Shown: piece after piece, positions 1 to 43,169 of the stretch
Numbering within the stretch: the stretch's first letter is position 1
Layout: each line of letters begins with the position of its first letter
Notes under the pieces: model-generated
Told to the model about the DNA's origin: nothing
The model's database searches: none
The model's input: only the letters and a program-made list of their open reading frames with translations
Position numbers and translations under genes: made by a program
DNA from: Caldimonas tepidiphila
Lineage (GTDB): Bacteria > Pseudomonadota > Gammaproteobacteria > Burkholderiales > Burkholderiaceae_C
NCBI RefSeq assembly: GCF_003569765.1
Contig: NZ_KZ983963.1
Coordinates: forward strand, 7,846 to 51,014
DNA length: 43,169 nt
Reading direction: 5' to 3'

Positions 1-210
1 GCGGGCCGGCGCGGCCACCCGGTCGGCTTCGGGCCCGCGTGGCGCGCGCGGCTCGCCGCGCTCGACGGCGACCGCGGCGCCGGGCCGCTGCTCGCCGGCG
101 ACCGCGGCGCCGGGCCGCTGCTCGCCGGCGCCGCCATCGAGCCCCTGGACGTCGACGATCCCGGCGTGCTCGAGGACATCGACCTGCCGGCGCAGCTCCC
201 GCCCGATTGA
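1..210 (+). CDS. MobA/MocA-like nucleotidyltransferase, C-terminal part
   Basis: Only the last 69 codons lie in the window; the TGA is at 208-210 and the gene starts upstream. The frame begins with a GHPVGF segment, continues with a GDRGA...LL segment and ends with DDPGVLEDIDLP. This order is typical of the end of MobA-like NTP transferases such as molybdenum cofactor cytidylyltransferase (MocA), where the final Asp-rich motif helps hold the metal-nucleotide. These enzymes transfer CMP or GMP to molybdopterin in the cytoplasm. The GDRGAGPLLA segment occurs twice in tandem (see the repeat at 67-126), so the product is 10 residues longer here than a single-copy version would be. With the catalytic N-terminus missing, MocA cannot be told from another NTP_transf_3 member. 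Confidence 0.72.
   Translation, partial: AGRRGHPVGFGPAWRARLAALDGDRGAGPLLAGDRGAGPLLAGAAIEPLDVDDPGVLEDIDLPAQLPPD
67..126 (+). repeat. 30-bp perfect tandem duplication inside the nucleotidyltransferase gene
   Basis: Bases 67-96 and 97-126 are identical. Each unit encodes GDRGAGPLLA in the reading frame of the partial CDS, so the duplication keeps the frame. A third partial match begins at 127 (GGCGCC). It looks like a recent slippage or unequal-crossover event. Confidence 0.95.
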
Positions 211-315
211 GCGCCGGGGCCGCCCCCTTCACGCTGCGGGCCGGCATCCCGTTTGCCCGCCTCCCGGCAGGGTGCGGTCCGTCGCAAGGACTGCCGATGC
301 AGGGGGCAGTGGAAG

Positions 316-789
316 ATGGACAGCGAGAACTTCCGGTACCTGGTGTGGAGCGTGTTCGTCGCCGGGCTGTTCTGGGTGCTGAGCCTCGCCGGCGGCGGTC
401 CGCGCTGGAAGCGCACGCTGCGCTCGATCGGGCTCGCCGCGGGCTTCGGCTTCATCGTCTTCCCCGACCCCGAGAGCGGGCGCCTCGTCTTCAAGCACGT
501 GCTGACGATGTTCATCGAGCTGCCGGCGCACCGCTACCCGATCGCCCAGGTGCTCGGCGCCGGCATCGGCGTGGCCTACTGGTGCCTGTGGCTCGCCGTC
601 TCGTTCGTGCTGCTCGGCCGCGTCGGCCGGCAGGGCGAGGACGCGGCCACGCACGAGCAGCCCCTCGGCACCGCGGAGCGCCAGGAGCCGACGGGGGAGC
701 CGGCTCCGGAGCCGGTACCGGAGCCGCGCTTCGATCCCGAGCCCGGGCTGCTGCCCGCGGAGCCCGGTCGTGTGCCCCAGCCTCAGTAG
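316..789 (+). CDS. small membrane protein with Pro/Glu-rich tail
   Basis: Encodes 157 residues from the ATG at 316; an upstream in-frame ATG at 253 would only add Arg-rich sequence typical of non-coding DNA. A hydrophobic segment at about residues 8-27 and a longer one at about 82-110 look like two membrane spans. The C-terminal 45 residues are hydrophilic and rich in PEP/EPxPEP repeats, probably a flexible tail. I do not recognise the family and assign no function. It ends 7 nt inside the 3' end of the convergent slyX gene. Confidence 0.72.
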   Translation: MDSENFRYLVWSVFVAGLFWVLSLAGGGPRWKRTLRSIGLAAGFGFIVFPDPESGRLVFKHVLTMFIELPAHRYPIAQVLGAGIGVAYWCLWLAVSFVLLGRVGRQGEDAATHEQPLGTAERQEPTGEPAPEPVPEPRFDPEPGLLPAEPGRVPQPQ

Positions 790-1001
790 TGCGGGGGCAG
801 TTCCTCGCGCAGGCTGCGCACCGTGACGGCGCCGCTGTCGCGCATCTGCTGGCGCATCTGCGCGAGCTCGCGCATCAGCAGCTCGATCTGCTGCTGCTGG
901 CGCACCACGGTCTGGTTCAGGTGATCGACCAGATCCTCGGTGAAGCTGGCCTTGACCTCCAGGTCGATCAGGCGGTTCTCGATGTCGTTGGGCTGCGTCA
1001 T
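783..1001 (-). CDS. slyX: SlyX family protein
   Basis: Encodes 72 residues, the usual SlyX length, from the ATG whose complement is at 999-1001. The sequence has the SlyX pattern: an N-terminal IENRLIDLEVK segment, the central DLVDHLNQTVVRQQ segment and a continuous Leu/Gln-rich coiled coil to about residue 55, ending in a PPHY tail. SlyX is a small coiled-coil protein of unclear function, best known as a neighbour of slyD/FKBP genes in gamma-proteobacteria; that neighbour is absent here. An in-frame extension to 1073 is possible but adds only atypical sequence. It converges on, and overlaps by 7 nt, the membrane-protein gene at 316-789. Confidence 0.9.
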   Translation of the reverse strand: MTQPNDIENRLIDLEVKASFTEDLVDHLNQTVVRQQQQIELLMRELAQMRQQMRDSGAVTVRSLREELPPHY

Positions 1002-1228
1002 GGGCGTATTGGACGCCAAAAGACGCTCGCCCGCCCGGGAACCGCGCGCCTGCGCCGCACCGCCGCGGTGCACGCAGAGCCCTCACTGCGGTCTTGGCAT
1101 GCGGGCTTGAGCATAGTTCGCCGCTTGCAGGACCAAGGAAGGACGGATCCTGCCGCGCCTGCCATGCCGTGGAGCGATGCTTCGCGGCCCGGGCGGGATT
1201 GCCGCGGCGGGGGAGGACCACCACCAAC

Positions 1229-3333
<2,105 letters not shown>

Positions 3334-3337
<4 letters not shown>

Positions 3338-6300
3338 CCGGCCACGCCGGGCGGCACGCGCTCGGCGATCAGCTGCTGCATCGCCGCGATGTCGACCGGC
3401 TTCGTGAGGTGCGCATCGAAGCCCGCCGCCAGCGCGCGCCGCCTGTCCTCCTCGCTGCCCCAGCCGGTCAGCGCGACCAGCAGCGTGCCGGCGAAGGCCG
3501 GCTGCGCGCGCAGGCGCGCCGCCACCTCGTAGCCGTTCATCCCCGGCATCCCGATGTCGCAGAACACCACCGCCGGGGCGAACTCGCGCGCCGCCACCAG
3601 CGCGTCGGCGCCGTCGTGGGCCGTGCGGGTGTCGTGGCCGAGCAGGCCGAGCATCATCGCCAGCGTCTCGGCGGCGTCCACGTTGTCGTCCACCACCAGC
3701 ACCCGCGGCGCATCCGCCTGAGGCGCGGGGCCCGCGCCGCCCGGTCCTGCGGGCTCGGTCTCGGCGTCCGTGGCCAGCGGCAGCCGCACCGTGAAGGTCG
3801 CGCCGTGCCCGAGCCCCGCGCTCTCCACGCCGACGTCCCCCTGGTGCATCTCCACGAGGCGCTTCGCCAGCGACAGCCCGATGCCGAGGCCGCCCTGCGC
3901 CTGGGCGACGGGCTGCGGCACCTGGGTGAACATCTCGAACACGCGCGGCAGCATCTCCGGCGCGATGCCGATGCCGTTGTCCCGCACGCGGATCACGGCC
4001 TCGCCGCCCTCGCGCTCGGCCGACAGCTCGATGCGCCCGCCGCGCGGCGTGTACTTCGCTGCGTTGTTGAGCAGGTTGCCGAGCACCTGCGCCAGGCGGG
4101 TCGGGTCGCCGTCGAGGCACAGGGGCCTGCCGGGAAGCTGCAGCCTGAGCTCGTGGCCGCCGCCCTCGATGAAGGGCTGGCTCGCCTCGATGGCGCTGTC
4201 GAGGATCGAGCGCAGCGCCACCGCCTCCCGCCGCAGCTCGACCTTGCCGCGGCTGATGCGCGACACGTCGAGCAGGTCGTCGATCATGCGGACCATGTGC
4301 GCGATCTGGCGTTCCATGGTCTCGAGCGTGCGGGCCGCCCCCTGAGCCACGCCGGGCGTGAGGCGCAGGATCTGGATGCCGGTGCGGATCGGCGCGAGCG
4401 GGTTGCGCAGCTCGTGCGCGAGCGTGGCGAGGAACTCGTCCTTGCGGCGGTCGGCCTCCTGCAGCGCCTGCGCCGCTGCCTTCTCCGGCGTGCGGTCGCC
4501 GATCACGCCGAGCACCTGCTCGACCTCGCCGGACGGCCCGAACTCCGGCACGAACTGGCCCGCGAAGTGGCGGGGGCCGTCCGGGGTCTCGAAGCGGAAC
4601 TCGATGGTGCGGGGGCGGCCCTGCTCGAACACCGACCGCAGCGCCTCGTCCCAGAGGTCGCAGAGTTCCGCCGGCATGCCGAGCTCGCGGTTGGTCTTGC
4701 CGATGAAGGCCTCCGGCTTCAGGCCGGTCGCACGCTCGATGGCGCGGCTGACGAACAGGTGGCGCAGCCCGCGGTCGAAGCGCGAGAGGATCTCCGGCGT
4801 GTTGTCGGCAAGGGTGCGGAACTCGCGCTCGCGCCGGCCCAGCTCCTCCTCGGCGCGCTTGCGGTCGTGGATGTCGATGGAGGCGCCGAACCAGCGCACG
4901 ATGCGGTCGCTGCCCGGTTCGCGGTAGGGCTCGGCGCGCACCAGGAACCAGCGGTACTCGCCGCTGCAGGAGCGGACGCGGTGCTCGACCCGGAAGGTGT
5001 CGCCGGTGCGCCGCGCCTCGGCGAAGCGTTCGAGCGTGATCGCGACGTCGTCGGGGTGGATCGCCCGGGCGGCGATCTCCGCGGCGGTGGCCGAGGTGAT
5101 CGAGAGGCCCGTGTAGTCCGTCCACTGGCGGTTGACGAACTCGTTGCGGCCCTCGGCGTCGGTGATCCAGACGATCTGCGGCACCGCGTCGCTCATCAGC
5201 CGGAAGCGCGCCTCGCTCTCGCGCAGCGCCTCCTCCGCGCGACGGCGCTGGGTCAGGTCCAGCATCGAGCCGATCATGCGGTAGGCCTTGCCCGCGGCGT
5301 CGTGCCCGATGTAGCCGCGGTCGAGGAAGGTGGCGTAGCTGCCGTCGCTCTTGCGGAAGCGGTACTCGTCGCTCCAGCTGCAGCAGCCGTGCTCGATCGC
5401 CGCGTGGATGCCCCCGACCACGCGCTCGCGATCCTGCGGGTGGATGCGCGCGTACCAGCCCTCGATGCCGGGCCCGAGCTCCTCGACCGTGCAGCCGAAG
5501 TGGATCTTCACGGCCTCGTTCCAGTCGAGCCGGTCGGTCCGCAGGTCCCAGTCCCAGATCACGTCGTTGGTGGCGCGGTTGAGCAGCCGGTAGCGCTCCT
5601 CGCTCTGCCGCAGCGCCTGCTCGGCCTCCTTGCGCCTCGTGACGTCCAGCATCACCACGACGCCGCCGACGACGCGGCCGGCCTCGTCGCGCACCGGCGC
5701 GGCGTTGTTCAGCAGGAAGCGCCGCGGCCCGCCGTCGAAGGGCAGGCACTCGACCATCTCGTCGCGCACCGTCTCGCCCTGCAGCAGCGCGCGCGACATC
5801 GCCCATTCCCCGGCCTCGATGCGCCGCCCGGTGTCGGGCCAGTAGCCGGGCCATTCGCCGTACTGCTGCCAGCCCGGGGTGTCGGGAACCCCGCCCCAGA
5901 GCGCGCGGAAGGCGGCGTTCTCGCGGATCAGCCGGCCGTCCGCGTCGGCGACCGCCACCCCGGCCGGCAGCGCCTCGAGCACGGCGCGCAGGAGCGCCTC
6001 GCGCTGTGCCAGCGTGCGCTCGGCGCGCGCGCGTTCGACCGCGGCCCACAGCCGTTCGCAGGCCTGCTCGACCAGCGCCACCTCGGCCGGCGCCCACTCG
6101 CGCGGCTCGGGATGGTGAACGAAGAACATGGCGACCATGCGGCCCTGCTTCACGAGCGGCACGTCGAGGATCGCGCGCGTGCTGATGCCCTCGTAGGCAC
6201 GGAGCACGCCCGGGTGGCTGGTGCGCGGGTCGAGCCGGACGTCGGCGATCGGGGCCGAACGTCCCGCCTTCATGTCGGCCACGAAGTCGGGGCCGAAGTC

Positions 6301-7002
6301 GTCCATGCGCCAGGTGCCGGCGACCGAGCCGATGCGGCCGTCGTTCCAGTCGCGGTGGACGGTGACGTGCGTCTGCGTCTCGTCGATCTCGCCGTAGCCG
6401 ACCTGCGCCACGCCCAGGTGCGTGCCCAGCGCGGCGCCGGCCGCGTCCATCATCTCCTGCGGGTCGGCGAGTTCGCGCAGGCGCTCGTTGAGCGCGAGCA
6501 GGAAGCGGGAGTGCCGTTCCTGCCCGCTCAGCGCCACCTCGGTGCGCACCATCTCGTCGATGTCGGTCGCCGAGCCCGCCCACGACTCGATCGCGCCCGA
6601 GGCACCGCGCATCGGCACGGCGCGCACCAGGTGCCAGCGCCAGCGGCCGTCGTGGCGGCGCAGGCGCTGGCGCATCGTGCATTCGCTGCCGGCGTCGATC
6701 GCCTGCCGCCACTTCGCGCGGCTCGCGGCCCGGTCCTCGGGATGAACTGCCTGCAGCCAGCCGTCGCCGGCGAGCAGTGCGGGCGTCAGGCCGGTGTAGT
6801 GTGCGCAGGCCTCGCTCGACCAGGTGCGGGCGCCCCGCGCGTCGGCCTCGAACACCAGGCAGGGCAGCGCGTCGGCCAGGGCGCGGAATCGCGCCTCGGG
6901 GCATCCCTCGGGCGGCCTCGCGCCGATGCAAGGTCCGGGCGCGGCATCCGCGCGATCGCGTTGCGGCGACATCCGGAGCAGATCTGGGGGTTCGCCGCCC
7001 AT
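3334..7002 (-). CDS. multi-PAS/GAF hybrid histidine kinase with receiver
   Basis: A large soluble kinase of about 1222 residues. Approximate order: PAS 40-150, GAF 165-320, four further PAS/PAC modules between 335 and 835 (each beginning with a SEERYR, SEARFR or REREFR type linker), HisKA near 857 ([13 protein letters not shown]), HATPase_c near 965-1075 (LLNNAAKYTP, DNGIGIAP, GGLGIGLSLA) and a C-terminal receiver near 1100-1215 (CDIGMPGMNGY, TKPVD). The start is uncertain: ATG codons occur at 7050, 7002 and 6972 and none has a good ribosome site. A GATAAT -10-like box at 7033-7028 favours 7002 or 6972. The HisKA, HATPase and receiver are close relatives of those in the genes at 1229 and 39369. 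No transmembrane segment is present, so sensing should be cytoplasmic. Confidence 0.92.
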
Positions 7003-7027
7003 GGTGCACCCATGTGGAAAAAACGCG

Positions 7028-7056
7028 ATTATCCGGTGCGGAAGTGGCATTGCCCG
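7028..7056 (-). promoter_or_regulatory. weak promoter candidate for the multi-PAS kinase
   Basis: Reading the minus strand, GATAAT (7033-7028) differs at one base from the -10 consensus and sits in a locally AT-rich stretch. The hexamer 17 nt upstream is only a 3/6 match to TTGACA. Transcription from it would start near 7021, inside the longest reading frame, and would make the 7002 or 6972 ATG the true start. Confidence 0.3.
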
Positions 7057-7166
7057 GCTGCGCCGTTGCGGGAATTCCCGGATCGTCGCGCGGGCGGGGA
7101 CGTCCTCCCGTCGGCGGCCCGTCTCCAGGCAAGGAACCCCGGAGCCGGCATCCCGGCCCCGTCGCC

Positions 7167-7676
7167 TCAGGCGGGCTTGCGGTAGCCGCCCTCGATCCAG
7201 GCCGTCGCGCTCGCCGTCGTCAGCCTGAAGGTGGGCGGCACCTTCACGCTCGCGAGCTCCTCGCCGAAGGCGTCCCGCGCGGCGAGCACCGCGTAGGGCT
7301 CGTACTCGTCGGGCACGATGTCCAGCGTCACGGCGATGCGCTCGCCGTCGATGGTCACCGAGACGTTCTTGTGGTGCAGCGCGTGCAGGTGCTGCTCGTG
7401 GCGCCGCAGCACCTCGGAGGCGGTCTTCACCAGCGTGTTGAAGGCCGAGACGTCCAGCGGCTTCGGGTTCTTCTTGTCGCGGCCCATCGTCCAGGGCCCG
7501 ACCAGCGCCGGCTCGGCCTCGCCGTCCTTGATCATCGCGACGGCCCAGCCGTCGTCGTCCTCGTTCTTGATCACGCGGGCCGTCCAGCCCTTGTCACGCC
7601 AGAGGCGGGCCTTGTGCACCGGGCCGGACGCTTCGTCGCCGGCTGCGCCGTCGTCATGGGGGTTCGTCGGATTCAT
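7167..7676 (-). CDS. uncharacterised 169-residue protein
   Basis: The ATG complement at 7674-7676 gives 169 residues; the in-frame extension to 7778 reads Arg/Pro-rich and is unlikely to be coding. The N-terminal 20 residues are acidic and probably disordered. After that comes a compact mixed alpha/beta protein with a KARLWRDKGWTARV segment, a DDDGWAVAMIKDGE segment and an Ala-rich C-terminus ending AWIEGGYRKPA. No signal peptide, membrane span or catalytic motif is visible. I do not recognise the family. Balanced composition and clear third-position GC bias support it as real. Confidence 0.72.
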   Translation of the reverse strand: MNPTNPHDDGAAGDEASGPVHKARLWRDKGWTARVIKNEDDDGWAVAMIKDGEAEPALVGPWTMGRDKKNPKPLDVSAFNTLVKTASEVLRRHEQHLHALHHKNVSVTIDGERIAVTLDIVPDEYEPYAVLAARDAFGEELASVKVPPTFRLTTASATAWIEGGYRKPA

Positions 7677-7912
7677 GGCGCGGATGTTAATCAAGTCCGC
7701 CGCGCCTTCCCCGGGCCTTCCCGGGCGCCTCGCCGCGGCCCGGCCGCACGGCCGTGAGTGAGCGGGCGCTCTCGCCATCTGGCGCGGGAATGCAGGACGG
7801 CAGGCGGGGCATTGCCCGTGCCGGGGCAGGGCGCGGCGCAGAATCGCAGGCGGCGAGGCCGCCCGAGCGGGCGGCCCGACTCCGTCTGCTTCAACGAACC
7901 GCTGAGGTGCCC

Positions 7913-8149
7913 ATGGAACGCAAGCTTCATCTCCTCGAATCGTTCACCGCCCGCGGCAGCGACGGCGCGACCTACAAGGTGCGCGGCTACGAGTACCTCG
8001 CGCGCGACGAGAACCTGCGCGCCCCGGACGGCCACTGGGAGCCGACCGGGATGGCCGAGTACCGGCTCGACAACGGACAGCGCGTCGACATGCTGCGCGA
8101 CGGCTCGATGCGGGTGGCGGGCTCGGACCTGACGCTGACGCGGCATTGA
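7913..8149 (+). CDS. uncharacterised 78-residue protein
   Basis: The ATG at 7913 is preceded by GAGGTG at 7904-7909. The 78-residue product is hydrophilic and beta-rich by eye: a KLHLLESFTARGSDG start, a central YKVRGYEYLAR segment, a TGMAEYRLDNGQRVDM segment and a LTLTRH end. It lacks a signal peptide, cysteines and known catalytic motifs. It resembles small one-domain hypothetical proteins found in Burkholderiales, but I cannot name the family. It converges on the next minus-strand gene with 19 nt between the stops. Confidence 0.72.
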   Translation: MERKLHLLESFTARGSDGATYKVRGYEYLARDENLRAPDGHWEPTGMAEYRLDNGQRVDMLRDGSMRVAGSDLTLTRH

Positions 8150-8168
8150 CCGCGCGGCGCCGCCGCGT

Positions 8169-8480
8169 TCAGCGCCTGCCGCCCTCGTCCCCGGACGCGT
8201 CGTCGGCGCCGGCCGGCCGGGCGCCTGGCGTGCCGGTGCTGCGCTGCGCCTGGTTGTTCGGGCGCGTCGGCGCCTGCTGGATGCCGCGGTCGGCGCCGCC
8301 GCCGCTGCCCTGCGCGCCGGCCAGGCCCTGCGAGGTGGGGTGGCCGAGGCGCTCGCCCGAGCGCGGCTCGGTGCCTTCGCCCGGCACCGGCGCGACCGGG
8401 TTGCCGCCGCCCTGCGGCTGCGCGGCGGGCTTGGCCGCTTCCCCCTCGGGGCGCGATGCGCTGTCCCTGGAATTCGTCAT
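8169..8480 (-). CDS. small disordered hydrophilic protein
   Basis: Encodes 103 residues from the ATG complement at 8478-8480, with a good AGGAG ribosome site about 7 nt upstream on the minus strand. Composition is strongly biased to Gly, Ala, Pro, Gln, Ser and charged residues, with no hydrophobic core; the whole chain should be intrinsically disordered. No cysteine or known motif is present. It lies 68 nt downstream of the GH13 gene on the same strand and may be the last cistron of that operon. A second disordered protein of similar size and leader is at 20572-20901. Function unknown. Confidence 0.65.
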   Translation of the reverse strand: MTNSRDSASRPEGEAAKPAAQPQGGGNPVAPVPGEGTEPRSGERLGHPTSQGLAGAQGSGGGADRGIQQAPTRPNNQAQRSTGTPGARPAGADDASGDEGGRR

Positions 8481-8548
8481 GGCGTGCTCCTGTCTGCGGG
8501 TTGGATGTGGGAATGCCCGGCAAGGGCGGTGCCCGCGCCCGCCCGCGC

Positions 8549-10174
8549 TCAGCCGTCGTCGCGGCGCAGCCAGCGGTAGCCCCAGGGCTCCAGGTCGACG
8601 TGGTAGTGGCCGTCCTCCTCGACCTCCTCGCGGTGCTCGGCGAGCACGTCGTACACGCCGCGGGCATCGCTGATCGGCAGGGAGAAGCGCAGGCGCCGGT
8701 CCGCGAGGTTGTGGATCGCGAACACGGTGCGCCCGTCGAGGTCGCAGCGGTGCGCGAGCAGCTCGCGGTGGCCGGTGTCGATCCAGGTGCAGCAGCCGAG
8801 CCCGAACTCGGAGCTCTCCTTGCGCCGCCGGATCATGCGCTCCAGCCAGTTCAGCAGCGACTGCGGGTCGCGCCGCTGCGCCTCGACGTTGAGCGCCGGG
8901 TAGCCGTACTCGCCGTCGGCGATCGGCGGCAGCACGAGCTGCTCGCGCGGCGCGTGCGAGAAGCCGCCGTTGGGCCCGGCGCTCCACTGCATCGGCGTGC
9001 GCACGCTCTCGCGGTCCGGCAGCGACAGGTCGTCGCCCATGCCGATCTCGTCGCCGTAGCGCAGCACGGGCGTGCCGGGCAGCGTCAGCATCAGGCTGTG
9101 CGCGAGCTCGATGCGGCGGCGGTCGTTGCCGAGCATCGGCGCGAGGCGCCGGCGGATGCCGCGGCCGTAGAGCCGCATGCACTCCTCGGGGCCGAAGGCG
9201 CGGAACACCTCCTCGCGCTCGGCATCCGACAGGCGGCCGAGGTCGAGCTCGTCGTGGCTGCGCAGGAAGTGGTTCCACTGGCACCAGCGCGGCAGCGGCG
9301 GCAGCTCTGCGGCGGCGCGGCGGATCGGCGTGGCGTCCTGGCGCGCGAGCGCGAGGAACAGGTGCTGGTTGGTCCAGAAGTCGAAGGACATGTGGATCTT
9401 GTCGCCGTCGCCGAAGTAGTCCGGCACCTCCTCGGGCCGCAGGTTGGCCTCGGCCATCAGGCAGACGTCGCCGCACAGCGCCTGCACGTGCTGGCGCAGC
9501 TCGCGCAGGTAGGCGTGCGGGTTGCCGAGCCCCTCCTGCGGCGTGCCCTTGAACTCGATCAGGAAGGGCAGCGCATCGACGCGGAAGCCTGTGACGCCGA
9601 GCTGCAGCCAGAAGCCGGTGATCTTCTCGATCTCGCGGCGCACCGCCGGGTGCGTGATGTTCAGCTCGGCCTGGTGCTCGTAGAAGCGGTGGAAGTAGTA
9701 GGCGCGGGCCTTGCGGTCCCAGGTCCAGGTGGTCTGCTGCGGGCCGGGGAAGACCATGCCCTGGTGGGCGTCCTCGGGCTTCTTCTTCGACCAGACGTAC
9801 CAGTCTCGGTAGGGGGAGGCCGGGTCGCTGCGCGCCGCCTGGAACCAGGGATGGTCGATCGAGGTGTGGTTGACGACGAGGTCGATCATCACGCGGATGC
9901 CGCGCTCGCGCGCCCGGCGCGAGAACTCGACGAAGTCGCCGAGCGTGCCCAGGCGCGGGTCGATGCCGTAGTAGTCGGTGATGTCGTAGCCGTTGTCGCG
10001 CATCGGCGACGGGAAGAAGGGCTGCAGCCAGACGCAGTCGACGTTGAGCCCGTCGAGGTACTCGAGCCGGCCCGCGAGCCCCTCGAAGTCGCCGATGCCG
10101 TCGCCGTTGCCGTCGGCGAAGGTCTTCACGTCGAGGCAGTAGACGACGGCGTTCTTGTACCAGAGGTCAGCCAT
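8549..10174 (-). CDS. GH13 trehalose-synthase-like alpha-amylase family enzyme
   Basis: Encodes 541 residues of a GH13 TIM barrel close to trehalose synthase/maltose alpha-glucosyltransferase (GH13_16). Visible motifs: DGNGDGIGDFEGL near residue 21, the DLVVNHTS region I near 98, GFRVDA with nucleophile Asp200, MAEAN with acid/base Glu242 and RSHDELD with the third carboxylate Asp308. A beta-rich C-terminal domain follows from about 450. No signal peptide, so it acts in the cytoplasm on maltose, maltodextrin or glycogen-derived sugars. Its ATG overlaps the end of the debranching-enzyme frame by 8 nt, pointing to translational coupling: debranching releases linear glucans that this enzyme can convert. 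A plain alpha-glucosidase remains possible. Confidence 0.9.
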   Translation of the reverse strand: MADLWYKNAVVYCLDVKTFADGNGDGIGDFEGLAGRLEYLDGLNVDCVWLQPFFPSPMRDNGYDITDYYGIDPRLGTLGDFVEFSRRARERGIRVMIDLVVNHTSIDHPWFQAARSDPASPYRDWYVWSKKKPEDAHQGMVFPGPQQTTWTWDRKARAYYFHRFYEHQAELNITHPAVRREIEKITGFWLQLGVTGFRVDALPFLIEFKGTPQEGLGNPHAYLRELRQHVQALCGDVCLMAEANLRPEEVPDYFGDGDKIHMSFDFWTNQHLFLALARQDATPIRRAAAELPPLPRWCQWNHFLRSHDELDLGRLSDAEREEVFRAFGPEECMRLYGRGIRRRLAPMLGNDRRRIELAHSLMLTLPGTPVLRYGDEIGMGDDLSLPDRESVRTPMQWSAGPNGGFSHAPREQLVLPPIADGEYGYPALNVEAQRRDPQSLLNWLERMIRRRKESSEFGLGCCTWIDTGHRELLAHRCDLDGRTVFAIHNLADRRLRFSLPISDARGVYDVLAEHREEVEEDGHYHVDLEPWGYRWLRRDDG

Positions 10175-13100
10175 CGCGATCCCCGCCGCGCGTGGCCTGC
10201 CAGGCGCGCAGCAGCTCGGCCACGCTCCAGGCCTGCGCGATGCAGCCGCCGGCGCAGTGCGGCGGCTGCGCGTCGAAGACCTCGCTGACGCTGCCGAGCC
10301 CGTGCTCGGCGAGGTGCGCCGGCAGGGCCTGCAGCAGCGCGCGGGCGCGCTCGTCGCGGCCGTGCACGCGCAACCAGGCGTCGACGAAGTGGCCGAGCAG
10401 CCAGGGCCAGACCGTGCCCTGGTGGTAGGCGGCGTCGCGCTCGCGCAGCGAGCCCTCGTAGCGCGGGCGGTAGCCGGGCTCGTGCGGGGCGAGGGTGCGC
10501 AGCCCGAAGGGCGTGAGCAGGTGGCGCGCGACGGCGTCGAGCACCGCGCGCCGGTGCGCCGCGTCGAGCACCGGGTGCGTCAGCGACAGCGCGAACACCT
10601 GGTTGGGGCGCAGGCTCGCGTCGTCGCCGTCCGGGCCGTCGACCACGTCGAGCAGGTGGCCGCGCGCGGGCGACCAGAAGCGCGCCTCGAAGGAGGTCCG
10701 CACGCGCTCGGCGAGCGCGTCGTGCGCGTCGGCCCCCGGCGCGCCGAGCGCGCGGCCCCAGCCGGCCATCAGCCGCAGCGCGTTGTACCAGAGCGCCTGG
10801 ATCTCCACCGGCTTGCCGCGCCGCGGCGTGACGACCCAGTCGTCCACCTTGGCGTCCATCCAGGTGAGCTGCAGGCCCTCGGCCGCGGCGCGCACCAGGG
10901 CGTCCTGCGGGTCGACGCCGATGCCGAAGCGCGTGCCCTGGCGGTGGCGCTCGATCACGTCGGCGAGCACCGGGTAGAGCTCGGCGACGAGCGACAGGTC
11001 GCCCGAGTGCGCCACGTAGCGCTCGATCGCGTGGAAGTACCAGAAGGTCGCGTCGACGGTGTGGTAGAGCGCCTCGCGCTCGCCCTCGGGAAAGAGGTTG
11101 GGCAGCAGGCCGTCGCGGATGTAGCGGGCGAAGGTGCGCAGGATGCCGCGCGCCTCGGCGTGCCGCCCGGTGCACAGCGCCAGGCCCTCGAGCGCGATCA
11201 TCGTGTCGCGCCCCCAGTCGCCGAACCAGGGATAGCCCGCGATCACGGTGCGCGCGCGGCCCTGTCCCGTCTCGCGGCGGCCGGCCGGCTCGACGACGAA
11301 GGCATCGGCGGCGAGCACGAGGCGCCGCTCGGTCTCGTCGGCGCCCGCGAGCCCCTCGGCGGCGAGCAGTGCGGCGACGCGCGAACGCTCGGCCTCGAAC
11401 AGCTCCTCGGGGGAGGGCAGCGCCGCATCCCCCTCGCCGTCCTGGTCCCCGCACTGCGCGACGAAGGCCGCGTCGCGGCCCGGCGCCAGCGTCAGCCGCC
11501 ATTCGCCGGGGCTGTGCATGTGCTCGCGGTGCTCGTAGCCGCGCTCGCGCTCCACGCGCAGCAGCACGTCGCGCTCGAGCCGCGGCGCCTCCTCGAACGC
11601 CGCGTCCTGCGCCAGCACCTGCATCCGCACCGCGATGCCGGAGTCGGCGCGCCAGAGCCGCGCATCTCCGTCTGCAGCCGGTTCGAGCCGTCCGGGCGGG
11701 TGCTCGTCGAGGTGCAGCGGCGCGTCCTGGCGGCGCCCGCCGGCATAGACGCGCAGCCGCAGCCGGCAGGCGGGCCCGTCGAGCAGCCGCCAGCGCACGC
11801 ACACCGCGTTGCGGCCCTGCGGCATCAGCAGCGCGCGCTCGATGACGCGGCCGTCCACCTCGAAGGTCCACACCGGCGTCACGCCGTCGAGGCGGAACTC
11901 GCGCAGGTGCAGGTGCGCCTCGACCTCCGGCCGGCCGTCGCCGAGCTCCGCGCCGGCGAGCCGCACGCTGCCGCCACCGGCCTCGACGCAGTCGTCGAGC
12001 CGCGGCAGCGCGACGTGGCGGCCGCGCGGCGCGTCGAGGTTGGGCACGAGGATGCCGTGGTGGCGGCGCGTCGGCACGCCGAGCACGGTGCCCGAGGCGT
12101 AGCCCCCGAGGCCGTTGGTGACGAGCCATTCGCGCTCGCGCAGCGCGACTGCGTCGCCGCCGATCGTCCGGGGCAGCACCAGTTGGGGCGGCAGCATCGC
12201 TTCGACTTCCTCCTCCACGCGCCGACACGGCCGGCGGCGCCCCCGCGGCGGCGGCGGCTCGCGCGCCGCCCGGCGCGCTGCGGGGACGGCCGGGTTCGAG
12301 GCCTGCGCAGCAAGCCCCGCGCCCGGCGGCTCAGGCGCCGGCAGCAGGTTCAGCGGGATCTTCAGGTAGCTCACGCCGTTATCCTCGGGCGGCGGCAGCT
12401 GCCCGGCGCGCACGTTGACCTGGAGCGACGGTAGCAGCAGCACCGGCACCTCGAGCGCCGCGTCGCGGGCGCGGCGCATCGCGACGAACTGCGCCTCGTC
12501 GATGCCGTCGCGCACGTGGATGTTGGCGCGGCGCTGCTCGGCGACGCTCGTCTCCCAGCGCGGCCCGCGCCCGGCGGGCGGGTAGTCGTGGCAGACGAAG
12601 AGGCGCGTGTCGCCCGGCAGGTCGAGCAGCCGGCGGATCGAGCGGTGCAGCGTCTGCGCGTCGCCGCCGGGGAAGTCGGCGCGCGCGGTGCCGACGTCGG
12701 GCATGAAGAGCGTGTCGCCGACGAACACCGCGTCCCCGACGAGATAGGCCATGTCTGCCGGCGTGTGGCCCGGCACCCACAGCGCCCGTGCCTCGACGCT
12801 GCCGATGCGGAAGGTCTCGCCGTCGGCGAACAGGTGGTCGAACTGGCTGCCGTCGGACAGGAAGCCGGGCTCGAGGTTGTAGATCTTCCGGAAGATCTGC
12901 TGCACCTCGCGGATGCGCTCGCCGATCGCGATGCGCCCGCCGGCTTGCGCTTTGAGATGGTGCGCCGCAGAGAGGTGGTCGGCGTGGGCATGCGTCTCGA
13001 GGATCCATTCGAGCGCCAGGCCCTGCTCGCGCAGGTGAGCCAGCAGGCGGTCGGCCGAGTCGCTGCGGGTGCGGCCGGAGCGGGCGTCGTAGTCGAGCAC

Positions 13101-13205
13101 CGGGTCGACGACCGCGGCCTGCCGCGTCGCGGGGTCCGCCACGACGTAGCTGACGGTCGAGGTGGCGGGGTCGAAGAAGGGGCGGATCGTGATGCGAGGG
13201 TTCAT
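10167..13205 (-). CDS. fusion ORF: ETHE1-like MBL-fold hydrolase + glycogen debranching enzyme
   Basis: A single uninterrupted frame of 1012 codons joins two normally separate proteins. Residues 1-288 form a metallo-beta-lactamase-fold hydrolase like ETHE1/BlhA persulfide dioxygenases: THAHADH (His72, His74, Asp76, His77), His147 in VPGHTPAD, the GDTLFMPD segment and His206 in VCHDYPP. Residues 289-336 are a Pro/Ala/Arg-rich linker that looks like translated spacer. From Met337 the sequence is a complete GDE_N plus GDE_C amylo-alpha-1,6-glucosidase (EWLVTNGLGGYASG near 365; YPWFGDWGRDTMIALEG near 660; about 676 residues). The ATG at 13205 has an AGGAGG site 6 nt upstream. Met337 has its own strong ribosome site, so a free debranching enzyme is probably also made from 12197. 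A lost stop codon or sequencing indel is the alternative. Confidence 0.85.
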   Translation of the reverse strand: MNPRITIRPFFDPATSTVSYVVADPATRQAAVVDPVLDYDARSGRTRSDSADRLLAHLREQGLALEWILETHAHADHLSAAHHLKAQAGGRIAIGERIREVQQIFRKIYNLEPGFLSDGSQFDHLFADGETFRIGSVEARALWVPGHTPADMAYLVGDAVFVGDTLFMPDVGTARADFPGGDAQTLHRSIRRLLDLPGDTRLFVCHDYPPAGRGPRWETSVAEQRRANIHVRDGIDEAQFVAMRRARDAALEVPVLLLPSLQVNVRAGQLPPPEDNGVSYLKIPLNLLPAPEPPGAGLAAQASNPAVPAARRAAREPPPPRGRRRPCRRVEEEVEAMLPPQLVLPRTIGGDAVALREREWLVTNGLGGYASGTVLGVPTRRHHGILVPNLDAPRGRHVALPRLDDCVEAGGGSVRLAGAELGDGRPEVEAHLHLREFRLDGVTPVWTFEVDGRVIERALLMPQGRNAVCVRWRLLDGPACRLRLRVYAGGRRQDAPLHLDEHPPGRLEPAADGDARLWRADSGIAVRMQVLAQDAAFEEAPRLERDVLLRVERERGYEHREHMHSPGEWRLTLAPGRDAAFVAQCGDQDGEGDAALPSPEELFEAERSRVAALLAAEGLAGADETERRLVLAADAFVVEPAGRRETGQGRARTVIAGYPWFGDWGRDTMIALEGLALCTGRHAEARGILRTFARYIRDGLLPNLFPEGEREALYHTVDATFWYFHAIERYVAHSGDLSLVAELYPVLADVIERHRQGTRFGIGVDPQDALVRAAAEGLQLTWMDAKVDDWVVTPRRGKPVEIQALWYNALRLMAGWGRALGAPGADAHDALAERVRTSFEARFWSPARGHLLDVVDGPDGDDASLRPNQVFALSLTHPVLDAAHRRAVLDAVARHLLTPFGLRTLAPHEPGYRPRYEGSLRERDAAYHQGTVWPWLLGHFVDAWLRVHGRDERARALLQALPAHLAEHGLGSVSEVFDAQPPHCAGGCIAQAWSVAELLRAWQATRGGDRDG
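12197..12216 (-). promoter_or_regulatory. internal Shine-Dalgarno and start for the debranching-enzyme part
   Basis: On the minus strand GGAGGAGGA (12216-12208) lies 10 nt before an in-frame ATG at 12197. That ATG opens the conserved MLPPQLVLPR start of the debranching domain. A start here gives a 676-residue enzyme of normal length. The site was evidently a gene start before the upstream frame became continuous. Confidence 0.7.
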
Positions 13206-13229
13206 GGCGGCCTCCTGCGGTTGACGCGG

Positions 13230-13258
13230 TTGACGAACGATCTACGAGAAAATAATAT
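13230..13258 (+). promoter_or_regulatory. promoter of the BigR-like operon
   Basis: TTGACG (13230-13235), a 17-nt spacer and TAATAT (13253-13258). Predicted transcription start is near 13265, giving a leader of about 35 nt before the ATG at 13299. The -10 box lies inside the palindrome at 13251-13276. Confidence 0.6.
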
Positions 13259-13276
13259 ATCAACAGATATATTGTT
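13251..13276. promoter_or_regulatory. AT-rich palindromic operator between divergent operons
   Basis: AATATATC (13254-13261), spacer AACA, GATATATT (13266-13273): a perfect 8-bp inverted repeat. Two further pairs (13251/13276 and 13252/13275) extend it after one mismatch. It is the most AT-rich stretch of this very GC-rich neighbourhood and overlaps both predicted -10 boxes. The adjacent ArsR-family gene makes it the likely binding site; as I recall, BigR binds an AT-rich palindrome covering its own -10 region. Confidence 0.75.
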
Positions 13277-13281
13277 GTCGA
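13252..13281 (-). promoter_or_regulatory. divergent promoter of the MBL hydrolase/debranching operon
   Basis: On the minus strand TCGACA (13281-13276), an 18-nt spacer and TATTAT (13257-13252, 5/6 match to TATAAT). The spacer and -10 are covered by the same palindrome as the plus-strand -10. Predicted leader is about 40 nt before the ATG at 13205. Confidence 0.5.
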
Positions 13282-13298
13282 TGAAAAGGACCCCGGCG

Positions 13299-13628
13299 AT
13301 GAACGACCCCTCCCCCGAGCTCGATCCGCAGCGCCTGCGCGGCGCGGCCGCGCAGGCGGCCGCGACGCTCAGGCTGCTGGCCAACGAGGACCGGCTGCTG
13401 CTGCTGTGCCAGCTCTCGCAGGGCGAGTGCAGCGTCGGCGAGCTCGAGGAGCAGCTCGGCATACGCCAGCCGACGCTGTCGCAGCAGCTCGGCGTGCTGC
13501 GCAACGAGGGCGTGGTCGCGACGCGCCGCGAGGGCAAGTACGTCCACTACCGCATCGCCGACCCGGCGCTGCTCGAGATCCTGGCGGTGCTCTACCGCCT
13601 CTACTGTCCCCGGGAGGACGCGCGATGA
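13299..13628 (+). CDS. bigR: ArsR-family repressor, BigR/SqrR-like
   Basis: Encodes 109 residues from the ATG at 13299, with AAGGA at 13286-13290 eight nt upstream; the in-frame ATG at 13281 has no ribosome site. It is a winged-helix ArsR/SmtB protein: [16 protein letters not shown] helix, then [18 protein letters not shown] recognition region and the [10 protein letters not shown] wing. Cys37 and Cys103 are 66 residues apart, the same spacing as the sulfide/persulfide-sensing pair of SqrR (Cys41/Cys107) and BigR (Cys42/Cys108); Cys44 is extra. The metal-site motif ELCVCDL of ArsR/SmtB is absent. It probably represses both divergent operons until the cysteines are oxidised or bridged by sulfur. 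Its TGA overlaps the ATG of the next gene (ATGA). Confidence 0.9.
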
Positions 13629-14059
13629 GGATCGACTGGAACGCCTTCGCGCCGGCCGAGGCGCTGCTCGGCGGCGTGCTGATCGGGCTGGCGGCGGCGA
13701 TGTTCGTGCTGCTCAACGGCCGCATCGCCGGCATCAGCGGCGTGCTCGGCGGCCTGCTGCGCCCCGCGCGCGGCGACCTGGGCTGGCGCCTCGCCTTCGT
13801 CGCCGGCCTGCTCGCGGCGCCGCTCGCCTGGGCGCTGTTCTGGCCGCTGCCGCCGGTGCGGGTGGAGGCCGGCACCGTGCTGCTGGCGGCAGCGGGGCTG
13901 CTGGTCGGCGTCGGCACGCGCTACGGCGCGGGCTGCACCAGCGGGCACGGCGTGTGCGGCCTGTCGCGGCTGTCGCCGCGTTCGCTGCTCGCCACCGTCG
14001 TGTTCATGGCCGCGGGCTTCGCGACGGTGTACCTCGTGCGCCACCTGCTGCAACCCTGA
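13625..14059 (+). CDS. YeeE/YedE-family membrane protein (first half-transporter)
   Basis: Encodes 144 residues with about four hydrophobic segments (near 12-32, 55-72, 80-98 and 118-138). It carries the YeeE/YedE signature [12 protein letters not shown] near residues 101-112, whose cysteine is a conserved sulfur-handling residue in the TsuA thiosulfate-transporter family. The protein is half-sized, as expected when the second half is a separate DUF6691 gene, which follows 18 nt later. It starts at the ATGA junction with the repressor and has GGGAGG upstream within that gene. The likely role is movement of a sulfur species across the inner membrane, under control of the BigR-like protein. Confidence 0.9.
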
Positions 14060-14077
14060 ACGCAAGGAGAGACCGCG

Positions 14078-14506
14078 ATGCTGCTGCTCACCTCGTTTCT
14101 CTCGGGCCTGGTCTTCGGCCTCGGGCTGCTGCTGTCGGGCATGGCGAACCCCGCCAAGGTGCTCGGCTTCCTCGACCTCGCCGGCGCCTGGGACCCCTCG
14201 CTCGCCTTCGTGATGGCCGGGGCCGTCGGTGTCGGGCTCGTCGCCTTCGCGCTGGCGCGCCGGCGCACCCGCTCGCTGCTCGGCGCCGCGATGAGGCTGC
14301 CCGACGCGCGCCGCATCGACCGGCGCCTCGTGGGCGGCAGCCTGCTGTTCGGCATCGGCTGGGGCCTCGCCGGCTTCTGCCCGGGCCCGGGGCTGGTGGC
14401 GCTGGGCATGGGGGTGCCCGGCGCCGCGGTCTTCGTGCTCGCGATGCTCGCCGGCATGGCGCTGCACGAACTGCTGGAGCGCCGCGGCGCGGCGGCGGCG
14501 CGATGA
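14078..14506 (+). CDS. DUF6691/YeeE-family membrane protein (second half-transporter)
   Basis: Encodes 142 residues from the ATG at 14078 with AAGGAGAG about 10 nt upstream. Hydrophobic segments lie near residues 5-22, 42-60, 86-104 and 112-130. The GWGLAGFCPGPGL motif near residues 94-106 holds the conserved cysteine of the second YeeE/YedE half. Together with the preceding gene it should rebuild a full YeeE/YedE unit, as is usual for BigR-controlled operons. Its TGA overlaps the ATG of the next gene by 4 nt. Confidence 0.88.
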   Translation: MLLLTSFLSGLVFGLGLLLSGMANPAKVLGFLDLAGAWDPSLAFVMAGAVGVGLVAFALARRRTRSLLGAAMRLPDARRIDRRLVGGSLLFGIGWGLAGFCPGPGLVALGMGVPGAAVFVLAMLAGMALHELLERRGAAAAR

Positions 14507-15138
14507 GCGAGGCCCTCACCTGGGGCGCCTCGCTCGCCACCATCGCGATCCTGCTGGCCTACGAGGTCGGGCTGCTGCTGGTGCAGCGGCGCAGCCCCGA
14601 CCGCGTCGCCCGTACCGCGCACGCGCGCATGCGCACCGAGTGGTTCGATGCGCTGTCCAGGCAGCCGGGCAGCGAGCTGCTGGCGGTGCAGACGCTGCGC
14701 AACTCGGTGATGTCGGCGTCGATGATCGCCTCCACCGCGGCGATCGGGCTGATGGGCACCGTCACGCTGGTCGCGCCGCTGCTGGCCGAGGCCTGGGCCG
14801 AGGCCGGCGTGCCGGGCACCCGCTTCACTCCGCGGCTGGTGCTGGAGCTGCTGCTGATGGTGCAGCTGTTCGCGTCGCTGGCGTGCGCGGCGACCTCGGT
14901 GCGCTGCTTCACGCACGCGGGCTTCATCTGCTCGATGCCGGTGAACTCGGCCGAGCGGCAGCGCTGGAACCGGGTCGGCGCGGTCTACATGAAGCGCGCC
15001 GGCATGCTCTACAGCTGGAGCCTGCGCCACCTCTTCATGGTTGCGCCGGTCGTGGTCGCGCTCGTCCATCCCGGCTGGGGGCCGCTGGCGGCGCTGGCGG
15101 TGCTGGCGGTGCTGCGCTGGTTCGACCGCTTCGGCTGA
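14503..15138 (+). CDS. DUF599 family membrane protein
   Basis: Encodes 211 residues starting at the ATGA overlap with the preceding gene, so it is very likely in the same transcript. The pattern fits DUF599: an N-terminal span (about 8-27), a WFDALSRQPGSELLAVQTLRN segment near 46-66, then hydrophobic segments near 68-92, 113-133 and 178-205. The conserved-looking QTLRNSVMSAS stretch lies in the cytoplasmic-to-membrane transition. No enzymatic motif is visible and the family has no settled function. Its place in a sulfur-stress operon is unusual and may only reflect coupling to upstream translation. Confidence 0.8.
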   Translation: MSEALTWGASLATIAILLAYEVGLLLVQRRSPDRVARTAHARMRTEWFDALSRQPGSELLAVQTLRNSVMSASMIASTAAIGLMGTVTLVAPLLAEAWAEAGVPGTRFTPRLVLELLLMVQLFASLACAATSVRCFTHAGFICSMPVNSAERQRWNRVGAVYMKRAGMLYSWSLRHLFMVAPVVVALVHPGWGPLAALAVLAVLRWFDRFG

Positions 15139-15278
15139 AGGCGCGCCGGCTGCGGCCCCGCGGCGCGGCGGGGAATCCGCGGCGCTACGGCAGCGCGGGC
15201 GGGGAAGGACGCAGAATCGTCGCATCCGCCCGGCCGGCATCCCCGGCGAGCGGGCCCGCAACCCACAGGACCTTCCGC

Positions 15279-15941
15279 ATGAGCCTCGAAGCGATCGAAA
15301 TCGAAACCGGCGCCGACCCGCGCGCCAGCCTCATCGTGCTGCACGGGCTGGGCGCGAGCGGCGACGACTTCGTGCCGATCGCGCGCGAGCTGGACCTCTC
15401 GGGCGTCGGCCCGGTGCGCTACGTGTTCCCGCACGCACCGGTGCGCCCGGTGACGATCAACGGCGGCTACGCGATGCCGGCCTGGTACGACATCGTCAGC
15501 AGCGACCTCGCGCGCCGCGAGGACGAGGCCGGGCTGCGCGAGTCGCAGGCGCTGGTCGAGGCGCTGATCGCCCGGGAGCGAGCGCGCGGCGTCGAGGCAT
15601 CGCGCATCGTGCTGGCCGGCTTCTCGCAGGGCTGCGCGATGACGCTGCAGGCGGGGCTGCGCCAGGAGCAGCGCCTCGCGGGCCTGGTGGGCCTGTCGGG
15701 CTACCTGCCGCTCGCCGCCAGGCTGGAAGCCGAGCGCCACCCGGGCAACCACGACGTGCCGATCTTCCTCGCGCACGGCACGCAGGACGGCGTGGTGCCC
15801 ATCTCGCGCGCGCGGCTGTCGCGCGACGCGCTGCAGGCGCTCGGCTACCAGGTGGAGTGGCACGAGTACCCGATCGCCCACACCGTCTCGATGGACGAGC
15901 TCCGCGACCTCGAGCGCTGGCTGCAGCGCGTGCTGGCCTGA
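15279..15941 (+). CDS. carboxylesterase/phospholipase (alpha/beta hydrolase)
   Basis: Encodes 220 residues, normal for the Abhydrolase_2 (EstB/acyl-protein thioesterase-like) family. The ATG at 15279 follows ACAGGA at 15265-15270. Motifs: LHGLGASGDDF oxyanion region near 21-31, FPHAPVRPVTINGGYAMPAWYD segment near 50-71, catalytic Ser116 in GFSQG, Asp170 in HGTQDGVVP and His201 in PIAHTV. It has no signal peptide, so it is a cytoplasmic esterase acting on short acyl esters or lysophospholipid-like substrates. It sits 140 nt after the DUF599 gene and probably has its own promoter, and it converges on the DUF4242 gene. Confidence 0.92.
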   Translation: MSLEAIEIETGADPRASLIVLHGLGASGDDFVPIARELDLSGVGPVRYVFPHAPVRPVTINGGYAMPAWYDIVSSDLARREDEAGLRESQALVEALIARERARGVEASRIVLAGFSQGCAMTLQAGLRQEQRLAGLVGLSGYLPLAARLEAERHPGNHDVPIFLAHGTQDGVVPISRARLSRDALQALGYQVEWHEYPIAHTVSMDELRDLERWLQRVLA

Positions 15942-15975
15942 GGGCCGCGGCAGCGCGCCGGGCGCCGCCCTCCGC

Positions 15976-16248
15976 TCAGGACGACTGCGGCGGCAGGTCC
16001 ATCGCCTCCTTGATGCCGGTGAAGGGCAGCTGGGCCGCCTCGTTCACCGCCCTGACCGTGTCGGCGCTGCCGGCCTCGAACAGGCACATGCAGCGCGACT
16101 CGCCGGACACGAAGATGCTGCGCATGTAGCGCACGTCCCGGCCCTCGGCGTTGAACTCGCGCACCTTCTCGATCGCCGCCTTCTGCGCGGCCGCCAGTTC
16201 CCCGATCGAGATCCCCGGCAAGTCGCGCTCGACCATGTAGACAGCCAT
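15976..16248 (-). CDS. DUF4242 family protein
   Basis: Encodes 90 residues from the ATG complement at 16246-16248, preceded on the minus strand by a near-perfect AGGAGGT site. The sequence follows the DUF4242 pattern: MVERDLPGISIGELAAAQ start, central VRYMRSIFVSGESRCMCLFEA and a VNEAAQLPFTGIKEAMDL end. The fold is a small ferredoxin-like beta-alpha-beta unit; one actinobacterial member (SCO4226) has been described as a nickel-binding protein, but the function here is unknown. The strong ribosome site suggests high expression. Alone on its strand between the esterase and the yciH operon. Confidence 0.88.
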   Translation of the reverse strand: MAVYMVERDLPGISIGELAAAQKAAIEKVREFNAEGRDVRYMRSIFVSGESRCMCLFEAGSADTVRAVNEAAQLPFTGIKEAMDLPPQSS

Positions 16249-16366
16249 GACTGACCTCCTGTGACGGGTTGAAGCCCCATCGGCGCTTGTACGTCCGCGC
16301 CTGCGCGGCGTCAATCGCATGGAAGCGGTGGCGGGCGGGTCTTCCGCCGGGGGGAGCGGCCGGCGG

Positions 16367-16735
16367 CTAGCCCCCGGCGCGCTTGACCTTCCAGCCCTCG
16401 GCGGCGAGCAGCGCTATCACCCGCTCGACGTGCTCGCCCTGGACCTCGATCGTGCCGTCCTTGACGGTGCCGCCCGAGCCGCAGGCGGTCTTCAGGCGCT
16501 TGCCGAGCTCGACGAGCTCCGCGGCGGCCAGCGGCACGCCGCGCACCACCGTCACCCCCTTGCCCCGGCGGCCCGAGGTCTCGCGGGACACGCGCACGAT
16601 GCCGTCGCCCCGGGGCGCCGCCTGCTGCGCGGCGCAGGCGCACTCGCGCAGCGGACGGCGGCAGCCGGGGCACATCCGGCCGCCTTCGGTGGAATAGACG
16701 AGGCCGCCCCCGGCGGATCTGCTGCTGCGATTCAT
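16367..16735 (-). CDS. yciH: SUI1/YciH-family translation factor
   Basis: Encodes 122 residues. The C-terminal 80 residues form a SUI1/eIF1-like domain (RETSGRRGKGVTVVRG, then TACGSGGTVKDGTIEVQG and an EGWKVKRAG end) as in bacterial YciH, which can influence start-codon fidelity on the 30S subunit. The N-terminal 35 residues contain CPGC and a CAC cluster, a probable small zinc ribbon, consistent with some YciH proteins. Its ATG overlaps the TGA of the GGDEF-EAL gene by 4 nt (ATGA), so it is translated in the same operon as a c-di-GMP enzyme. Confidence 0.9.
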   Translation of the reverse strand: MNRSSRSAGGGLVYSTEGGRMCPGCRRPLRECACAAQQAAPRGDGIVRVSRETSGRRGKGVTVVRGVPLAAAELVELGKRLKTACGSGGTVKDGTIEVQGEHVERVIALLAAEGWKVKRAGG

Positions 16736-19251
16736 GATGGCGCCGATTCTCGCTCGCCGCCGGCCGGGACGGCGGCCCGCACCGGCGCGAACAGTGGCCG
16801 GGGCAGGCCGACGCCGTAGCCCTGCGCGTAGTCGATGCCGAGTTCGCGCAGCGACTCGATCAGCTCGCCGCTCTCGGCGTACTCGGCCACGGTCTTGATG
16901 CCCATCACCTGGCCGATGCGGCTGATCGTCTCGATCATCGCTCGGTCGAGCCCGTCGCGCTCCATGTTGCGCACGAAGCTGCCGTCGATCTTCAGGTAGT
17001 CGACGGTGAGGCTGCGCAGGTGGGCGAAGGCGTTGGTGCCGGTGCCGACGTCGTCGAGCGCGAACAGGATGCCCAGCTCCCGGCAGGCGCGGACGAACTC
17101 CCCGACCCGGCGCGGCTGGCCGACCGCCGCGCTCTCGCTGATCTCGAAGCAGATCGAGCGCGGCGGCAGGGCGTGGGCCTCGAACTGCTCGCGCACGAAG
17201 CCGGCCAGGCCTTCCCCCTCCAGCGAGGTCGCCGAGAGGTTGATCGCGCAGGTCAGCGGGCCGCCGCCGCGCTCGGCGGCGAGCGCGCGGTAGCCCGCGA
17301 ACACGCGGCGGATCACCCAGCGGTCGATCGCCGGCATCAGGCGGTAGCGCTCGGCGGCCGGGATGAAGCTCGCGGGCGGGACCAGCGCGCCGTCCTCGTC
17401 CACCATCCTCAGCAGCACCTCGATGTGGTGGCCGCCCGCGTGCGGCGCGGCGCCGAGCGCGAGGTAGTCCTGGAAATGGAGCTCGAAGCGCTCGTCCTGC
17501 AGCGCCGACTGGATGCGCGCGGCCCAGCCCGACTCGCGGCGGCGCGCCGCGGCGTCGCCGTCGCCCGGGTGGTAGACGCAGCAGCGGTTGCGCCCCTGCT
17601 CCTTGGCCCAGTAGCAGGCGGTATCGGCCCTGGCGAGGATCTCGGCGCTGCTGCTGTCGCCGTCGAGCGCCGCGAGGCCGATGCTCAGGCCGACCGAGAA
17701 CAGCCGCGACGCGTGCTCGAAGCGGTAGTCGGCGACCGCCGCGAGCAGCTCGGCCGCGATGCGCTGCGCGCGCTCGACCGAGCAGCCCTCGAGCAGCAGC
17801 GCGAACTCGTCGCCGCCGAGCCGCGCCAGCGTGTCCGACTCGCGCACGCGGGACTTCATCAGCGCCGCGACGTCGCGCAGCAGCTCGTCGCCGGCGGCGT
17901 GGCCGCAGGCGTCGTTGACCAGCTTGAAGCGGTCGAGGTCCATGAAGCACACCACGTGCTGGCGCCCCGTGCCGCGCGCGCTCGCGAGCGCCGCCTCCAC
18001 CCGCTCGCCGAAGCGGCGGCGGTTCGGCAGCCCGGTCAGCGCGTCGTGCGCCGCCTCCCAGACGCGGCGCTGCACGAGGCTGCGCTCGGCGCTGACGTCG
18101 CGCAGCGTCAGCACGTGGCCCGAGAGCCGGCCGCGGCGGTCGCGCATCGGCGCCGCGAGGTGGTCCACCGCGACGCGCACGCCGTCGTGCCGCAGCAGGT
18201 CCGCCGCCCCCTCGTCCGCCCCGGGGTCGTGCCCCGCCGGGTCGAGCGGGTCGGCGACGGGCTCCCCGGTGCGGGCGTCGACGAGCGTCAGCAGCTCCGC
18301 CACCGGCCGGCCGAGCGCGGCCTCGAGCGGGCAGCCGAGCAGCTGCTCGGCCGCCGGGTTCAGGTACTGCACGCGGCCGGCGGCGTCGGTGGTGAGCACC
18401 GCGTCGCCGATCGAGCGCAGCGTCACCTCGGCGCGCTCCTTCTGCGCGTCGAGCGCGTCCGACACCCGGCGCAGCTCCTCCAGCGCCGCCTCGAGCTCGG
18501 TCTTGCTCACCGAGGTCGCCTGCAGCTCGTCGATCAGCCCGTTGAACGCGGCGCCGAGCCGTCCCGGCTCGTCGTCGGTGCCGGCCGGCGCCCGGTGTCC
18601 CACCTGCCAGGGCCCCTGCCGCAGGGTCTCGATCGTGCCGATCAGCGCGTCGAGCGGGTTCGTGACGAAGCGCCGCAGCGCCAGGTGCAGCAGCAGCAGC
18701 CCGAGCGCAAGCACCGGCAGCGCCACGCCCAGCACCGACCCCAGCATCGAGCGGATGCCCGCGGCCACCTGCGCGGCGGGGTAGCCGATCACGATGCTGC
18801 CGGCATGCTCGCCCTGCGGCGTGCTCGCGGGCGTGACCGCGTGGTGCCAGGGCTCGCCGCCGCGCAGGGCGGTGACGGTCTGCTCGGTGCCCGACGCGAT
18901 CGCCCGCAGCAGCGCGGGATCGGCGATCGAGCGTTCGCCCTCGGGGTCGTTGTGGAAGATCACCCGGCCGTCCCGGGCCGCCACCAGCGCGATGCCGATG
19001 CCGGGATGGGCCTCGACCACCTCGCGGCACTGCTCCTCGAAACCCAGCAGGTCCTCGAGGCGGATGCCGAAGTGCAGCAGGCGCTCGAGCTGCAACTCGA
19101 GGCTCTGGCCGATCGCGAGCGAGCGCGACTTCAGCGCCTTGGCCTGCTCGCGCGCGGACAGCGCGGCGCTGGTGGCGATGACGGCGGCCATCGCCAGCAG
19201 CATCACCGCGGTCGCGATGACGAGGACCTTGCCGCGCAGGCCGAGCTTCAC
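16732..19251 (-). CDS. membrane GGDEF-EAL protein with HAMP and PAS domains
   Basis: Encodes 839 residues starting with GTG at 19251, which overlaps the upstream TGA by 4 nt. Order: membrane span 8-30, periplasmic sensor about 31-165, membrane span 168-190, HAMP 190-250, PAS 270-390, GGDEF 400-560, EAL 575-820. The diguanylate cyclase motif is intact (ARLGGDEF) and preceded by an RxxD inhibitory site (RESD, five residues before). The phosphodiesterase signature is the variant EVL, with DDVGTG in place of DDFGTG, but INLSATS, FEISES, KIDGSFV and QGYGVG are near standard. The enzyme probably makes or breaks c-di-GMP in response to the periplasmic binding protein encoded just upstream. Confidence 0.92.
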   Translation of the reverse strand: MKLGLRGKVLVIATAVMLLAMAAVIATSAALSAREQAKALKSRSLAIGQSLELQLERLLHFGIRLEDLLGFEEQCREVVEAHPGIGIALVAARDGRVIFHNDPEGERSIADPALLRAIASGTEQTVTALRGGEPWHHAVTPASTPQGEHAGSIVIGYPAAQVAAGIRSMLGSVLGVALPVLALGLLLLHLALRRFVTNPLDALIGTIETLRQGPWQVGHRAPAGTDDEPGRLGAAFNGLIDELQATSVSKTELEAALEELRRVSDALDAQKERAEVTLRSIGDAVLTTDAAGRVQYLNPAAEQLLGCPLEAALGRPVAELLTLVDARTGEPVADPLDPAGHDPGADEGAADLLRHDGVRVAVDHLAAPMRDRRGRLSGHVLTLRDVSAERSLVQRRVWEAAHDALTGLPNRRRFGERVEAALASARGTGRQHVVCFMDLDRFKLVNDACGHAAGDELLRDVAALMKSRVRESDTLARLGGDEFALLLEGCSVERAQRIAAELLAAVADYRFEHASRLFSVGLSIGLAALDGDSSSAEILARADTACYWAKEQGRNRCCVYHPGDGDAAARRRESGWAARIQSALQDERFELHFQDYLALGAAPHAGGHHIEVLLRMVDEDGALVPPASFIPAAERYRLMPAIDRWVIRRVFAGYRALAAERGGGPLTCAINLSATSLEGEGLAGFVREQFEAHALPPRSICFEISESAAVGQPRRVGEFVRACRELGILFALDDVGTGTNAFAHLRSLTVDYLKIDGSFVRNMERDGLDRAMIETISRIGQVMGIKTVAEYAESGELIESLRELGIDYAQGYGVGLPRPLFAPVRAAVPAGGERESAPS

Positions 19252-20312
19252 GAGTCCCACTCGAAGCCGCGGATCACCTCGGCCGACAGCAGCAGCCCGC
19301 TCCTGAGCCGCAGGCCGAGCCGCTCGGCGCGCGCCAGGCTGATCGCCGCGTGCCCCCGCTTGGTCGGCAGCATCGGGAAGGAGCCGGGGCTCCTGCCCTC
19401 GAGCAGGATGGCGCGCGCGATGCGGCCCGCGGCGAGGCCCTGCTCGTGCTCGGACACCGTGAACGCGGCGAGCGTGCCGAAATGCACGCGATCCACCCAG
19501 TACGCGAAGTCCGGCAGCCGGCTGTGCTCGGCGGTCCAGCGCAGCACCTGCTGGTAGGGCACGTTCGCGCCCTGGCTGTCGCGGAAGTTGAAGATGCCGA
19601 CGAGCGCGATCGCGTCGGCCCGCTCCGGGTAGTCGAGCACGCGGCGCTGGTAGTCCTCGAAGCTCGTGATCGTGTCCCAGGCGGAGAAGCCGACGCCGGG
19701 CAGCTGCGCCAGCCCCTCCTGCATGCGCCGCTTCACCGGCTCCCAGTGCGGCGAGTCGTCGAACACCGCGGCGATGCGCCGCACGCCGGGCACCATCGCC
19801 TGGATCAGCCGCACCGACTCGACGAAGTGCTCGTGCTCCAGCACGCCGGCGATGTTGCGCCGGCCCGCGATGCCGTGGCTGGCGGGGTCGCGGTTGACGC
19901 CGCTGAAGACGAAGGGCAGGTCCTGGCCCGCATAGTGGCGGGTGAGGTACTGCTGGGCCTCGTCGTCGCTCGTGTAGACGAGATCGGGCTGCCACGATCC
20001 GATCAGCGCGCGGGCCTCCTCGCCCCGGCGCTCCAGGTCCCGGGCCGCGCTGCGGCGCTTGGCATCCATCTGCAGCACCCGGTACTCGGCCGGCACGTCC
20101 CGCATCGCCTCCTGGAAGCCGCGCAGCTGCCCGTCGGTCCAGCGCCAGGGCGAGTGGTGGCTCATCACGTGCAGGATCCGCCAGGGCCGCCGGCCGGCCG
20201 CCGCGTCGCGGGACCCGGCGTGCACCGCCGCGGCGCCGCCGAGCGCGCAGCCCGCGGCGAGCGCCGCGAGGACGCGGTGGACCCGGCGGCGGGATTGCTG
20301 GGAGGGATTCAT
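19248..20312 (-). CDS. periplasmic ABC_sub_bind-type substrate-binding protein
   Basis: Encodes 354 residues with an N-terminal signal peptide (basic MNPSQQSRRRVHR, hydrophobic LAALAAGCALGGAAAV, cleavage after about VHA). The rest fits the ABC transporter substrate-binding family PF04392: two alpha/beta lobes, with segments such as LVYTSDDEAQQYL, FVFSGVNRDP and LVGIFNFRDSQG. No permease or ATPase gene is nearby. Its stop overlaps the start of the GGDEF-EAL gene, so it more likely works as a ligand-binding sensor for that membrane enzyme than as an importer part. The ligand cannot be read from sequence. Confidence 0.87.
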   Translation of the reverse strand: MNPSQQSRRRVHRVLAALAAGCALGGAAAVHAGSRDAAAGRRPWRILHVMSHHSPWRWTDGQLRGFQEAMRDVPAEYRVLQMDAKRRSAARDLERRGEEARALIGSWQPDLVYTSDDEAQQYLTRHYAGQDLPFVFSGVNRDPASHGIAGRRNIAGVLEHEHFVESVRLIQAMVPGVRRIAAVFDDSPHWEPVKRRMQEGLAQLPGVGFSAWDTITSFEDYQRRVLDYPERADAIALVGIFNFRDSQGANVPYQQVLRWTAEHSRLPDFAYWVDRVHFGTLAAFTVSEHEQGLAAGRIARAILLEGRSPGSFPMLPTKRGHAAISLARAERLGLRLRSGLLLSAEVIRGFEWDS

Positions 20313-20481
20313 GACTGCTGCGGCCTTCTTCTGATTCGTGTTCTCGGGCGCCGGAGCCCGTGCCCCGCTCCCGGCCGTCCCTGTTCCTGCCGGCCTGTCG
20401 GGCGTGCGTGCGTGCGGGAGCGGACTGCCGATGGTATTCGGCAGCCCCGGGTGGAATCTTGAGGGGAGAGGAGGGGGGCCG

Positions 20482-20503
20482 GCCCCCGGATCATCCCGGG
20501 GGC
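20482..20503 (-). terminator. hairpin downstream of the small disordered-protein gene
   Basis: GCCCCCGG (20482-20489), loop ATCATC, CCGGGGGC (20496-20503): a perfect 8-bp stem, 69-90 nt beyond the minus-strand stop at 20572. It is followed on the minus strand by a C/T-rich tract without a true T run. Confidence 0.4.
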
Positions 20504-20524
20504 GGCCCGCGGCGCCGGGCCGCC
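20501..20524 (-). terminator. second hairpin adjoining the first
   Basis: GGCGGCCCG (20501-20509), loop CGGCGC, CGGGCCGCC (20516-20524): a perfect 9-bp stem sharing three bases with the hairpin at 20482-20503. The pair may act as a factor-independent or Rho-assisted terminator. Confidence 0.4.
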
Positions 20525-20571
20525 GGACGGGGGGCGGCCGGTCCGCCGGGGTGGCGCGTGCGCGCCGGCGG

Positions 20572-20901
20572 CTAGCGGCGCTCGTCGCCGCCGCCCGGGC
20601 CCATCTGGCCGCCGCGGCTGCGCTCCTGGTTCATGCTGCGCTCGGCGCTGCCGACGCCGCCCTCGGTGTTCGTGCGGCCGTCGGTGCTGGCCATGCCGCC
20701 GCGCTCGGGGACGTCCATCGCGTCGGTGCTGCGCTCGCCGAGCTGCGTGCCGCCGGTCTGGGCCGGGCGGGTGCCGCCCTGGATCTCCTTCTCGGGGTCC
20801 TTGTCGCTGCGGTCCCTCCCGCCGTTCTGCGCCGCGTTGCCGCGGTTCGCGTCGCTGTCCATCCTGTCGCGGGGTCCGGTTGCCGGGTTCTGGTCTGCCA
20901 T
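20572..20901 (-). CDS. small disordered Gly/Ser/Asp-rich protein
   Basis: Encodes 109 residues from the ATG complement at 20899-20901, with AGGAG about 9 nt upstream on the minus strand. The chain is rich in Gly, Asp, Arg, Ser, Asn and Gln with almost no hydrophobic residues, and contains repeated SxxRG and TDxRT-like fragments. It should be intrinsically disordered, without cysteine, signal peptide or membrane span. Its composition resembles bacterial stress-associated hydrophilic proteins, but no family can be named. Next to a DUF2254 membrane protein on the same strand (106 nt gap). Confidence 0.68.
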   Translation of the reverse strand: MADQNPATGPRDRMDSDANRGNAAQNGGRDRSDKDPEKEIQGGTRPAQTGGTQLGERSTDAMDVPERGGMASTDGRTNTEGGVGSAERSMNQERSRGGQMGPGGGDERR

Positions 20902-21007
20902 GTCGTGGTCTCCTGTGCTGGGGCGTGCGGCGGGCCGCACACCGACTGCGGGGCAACCCGGATGCCCGCGCCGGCCCTGTCGCCGCGCAACCCCGGGCCG
21001 CGCCGCC

Positions 21008-22387
21008 TCACTCCTGCACGGCGCGGGCTTCCGGGCCCGTCCGGCCGACGGTCCTCAGCCGGCGGCGCAGCGCCTGCTCGAGCTTGCGCTCGGCTCCGGC
21101 GAAGGCCTCCTCGATGTCGGTGCGGTCGCCCGGCTCCTGCGCCTCCCGCAGCCCGGCCGCGGCGATGAGCCGGGCGTGGTGCCGCAGCGACTCGCGCTGC
21201 TCGGGCAGGCGCACGTGCTCGGCGATGCGGGCCAGCGCCTCCAGCAGCCGGATCACGATGGCGGGCTGCCTGGCGGCGGCCTGGCGGATCTGGTGCAGCG
21301 CCGCGTCGAGGATGTCGGCGTGGCTGCTGCGCCTGCACACGAGGCGCACCTCGCCCGCCGCGTCGCGGTAGACGCAGGGCGCCAGCTCCTTGCCCATCAG
21401 CCGCGACAGCGCGCCGCGCAGCCGGTCGATCACCATCAGCGCGGTGTTCGCGTCGTTGATGCCGGGCGACAGCGCGCGCAGCGCGATGTCGATCAGGTGC
21501 CGGATCGAGAACTCCAGGTCCTGCGTCGGCGTGCGCTGGCGGCCGATCAGGATCCGGTCCTGCACGGCGTCGCCGAAGGCGCGGTCGACTGCCTCGCCGG
21601 GATGGACGGCGCCGAGCCAGCCGTGCCGGCACATGAACTCGCCCGGCTTGAAGTCCAGGCGCAGCAGCACCCCGTGCCGCGCGGCGAGCGCGGCCAGCGC
21701 CTCGTAGTCGACCGCCTGGACATAACCCTCGTCGCGCGAGGCGAGGATGACCGAGCGCGCCTCGAAGTCGTGCGGCAGCCGCGCGTCCTCCGCGTCCTCG
21801 CGCCGCCGCCCCGGCTCCAGCGGGCGCAGTTGCGCGATGCTGTCCTCCAGCTCGCCCGCGACGCGGCGCGCCACCTCGTCCGCGACGATCGAGCGCGCCA
21901 CGACGTGCAGGAACAGCAGCAGCGCGAGCACGCAGGTCAGCCCGAGCAGCAGCCCGAGCGTCACGGTCACGTGCGGCACCTCGGCCGCGGGCATGTCCTT
22001 CTGCACCGCGCGCAGCCCGAGCAGGCAGTACACGATCGTCATCGTGAACAGGCCGAGCGCGACCTTGGTGCGGAGGTCGGACATGTAGATGCGCACCATG
22101 CGCGAGCCGAACTGGTTGGCGGCGAGCGACAGCGTCACGACGGTGATCGAGAACACCACGCTCGACATCGTGATGATCGCGGCGACCAGCGTCGACAGCA
22201 GGTTGCGCGCGTCGTCGCCGCTGCCGCTGTACAGCCACCAGGTCCGCAGCGCCGCCTGGTCGGGCGCGACGCGGTCGATCCAGCCCGCCCCCTGGTGCAG
22301 CAGGATCGTCAGCGGCAGCATCGCCAGCGGGACCACCCACAGGCCGGTGCGCAGCTTTTCCCACCAGACGAAGGCTCGGTTGTTCAT
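21008..22387 (-). CDS. DUF2254 domain membrane protein
   Basis: Encodes 459 residues from the ATG complement at 22385-22387; the in-frame extension to 22474 runs into a short tandem repeat and is not coding-like. Four hydrophobic segments lie in the first 165 residues (about 13-32, 60-85, 107-127, 142-165), then a long cytoplasmic region of about 290 residues. Typical DUF2254 stretches are visible: TMSSVVFSITVVTLSLAANQFG near 72-93 and a DIALRALSPGINDANTAL segment near 300-318. The family is annotated only as a predicted membrane protein. A short non-SD leader precedes it. Confidence 0.88.
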   Translation of the reverse strand: MNNRAFVWWEKLRTGLWVVPLAMLPLTILLHQGAGWIDRVAPDQAALRTWWLYSGSGDDARNLLSTLVAAIITMSSVVFSITVVTLSLAANQFGSRMVRIYMSDLRTKVALGLFTMTIVYCLLGLRAVQKDMPAAEVPHVTVTLGLLLGLTCVLALLLFLHVVARSIVADEVARRVAGELEDSIAQLRPLEPGRRREDAEDARLPHDFEARSVILASRDEGYVQAVDYEALAALAARHGVLLRLDFKPGEFMCRHGWLGAVHPGEAVDRAFGDAVQDRILIGRQRTPTQDLEFSIRHLIDIALRALSPGINDANTALMVIDRLRGALSRLMGKELAPCVYRDAAGEVRLVCRRSSHADILDAALHQIRQAAARQPAIVIRLLEALARIAEHVRLPEQRESLRHHARLIAAAGLREAQEPGDRTDIEEAFAGAERKLEQALRRRLRTVGRTGPEARAVQE

Positions 22388-22461
22388 GTCGCGTGAAGGA
22401 AAGGAGCGTGCGGGACCGTTCGGCCGGCCTCGCGGCGCGCACGGGTCGGGTCTGCCTGTCT

Positions 22462-22489
22462 CGGCAACCGGCAACCGGCAACCGGCAAC
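22462..22489. repeat. four tandem copies of a 7-bp repeat
   Basis: CGGCAAC is repeated four times without interruption (22462, 22469, 22476, 22483) in the non-coding region upstream of the DUF2254 gene. A heptamer of this kind is prone to slippage and could vary in number between strains. Confidence 0.93.
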
Positions 22490-22530
22490 CGGGATGCCGC
22501 CTGCGTTCCTGTTACGTTTCGGCGTCCCCG

Positions 22531-22564
22531 GCGCCTGGCGCGGCGGCGCTGCCGCGCCAGGCGC
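22531..22564 (-). terminator. long perfect hairpin after the response-regulator gene
   Basis: A perfect 14-bp inverted repeat, arms 22531-22544 and 22551-22564 with a 6-nt loop GGCGCT. It lies 55 nt beyond the minus-strand stop at 22619. There is no T tract on the minus side, so termination is likely but may need Rho. Confidence 0.5.
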
Positions 22565-22574
22565 CCGTCTCCCG

Positions 22575-22593
22575 GGCCGTCCTCGGGACGGCC
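22575..22593. terminator. second hairpin with short T run on the plus side
   Basis: GGCCGTCC (22575-22582), loop TCG, GGACGGCC (22586-22593), then GTTTCTC on the plus strand. It stacks with the hairpin at 22531-22564 in the gap between two minus-strand genes. The T-rich side points to plus-strand (antisense) termination. Confidence 0.4.
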
Positions 22594-22618
22594 GTTTCTC
22601 GTCCGCGCCGCGGCGGGC

Positions 22619-23131
22619 TCAGGGGACGCTGCGCAGTGGCCGGCGCGGGGCGGCGTTCCCCGCCTCGTCCTGCCACTGCGCCAGCAACTCGCACAGCCGC
22701 TCGAAGTGCAGCGGCTTGGCCATGAAGTGGTCGCAGCCGGCCTGCATCACCTGGGCCTGGATGTCGCTGCCCTGCTCGGCCGTCAGCGCGATCATCAGCA
22801 GCGAGCGGGGCGAGCCCGGCTCGCTGCGCAGGCGCCGCGCCAGCTCGATCCCGCCCATGCCGGGCAGGCCAAGGTCGAGGATCACGCCCTCGGGCTGGAA
22901 GCGCTCGAGGGCCTCGAGCGCCTCCTCGGCGTCCAGCGCGAAGCGCGCCTCGTGGCCCGCCATGCCGAGCAGCGTGGCGAGCAGGCGGGCGGCCTCGGGC
23001 GCGTCCTCGACGACGAGGATGCGCATCCCGCCGGCCCGCCGTCGCGAGTCCGCCGGCTCCGCGGCACGGAGCCGGCCGCGCTGGGGGTGGAGCTCGAAGG
23101 ACTGCCGGGCACAGGAGGTGGGGGTGCTCAT
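22619..23131 (-). CDS. single-domain response regulator
   Basis: Encodes 170 residues from the ATG complement at 23129-23131. The first 35 are basic and non-conserved; an alternative ATG at 23026 gives just the 135-residue receiver. The receiver has the acidic pair in VVEDAPEA, phospho-Asp86 in ILDLGLPGMGG, Thr in IALTAE and Lys139 in MAKPL. No output domain follows, so it should act as a phosphate shuttle or by protein contact. It is divergent from the CheB-CheR-kinase-receiver gene at 23301, 169 nt away, its most likely partner. Neither start has a clear ribosome site. Confidence 0.85.
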   Translation of the reverse strand: MSTPTSCARQSFELHPQRGRLRAAEPADSRRRAGGMRILVVEDAPEAARLLATLLGMAGHEARFALDAEEALEALERFQPEGVILDLGLPGMGGIELARRLRSEPGSPRSLLMIALTAEQGSDIQAQVMQAGCDHFMAKPLHFERLCELLAQWQDEAGNAAPRRPLRSVP

Positions 23132-23300
23132 ACGGGCTCGTCTCGGTCGGTGAAGGGAGCTGTGATGGAAGAGGCAAACCGTGTGCCGCTCCGGTTTGCG
23201 CACGCCGATGCGGCGCCGCCTCCCCGGCGGCGGTGCCCCGTTTCCCGGGCGCGGCCCGGGGCGGGCGACGCGGTGCGCCCGCTTGCCTAGAATCAAGCGC

Positions 23301-26300
23301 ATGACCCAGGATCCCGCCCTGCCCGACACGGGAGCGCTGACGCCGAGTTCGCTGGACTTCCCCGTGGTGGGCCTCGGCGCGTCGGCGGGGGGCCTGCCCG
23401 CGCTGCTGCGCTTCTTCAAGCAGATGCCCGGCGACAGCGGCATGGCCTTCGTCGTGATCCTGCACCTGTCGCCCTCGCACGCCAGCGAGGCGCATGCGGT
23501 GCTGCAGCGCGTGACGAACATGAAGACGGTGCAGGTCCACGAGCCCTGCGTCATCGAGCGCGACCACATCTACGTCATCCCGCCGTCCAGGCACCTGTCG
23601 CTCAACGACAGCTACCTGCGCGTGACCGAGATGGACCGCCCGCGCCACCGCCACATCGCCGTCGACCTGTTCTTCCGCGCGCTCGCGCAGGTGCACCGCG
23701 AGCGCGCCTTCGGCATCGTGCTGTCGGGAACCGGCTCGGACGGCGCGGTGGGCATCGCGCGCGTCAAGGAACTGGGCGGCGTGACCTTCGCGCAGGACCC
23801 CGGCGACGCCGAGTTCGAAGGCATGCCGCGCGCGGCCGTCGCCACCGGCGTGATCGACTGGGTGCTGCCGGTGGACGAGATGCCGCGCAAGCTGCTCGAG
23901 ATCCGGGCCAACGCGCGCCTCATCGAGCTGCCGCCGCTCGCCGACGAGGAGGAGTCGGCGGCGCTCGCGTCCGCGCGGCCCGCCTCGCAGGAGGCCGAGA
24001 CGGCGCTGCGCGAGATCATGGCGCTGCTGCGGCTGCGCACCGGGCACGACTTCCGGCACTACAAGCGCGCCACGCTGCTGCGCCGGCTCGAGCGGCGGCT
24101 GCAGGTGCACGCGCTGCCGAGCCTGCCCGCCTACCGCGCGCTGCTGCAGGAGCAACCCGCCGAGGCGCAGGCGCTGCTCAAGGACCTGCTGATCGGCGTC
24201 ACCAACTTCTTCCGCGATCCCGAGGCCTTCGATGCGCTCGGGCGCGAGGCGGCGCCGAGGCTGTTCGGCCCGCAGCGCGGCGCCGAGCCGGTGCGCGCCT
24301 GGGTGGCCGGCTGCTCCAGCGGCGAGGAGGCCTACTCGGTGGCGATGCTGCTGCTGGAGCAGGCCGGGGCGACGCGCGGGACGCCGGAGATCCAGGTCTT
24401 CGCCACCGACATCGACGAGGCCGCCATCGCCGCCGCACGCACCGGGCTCTACCCGGAGTCGATCGCCGCGGACGTCGCGCCCGTGCGGCTGCGCCAGTTC
24501 TTCGCCAAGGACGGCAACCACTACCGCATCCGCAAGGAAGTGCGCGAGAGGATCCTGTTCGCCTCGCACAACCTGCTGCGCGATCCGCCCTTCTCGAAGC
24601 TCGACCTGGTCTGCTGCCGCAACCTGCTGATCTACCTCGACCGCGAGGTGCAGCCGCAGATCCTCGAGATGTTCCACTTCGCGCTGCGTCCGGGCGGGCT
24701 GCTGTTCCTCGGCAGCTCCGAGTCCGCCGACGCCGTGCCGCAACTCTTCTCGGTGGTCGACAAGAAGAACCGCATCTACCGTGCCAACGCGGTGGCGCAA
24801 GCGACCCGCTACCACAGCACGGTGCCGCTGGAGGTCTTCGACGGGCACGTGGCCGGCCCGCGCGAGCCGGTGGCCGAGCGCCGCCGCGTCAGCTACGCCG
24901 AGCTGCACCAGCGGCTCGCCGAGCAGCACGCGCCGCCGAGCGTGCTGGTGGACGCCGAGGCCCACATCGTGCACCTGTCGGAGCAGGCCGGCCGCTTCCT
25001 GCGCCACACGGGCGGCGCGCCCTCGCACCACCTGCCGGCGCTGGTGCGGCCGGAGCTGCGGCTGGAGTTGCGCACGGCGCTGTTCCAGGCCCTGCAGTCC
25101 GGCCGCAGCGTCGAGGCGCGGCGCGTGCGGCTCGAGAGCGAGGAGCGCATCAGCTACGTCAACATGACGGTGCGGCCGGTGCAGGAGCCGACGCTCGACG
25201 CCACGCTGGCGCTGGTGCTGTTCGACGAGGTCGAGGAGACGATGGGCGCGGCGCCGCCCTCCGGCGGGCCGGGCGAGGCGCGCGACCCGCTCGTGCTGCA
25301 GCTCGAGGCGGAGCTCAAGCGCGTGAAGCAGCAGCTCCAGGACACGATCGAGCAGTACGAGACCTCCACGGAGGAGCTCAAGGCGTCCAACGAGGAGCTG
25401 CAGGCGATCAACGAGGAGCTGCGCTCCACCACCGAGGAGCTGGAGACGAGCAAGGAGGAGCTGCAGTCGATCAACGAGGAGCTCATCACCGTCAACCACG
25501 AGCTCAAGAGCAAGGTCGAGGAGACGGGCAAGGTCAACGACGACCTGCAGAACCTGATCGCCTCCACCGACATCGCCACGGTCTTCGTCGATCGAGCGAT
25601 GTCCATCAAGCGCTACACGCCGCGCGCCACCGAGATCTTCAGCCTCATCCCGGGCGACATCGGGCGCTCGCTGCTCGACATCCGCCACCGCCTCGACTAC
25701 GAGCTGCTCGCCGAGGACGCCGCCGAGGCCTTCCAGTCGCTGCGCCTGATCGAGCGCGAGGTGACGGGTGCCGACGGACGCTGGTACCTCGCGCGCATGC
25801 TGCCCTACCGCACCACCGAGGACCGCATCGACGGCGCGGTGCTGACCTTCGTCGACATCACCGGGCGCCGCAGCGCCGAGCAGCGGCTGCGCCGCGGCGA
25901 GGCGCTGCTGCGGCTCGTGGCCGAGAGCACCAAGGACTACGCCATCCTCACGCTCGACCTCGACGGCCGCATCACGACCTGGAACCGCGGCGCCGAGCGG
26001 CTCTTCGGCTACACCGAGGCGGAGGCGCTGGGCCAGCATTCGGCGCTGCTGTTCCCGCCCGAGGATCGCGAGAACGGCGCGGTCGAGGAGGAGCTGCGGC
26101 GCGCGCGCGAGGACGGCCGCGCCGAGGACGAGCGCTGGCACCAGCGCCGCGACGGCCGGCGCGTGTTCTGCAGCGGCGTGACCACGCCGCTCTTCTTCGA
26201 CGGCGGGCTCCAGGGCTACGCGAAGATCGCGCGCGACGTCACCGGCACCAAGCGCATGGAGAGCGAGCGCGAGGCGCAACTCGCGCAGGAGGCGGCGCGC

Positions 26301-27449
26301 CGGGCCGAGGCGCAGGCGGCCAGCGAGCTGAAGGACGAGTTCCTCGCCGTCCTGTCGCACGAGCTGAAGAACCCGCTGAACCTGATCCAGATGAACGCCG
26401 AGCTGCTGATGCGCCTGCCCGCGGCGCGCGCGGTGCAGGCGGTGACGGCGGCGGCGGAGACGATCCGCGCCACCGTGCACAGCCAGGCGCAGATCATCGA
26501 CGACCTGCTCGACCTGTCGCGGCTGAACACCGGCAAGCTCGCGCTGCGGCCGGCCGCGGTGGAGCTCGGCGCCACGGTGCGCCGCATCGTCGACGCGATG
26601 GCGCAGGACGCGGCGCGCAAGTCGATCGGGCTGCACCTCGAGGCGCAGGCGGAGCCGATCATGCTGCGGGCCGACCCGGTGCGCGTGGAGCAGATCGTCT
26701 GGAACCTGCTGAGCAACGCCTTCAAGTTCACGCCGCGCGGCGGGGGCGTCACGGTGCGCATCGGCACCGAGGACGGCTTCGGCCGCATCGAGGTGAGCGA
26801 CACCGGCCGCGGCATCGATCCGGCCTTCCTGCCGAGGCTGTTCGACATGTTCCAGCAGGCCCAGGAGCGCAGCACGCGGCGCGAGGGCGGGCTCGGCATC
26901 GGGCTGGCGCTGGTGCGGCAGCTCGCCGAGCTGCACGGCGGCCGCATCGAGGCCGCGTCGGAGGGGCCGGGCAAGGGCGCGTGCTTCATGGTGCGGCTGC
27001 CGCTGCAGGCCGGGCAGGACGCGGCGCGCGAGCCGCTGTCCGAGGCCGAGGAGCGGCCCTTCGAGGGCCTGCGCATGATGGTGGTCGACGACGAGCCGCA
27101 GGCGGCGCAGGTGCTGCGCCAGCTGCTCGAGCTCGAGGGCGTGGACGTGACGGTGGCGAGCTCGGCGCAGCAGGCGCTCGAGGCCTGCGCCCGGGTCGGG
27201 TTCGACGTGGTCCTCTGCGACATCGCGATGCCGGGGGCGGACGCCCATGCCTTCGTGCAGGCGCTGCGCGCGCTGCCCCGGCACGGGGCGACCCGCCTCG
27301 TGGCGGTGACAGGCTTCGACCGGCCGGTCGACCGCCTGCACGCTCAGGACGCCGGCTTCGACGCCCAGCTCGGCAAGCCGCTCACGCTCGAGCGGCTGCT
27401 GCGGGTGCTCGGCGAGCTGAAGGTGGCGAGAACCGACGGGCCCGGCTGA
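23301..27449 (+). CDS. CheB-CheR-PAS-histidine kinase-receiver fusion
   Basis: A 1382-residue multidomain protein. CheB methylesterase 20-200: Ser28 in GASAGG, His55 in ILHLSPSH, Asp147 in GTGSDG. CheR methyltransferase 225-490: SAM-binding AGCSSGEEAYSVAM, FATDIDEAAI, CCRNLLIYLD. A Glu/Leu-rich coiled coil with a 7-residue period lies at 690-742, built of variants of NEELQAI. A PAS-like domain (750-860) and a further PAS (870-985) follow, then HisKA near 1020 (LSHELKNPLN), HATPase_c 1120-1240 ([21 protein letters not shown]) and receiver 1258-1375 (CDIAMPGAD, and a K in GKPLT). No membrane span is present. Known from other bacteria, where the esterase/transferase substrate is usually unidentified. 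The ATG at 23301 has only a weak ribosome site; upstream in-frame ATGs encode atypical sequence. Confidence 0.93.
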   Translation: MTQDPALPDTGALTPSSLDFPVVGLGASAGGLPALLRFFKQMPGDSGMAFVVILHLSPSHASEAHAVLQRVTNMKTVQVHEPCVIERDHIYVIPPSRHLSLNDSYLRVTEMDRPRHRHIAVDLFFRALAQVHRERAFGIVLSGTGSDGAVGIARVKELGGVTFAQDPGDAEFEGMPRAAVATGVIDWVLPVDEMPRKLLEIRANARLIELPPLADEEESAALASARPASQEAETALREIMALLRLRTGHDFRHYKRATLLRRLERRLQVHALPSLPAYRALLQEQPAEAQALLKDLLIGVTNFFRDPEAFDALGREAAPRLFGPQRGAEPVRAWVAGCSSGEEAYSVAMLLLEQAGATRGTPEIQVFATDIDEAAIAAARTGLYPESIAADVAPVRLRQFFAKDGNHYRIRKEVRERILFASHNLLRDPPFSKLDLVCCRNLLIYLDREVQPQILEMFHFALRPGGLLFLGSSESADAVPQLFSVVDKKNRIYRANAVAQATRYHSTVPLEVFDGHVAGPREPVAERRRVSYAELHQRLAEQHAPPSVLVDAEAHIVHLSEQAGRFLRHTGGAPSHHLPALVRPELRLELRTALFQALQSGRSVEARRVRLESEERISYVNMTVRPVQEPTLDATLALVLFDEVEETMGAAPPSGGPGEARDPLVLQLEAELKRVKQQLQDTIEQYETSTEELKASNEELQAINEELRSTTEELETSKEELQSINEELITVNHELKSKVEETGKVNDDLQNLIASTDIATVFVDRAMSIKRYTPRATEIFSLIPGDIGRSLLDIRHRLDYELLAEDAAEAFQSLRLIEREVTGADGRWYLARMLPYRTTEDRIDGAVLTFVDITGRRSAEQRLRRGEALLRLVAESTKDYAILTLDLDGRITTWNRGAERLFGYTEAEALGQHSALLFPPEDRENGAVEEELRRAREDGRAEDERWHQRRDGRRVFCSGVTTPLFFDGGLQGYAKIARDVTGTKRMESEREAQLAQEAARRAEAQAASELKDEFLAVLSHELKNPLNLIQMNAELLMRLPAARAVQAVTAAAETIRATVHSQAQIIDDLLDLSRLNTGKLALRPAAVELGATVRRIVDAMAQDAARKSIGLHLEAQAEPIMLRADPVRVEQIVWNLLSNAFKFTPRGGGVTVRIGTEDGFGRIEVSDTGRGIDPAFLPRLFDMFQQAQERSTRREGGLGIGLALVRQLAELHGGRIEAASEGPGKGACFMVRLPLQAGQDAAREPLSEAEERPFEGLRMMVVDDEPQAAQVLRQLLELEGVDVTVASSAQQALEACARVGFDVVLCDIAMPGADAHAFVQALRALPRHGATRLVAVTGFDRPVDRLHAQDAGFDAQLGKPLTLERLLRVLGELKVARTDGPG

Positions 27450-27759
27450 AGCGGCGCCGGAAGAGGGAGGGGCGGCGCTGACCCCCGCCGCCGGCCGGGG
27501 ACACGCATCCAGGGGGAACGCGCTGCAAATGCGTGTAGCAAGCAGCCACCTCTGTTACCCTTTGCCGTGACTCCTGTGCCTGCGTGACCCCAGGGCCGCC
27601 GACAGGCTTCGAGGTCGCTCCGTTGCAGCCCCGCGCTGCGCTTCATCCTGTCCTTGTCGCGGCATCGCCGTATCAGGGGAGACGGCGGAGCGACCTTTTC
27701 TTCTTCCTGCTTTCTTCTTGCCTGGAAACACTGCGGCCCGCGGGAAATCCCGCCCGGCC
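27450..27759. other. 310-nt intergenic stretch
   Basis: Lies between the CheB-CheR-kinase gene (+) and the small zinc-ribbon gene (-), whose 3' ends face each other. It holds one inverted repeat (27501-27536) and a T/C-rich run near 27700-27720 that would be purine-rich on the minus transcript. No convincing coding frame or RNA structure is visible. Confidence 0.6.
27501..27536. repeat. 8-bp inverted repeat with 20-nt spacer
   Basis: ACACGCAT (27501-27508) and ATGCGTGT (27529-27536) are exact reverse complements. The long spacer and short arms make a terminator unlikely; a protein-binding site is possible but unsupported by context. Confidence 0.5.
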
Positions 27760-27969
27760 TCAGCCCTTGGCGTGGCGCTGGCGGATGCCCCGCCCGATCG
27801 GGCTGTCCGGGGCGACGAGCAGTTGCGAGCCGCAGGCCGCGCAGCGCTGCCGACCCGGGCTGCGATGCGAGCCGTTGCCGTGGTGGCCGCACGCGGCGCA
27901 CACCATCCTCTGCCGCCCCCCCAGTGTCCTGAAGAGGCCCCCGGCGATGACGCTCAGCATGCTGTCCAT
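27760..27969 (-). CDS. small zinc-ribbon protein
   Basis: Encodes 69 residues from the ATG complement at 27967-27969, preceded on the minus strand by a strong GGAGGAG site 5-6 nt away. After a short hydrophobic start (MLSVIAGGLF) comes a CAAC...CAAC pair (CxxC near residues 24-27 and 43-46) separated by a His/Gly/Arg-rich loop, a classic zinc ribbon. The C-terminus is basic (IGRGIRQRHAKG). It could bind nucleic acid or a partner protein, but the family is not recognised. The ribosome site and the two metal-binding pairs make it a real gene despite its size. Confidence 0.75.
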   Translation of the reverse strand: MDSMLSVIAGGLFRTLGGRQRMVCAACGHHGNGSHRSPGRQRCAACGSQLLVAPDSPIGRGIRQRHAKG

Positions 27970-28286
27970 GTGACTCCTCCGTAAAGCTTCTGGGGGAAGG
28001 GCAGGATAGCCACCCGCGCCGCAGGGCTGGGAGCCCGTGGGTGGGTGGAATGCCGTGCCCGGCCTTCCCGCACGTCCCCATCATAGGGCGGCCCGCCGGC
28101 GCGGCGGTGCAAGGCCGGGGGCCGAAGGTGTGTCCGCCGATGACGCCGACACGGATGCCGCCCGCCCAGTGCCCGGGCGTGCCTCGGCGACCGTGGGGCC
28201 TCTCGTCCGTCCGCTGGCCGGCCCGGCCCCGCGGGTCGTTAAATGCCGGAAGAATTCGATGCGCCGCACGGCGAGAGGAGGAACCC
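27970..28286. other. 317-nt divergent intergenic region
   Basis: Separates two small genes read in opposite directions (27969 and 28287). It should carry both promoters. A TATGAT box on the minus strand (28085-28080) resembles a -10 but has no matching -35. No coding frame, repeat or stable RNA is visible. Confidence 0.5.
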
Positions 28287-28547
28287 ATGCACAGTTGCCC
28301 GGATGACTTCGCGATGGGGCGCGCGGCCGGCTACCGGGCCGCGCTGGTCTCGGGCTGGGACGAGATGCTGAGCAAGGAGCCGAAGCTGCGCGAGCTGTTC
28401 GCGCAGGCCTTCCTGGCCGGGCTTGAACGCGAGTTCATCGAGTCCCTGCCCAGCGCGCTCGCCTCCGACGAGTTCATGAACGGCCTGCACCTCGTCGAGG
28501 CGGAGCTCAGGGCGCTGCTGCGCGACCCGGCGGTCACCGAGACCTGA
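28287..28547 (+). CDS. uncharacterised 86-residue helical protein
   Basis: The ATG at 28287 follows a strong AGAGGAGGA site at 28274-28282. The product is 86 residues and predominantly helical by eye: GRAAGYRAALVSGWDEML, then ELFAQAFLAGLEREFIESL, then LHLVEAELRALLRDP. It has one cysteine near the N-terminus, no signal peptide and no membrane span. I do not recognise the family. It converges on the CheB-type gene with 35 nt between the stops; that gap contains a short GGGGC/GCCCC hairpin. Confidence 0.75.
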   Translation: MHSCPDDFAMGRAAGYRAALVSGWDEMLSKEPKLRELFAQAFLAGLEREFIESLPSALASDEFMNGLHLVEAELRALLRDPAVTET

Positions 28548-28582
28548 GGCCGGGCGCGCGGCGCGGCGGGGCGCCGCCCCCG

Positions 28583-29584
28583 TCAGGGAGCGGCGCCCTC
28601 CACCAGCAACCGCCGCAGCACCTCCGCCTGGGCGGCCAGCCGCTCGGCCGCCTCCCGGTGGGTCTCGCCCAGCGGCGCCTCGCTGCCGTGGCGGCTCCTC
28701 CATTCGGCCATCCGGCGCATCAGCTGCTCCTTCTCCTGCAGCGCGCGCACGGCGCTCCACAGCGCCTCCTCGGTGGCCTTGGACTGCGTTTCCTGCAGGC
28801 TGCGCAGCGAGTAGGCGTGGCCGGTGTGGCAGCGAAAGCGCGGCGGCTCGGCGTCCCGCATCTCCCACAGCGAGCCGCGGCAGTCGGGGCAGACGAAGGT
28901 GGAGGGCGTGCCGACCGCGTTCAGGTCTTCCATGGAGTTTCCTTCCGCCCGCTGCAGGGCCTGCTCGTGCCCGACCCCGGGGGCGGGCGTGGCGCCCGGG
29001 CCGGACGGCACCGGGCCGAGCAGGCTCTGCAGCAGCTTCGGCATCTCGGCCAGGGCCACGCAATGGTCGACCTCGACGTGGCGCAAGGCGCTCTCGGGCA
29101 TGCTCGGCTCCTCCGCCTCGCGGGGGTCCTGGACGATCGCGACGCCGCCGCAGGCCTTCACCGCCTGCAGGCCGGCGGTGCCGTCGTCGAGGCAGCCGGT
29201 CAGCACGATGCCGACGACCGCCGAGCCGTGCTCGAGCGCGGCGGAGCGGAACAGCGGATCGACCGCGGGACGGGTGTGGTGCTCCCTGGGGCCGTGCGTG
29301 AGGCGCAGTGCCCGGCCCTCGACCAGCAGGTGGTGGTCCGGCGGCGCGACGTAGATGCGCCCCGGCACGATCGCCTCGCCGTCCACCGCATGGCGGGCCG
29401 GCAGGGGGCCGCGGTAGTTCAGCAGGTCCGGCAGGACGCTGGGGTGCGTCCCGACGTGCAGCACGACCAGCACCGCGGCCGGCAGGTCGGCGGGCAGCCC
29501 CGCCGCCAGCCGCTGCAGCGCGGCGACGCCGCCGGCGGAAGCGCCGATCACGATGAGGTCGCGCGTCCTCGTCAGCGGCTCCAT
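28583..29584 (-). CDS. CheB-type methylesterase with C-terminal zinc ribbon
   Basis: Encodes 333 residues. Residues 8-190 are a CheB catalytic domain: Ser16 in GASAGG, His43 in VLHVGTH, Asp134 in TGCLDDGTAG, and the IYVAPPDHHLL segment. There is no N-terminal receiver, so it is not controlled by direct phosphorylation as classical CheB is. After a Pro/Gly linker, Cys232, Cys235, Cys252 and His253/His256 form a probable zinc site in CPDCRGSLWE...FRCHTGHAYS, followed by a long charged helix (about 265-330). This architecture occurs as an orphan CheB in several phyla. It probably de-esterifies or deamidates a non-MCP target. The 86-residue protein gene converges on it. Confidence 0.9.
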   Translation of the reverse strand: MEPLTRTRDLIVIGASAGGVAALQRLAAGLPADLPAAVLVVLHVGTHPSVLPDLLNYRGPLPARHAVDGEAIVPGRIYVAPPDHHLLVEGRALRLTHGPREHHTRPAVDPLFRSAALEHGSAVVGIVLTGCLDDGTAGLQAVKACGGVAIVQDPREAEEPSMPESALRHVEVDHCVALAEMPKLLQSLLGPVPSGPGATPAPGVGHEQALQRAEGNSMEDLNAVGTPSTFVCPDCRGSLWEMRDAEPPRFRCHTGHAYSLRSLQETQSKATEEALWSAVRALQEKEQLMRRMAEWRSRHGSEAPLGETHREAAERLAAQAEVLRRLLVEGAAP

Positions 29585-29725
29585 CGGGCCCTTTCTCCGC
29601 GCCTGGCGGCGCCGGCTTGCACGAGTGCAGATCCCATCGTCGATCTCCCGCGGTGCGACATGCCGCCCCTTGCGGCACCCCTGAGCGGGGGCAAGTGCTG
29701 CGCCCGGTGCCGGCGCTTGCCGGCC

Positions 29726-29769
29726 GCGGCCTTCAGGCGGCCTTCAGGCGGCCTTCACGTGGCGTTCAC
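29726..29769. repeat. 11-bp tandem repeat covering a stop codon
   Basis: Two exact copies of GCGGCCTTCAG (29726-29736, 29737-29747), then GCGGCCTTCAC and GTGGCGTTCAC. The last unit supplies the TGA (complement 29766-29768) of the next gene. Because the period is 11, the TCA in successive units gives minus-strand TGA in all three frames. Confidence 0.9.
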
Positions 29770-31205
29770 GCGGCGCAGGCGCCGCTGCCGTTGGTCGCGA
29801 CGCCGGGAGCCGCGGCGGGGCGTTGCAGGCCGGGCAGGGGGGCGGCCGGCGGGGGCTCGGCGGCGACCGGCCATTCGGTGGCGAAGGCGAGGCCGGCGCG
29901 GCTCTCGGCCTGCCGGCCGTGGCCGGCGCAGACGCGGTGCAGCTCGGCGGCCAGCGTCGGCAGCATCAGCGGCTTGGCGAGGTGGCCGTCCATGCCGGCG
30001 GCCAGGCAGGCGCGGCGCGTCGCCTCGCTGTCGTCGGCGGTGAGGGCGACGACGGCACAGGGCGCGATGCGCCCCAGGGCCTGCAGCTCCCGCAGCCGGC
30101 GCGTCGTCTCCAGCCCGTCGAGCGGCTGCATGTGCACGTCCATCAGCACCACGTCGGGCGACCAGCGCTCGCAGGACTGCAGCGCGCCCTCGCCGTCGCT
30201 CGCGGCCGCGACCTCGTAGCCGAGCGCCTCGCCGGTGCTGCGCGCCATCAGCCGCGTCAGCAGGTTGTCGTCGACCACCAGCAGGCGCGGCCGCTCCTCC
30301 TGCACCACCGGGTAGGGCAGCGACTGCCGCCACGGCCTGCGCCGCTGCTCGCACAGCCGCTCGGTGATCTGGTGCAGCTCCCAGGGGCTCAGCGGGCGCA
30401 CCTTGAGATCGAAGCCGGCGATGCGCTCGGCCTGCGTCAGCGTCGGGGAGCCGGCGGCGACGGCGTGGATGCACTGCGTGCCGGGCGGCAGCAGGTGAGC
30501 CAAGCCCTCGAGCTCGGACGGCGCGAGCGAGTCCGACTCGACGGTGATGACGAGCGCCGGTAGCGCCGCGTCGCCGCACGACAGCAGCTCGCGCCGGAAA
30601 TGCGCCACCGAGCCGAACAGGCGCGGCGCCCAGCCCAGGCGCTGCAGCCGCCGTGCCAGCGAACGCGCCGCCATCACGTTGTCGTACACCAGCCAGGCGG
30701 GCGTGCCGTGCGCGTCGGCGGGACGCGCCAGCTCCCAGTGCTCGGCTTGCCCATCGACCCATTCGACGCTGAAGAGCAGGCCGTCCTTGCCGAGGCTCGC
30801 GAACTCGATCGGCGCGCCGGTGCGCGGGCAGCGCCCGCGGGCGCGGCGCGTGCCCGGCGCGTCGGACGCGAGCGCGGGCATGTCCTCCAGGCCGAGCCGC
30901 CGAAGCACGGCGCTCATGGTCTTGTCGCGCGCGGCGAGCCCGGTGCCGGCGAGCCGCACGCGCGCCGCTGCCTCGCCCGAGGGGGTGCGGCCGGTCTCGG
31001 CGTCGAAGACGAGGAAGCCGACCTCGATCAGCTCGGCCAGACCGCACAGCAGCCGGTGCAGGCTGCAGCGCATCGCGACCGCGTCGCCCGGCAACGTCAG
31101 CTGCGGGCCGCGGCAGTCGAAGGCGAAGGCGAGCCGCCGTGCCTCGAGGCGCGGCAGCATCTCGCGCACGCCGGAGGTGAAGAGTTCCGAGAAGTCGAAT
31201 GGCAT
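29766..31205 (-). CDS. receiver protein with kinase-like N-terminus (catalytically degenerate hybrid)
   Basis: Encodes 479 residues from the ATG complement at 31203-31205. The C-terminal receiver at about 305-430 is complete: VVDDNLLTR, phospho-Asp near 355 in VLMDVHMQPLDG, ALTADDSEA and LAKPL. Residues 165-290 look like a pseudo-receiver (WLVYDNVMAARSLARRL start, no phospho-Asp motif), and residues 1-145 resemble the ATPase part of BarA-type hybrid kinases (DAVAMRCSLHRLLCGLAELIEVG) but lack N and G boxes. No HisKA exists. It may therefore receive phosphate without making it. About 50 residues after the receiver are Pro/Ala-rich. It follows the DUF1488-like gene by 14 nt and is probably co-transcribed. 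Confidence 0.82.
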   Translation of the reverse strand: MPFDFSELFTSGVREMLPRLEARRLAFAFDCRGPQLTLPGDAVAMRCSLHRLLCGLAELIEVGFLVFDAETGRTPSGEAAARVRLAGTGLAARDKTMSAVLRRLGLEDMPALASDAPGTRRARGRCPRTGAPIEFASLGKDGLLFSVEWVDGQAEHWELARPADAHGTPAWLVYDNVMAARSLARRLQRLGWAPRLFGSVAHFRRELLSCGDAALPALVITVESDSLAPSELEGLAHLLPPGTQCIHAVAAGSPTLTQAERIAGFDLKVRPLSPWELHQITERLCEQRRRPWRQSLPYPVVQEERPRLLVVDDNLLTRLMARSTGEALGYEVAAASDGEGALQSCERWSPDVVLMDVHMQPLDGLETTRRLRELQALGRIAPCAVVALTADDSEATRRACLAAGMDGHLAKPLMLPTLAAELHRVCAGHGRQAESRAGLAFATEWPVAAEPPPAAPLPGLQRPAAAPGVATNGSGACAA

Positions 31206-31219
31206 GTGTCTAGCGCCGC

Positions 31220-31501
31220 TCAGGCGGCGTCTCCCTGGATGTGGCGGAAGTCCCGGGGGGGCTCGGCGCTCAGCACGACCACCGGCTCGCCGGGCCGCAG
31301 GCGGTGCTGCAGCAGCGCGGCGGCGTCGATGACGTCGGCGTGGGCCACGTAGGCGCGCAGCCAGGAATCGGGCGAGGCATCGGCGCCGAAGCGCGTCTCC
31401 AGCGCATCGCGCAGGATCAGGCAGCGCAGCGTGGTGGCGCCGTCCTCGACCGTGAACTGCACGCCCTGCACCACCGGGCAGAGCCTGACGCGATCGTCCA
31501 T
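31220..31501 (-). CDS. DUF1488-like small protein
   Basis: Encodes 93 residues from the ATG complement at 31499-31501, with AGGGGAA about 8 nt upstream on the minus strand; an in-frame ATG at 31558 is less well placed. The pattern GVQFTVEDGATTLRCLILRDALETRFG followed by a helical segment matches DUF1488 in layout (a beta-hairpin, then C-I-x-x-D/E-A-L). No function is established for that family. The gene lies 14 nt upstream of the degenerate hybrid receiver protein, so the two probably form an operon. Confidence 0.7.
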   Translation of the reverse strand: MDDRVRLCPVVQGVQFTVEDGATTLRCLILRDALETRFGADASPDSWLRAYVAHADVIDAAALLQHRLRPGEPVVVLSAEPPRDFRHIQGDAA

Positions 31502-31654
31502 GCCGCATTCCCCTGACAAGCGTCCCCCGCGCATGCGCGTGAAGTGGTGTAGTTCCATGGCCTTCAGCTTCGCAGCGGGCGCCGCTGCGCACCACCCGGG
31601 AGGAGGGGGCGCCGGGGCCCGGGAAATTCCCGGGTCGGGCGGGGGGCGGACCCG

Positions 31655-32326
31655 CTACTCAGGGCCCTGGTCGTCGCTCAGCCACTTGCGCGCGAGCGCG
31701 TAGCGGACGATGTCGGTGCGGCAGCGCAGCTGCAGCTTCTCCTGCGCCGTGGCCTTGTAGGACTCCACCGTCTTCACGCTCAGGCCGAGCTTGGCGGCGA
31801 TCTCCTTGTTGCTCTGGCCCCAGGCGACGAGGCGCAGCACCTGCTCCTCGCGCTGCGACAGGTCCGCGCGGTGCGGCGCCTCGCCCGGCTCGGCCTGCGG
31901 CGCGGCGAGCAGGTGCGAGACGAGCGCGCCGGCGAGCGCCGGGTCGATCCAGGTGCCGCCGTCGCCGACGGTGCGGATCGCGCCGACCAGCGCCTCGGCG
32001 GCGCTCTTCTTGAGCACGTAGCCGGTGGCGCCGGCGCGCAGCAGGCGGCGCAGGTAGCCCTGGTCGGCGTGGCGGGTGAGCGCGAGCACGCGCACCTCGG
32101 GGCAGCTCGCGTGCAGCCGCTCGGTGGCTTCGGCACCGTCGAGGTCGGGCATCGACACGTCCATCACCACCACGTCGGGCCGCAGCCGCTCGACGAGCTG
32201 CACCGCCTCGCGGCCGCCGCCGGCCTGCGCGACGACCTCCATGTCGGGCTGGGCCTCGACCAGCAGGCGCAGGCCCTCGCGCAGCACCGCGTGGTCGTCG
32301 GCGAGCAGCACGCGCAGCCTATCCAT
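31655..32326 (-). CDS. NarL/LuxR-type response regulator
   Basis: Encodes 223 residues. Receiver 1-120 has the acidic pair in LLADDHAV, phospho-Asp56 in VVMDVSMPDLDG, Thr84 in ALTRH and a Lys in VLKKSAAEAL. A LuxR/GerE helix-turn-helix lies at about 155-215 (LSQREEQVLRLVAWGQSNKEIAAKLGLSVKTVESY). The start overlaps the kinase stop by 8 nt, so the kinase at 32319-34403 is its cognate partner. It is the only DNA-binding response regulator of the window and the obvious output of this signalling run. Target promoters cannot be named. Confidence 0.94.
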   Translation of the reverse strand: MDRLRVLLADDHAVLREGLRLLVEAQPDMEVVAQAGGGREAVQLVERLRPDVVVMDVSMPDLDGAEATERLHASCPEVRVLALTRHADQGYLRRLLRAGATGYVLKKSAAEALVGAIRTVGDGGTWIDPALAGALVSHLLAAPQAEPGEAPHRADLSQREEQVLRLVAWGQSNKEIAAKLGLSVKTVESYKATAQEKLQLRCRTDIVRYALARKWLSDDQGPE

Positions 32327-34403
32327 CGCCGTCCCCGTCCCTGTCCTCTTCCCCGCCGCCCGGCGCCGGCAGCGGGATCGTCAGGTAGACCGTGGTGCCG
32401 AAGCCCGGGGTCGACTCGAGCTCGAGCCGGCCGCCGGCGAGCGCAGCGCGCTCCTGCATGCCGCGCAGCCCGAGGCGGCTGCGTCCCCGGTGGGCCTGCA
32501 CCGCGTCGGCGTCGAAGCCCCGGCCGTCGTCCTCGACGATGGAGCGCAGCTCCCCGCCGCGCTGCTCGACGAGCAGCGCCACGCGGCCCGCGCCGGCGTG
32601 GCGGCGCACGTTGGTCAGCGCCTCCTGCACCACGCGGTAGACGGTGGTCTCGACCTCGGGCGGCAGGCGCTGCCCGCGCAGGCCGTGGGTGTGGACCTCC
32701 ACCGGCACGCCGCTCTCGGCCGCCCAGGCCTCGGCGTGCTGGCGCAGCGCGGCCTCCAGGCCCAGGCCGTCAAGCGAGGGCGGGCGCAGCTCGTGCGCGA
32801 GGCGGTCGGCCGATTCCTCCAGCGCCCGCGCGGCCTGCCGCACCTGCGCGAGCCGGCGCAGCACCGGGCCCGCGCAGCCGTCCTGCTCGGCCACGGCCTT
32901 GAGCCCCAGGCTCAGCACCGTCAGGTGCTGGCCGAGCGTGTCGTGCAGCTCGCGCGAGAGGCGGCGGCGCTCCTCCTCCTCGGCGTTGAAGAGCTGCCGC
33001 ACCAGCTCGCGCACCCGCTGCTCGGCGGCGCGCCGCTCGGCGACCTCTGCCTTCAGCGCCGCGTTGGCCTGCGCCAGCTCGGCGGTGCGCTCGCGCACCC
33101 GCGTCTCCAGCTCGTCGCGCGCGCGGCGCAGGGCCTCCTCGGCCGCCTTGCGGTCCGAGATGTCCATCATCAACGCGAAGGTCCGCAGCGGCGCGCCGGC
33201 GGCGTCGCGGATCAGCATGACGCTCATCAGCGCCCACACCACGCCGCCGTCCTTGCGCAGCATCCGCTTCTCGAGCTCGAAGTTCGGCAGCTCGCCGCGC
33301 ACCATGCGCTGGTAGAGGTCGAGGTTGCGCTCCCGGTCGTCCGGATGCGTGAGCTCGAGGAAGGGGCGGCCCAGCAGCTCGGAGCGCGTGCAGCCGAGCA
33401 GCCGGGCGAAATGCGCGTTGACGCGCAGCAGGCGGCCCGTGGCGGGGTCGGCGTGCGCCATTCCGGCGCTCGTGAGCTCGAAGAGGGCGCGGAACTGCGC
33501 CTCGCTCTCGCGCTGGCGCTGCTCCCACTGCCTGCGCTCGGTGATGTCGATCGTGGCGCCGAGCATGCGCCGCGGCCGCCCGGCGCCGTCGTGCTCGACG
33601 CGCCCGCGCGAGGACAGCCAGCGCTCGCCGGCGCCCTCGCGCGGCGCGAGGCGGAACTCCAGCTCGAAGGGCGCGCCGTGCAGCACCGCGGCGGCCAGCA
33701 CGATGTCCATCGCGGCACGGTCCTCGGGCGCGACGGCCTCGCGCCAGAGGACTGCGCTCACGACGTCCGCCTGCGGGGGCCAGCCCATCAGCCGGGCCAT
33801 CGTCGGCGAGACGGCGCAGTCCTGCGTCTGCAGGTCCAGCTCCCAGGTGCCGACGTTGCCCGCCTCGACGGCGAGGCGCTGGAACGCCTCCCTGTCGCGC
33901 AGCCGGCGCTCGGCCTGCGCCTCGCGGGTGGTCTCGACCGCCTGCAGCAGCACGCCGGCGACCTGCCCGTGCTCGTCGCGCACCGGGCCGAGGCTGCCGG
34001 TGAAGCGGCGTCCGCCGCCGCGCCCGTCCCGCGTGCCGGGCACGAGCGCGCGGTGACGGAAGCCCAGCGGCTCGCCGTGCTGCAGCACGCGGCGCAGCTC
34101 CGGCTCGAGCGGCCGGCCCGCCGGCCAGGCTTCGGCGAGCGGGCGGCCGAGCGTCTCTGCCGGGTGCGGCAGGCCGAGGGCGGAGCGTGCCGCGTCGTTG
34201 CAGAACAGCGCCAGGCGGGGTCCCCAGGCGAGGATCATCGGCACGCCGGCGTCGAGCACCGTCCCGAGCGCGACGCGCAGCGCCGCGGGCCAGTGCCGCG
34301 CCGGCCCGAGCGGCAGCTCCGCGCCGCCGTGCGCACGCAGCAGCGCCCCGGTCTCGCCGCCGGCGGGCGGCCAGGTGCTGGCGAGTTCGACGGCTTCGTC
34401 CAT
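32319..34403 (-). CDS. NarX-type PAS histidine kinase (HisKA_3)
   Basis: Encodes 694 residues without membrane spans. An N-terminal PAS-like domain (about 5-165) has the PLGPARHWPAALRVAL entry seen in several PAS kinases; a second PAS at 175-300 and a third at 305-425 follow, each ending in a DITERR or DISDRK type linker. A coiled coil (425-480) leads to HisKA_3 near 483 (RRRLSRELHDTLGQHL) and HATPase_c at 590-685 (VVQEALTNVRRHA, DDGRGF, LGLRGMQERA). It should phosphorylate the LuxR-type regulator encoded just downstream (8-nt overlap). It begins 7 nt after the GH1-like gene. Confidence 0.93.
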   Translation of the reverse strand: MDEAVELASTWPPAGGETGALLRAHGGAELPLGPARHWPAALRVALGTVLDAGVPMILAWGPRLALFCNDAARSALGLPHPAETLGRPLAEAWPAGRPLEPELRRVLQHGEPLGFRHRALVPGTRDGRGGGRRFTGSLGPVRDEHGQVAGVLLQAVETTREAQAERRLRDREAFQRLAVEAGNVGTWELDLQTQDCAVSPTMARLMGWPPQADVVSAVLWREAVAPEDRAAMDIVLAAAVLHGAPFELEFRLAPREGAGERWLSSRGRVEHDGAGRPRRMLGATIDITERRQWEQRQRESEAQFRALFELTSAGMAHADPATGRLLRVNAHFARLLGCTRSELLGRPFLELTHPDDRERNLDLYQRMVRGELPNFELEKRMLRKDGGVVWALMSVMLIRDAAGAPLRTFALMMDISDRKAAEEALRRARDELETRVRERTAELAQANAALKAEVAERRAAEQRVRELVRQLFNAEEEERRRLSRELHDTLGQHLTVLSLGLKAVAEQDGCAGPVLRRLAQVRQAARALEESADRLAHELRPPSLDGLGLEAALRQHAEAWAAESGVPVEVHTHGLRGQRLPPEVETTVYRVVQEALTNVRRHAGAGRVALLVEQRGGELRSIVEDDGRGFDADAVQAHRGRSRLGLRGMQERAALAGGRLELESTPGFGTTVYLTIPLPAPGGGEEDRDGDGDG

Positions 34404-34410
34404 CGCCGTC

Positions 34411-35658
34411 TCAGTGCCAGTCGCGGTCGGGCTGCGCCTTGATGCGCCGCGCCGCCTCGATCACGTCCTGCAGGTCCACCGGGTCGCTGAACGGGTCGGC
34501 GTCGAGCCGGGTGGCGCGGCGCAGCAGGCGCTGCCAGCGGTGCAGTTCCTCGATGTAGGGCGCGCAGGGCACGCGGCGCAGGATGCCGCCCTCGTCGACC
34601 AGGTCGCACAGCCCGTTGTGCAGCCACTCGCCGGTGTGCCAGTCGGGCATGTCCACCCCCGGGAACAGGCAGACGCCGTGCAGCTCGATGCCGCGCTCGA
34701 CCGCGGCGAGCGACTCCTGCATCACGTCGCGCAGCCAGTCCTCGCGGCCCTCGCCGAGGCCGCTGGTCTCGGCGATGACCATCGGGCGGCGGTAGCGCTC
34801 CCACACCATCGAGAGCATCTCGCACAGCGGCGCGATGCGGTGGTCGTGCGGGTCCATCGCCATGTGCGGGCCCTGCTCGCGGTACTCCATCTGGCCGAAC
34901 GAGTAGCAGTTGGTGCCGACGATGTCGAGCACCTCGGGCGCGCCGCCAAGCTCGGGGTGCAGGCGGCCGTACAGCACGTCCCACGCGAAGCAGGCGTCGT
35001 CCTCCATCTCGCGGCGCGCCTCGTCGGCGAGGTCCGGGCGGTCCGCGGGCGGCACGACGCGGATCAGCGGCTCGACGTGCAGCATCCTCGCGTCGGGCTG
35101 CACCTCGCGGATCGCGCGCACGCCGGCGATCGCGGCCTCGCACAACACGCGCCGCATGCGCTCGCGCGTGGCGCGGTCGCGGCCGAAGGGCCCCATCCAG
35201 CCCCACTCGCCGCCGGCGAAGCCCCAGAAGGTGATCTCGTTGATCGGCGTGAAGCAGTGCGGGCCGTGCAGGCGCGGGCAGACGTGCGCGGCCGCGGCGC
35301 GGCAGTAGTCGGCGAAGCGCTGCACGAAGCCGGGCGAGAAGGGGTCGCAGCCGTCGGGGTAGCCGTAGTGGCAGAGGTCCCACACCGGCAGCACCTGCGT
35401 CTGCCGCAGCGCGTCGATCAGCGGCTCGATCGGCGCGAAGTCGAAGCGGCCGCCGCCGCGGTCGACCTGCGGCCAGGGGATGCCCTCGCGCGCCACGCCG
35501 ATGCCGACGCTGCGCAGCAGCCCGTAGTCCTGCAGCGCGTGCTCGCGGTGCTGCGTCTCGGCGACGAGGTCGCGCCGGCCCTGCTCCTTCCACAGAAAGG
35601 TGGAGCACTCGAAGCCGGAGAGGAAGAAGGTCGGGAAGATCCCGGGATGCTGGCTCAT
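34411..35658 (-). CDS. GH1-like glycoside hydrolase
   Basis: Encodes 415 residues with the layout of a clan GH-A (beta/alpha)8 barrel close to GH1 beta-glucosidases. Candidate catalytic residues are Glu141 in FTPINEITFWG (acid/base; GH1 usually has NEP) and Glu298 in MVIAETSG (nucleophile). Other barrel segments: LRSVGIGVAREGIPWP near 48, WDLCHYGYPDG near 93 and VGTNCYSFGQMEY near 247. No signal peptide, so it is cytoplasmic. It is shorter than a typical GH1 enzyme (440-480 residues) and its substrate is unknown. It sits between a membrane hybrid kinase (69 nt upstream) and a NarX-type kinase (7 nt downstream), an unusual operon partner set. Confidence 0.85.
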   Translation of the reverse strand: MSQHPGIFPTFFLSGFECSTFLWKEQGRRDLVAETQHREHALQDYGLLRSVGIGVAREGIPWPQVDRGGGRFDFAPIEPLIDALRQTQVLPVWDLCHYGYPDGCDPFSPGFVQRFADYCRAAAAHVCPRLHGPHCFTPINEITFWGFAGGEWGWMGPFGRDRATRERMRRVLCEAAIAGVRAIREVQPDARMLHVEPLIRVVPPADRPDLADEARREMEDDACFAWDVLYGRLHPELGGAPEVLDIVGTNCYSFGQMEYREQGPHMAMDPHDHRIAPLCEMLSMVWERYRRPMVIAETSGLGEGREDWLRDVMQESLAAVERGIELHGVCLFPGVDMPDWHTGEWLHNGLCDLVDEGGILRRVPCAPYIEELHRWQRLLRRATRLDADPFSDPVDLQDVIEAARRIKAQPDRDWH

Positions 35659-35727
35659 CTGCGCCCTTTGCCGCGGAGGCGAGGCCGGCGGCCTCTCCTG
35701 GGCAGCGGGGCAAGCCGCGCGCCCGGC

Positions 35728-38700
35728 TCAGCCGGGCTGCAGTGCCGGCAGGACCCCGGGCTCGCGCGTCGCCAGCTCGCGGCGCAGCAGCTCCTGCAGC
35801 GCGTCCGGGTCGACCGGCTTGGTGAAGTGGTGGTCGAAGCCGGCCTCGCGCGCGCGCTGGCGGTCGCTGTCCTGGCCCCAGCCGGTCAGCGCCACGATCA
35901 GCGGCCCGCGCTGCCCGGCATGCCGCGCGCGCAGACGGCGCGCCACCTCGTAGCCGTCGATGTCCGGCAGGCCGATGTCGAGCACCACCACGGCCGGCCG
36001 CCAGTCGGCCTCGGCGGCCAGCGCCGAGCCGCCGTCGTGCGCCAGCCGCACCTCGTGGTGCTGCAACTCGAGCACCGTCTGCAGCATCTCGGCAGCATCG
36101 ACGTTGTCGTCCACCACCAGCACGCGCGCCGGCGCGGCCCTGCCGCAGGCCTTCGCGGCGTCCCCGGCGGCCCGGGCAGGGGGCTCGGCGCCGGCGCTGT
36201 CCAGCGGCAGGCGGATCGTGAAGGTGCTGCCGGTGCCGGGCCCCTCGCTGCTCGCCTCGATGTGCCCGCCGTGCAGCCCGATGAGCCGGCGCGCGAGCGC
36301 GAGCCCGATGCCGAGGCCGGCCTGCGCCGTCTCGCGCCGTTCCTGCACGAACATGCCGAAGATGCGCTCGAGCATCTCGGGCGCGATGCCGCTGCCCTCG
36401 TCGCGGATCGTCAGGCAGGCCCCGCCGCCTTCGCGGCGCGCGGCGAGCGTGATGCGGCCGCCCTCCGGCGTGAACTTCACCGCGTTGTTGAGCACGTTCT
36501 GCAGCGCCTGCGACAGCCGGGTGGCGTCGGCCTGCAGCACGAGCGGCTCGTCGGGAAGCTCCACCACGAGCCGCTGGCGCCGGGCATCGGCGGTCGGCCG
36601 CGCCACGTCGACGGCGTTCGCCACCACCGAGGCCAGCGACTCGGCGCGCAGCTTCAGCACGATGCGCCCGAGCGTGATGCGCGAGACCTCGAGCAGGTCG
36701 TCGACGAGCCGCGTCATGTGCACGCTCTGGCGCTCGATCAGCTCGCCGGCGCGCGCGACCGCCGGGTCGGGGGGCTGGCGCAGCCGGATCACGTGCGCGG
36801 CCGAGCGGATCGGCGCGAGCGGGTTGCGCAGCTCGTGCGCGAGCGTGGCGAGGAACTCGTCCTTCTGCCGGTCGGCCTCGCGCAGCGCGCGCTCGCTGCG
36901 CAGCAGCCGCTCCTCGCTGTCGCGCAGCGCCTGTTCGGCGGCGCGCTGCTCGGTGACGTCGGTGTTGGTGCCGAACCAGCGCGTGATGCGCCCGGCCGCG
37001 TCGCGCAGCGGCTGCGCGCGCGACAGGAACCAGCGGAACTCGCCGTCGGCGCGCCGCAGCGGGAAGGTGTCTTCCCAGGGCTCGCCGCAGGCCAGGCAGC
37101 GGCGGAAGCCCTCGCTCACGCGCTCGAGGTGGTCCGAGTGGTGGACCGTCTGCCAGCCCCAGCCCGCGGTCTGCTCGGGCCGGGTGCCGGTGTACTCGAA
37201 CCAGCGCCGGTTGTACCAGAGCGCGTGGCCTCGCTCGTCGGTGATCCAGGCGAGCTGCGACATGTTGTCGGCGAGCGCGCGGAAGCGCGTCTCGCTCTCG
37301 CGCTGCGCCGCCTCGGCCGCCATGCGCTCGGTGAGGTCCATCTGCACGATCACCGCGCCAACGATGCGTCCCTGCGCGTCGCGCACCGGCGCCCCGGAGT
37401 TCAGCATCGTGCGCCGCGTGCCGGGGGGCGCGCCGAAGGGCTCGATCTCGACGAGGTCGCCGGGCGGCGTCTCGCCGGCCAGTGCGCGCGCCAGCGCCCA
37501 TTCCTGCGGCTCGAGCCGCCGACCGTGGCGCGGCGAGCCGTCGGCCCACCAGCCCTTCCACTCGCGGTACTCCTCGATGCTGTTGGAGAAGGGCGCGCTG
37601 CCCCACAGGCGCTCGTTGGCCCGGTTCATGCGCACCAGCCGGCCGTCGGCATCGGCGACGATGATGCCGGCGGGCGCGGCCTGCAGCACCGCGTCGAGCA
37701 GGCCGCGCTCGGCCTCGGCCTCGGCGGCGGCGCGGCGCGCGCGCGCCTCGCTGTCGCGCAGCGCGGCCTCGGTGGCCAGCCGCTGGCTGATGTCGATTCC
37801 GGAGGCGACGAGGTGCGTGATGCGCCCGCCCGCGTCGCGCAGCGGCGCGAGCTGGCAGTCGATGGTGATGACCTGGTCCTGCGCCATGCAGGCGGTCAGG
37901 TCGTGGCGCACCGGCGTGCCTTCGCGCGCCGTCGCGACCGCCTCGCGCAGCCGCTGCCGCACCGAGGCGTCGTGGCGCCACCAGTCGCAGTCCCAGAAGG
38001 GCCGCCCGAGGAGCCGCTCGCGGTCCAGGCCGGCGGCCTTCACCGGCGAGTCGTTCACCTCCAGCAGCCGCCCCTCGAGGTCCAGCACCGCCACGGAGGC
38101 CTGGAGGCGGTCGATCACGCGGCGCAGGTGCTCGCGGCTGTCGCGCAGCGCCTCGGCGATCTGCGCGGTCACGGCCTCGCGCTGCTCGGCCACGATGCGG
38201 CGCATCTGCTCCTGCTGGTGCTCTTGATGCCACTGCGCCGCGCGCTGCAGCGCGCGGCGCAGCGTGTCGATCTCGCGCACCGGCATCGGTGCCAGCGCGG
38301 GCAGGCCGCCGTGGTGCATCGCGTCGGCGGCGGCCGCCAGCTCGCCGAGCGGGCCGGTCAGGCGCCGCGCCAGCAGCGCGGCCAGGAACAGCCCGAGCGC
38401 GAGCGCCGAGCCGACGATCGCGATCCAGGCATAGCCGGCGCGCTGCACGCTGGCGAAGGCCTCGCGACGCGGCAGTGTCACATGCACTGCCCAGCCGCTC
38501 GTCGTCGAGGCCGCGTAGGCGCCGATGAGGGGCTCGCCGTCCTTGCCGGGCTGCTCGAAGAGGCCGAGCGGCGCCAGCGCCAGCCGGGCCGTCAGCTCCG
38601 GGGGAAGCTGCTCGCCGAGCCGCGGCGCGCCGCCGCCGCCGCTGCCGGTGGCGACGACGCGACCGGCGCGATCGCTCAGCGTCAGGCGCACCTCGGCGTC

Positions 38701-39369
38701 GACGTCGAGCTCCCGCAGGAGCCGCGAGAGCCGCTCGGGGGTCAGCGCGAGCAGCAGCGCGTGCCGCGGGCGGCCCTCGCGCAGGACCGGAACCGCCAGG
38801 CCGACGAGCGGCTGCTTCAGCTGCGGGTTGAGGTGGAGGTTGCCGTAGACCGGCGCGGCGGCCTCGAAGACGCGGCGGAACGTCTCCGGCGATCCCAGGG
38901 GCAGGTGCTGCCCGCTCCATTCGGCCTGCCGGTCTTCCCGCCCCATCTGCAGCAGGTTCGGCAGCGGGGCGCCGAGGGGGGCGACGGTGTTGAGCCGGAC
39001 CTGGCCGTCCGGGTCGAGCACCGAGATCATCGTGCCGGGACGCTTCGCGGTCACCTCCGCGGCGTAGCTGCGGAAGCCCTCCCAGTCCCCGGCGTCGATC
39101 AGCGGCGACGCGGCCAGCAGCTCCAGCAGCGCGCGCTCGGTGGCGAGCTCGCCCTCGATCGCGAGCATCAGCGCCTGCGCGGTGTCGCGCAGGCCCTGCT
39201 GGACCGACGCGCGCCTTGCCTGCCAGTGCTGCCACTGCACGATCATCGCGCCGAGCGCCAGCGGAAGCAGCGCCGCGAGGACCAGCCCCGACAGGCTGCG
39301 CCGCAGCGAGCGCTGCCGAGGGGCGCCCGCCGTCCTGCCCGTGCCGGCCCCGGCAGGGCTCAGCGGCAC
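35728..39369 (-). CDS. membrane hybrid histidine kinase with extracytoplasmic sensor and three PAS domains
   Basis: Encodes 1213 residues from a GTG at 39369 (complement CAC 39367-39369) with GGAG eight nt upstream. Order: membrane span about 25-45, periplasmic dCache-like sensor 46-318, span 323-345, HAMP and coiled coil 346-415, PAS 420-540, PAS 570-690, PAS 700-815, HisKA near 836 ([13 protein letters not shown]), HATPase_c 940-1060 ([19 protein letters not shown]) and receiver 1080-1200 ([17 protein letters not shown]). The kinase core and receiver are close paralogues of those at 1229-3337 and 3334-7002. It is 69 nt upstream of the GH1-like gene, so one transcript could run from here to the LuxR-type regulator. 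Confidence 0.92.
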
Positions 39370-39612
39370 GGCGCGGCTCCGGCAGCGCGGGTCGAGGCGG
39401 TGTCCCCGACCCCGCCGGGCCGGGGCATCCCTGTCGGCGGTGCCGCATTCCGGGGGATCAGCGCAGGGGCGGCGGCGGCAGGGAGATGGGGTGGCACGGG
39501 GACTCCGGAAGGCTGGGACGCAGGGGCGCGGGAACCATACAAGGCGCCTCCCGGAGGGTCCTTAACGAATGTCAAGAGCGACGTTTCCCCTGGGGGAAAA
39601 GCGAGGCCCGGA

Positions 39613-39640
39613 GGCCGCCCGGCCCGTGCAGGGGGCGGCC
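39613..39640 (-). terminator. probable terminator of the exported-protein gene
   Basis: GGCCGCCC (39613-39620) pairs with GGGCGGCC (39633-39640) across a 12-nt loop, 5 nt beyond the stop at 39646. On the minus strand a TTTT run follows after 12 nt (39600-39597). Confidence 0.5.
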
Positions 39641-39645
39641 CGGCT

Positions 39646-40308
39646 TCAGCGGCCCGCGTCGCGACTGGGGGCGCGGGGGCCGGCCGCGGTCGCCGCGGCC
39701 ATGCCGGCGCCGCCCGGTGCGATTTCGACGGCGGTCGGCGGCACGAAGCTGATCACGATCTGGTCGTTCGGGGCGATCTGGCCCAGCGCCTGCGGGCTCG
39801 TCAGGATATCGACCGGCATGCCGTCGGTGGTGCGCAGCGTCAGCACGCCGCGGCTGGGGTCGACGCGGTGGACCTGCGCGGCCACCGTGACCGGCTCGGC
39901 CGCGCCCTGCCGGGCGAGTTCGCTGCTGTTCGCCGCCTGGGCGGCGGCGGCCTCGACGCGGGCGCCCATCTCGTCGAGGGCCTGCCGCTCGTCGGTGCGC
40001 TTGGCCAGCGCCAGCGCCTCGGCCTCGGAGTAGCGCAGCGTCACCCGGTCGCCCTGCTGCAGCTTGTCGAACTGCGGCACGTCGCGGCCGACGGCCAGCA
40101 CGAACTCGCGGCCGTTCTGATCGCGCGCCATCATCAGGCGGTTGGCGCGGTCGACGCCGGTCACGGTGCCTTCGATCACCGAGGTGTTGATCCAGACGCG
40201 CGGCGCTTCGCCGGCTTGCGACGGCGTGGTCGCCGGGGTCTGCTGCGCCTGGGCGAGCGGCATCGCGAGGACAGCGGCGGCGCCGAGGGCGATGGTCAGA
40301 CGTTTCAT
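39646..40308 (-). CDS. exported protein of unknown function
   Basis: Encodes 220 residues from the ATG complement at 40306-40308, with AGGAG 6 nt upstream on the minus strand. Residues 1-22 are a clear Sec signal peptide (MKRL, hydrophobic core, cleavage after AQA). The mature protein has two similar beta-rich stretches (about 42-95 and 135-185), the first with VIEGTVTGVDRANRLMMAR and a RVTLRYSEAEALAL helix entry, the second with AQVHRVDPSRGVLTLRTTDG. This is the layout of small periplasmic OB-like proteins. The C-terminal tail is Ala/Gly-rich. I recognise a general resemblance to hypothetical periplasmic proteins of Burkholderiales but no named family. Confidence 0.82.
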   Translation of the reverse strand: MKRLTIALGAAAVLAMPLAQAQQTPATTPSQAGEAPRVWINTSVIEGTVTGVDRANRLMMARDQNGREFVLAVGRDVPQFDKLQQGDRVTLRYSEAEALALAKRTDERQALDEMGARVEAAAAQAANSSELARQGAAEPVTVAAQVHRVDPSRGVLTLRTTDGMPVDILTSPQALGQIAPNDQIVISFVPPTAVEIAPGGAGMAAATAAGPRAPSRDAGR

Positions 40309-40429
40309 GTCGAACTCCTGCAGTGCGAGGTTGAGACTCGGGAGGCCCGCGCGAACGCGGGCGCCAGGGAGCTCTCTCCCCGGGCAGGATGAGGGGCAAC
40401 CCGCATTCCCGGGGGCGGCCGCAGGCCCC

Positions 40430-40455
40430 GCCCGGCAGCGCGCTCCGCGCCGGGC
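40430..40455 (-). terminator. hairpin downstream of the arylamine N-acetyltransferase gene
   Basis: GCCCGGC (40430-40436) pairs with GCCGGGC (40449-40455), with further GC pairs possible inside. It lies 8 nt past the minus-strand stop at 40463. No T run follows. Confidence 0.4.
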
Positions 40456-40462
40456 GCGCGGC

Positions 40463-41284
40463 TCAGCGGGATGCGGGATCGGGCAGGGCGGCGAGCCGCT
40501 GCCGCAGCGCCGGCATGTCGGGCAGGCGCAGGCCGAACTCGCCCTGCAGCACCTCGCACACGGCGTCGGCGTGCGGCAGCAGGCGCGAGTCGCTGGTGCC
40601 GCCGGGGTGGTGGACGGTGAACTGACGGTTCAGCAGCGCCAGCCGCCGGCCGGGCAGCGCCCGGGCGCACAGCAGGTTGCCGACGAAGATCGAGCGCGGG
40701 TGGGTGGCGACGAAGTGGTTGGCCATCTGCAGGTCGACCGCGTGCTGCGGCATCAGGTCGAAACGGTAGAGCGACTTCCATTGCCCGGCGACGCAGGCCT
40801 GCAGCCGCCATTCCTCGTCACGCCGCAGCAGGCGGAAGGGCTCGTGCGGCGTGGGCTGCACGGTGTCCGCCTCGAGCGCGAGCACGCCGGTGAGGGTGAG
40901 CCCGCCGAAGCCGACGTCGACGAGGTGGGGCCGGCCCTCGACCGCGACGCGCAGCAGCATGTGCGTGCGCGGGTTCAGCGCATCCTCCGGCTGGTTCCAC
41001 AGCACGCGTGCCGCCAGGCTCGCGACCTCCTCGAAGCCGAGCGCGCGCAGAGCCTCCGCCAGCAGCAGGTTGTGCTCGAAGCAGTAGCCGCCACGGTGCT
41101 CGTGCACCAGCTTGCGCTCGACCGCCGCCGGCTCGAGCAGCGGGGGCCGGCCGAGCAGCGGGTCGAGGTTCTCGAACGGGATCGCCGCGGCGTGCGCGGC
41201 CACCAGGCGCGACAGCGTCGCGAGCGTCGGAGCGCGGCATCCGGCCGCGCCGATGCGCGCGAGGTAGGCATCGAGGTCGATCAT
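40463..41284 (-). CDS. nat: arylamine N-acetyltransferase
   Basis: Encodes 273 residues from the ATG complement at 41282-41284, with GGAGGAG about 6 nt upstream on the minus strand; an in-frame TTG two codons earlier is less likely. The family triad is intact: Cys68 in RGGYCFEHN, His108 in RTHMLL and Asp123 in HLVDVGFGG. The IPFENLDPLLGR segment near 35 is also typical. The enzyme transfers an acetyl group from acetyl-CoA to arylamines or hydrazines in the cytoplasm by a cysteine acyl intermediate. Length is normal. It stands alone, 154 nt from the exported-protein gene. Confidence 0.95.
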   Translation of the reverse strand: MIDLDAYLARIGAAGCRAPTLATLSRLVAAHAAAIPFENLDPLLGRPPLLEPAAVERKLVHEHRGGYCFEHNLLLAEALRALGFEEVASLAARVLWNQPEDALNPRTHMLLRVAVEGRPHLVDVGFGGLTLTGVLALEADTVQPTPHEPFRLLRRDEEWRLQACVAGQWKSLYRFDLMPQHAVDLQMANHFVATHPRSIFVGNLLCARALPGRRLALLNRQFTVHHPGGTSDSRLLPHADAVCEVLQGEFGLRLPDMPALRQRLAALPDPASR

Positions 41285-41401
41285 CGGCAACTCCTCCCCG
41301 GGAACGTGCTGGGGCCTCGCGGGGCGGCCCGGCGCGACCGAAACCGCGGGGCCGCCCGCGCGGCAAGGCGTCCATTCTGCGCCGGGGAGCGCCCGGGGGG
41401 G

Positions 41402-42121
41402 CTACAGCGCGGCGAGGAAGGCGCGGCGCACCTCGGAGGCGCCGACGAGGCTGGGCTCGATCGTGTTCGTGAACCAGGACGGGTCGCCGCCGAGGAAGTG
41501 CGCGTGCAGGTCCACGAGGCGGCCGTATCTCGCCGCCATGCGGCCGATCGCCTCGTTGACGCGGCGGTGGTTGGCGCGCGCGATGCGCGGCTCGATGCCG
41601 AGGAAGTTGCGGGCGTCGTCGCCGAAGGTCGGGTCGTAGACCGTGCCGAGCAGCACCGGGCGGATCGGCAGCCGGCGCAGGAAGGCGTCGAGCGCGGACT
41701 CGAAGGCGCGCACCCCGCGGCCGTCGTCGCCCGCGAGCCCGCGCAGCAGGTCGTTGCCGCCGACGGTCAGCAGCGCCACCGCGTCGCCCCGGGGGCGCAG
41801 GCCCTGCGCCTGCCCCGGCAGGCTCGCAACCGTCGCGCCGTCGACCGCGCGGTGCTCGAGCCGCGCCGGGCCGCGCGACTGCAGGTCCCGGCCCCTGAAC
41901 TCGGGGAACAGCGCGTCGTCGTTGCGCACGATGAGCTGGCCCGGGTGCACGCCGTGGGCGTTGTAGCGGGCGCAGTCGAGGATCGAGTCGCCGAAGGTGT
42001 AGAGCGTGAGCGGCGGGCCGCCCTGCGGGCGGGGCCCGGCAGCCCGCGAAAGCGGGGCGAGCAGCAGCGACGAGGCGGCGGCGAGCATCCGGCGGCGGGA
42101 GGAGTCGGGGAGCGGGGGCAT
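41402..42121 (-). CDS. SGNH/GDSL hydrolase with Tat-like signal
   Basis: Encodes 239 residues from the ATG complement at 42119-42121. The N-terminus SSRRRMLAAASSLLLAP is a twin-arginine-type signal, so the enzyme is probably exported folded. SGNH motifs: catalytic Ser in YTFGDSILD (block I), Gly/Asn in TVGGNDLL (block III) and the Asp-His pair in VDLHAHFLGGD (block V). The IRPVLLGTVYDPTFGD segment fits the central sheet. It probably hydrolyses an acyl or acetyl ester in the periplasm. The substrate is unknown. No good ribosome site precedes this ATG, but upstream in-frame sequence is not coding-like. Confidence 0.87.
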   Translation of the reverse strand: MPPLPDSSRRRMLAAASSLLLAPLSRAAGPRPQGGPPLTLYTFGDSILDCARYNAHGVHPGQLIVRNDDALFPEFRGRDLQSRGPARLEHRAVDGATVASLPGQAQGLRPRGDAVALLTVGGNDLLRGLAGDDGRGVRAFESALDAFLRRLPIRPVLLGTVYDPTFGDDARNFLGIEPRIARANHRRVNEAIGRMAARYGRLVDLHAHFLGGDPSWFTNTIEPSLVGASEVRRAFLAAL

Positions 42122-42201
42122 GGCGACGGGAGGAAAGCTTGCAGCCGGGGGCGTCCTTCTTCCCAGCAAACCGGCCGCCTGCACCGGCTGCTCTGCTTCA
42201 G

Positions 42202-42221
42202 CCAAGGCGATTCGGCCTTGG
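42202..42221. terminator. 7-bp hairpin upstream of the IS remnant
   Basis: CCAAGGC (42202-42208), loop GATTCG, GCCTTGG (42215-42221). No T run follows on either strand. Could be a relic of a terminator or an operator upstream of the SGNH gene. Confidence 0.3.
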
Positions 42222-42313
42222 GCTCCGTTACTTGTGTGGCCGTACTGTGATGAGGCCCGCATTCAACGGGAGGAGAGGCAAGGGTAACTTGCAGGTTCTC
42301 GGCATCCCGGCAA

Positions 42314-43118
42314 TGTTGCATAAATGGCAGCGCGGGCGGACTGGGGCGCAGCGCTTGACAGCCTCGGTAGGCTGAAGGCGTGCCGAAGCAAGACGACAAG
42401 ACGAAGCGCCGCTACAAGACGACGAACTGGGCGCAGTACAACGCAGCACTCAAGGCGCGGGGCTCGCTGCTTGTGTGGCTCGACCGGGACATGCAGTGGC
42501 TGGCCACGCCGCAGGCCAAGCAAGGGCGCAGCAGGATTTTCTCGGACGCGGCGATCCAGTTTTGTCTGGGCGTGAAGTGTTTGTTCGGTCTGGCGCTGTG
42601 CCAAGAGCATCGGGATGGTGGAGAGCCTGCTCAAGCTTGGCGGGTTGGACTGGCCGGTGCCGGACTTCAGCACCCTGAGCCGCCGGCAGAAGGAACTGCA
42701 GGTGCATATCGGCTACCGGGCAAGCCCGGCGCTGCACCTGCTGGTGGACAGCAACGGGGTGAAGATGCTCGGCGAGGGGGAGTGGAAGCGCAAGAAGCAC
42801 GGGGCCGACTACGCGCGGCGCTGGCTGAAGGTGCATCTGGGCATCGACGCGCAGACCCTGGAGATCCGCGCCATCGAGGTCACCGGCAGTGCGGTGGGAG
42901 ACGCGCCGATGCTGCCCGCGCTGCTGCAGCAGATCGACGGAGCCATTGCCAGTGTCAGCGGTGATGGCGCCTACGACATGCGCGGCTGCCATGAAGCGAT
43001 TGCGTAGCGCCCGGCTGCTGCCGTGATTCCCACGCGCCGTTACGCGCGGCTGTGGAGGAAGAAGCTGACCGCGGGTGCACTGACTCGCAACGAGACGATG
43101 CGTGCGATCCAGCGGCTT
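42314..43118 (+). mobile_element. IS5-family insertion sequence remnant
   Basis: The left end is taken at 42314 because the sequence TGTTGCATAAATGGCAGCG recurs almost exactly at 43119 and both are followed, 41 nt from the first base, by TTGACAGC. The internal transposase belongs to the IS5 group but is broken three ways (see pseudogene). The right end is missing: a second, related element begins at 43119 in the same orientation. Confidence 0.78.
42380..43118 (+). pseudogene. IS5-family transposase, frameshifted, with premature stop and truncated
   Basis: Starts with GTG at 42380 (VPKQDDKTKRRYKTTNWAQY). Around 42605 an extra G (CAAGAGC where CAAAGC is expected) shifts the frame; the continuation in the next frame is GMVESLLKLGGLDWPVPDF from about 42611. 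That frame has DDE-type segments LLVDSNGVKMLGEGEWK and VSGDGAYD, then an in-frame TAG at 43005-43007. Beyond it the same frame still reads IPTRRYARLWRKK and RNETMRAIQRL, so the TAG is a true nonsense mutation. The last 50 or so residues, with the catalytic Glu, are replaced by the left end of another element at 43119. The transposase cannot be functional. Confidence 0.85.
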
Positions 43119-43169
43119 TGTTGCACAAATGGCAGCGAGGGCGCCGGGCGGGGCGTGGCTTGACAGCGC
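43119..43169 (+). mobile_element. left end of a second, related IS5-family element
   Basis: Bases 43119-43169 match the left end of the first element at 42314 (TGTTGCACAAATGGCAGCG versus TGTTGCATAAATGGCAGCG, then a shared TTGACAGC). The body lies outside the window. It is inserted in, and cuts off, the transposase gene of the first copy. Confidence 0.7.

Follow-up and report, generated by a model that had tools for sequence, protein, structure and literature searches.

Does a reading frame that runs from a persulfide enzyme straight into a glycogen enzyme encode a bifunctional protein maintained by selection, or is it a by-product of two genes that came to lie head to tail? In the window, by which we mean the whole 43,169-nucleotide stretch of DNA analyzed here, positions 13205-10167 of the minus strand form a single uninterrupted frame of 1012 codons that begins with ATG and has no in-frame stop until the TGA at 10169-10167. 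A persulfide dioxygenase (PDO) of the MBL fold comes first, followed by a 48-residue linker and an archaeal-type glycogen debranching enzyme (GDE) (Table 1). The original prediction described one frame holding a complete MBL-fold hydrolase and a complete GDE_N/GDE_C enzyme, and the Pfam, NCBIfam and PDB matches agree with this. The fused ORF is present once in the 5.47 Mb genome, a draft assembly of 178 contigs, and its PDO and GDE are the only copy of either enzyme type there. The sole other match to the fused protein in the genome at E <= 0.001 is 37% identical over residues 52-235 and was taken for a glyoxalase II-like gene.

Table 1. Features of the fused frame and its surroundings (positions are those of the window)
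Feature	Position	Strand	Evidence or remark
TreS-like alpha-amylase family protein	8549..10174	-	8-nt overlap with the end of the GDE
Glycogen debranching enzyme (GDE_N + GDE_C, archaeal type), residues 337-1012 plus stop	10167..12197	-	Pfam, NCBIfam, alignment
Shine-Dalgarno-like stretch GTGGAGGAGGAAGTCGAAGCG ahead of Met337	12198..12218	-	sequence, anti-SD pairing
48-residue linker (residues 289-336), probably former spacer	12198..12341	-	composition, tblastn, alignments
Persulfide dioxygenase (MBL fold, ETHE1/Blh-SDO type), residues 1-288	12342..13205	-	Pfam, NCBIfam, PDB matches, alignment
AT-rich inverted repeat (14-nt arms, 86%, 4 nt apart) over promoter-like PDO site	13248..13279	.	repeat and promoter search
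ArsR-family regulator, BigR/SqrR-like, divergent from PDO gene	13299..13628	+	profile search, alignment
YeeE-type half-transporter	13625..14059	+	Pfam Sulf_transp 26.6 bits, slightly below cut-off 27
DUF6691 protein, second YeeE-like half	14078..14506	+	Pfam

By sequence, the first 288 residues are a predicted complete protein of the persulfide dioxygenase type. Pfam Lactamase_B was assigned to residues 16-206 of the fused protein, and the dioxygenase half of the NCBIfam Blh model (NF040641; profile 141-423 of 423) aligned to residues 4-288. Two PDB chains match this part nearly end to end. The first, 4ysk (294 aa), bears the record title 'Beta-lactamase domain protein' and is presumably the persulfide dioxygenase of Pseudomonas putida; its residues 8-294 align to residues 6-288 (E 4.3e-116), so that its last residue falls where the linker begins. 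The second, 9g8t, aligns by residues 6-288 of its 296 to residues 7-288 (E 2.1e-117) and ends 8 residues later, and human ETHE1 (4chl) aligns to residues 5-209 (E 2.4e-18). The motifs HxHxDH (72-77), PGHT (145-148), GD (163-164) and CHDY (205-208) are invariant in a 14-row PDO alignment, in which the Thr following GD occurs in 13 rows; we take these motifs, including GD(T), to be the metal ligands of the PDO site. The ETHE1-like assignment made earlier therefore stands as an MBL enzyme of the ETHE1/PDO type, with the term 'sulfur hydrolase' refined to persulfide dioxygenase.

The second half is equally well delimited. Pfam GDE_N covers residues 358-578 (profile 1-217 of 219; score 174.8, cut-off 27) and GDE_C residues 634-1000 (profile 4-367 of 367; score 431.2, cut-off 21), while TIGR01561 gde_arch reaches 354.6 bits, slightly below its cut-off of 364.15. 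Set beside the archaeal-type GDE/amylo-alpha-1,6-glucosidase (PF12439 + PF06202; TIGR01561), the window protein has both domains complete and adds 336 residues at the N terminus. GlgX and GlgA score above their family cut-offs elsewhere in the genome, about 1.5 kb apart on contig C1. Since GlgX is also present, the GDE is probably dispensable, and its fusion to another enzyme would therefore be tolerated.

A frame of this length is not surprising by itself. Four of the 12 other GDE loci in the family occupy stop-to-stop frames longer than 1000 codons (1026, 1074, 1100 and 1313), with no PDO in the upstream bases examined for these four, and frame 0 of the linker remained open in 83% of 5000 dinucleotide shuffles. 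The idea that the 1012-codon frame is remarkable in its own right was rejected on these grounds. An open frame per se says little; chance does not account for two complete enzymes in one such frame. An AlphaFold model of the fused protein, built from a 17-row alignment, has a middling mean pLDDT of 68.6. Its low-confidence stretch, residues 250-350, is weak evidence for a loose linker and says little about the linker as such, because the dip also spans the conserved end of the PDO.

The linker has the makeup of a translated spacer, as had been proposed. Its 144 nt are 85% GC and encode a peptide rich in Pro, Ala and Arg. Second-position GC amounts to 0.75 across the linker's 48 codons, compared with a maximum of 0.67 among 868 sliding 48-codon blocks of the remaining ORF; blocks of 16 codons are noisier in this measure, and one coding block of that size likewise hits 0.75. 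Because some whole-protein matches started inside the linker, it was also searched alone by tblastn, and nothing better than E = 1.0 was found in 168 loci. No Pfam or NCBIfam stretch lies over it at E <= 0.001, and together these two results led us to reject a conserved domain in this region. As the spacer is open in most shuffles and matches nothing in relatives, an open linker needs no selection. Allowing a one-in-three chance that the GDE shares the frame, we estimate that about one spacer in four of this kind would fuse the two genes after loss of the first stops.

Where the PDO normally ends can be read from its relatives. We followed 13 of them, from three genera of the same family, past their ends, and all 13 stop 0-11 codons beyond the equivalent of residue 288. 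Seven (L085-L089, L092 and L153) have a stop at the codon right after the Leu288 equivalent, and six carry C-terminal run-on tails of 11 (L148, L149), 7 (L084, L091), 6 (L154) or 4 (L150) residues. A stop near 12340 in relatives, for which the original prediction proposed looking, was thus found: directly after residue 288 in the first group and after 4-11 more residues in the second. That prediction had also supposed a recent loss of the stop codon. The stop is indeed absent here, but its loss is not peculiar to this genome, as the three closest relatives (L148, L149 and L084, at 73, 72 and 71.5% identity) all lack the first stop as well. The next two in order of identity are L085 (69%), with the first stop, and L150 (68%), without it. 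Judged from these sequences, loss of the first PDO stop is common among relatives and not new here. The six tailed relatives also constitute a small natural series of C-terminal run-ons.

The start of the GDE is marked just as clearly. Its two closest free counterparts, both from the same family (L107, 70% identical; L108, 69%), begin with MLPT opposite MLPP at Met337 and have in-frame stops farther upstream of that start. Given these starts and the ends of the PDO relatives, residues 289-336 are most simply an old spacer plus a run-on tail. Directly ahead of Met337 lies a Shine-Dalgarno (SD)-like stretch, in which GGAGGAGGA ends 10 nt before the ATG. For the 22 nt preceding Met337, the pairing energy with the anti-SD is -12.1 kcal/mol. 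Across the ORF, 2 of 600 windows reach this value, in a background that contains the site itself. This bears out the strong site claimed at this position. This SD is stronger than that of the PDO (-10.3 kcal/mol) and than those of all nine free GDEs scored (+1.2 to -7.7 kcal/mol, with their starts chosen by script). Its unusual strength hints at some tuning of the junction, or at chance. On this sequence evidence, a second translation start at Met337 is likely.

We then considered how widespread the join is. Matches to the GDE at E <= 1e-60 were obtained in 13 of 399 family, 15 of 399 order and 18 of 369 class genomes, all of them samples of larger groups; each count takes in the source genome, and the distinct GDE-bearing genomes number 44. 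A PDO lies upstream of the GDE in one of these 44, the source genome, and in none of 80 genome_contigs loci, the best 80 among the matches listed. Near the genome_contigs GDEs listed, the lone MBL match (L014, 28% identical) lies about 4 kb downstream of the GDE. Seven of the 124 loci (one order, one class and five genome_contigs) have fewer than 900 upstream bases and are weak negatives. None of 339 matching plasmid records covers 80% of the fused protein in one place. A wider family of PDO-GDE fusions is unsupported by these counts. The two enzymes had been described as known only as separate proteins, and so they are in the relatives seen, including four (G001, G321, G086 and G190) that have both at separate places. 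Neither a second genome of the species nor another genome with the join was found in the samples searched, and the literature searched for both enzymes together yielded no published work on such a fusion. As far as these searches go, PDO-GDE is a new domain combination of known enzymes.

Upstream of the PDO, the locus resembles a sulfide-response unit. The intergenic region between the PDO and the divergent ArsR-family gene contains three promoter-like sites where 0.0 are expected, and we propose the AT-rich inverted repeat as a candidate operator of the ArsR-family repressor; similar AT-rich sequence is visible by eye in G005 and G008. The regulator scores 99.4 bits against NF040642, under the cut-off of 155. 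It has Cys residues in ECSVGEL and LYCPRED that, in our reading of the sequence, would correspond to Cys42 and Cys108 of BigR. The DUF6691 protein in Table 1 is counted here as a YeeE-type protein. A divergent ArsR gene with two YeeE-type genes stands beside the PDO in 7 of the 13 relatives (L085-L088 and L148-L150), as it does in the window. No such set was found even within 19 kb of the PDO in L084, L089, L091 and L092, or in the shorter flank of L153, and L154 has an ArsR match only (47%). In the bigR operon, BigR binds the -10 region and is inactivated by H2S or polysulfides (PMC5823870). In L089, the frame just downstream of the PDO opens, by eye, like a sulfide:quinone oxidoreductase (HEVLIVGGGAAGIATAASLL).

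The reading we favor, and hold to be probable, is that two ordinary modules met head to tail and the boundary between them became translatable, with the fusion being neutral or a by-product rather than a selected bifunctional enzyme. One module would be the BigR/SqrR-like unit, consisting of the divergent ArsR-YeeE-YeeE genes plus the PDO, and the other the GDE with the TreS-like gene. Among the genomes sampled, that pair lies behind a PDO on the same strand only in the source genome. The PDO gene would have lost its usual stop, as did its three closest relatives, where a new stop follows within 11 codons; here the GC-rich spacer offers no stop in frame, which leaves the one that ends the GDE as the next. 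Since other genomes have lost the first stop too, the decisive event would have been the placement of the GDE and TreS-like pair directly downstream of the PDO. Translation begun at 13205 would yield a PDO-linker-GDE chain of about 110 kDa, and initiation at Met337 would yield free GDE and carry on into the overlapping TreS-like gene. Sulfide or polysulfide would induce the whole unit by way of the BigR/SqrR-like repressor. We infer that the products are a PDO-GDE fusion plus free GDE, both under a sulfide-responsive promoter, and both predicted activities probably survive in the fusion.

A variant in which the products are mainly separate is unlikely. It supposes that the fused frame is rarely translated, or that the chain is cut in the linker, leaving in effect a PDO that is normal apart from its ragged end, and a normal GDE started at Met337. 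The strong SD at Met337 fits such an outcome, as does the Arg-rich linker, which from its sequence may be cleavable by proteases; but nothing in the sequence stops an in-frame ribosome before the TGA at the end of the GDE.

We consider it very unlikely that the fusion is a selected bifunctional enzyme, tying persulfide oxidation to glycogen debranching and, for example, feeding sugar-derived reductant or trehalose precursors under sulfide stress. Residues conserved in relatives are kept in both the PDO and GDE parts, and upstream of the joint unit lie a BigR-like gene and a promoter-like site that carries an inverted repeat. PDO-type domains with a second domain are also known. In BpPRF (5ve3), presumably a rhodanese fusion, and in the beta-lactamase/rhodanese protein 3tp9, an ETHE1-like domain shares a chain with a rhodanese of sulfur metabolism, whereas the partner in the window is a glycogen enzyme. 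Blh, the DUF442-ETHE1 sulfur transferase/dioxygenase of the bigR operon (PMC5823870), shares with the window protein its dioxygenase half and an adjoining BigR-like gene; the window protein lacks the DUF442 half and scores 410.9 bits where NF040641 requires 625, and its extra domain is C-terminal and not a sulfur enzyme. Against selection for joint use, the fusion is confined to one genome among those sampled, a search of 168 loci gave no relative of the linker, whose base makeup differs from that of the remaining ORF, and GlgX is present besides. We know of no chemistry that links the substrates of PDO and GDE. A young but working PDO-GDE enzyme, with its internal start still active, that acts under a sulfide-sensing repressor with the TreS-like enzyme to couple sulfide stress to storage-glucan use, has a very small chance of being correct, and nothing in our analysis shows selection for bifunctional use.

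The least probable account is a sequencing or assembly error, in which a base missing right after the PDO conceals a normal stop and the genes are actually separate. A TGA one frame off at codon 291 (nt 872 of the ORF) would end the PDO two or three residues past Leu288, much as in relatives, so a base missing within about 11 nt could fake the fusion in this draft assembly. Only the roughly 11 nt that separate the conserved KIPLN from codon 291 could hold such an error, and this short stretch contains no homopolymer longer than two. Past that TGA, the first stop in frame 1 comes no earlier than codon 442, and frame 2 stays open through codon 460, where the listed stretch ends. An indel at any other point of the linker would therefore let the PDO frame run on past the start of the GDE; this narrows an indel, as an explanation, to the start of the linker. 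A single false substitution could have the same effect, but such errors are rare. The fusion is probably real at the DNA level.

If the frame is confirmed, the locus neatly illustrates how a gene fusion can arise in bacteria: modules come to adjoin, a stop shifts, translation passes through a GC-rich spacer, and the start downstream survives, so that nothing is lost by fusing. In very GC-rich genomes, an open junction between domains is weak evidence of a functional fusion, which matters where functional links between proteins are inferred from fused genes.

The downstream module is itself patchy. The TreS-like protein scores 622.8 bits against treS_nterm, below the cut-off of 678.35. Among the 12 other family GDE loci, a TreS-like gene directly follows the GDE in three (G256, G086 and G001) and precedes it in one (G252); none was seen at the remaining eight, mostly with 1.5 kb examined on each side. 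Near the TreS-like gene, positions 3334-7050 of the minus strand encode a hybrid histidine kinase of 1238 aa that has several PAS domains, one GAF domain and one receiver domain.
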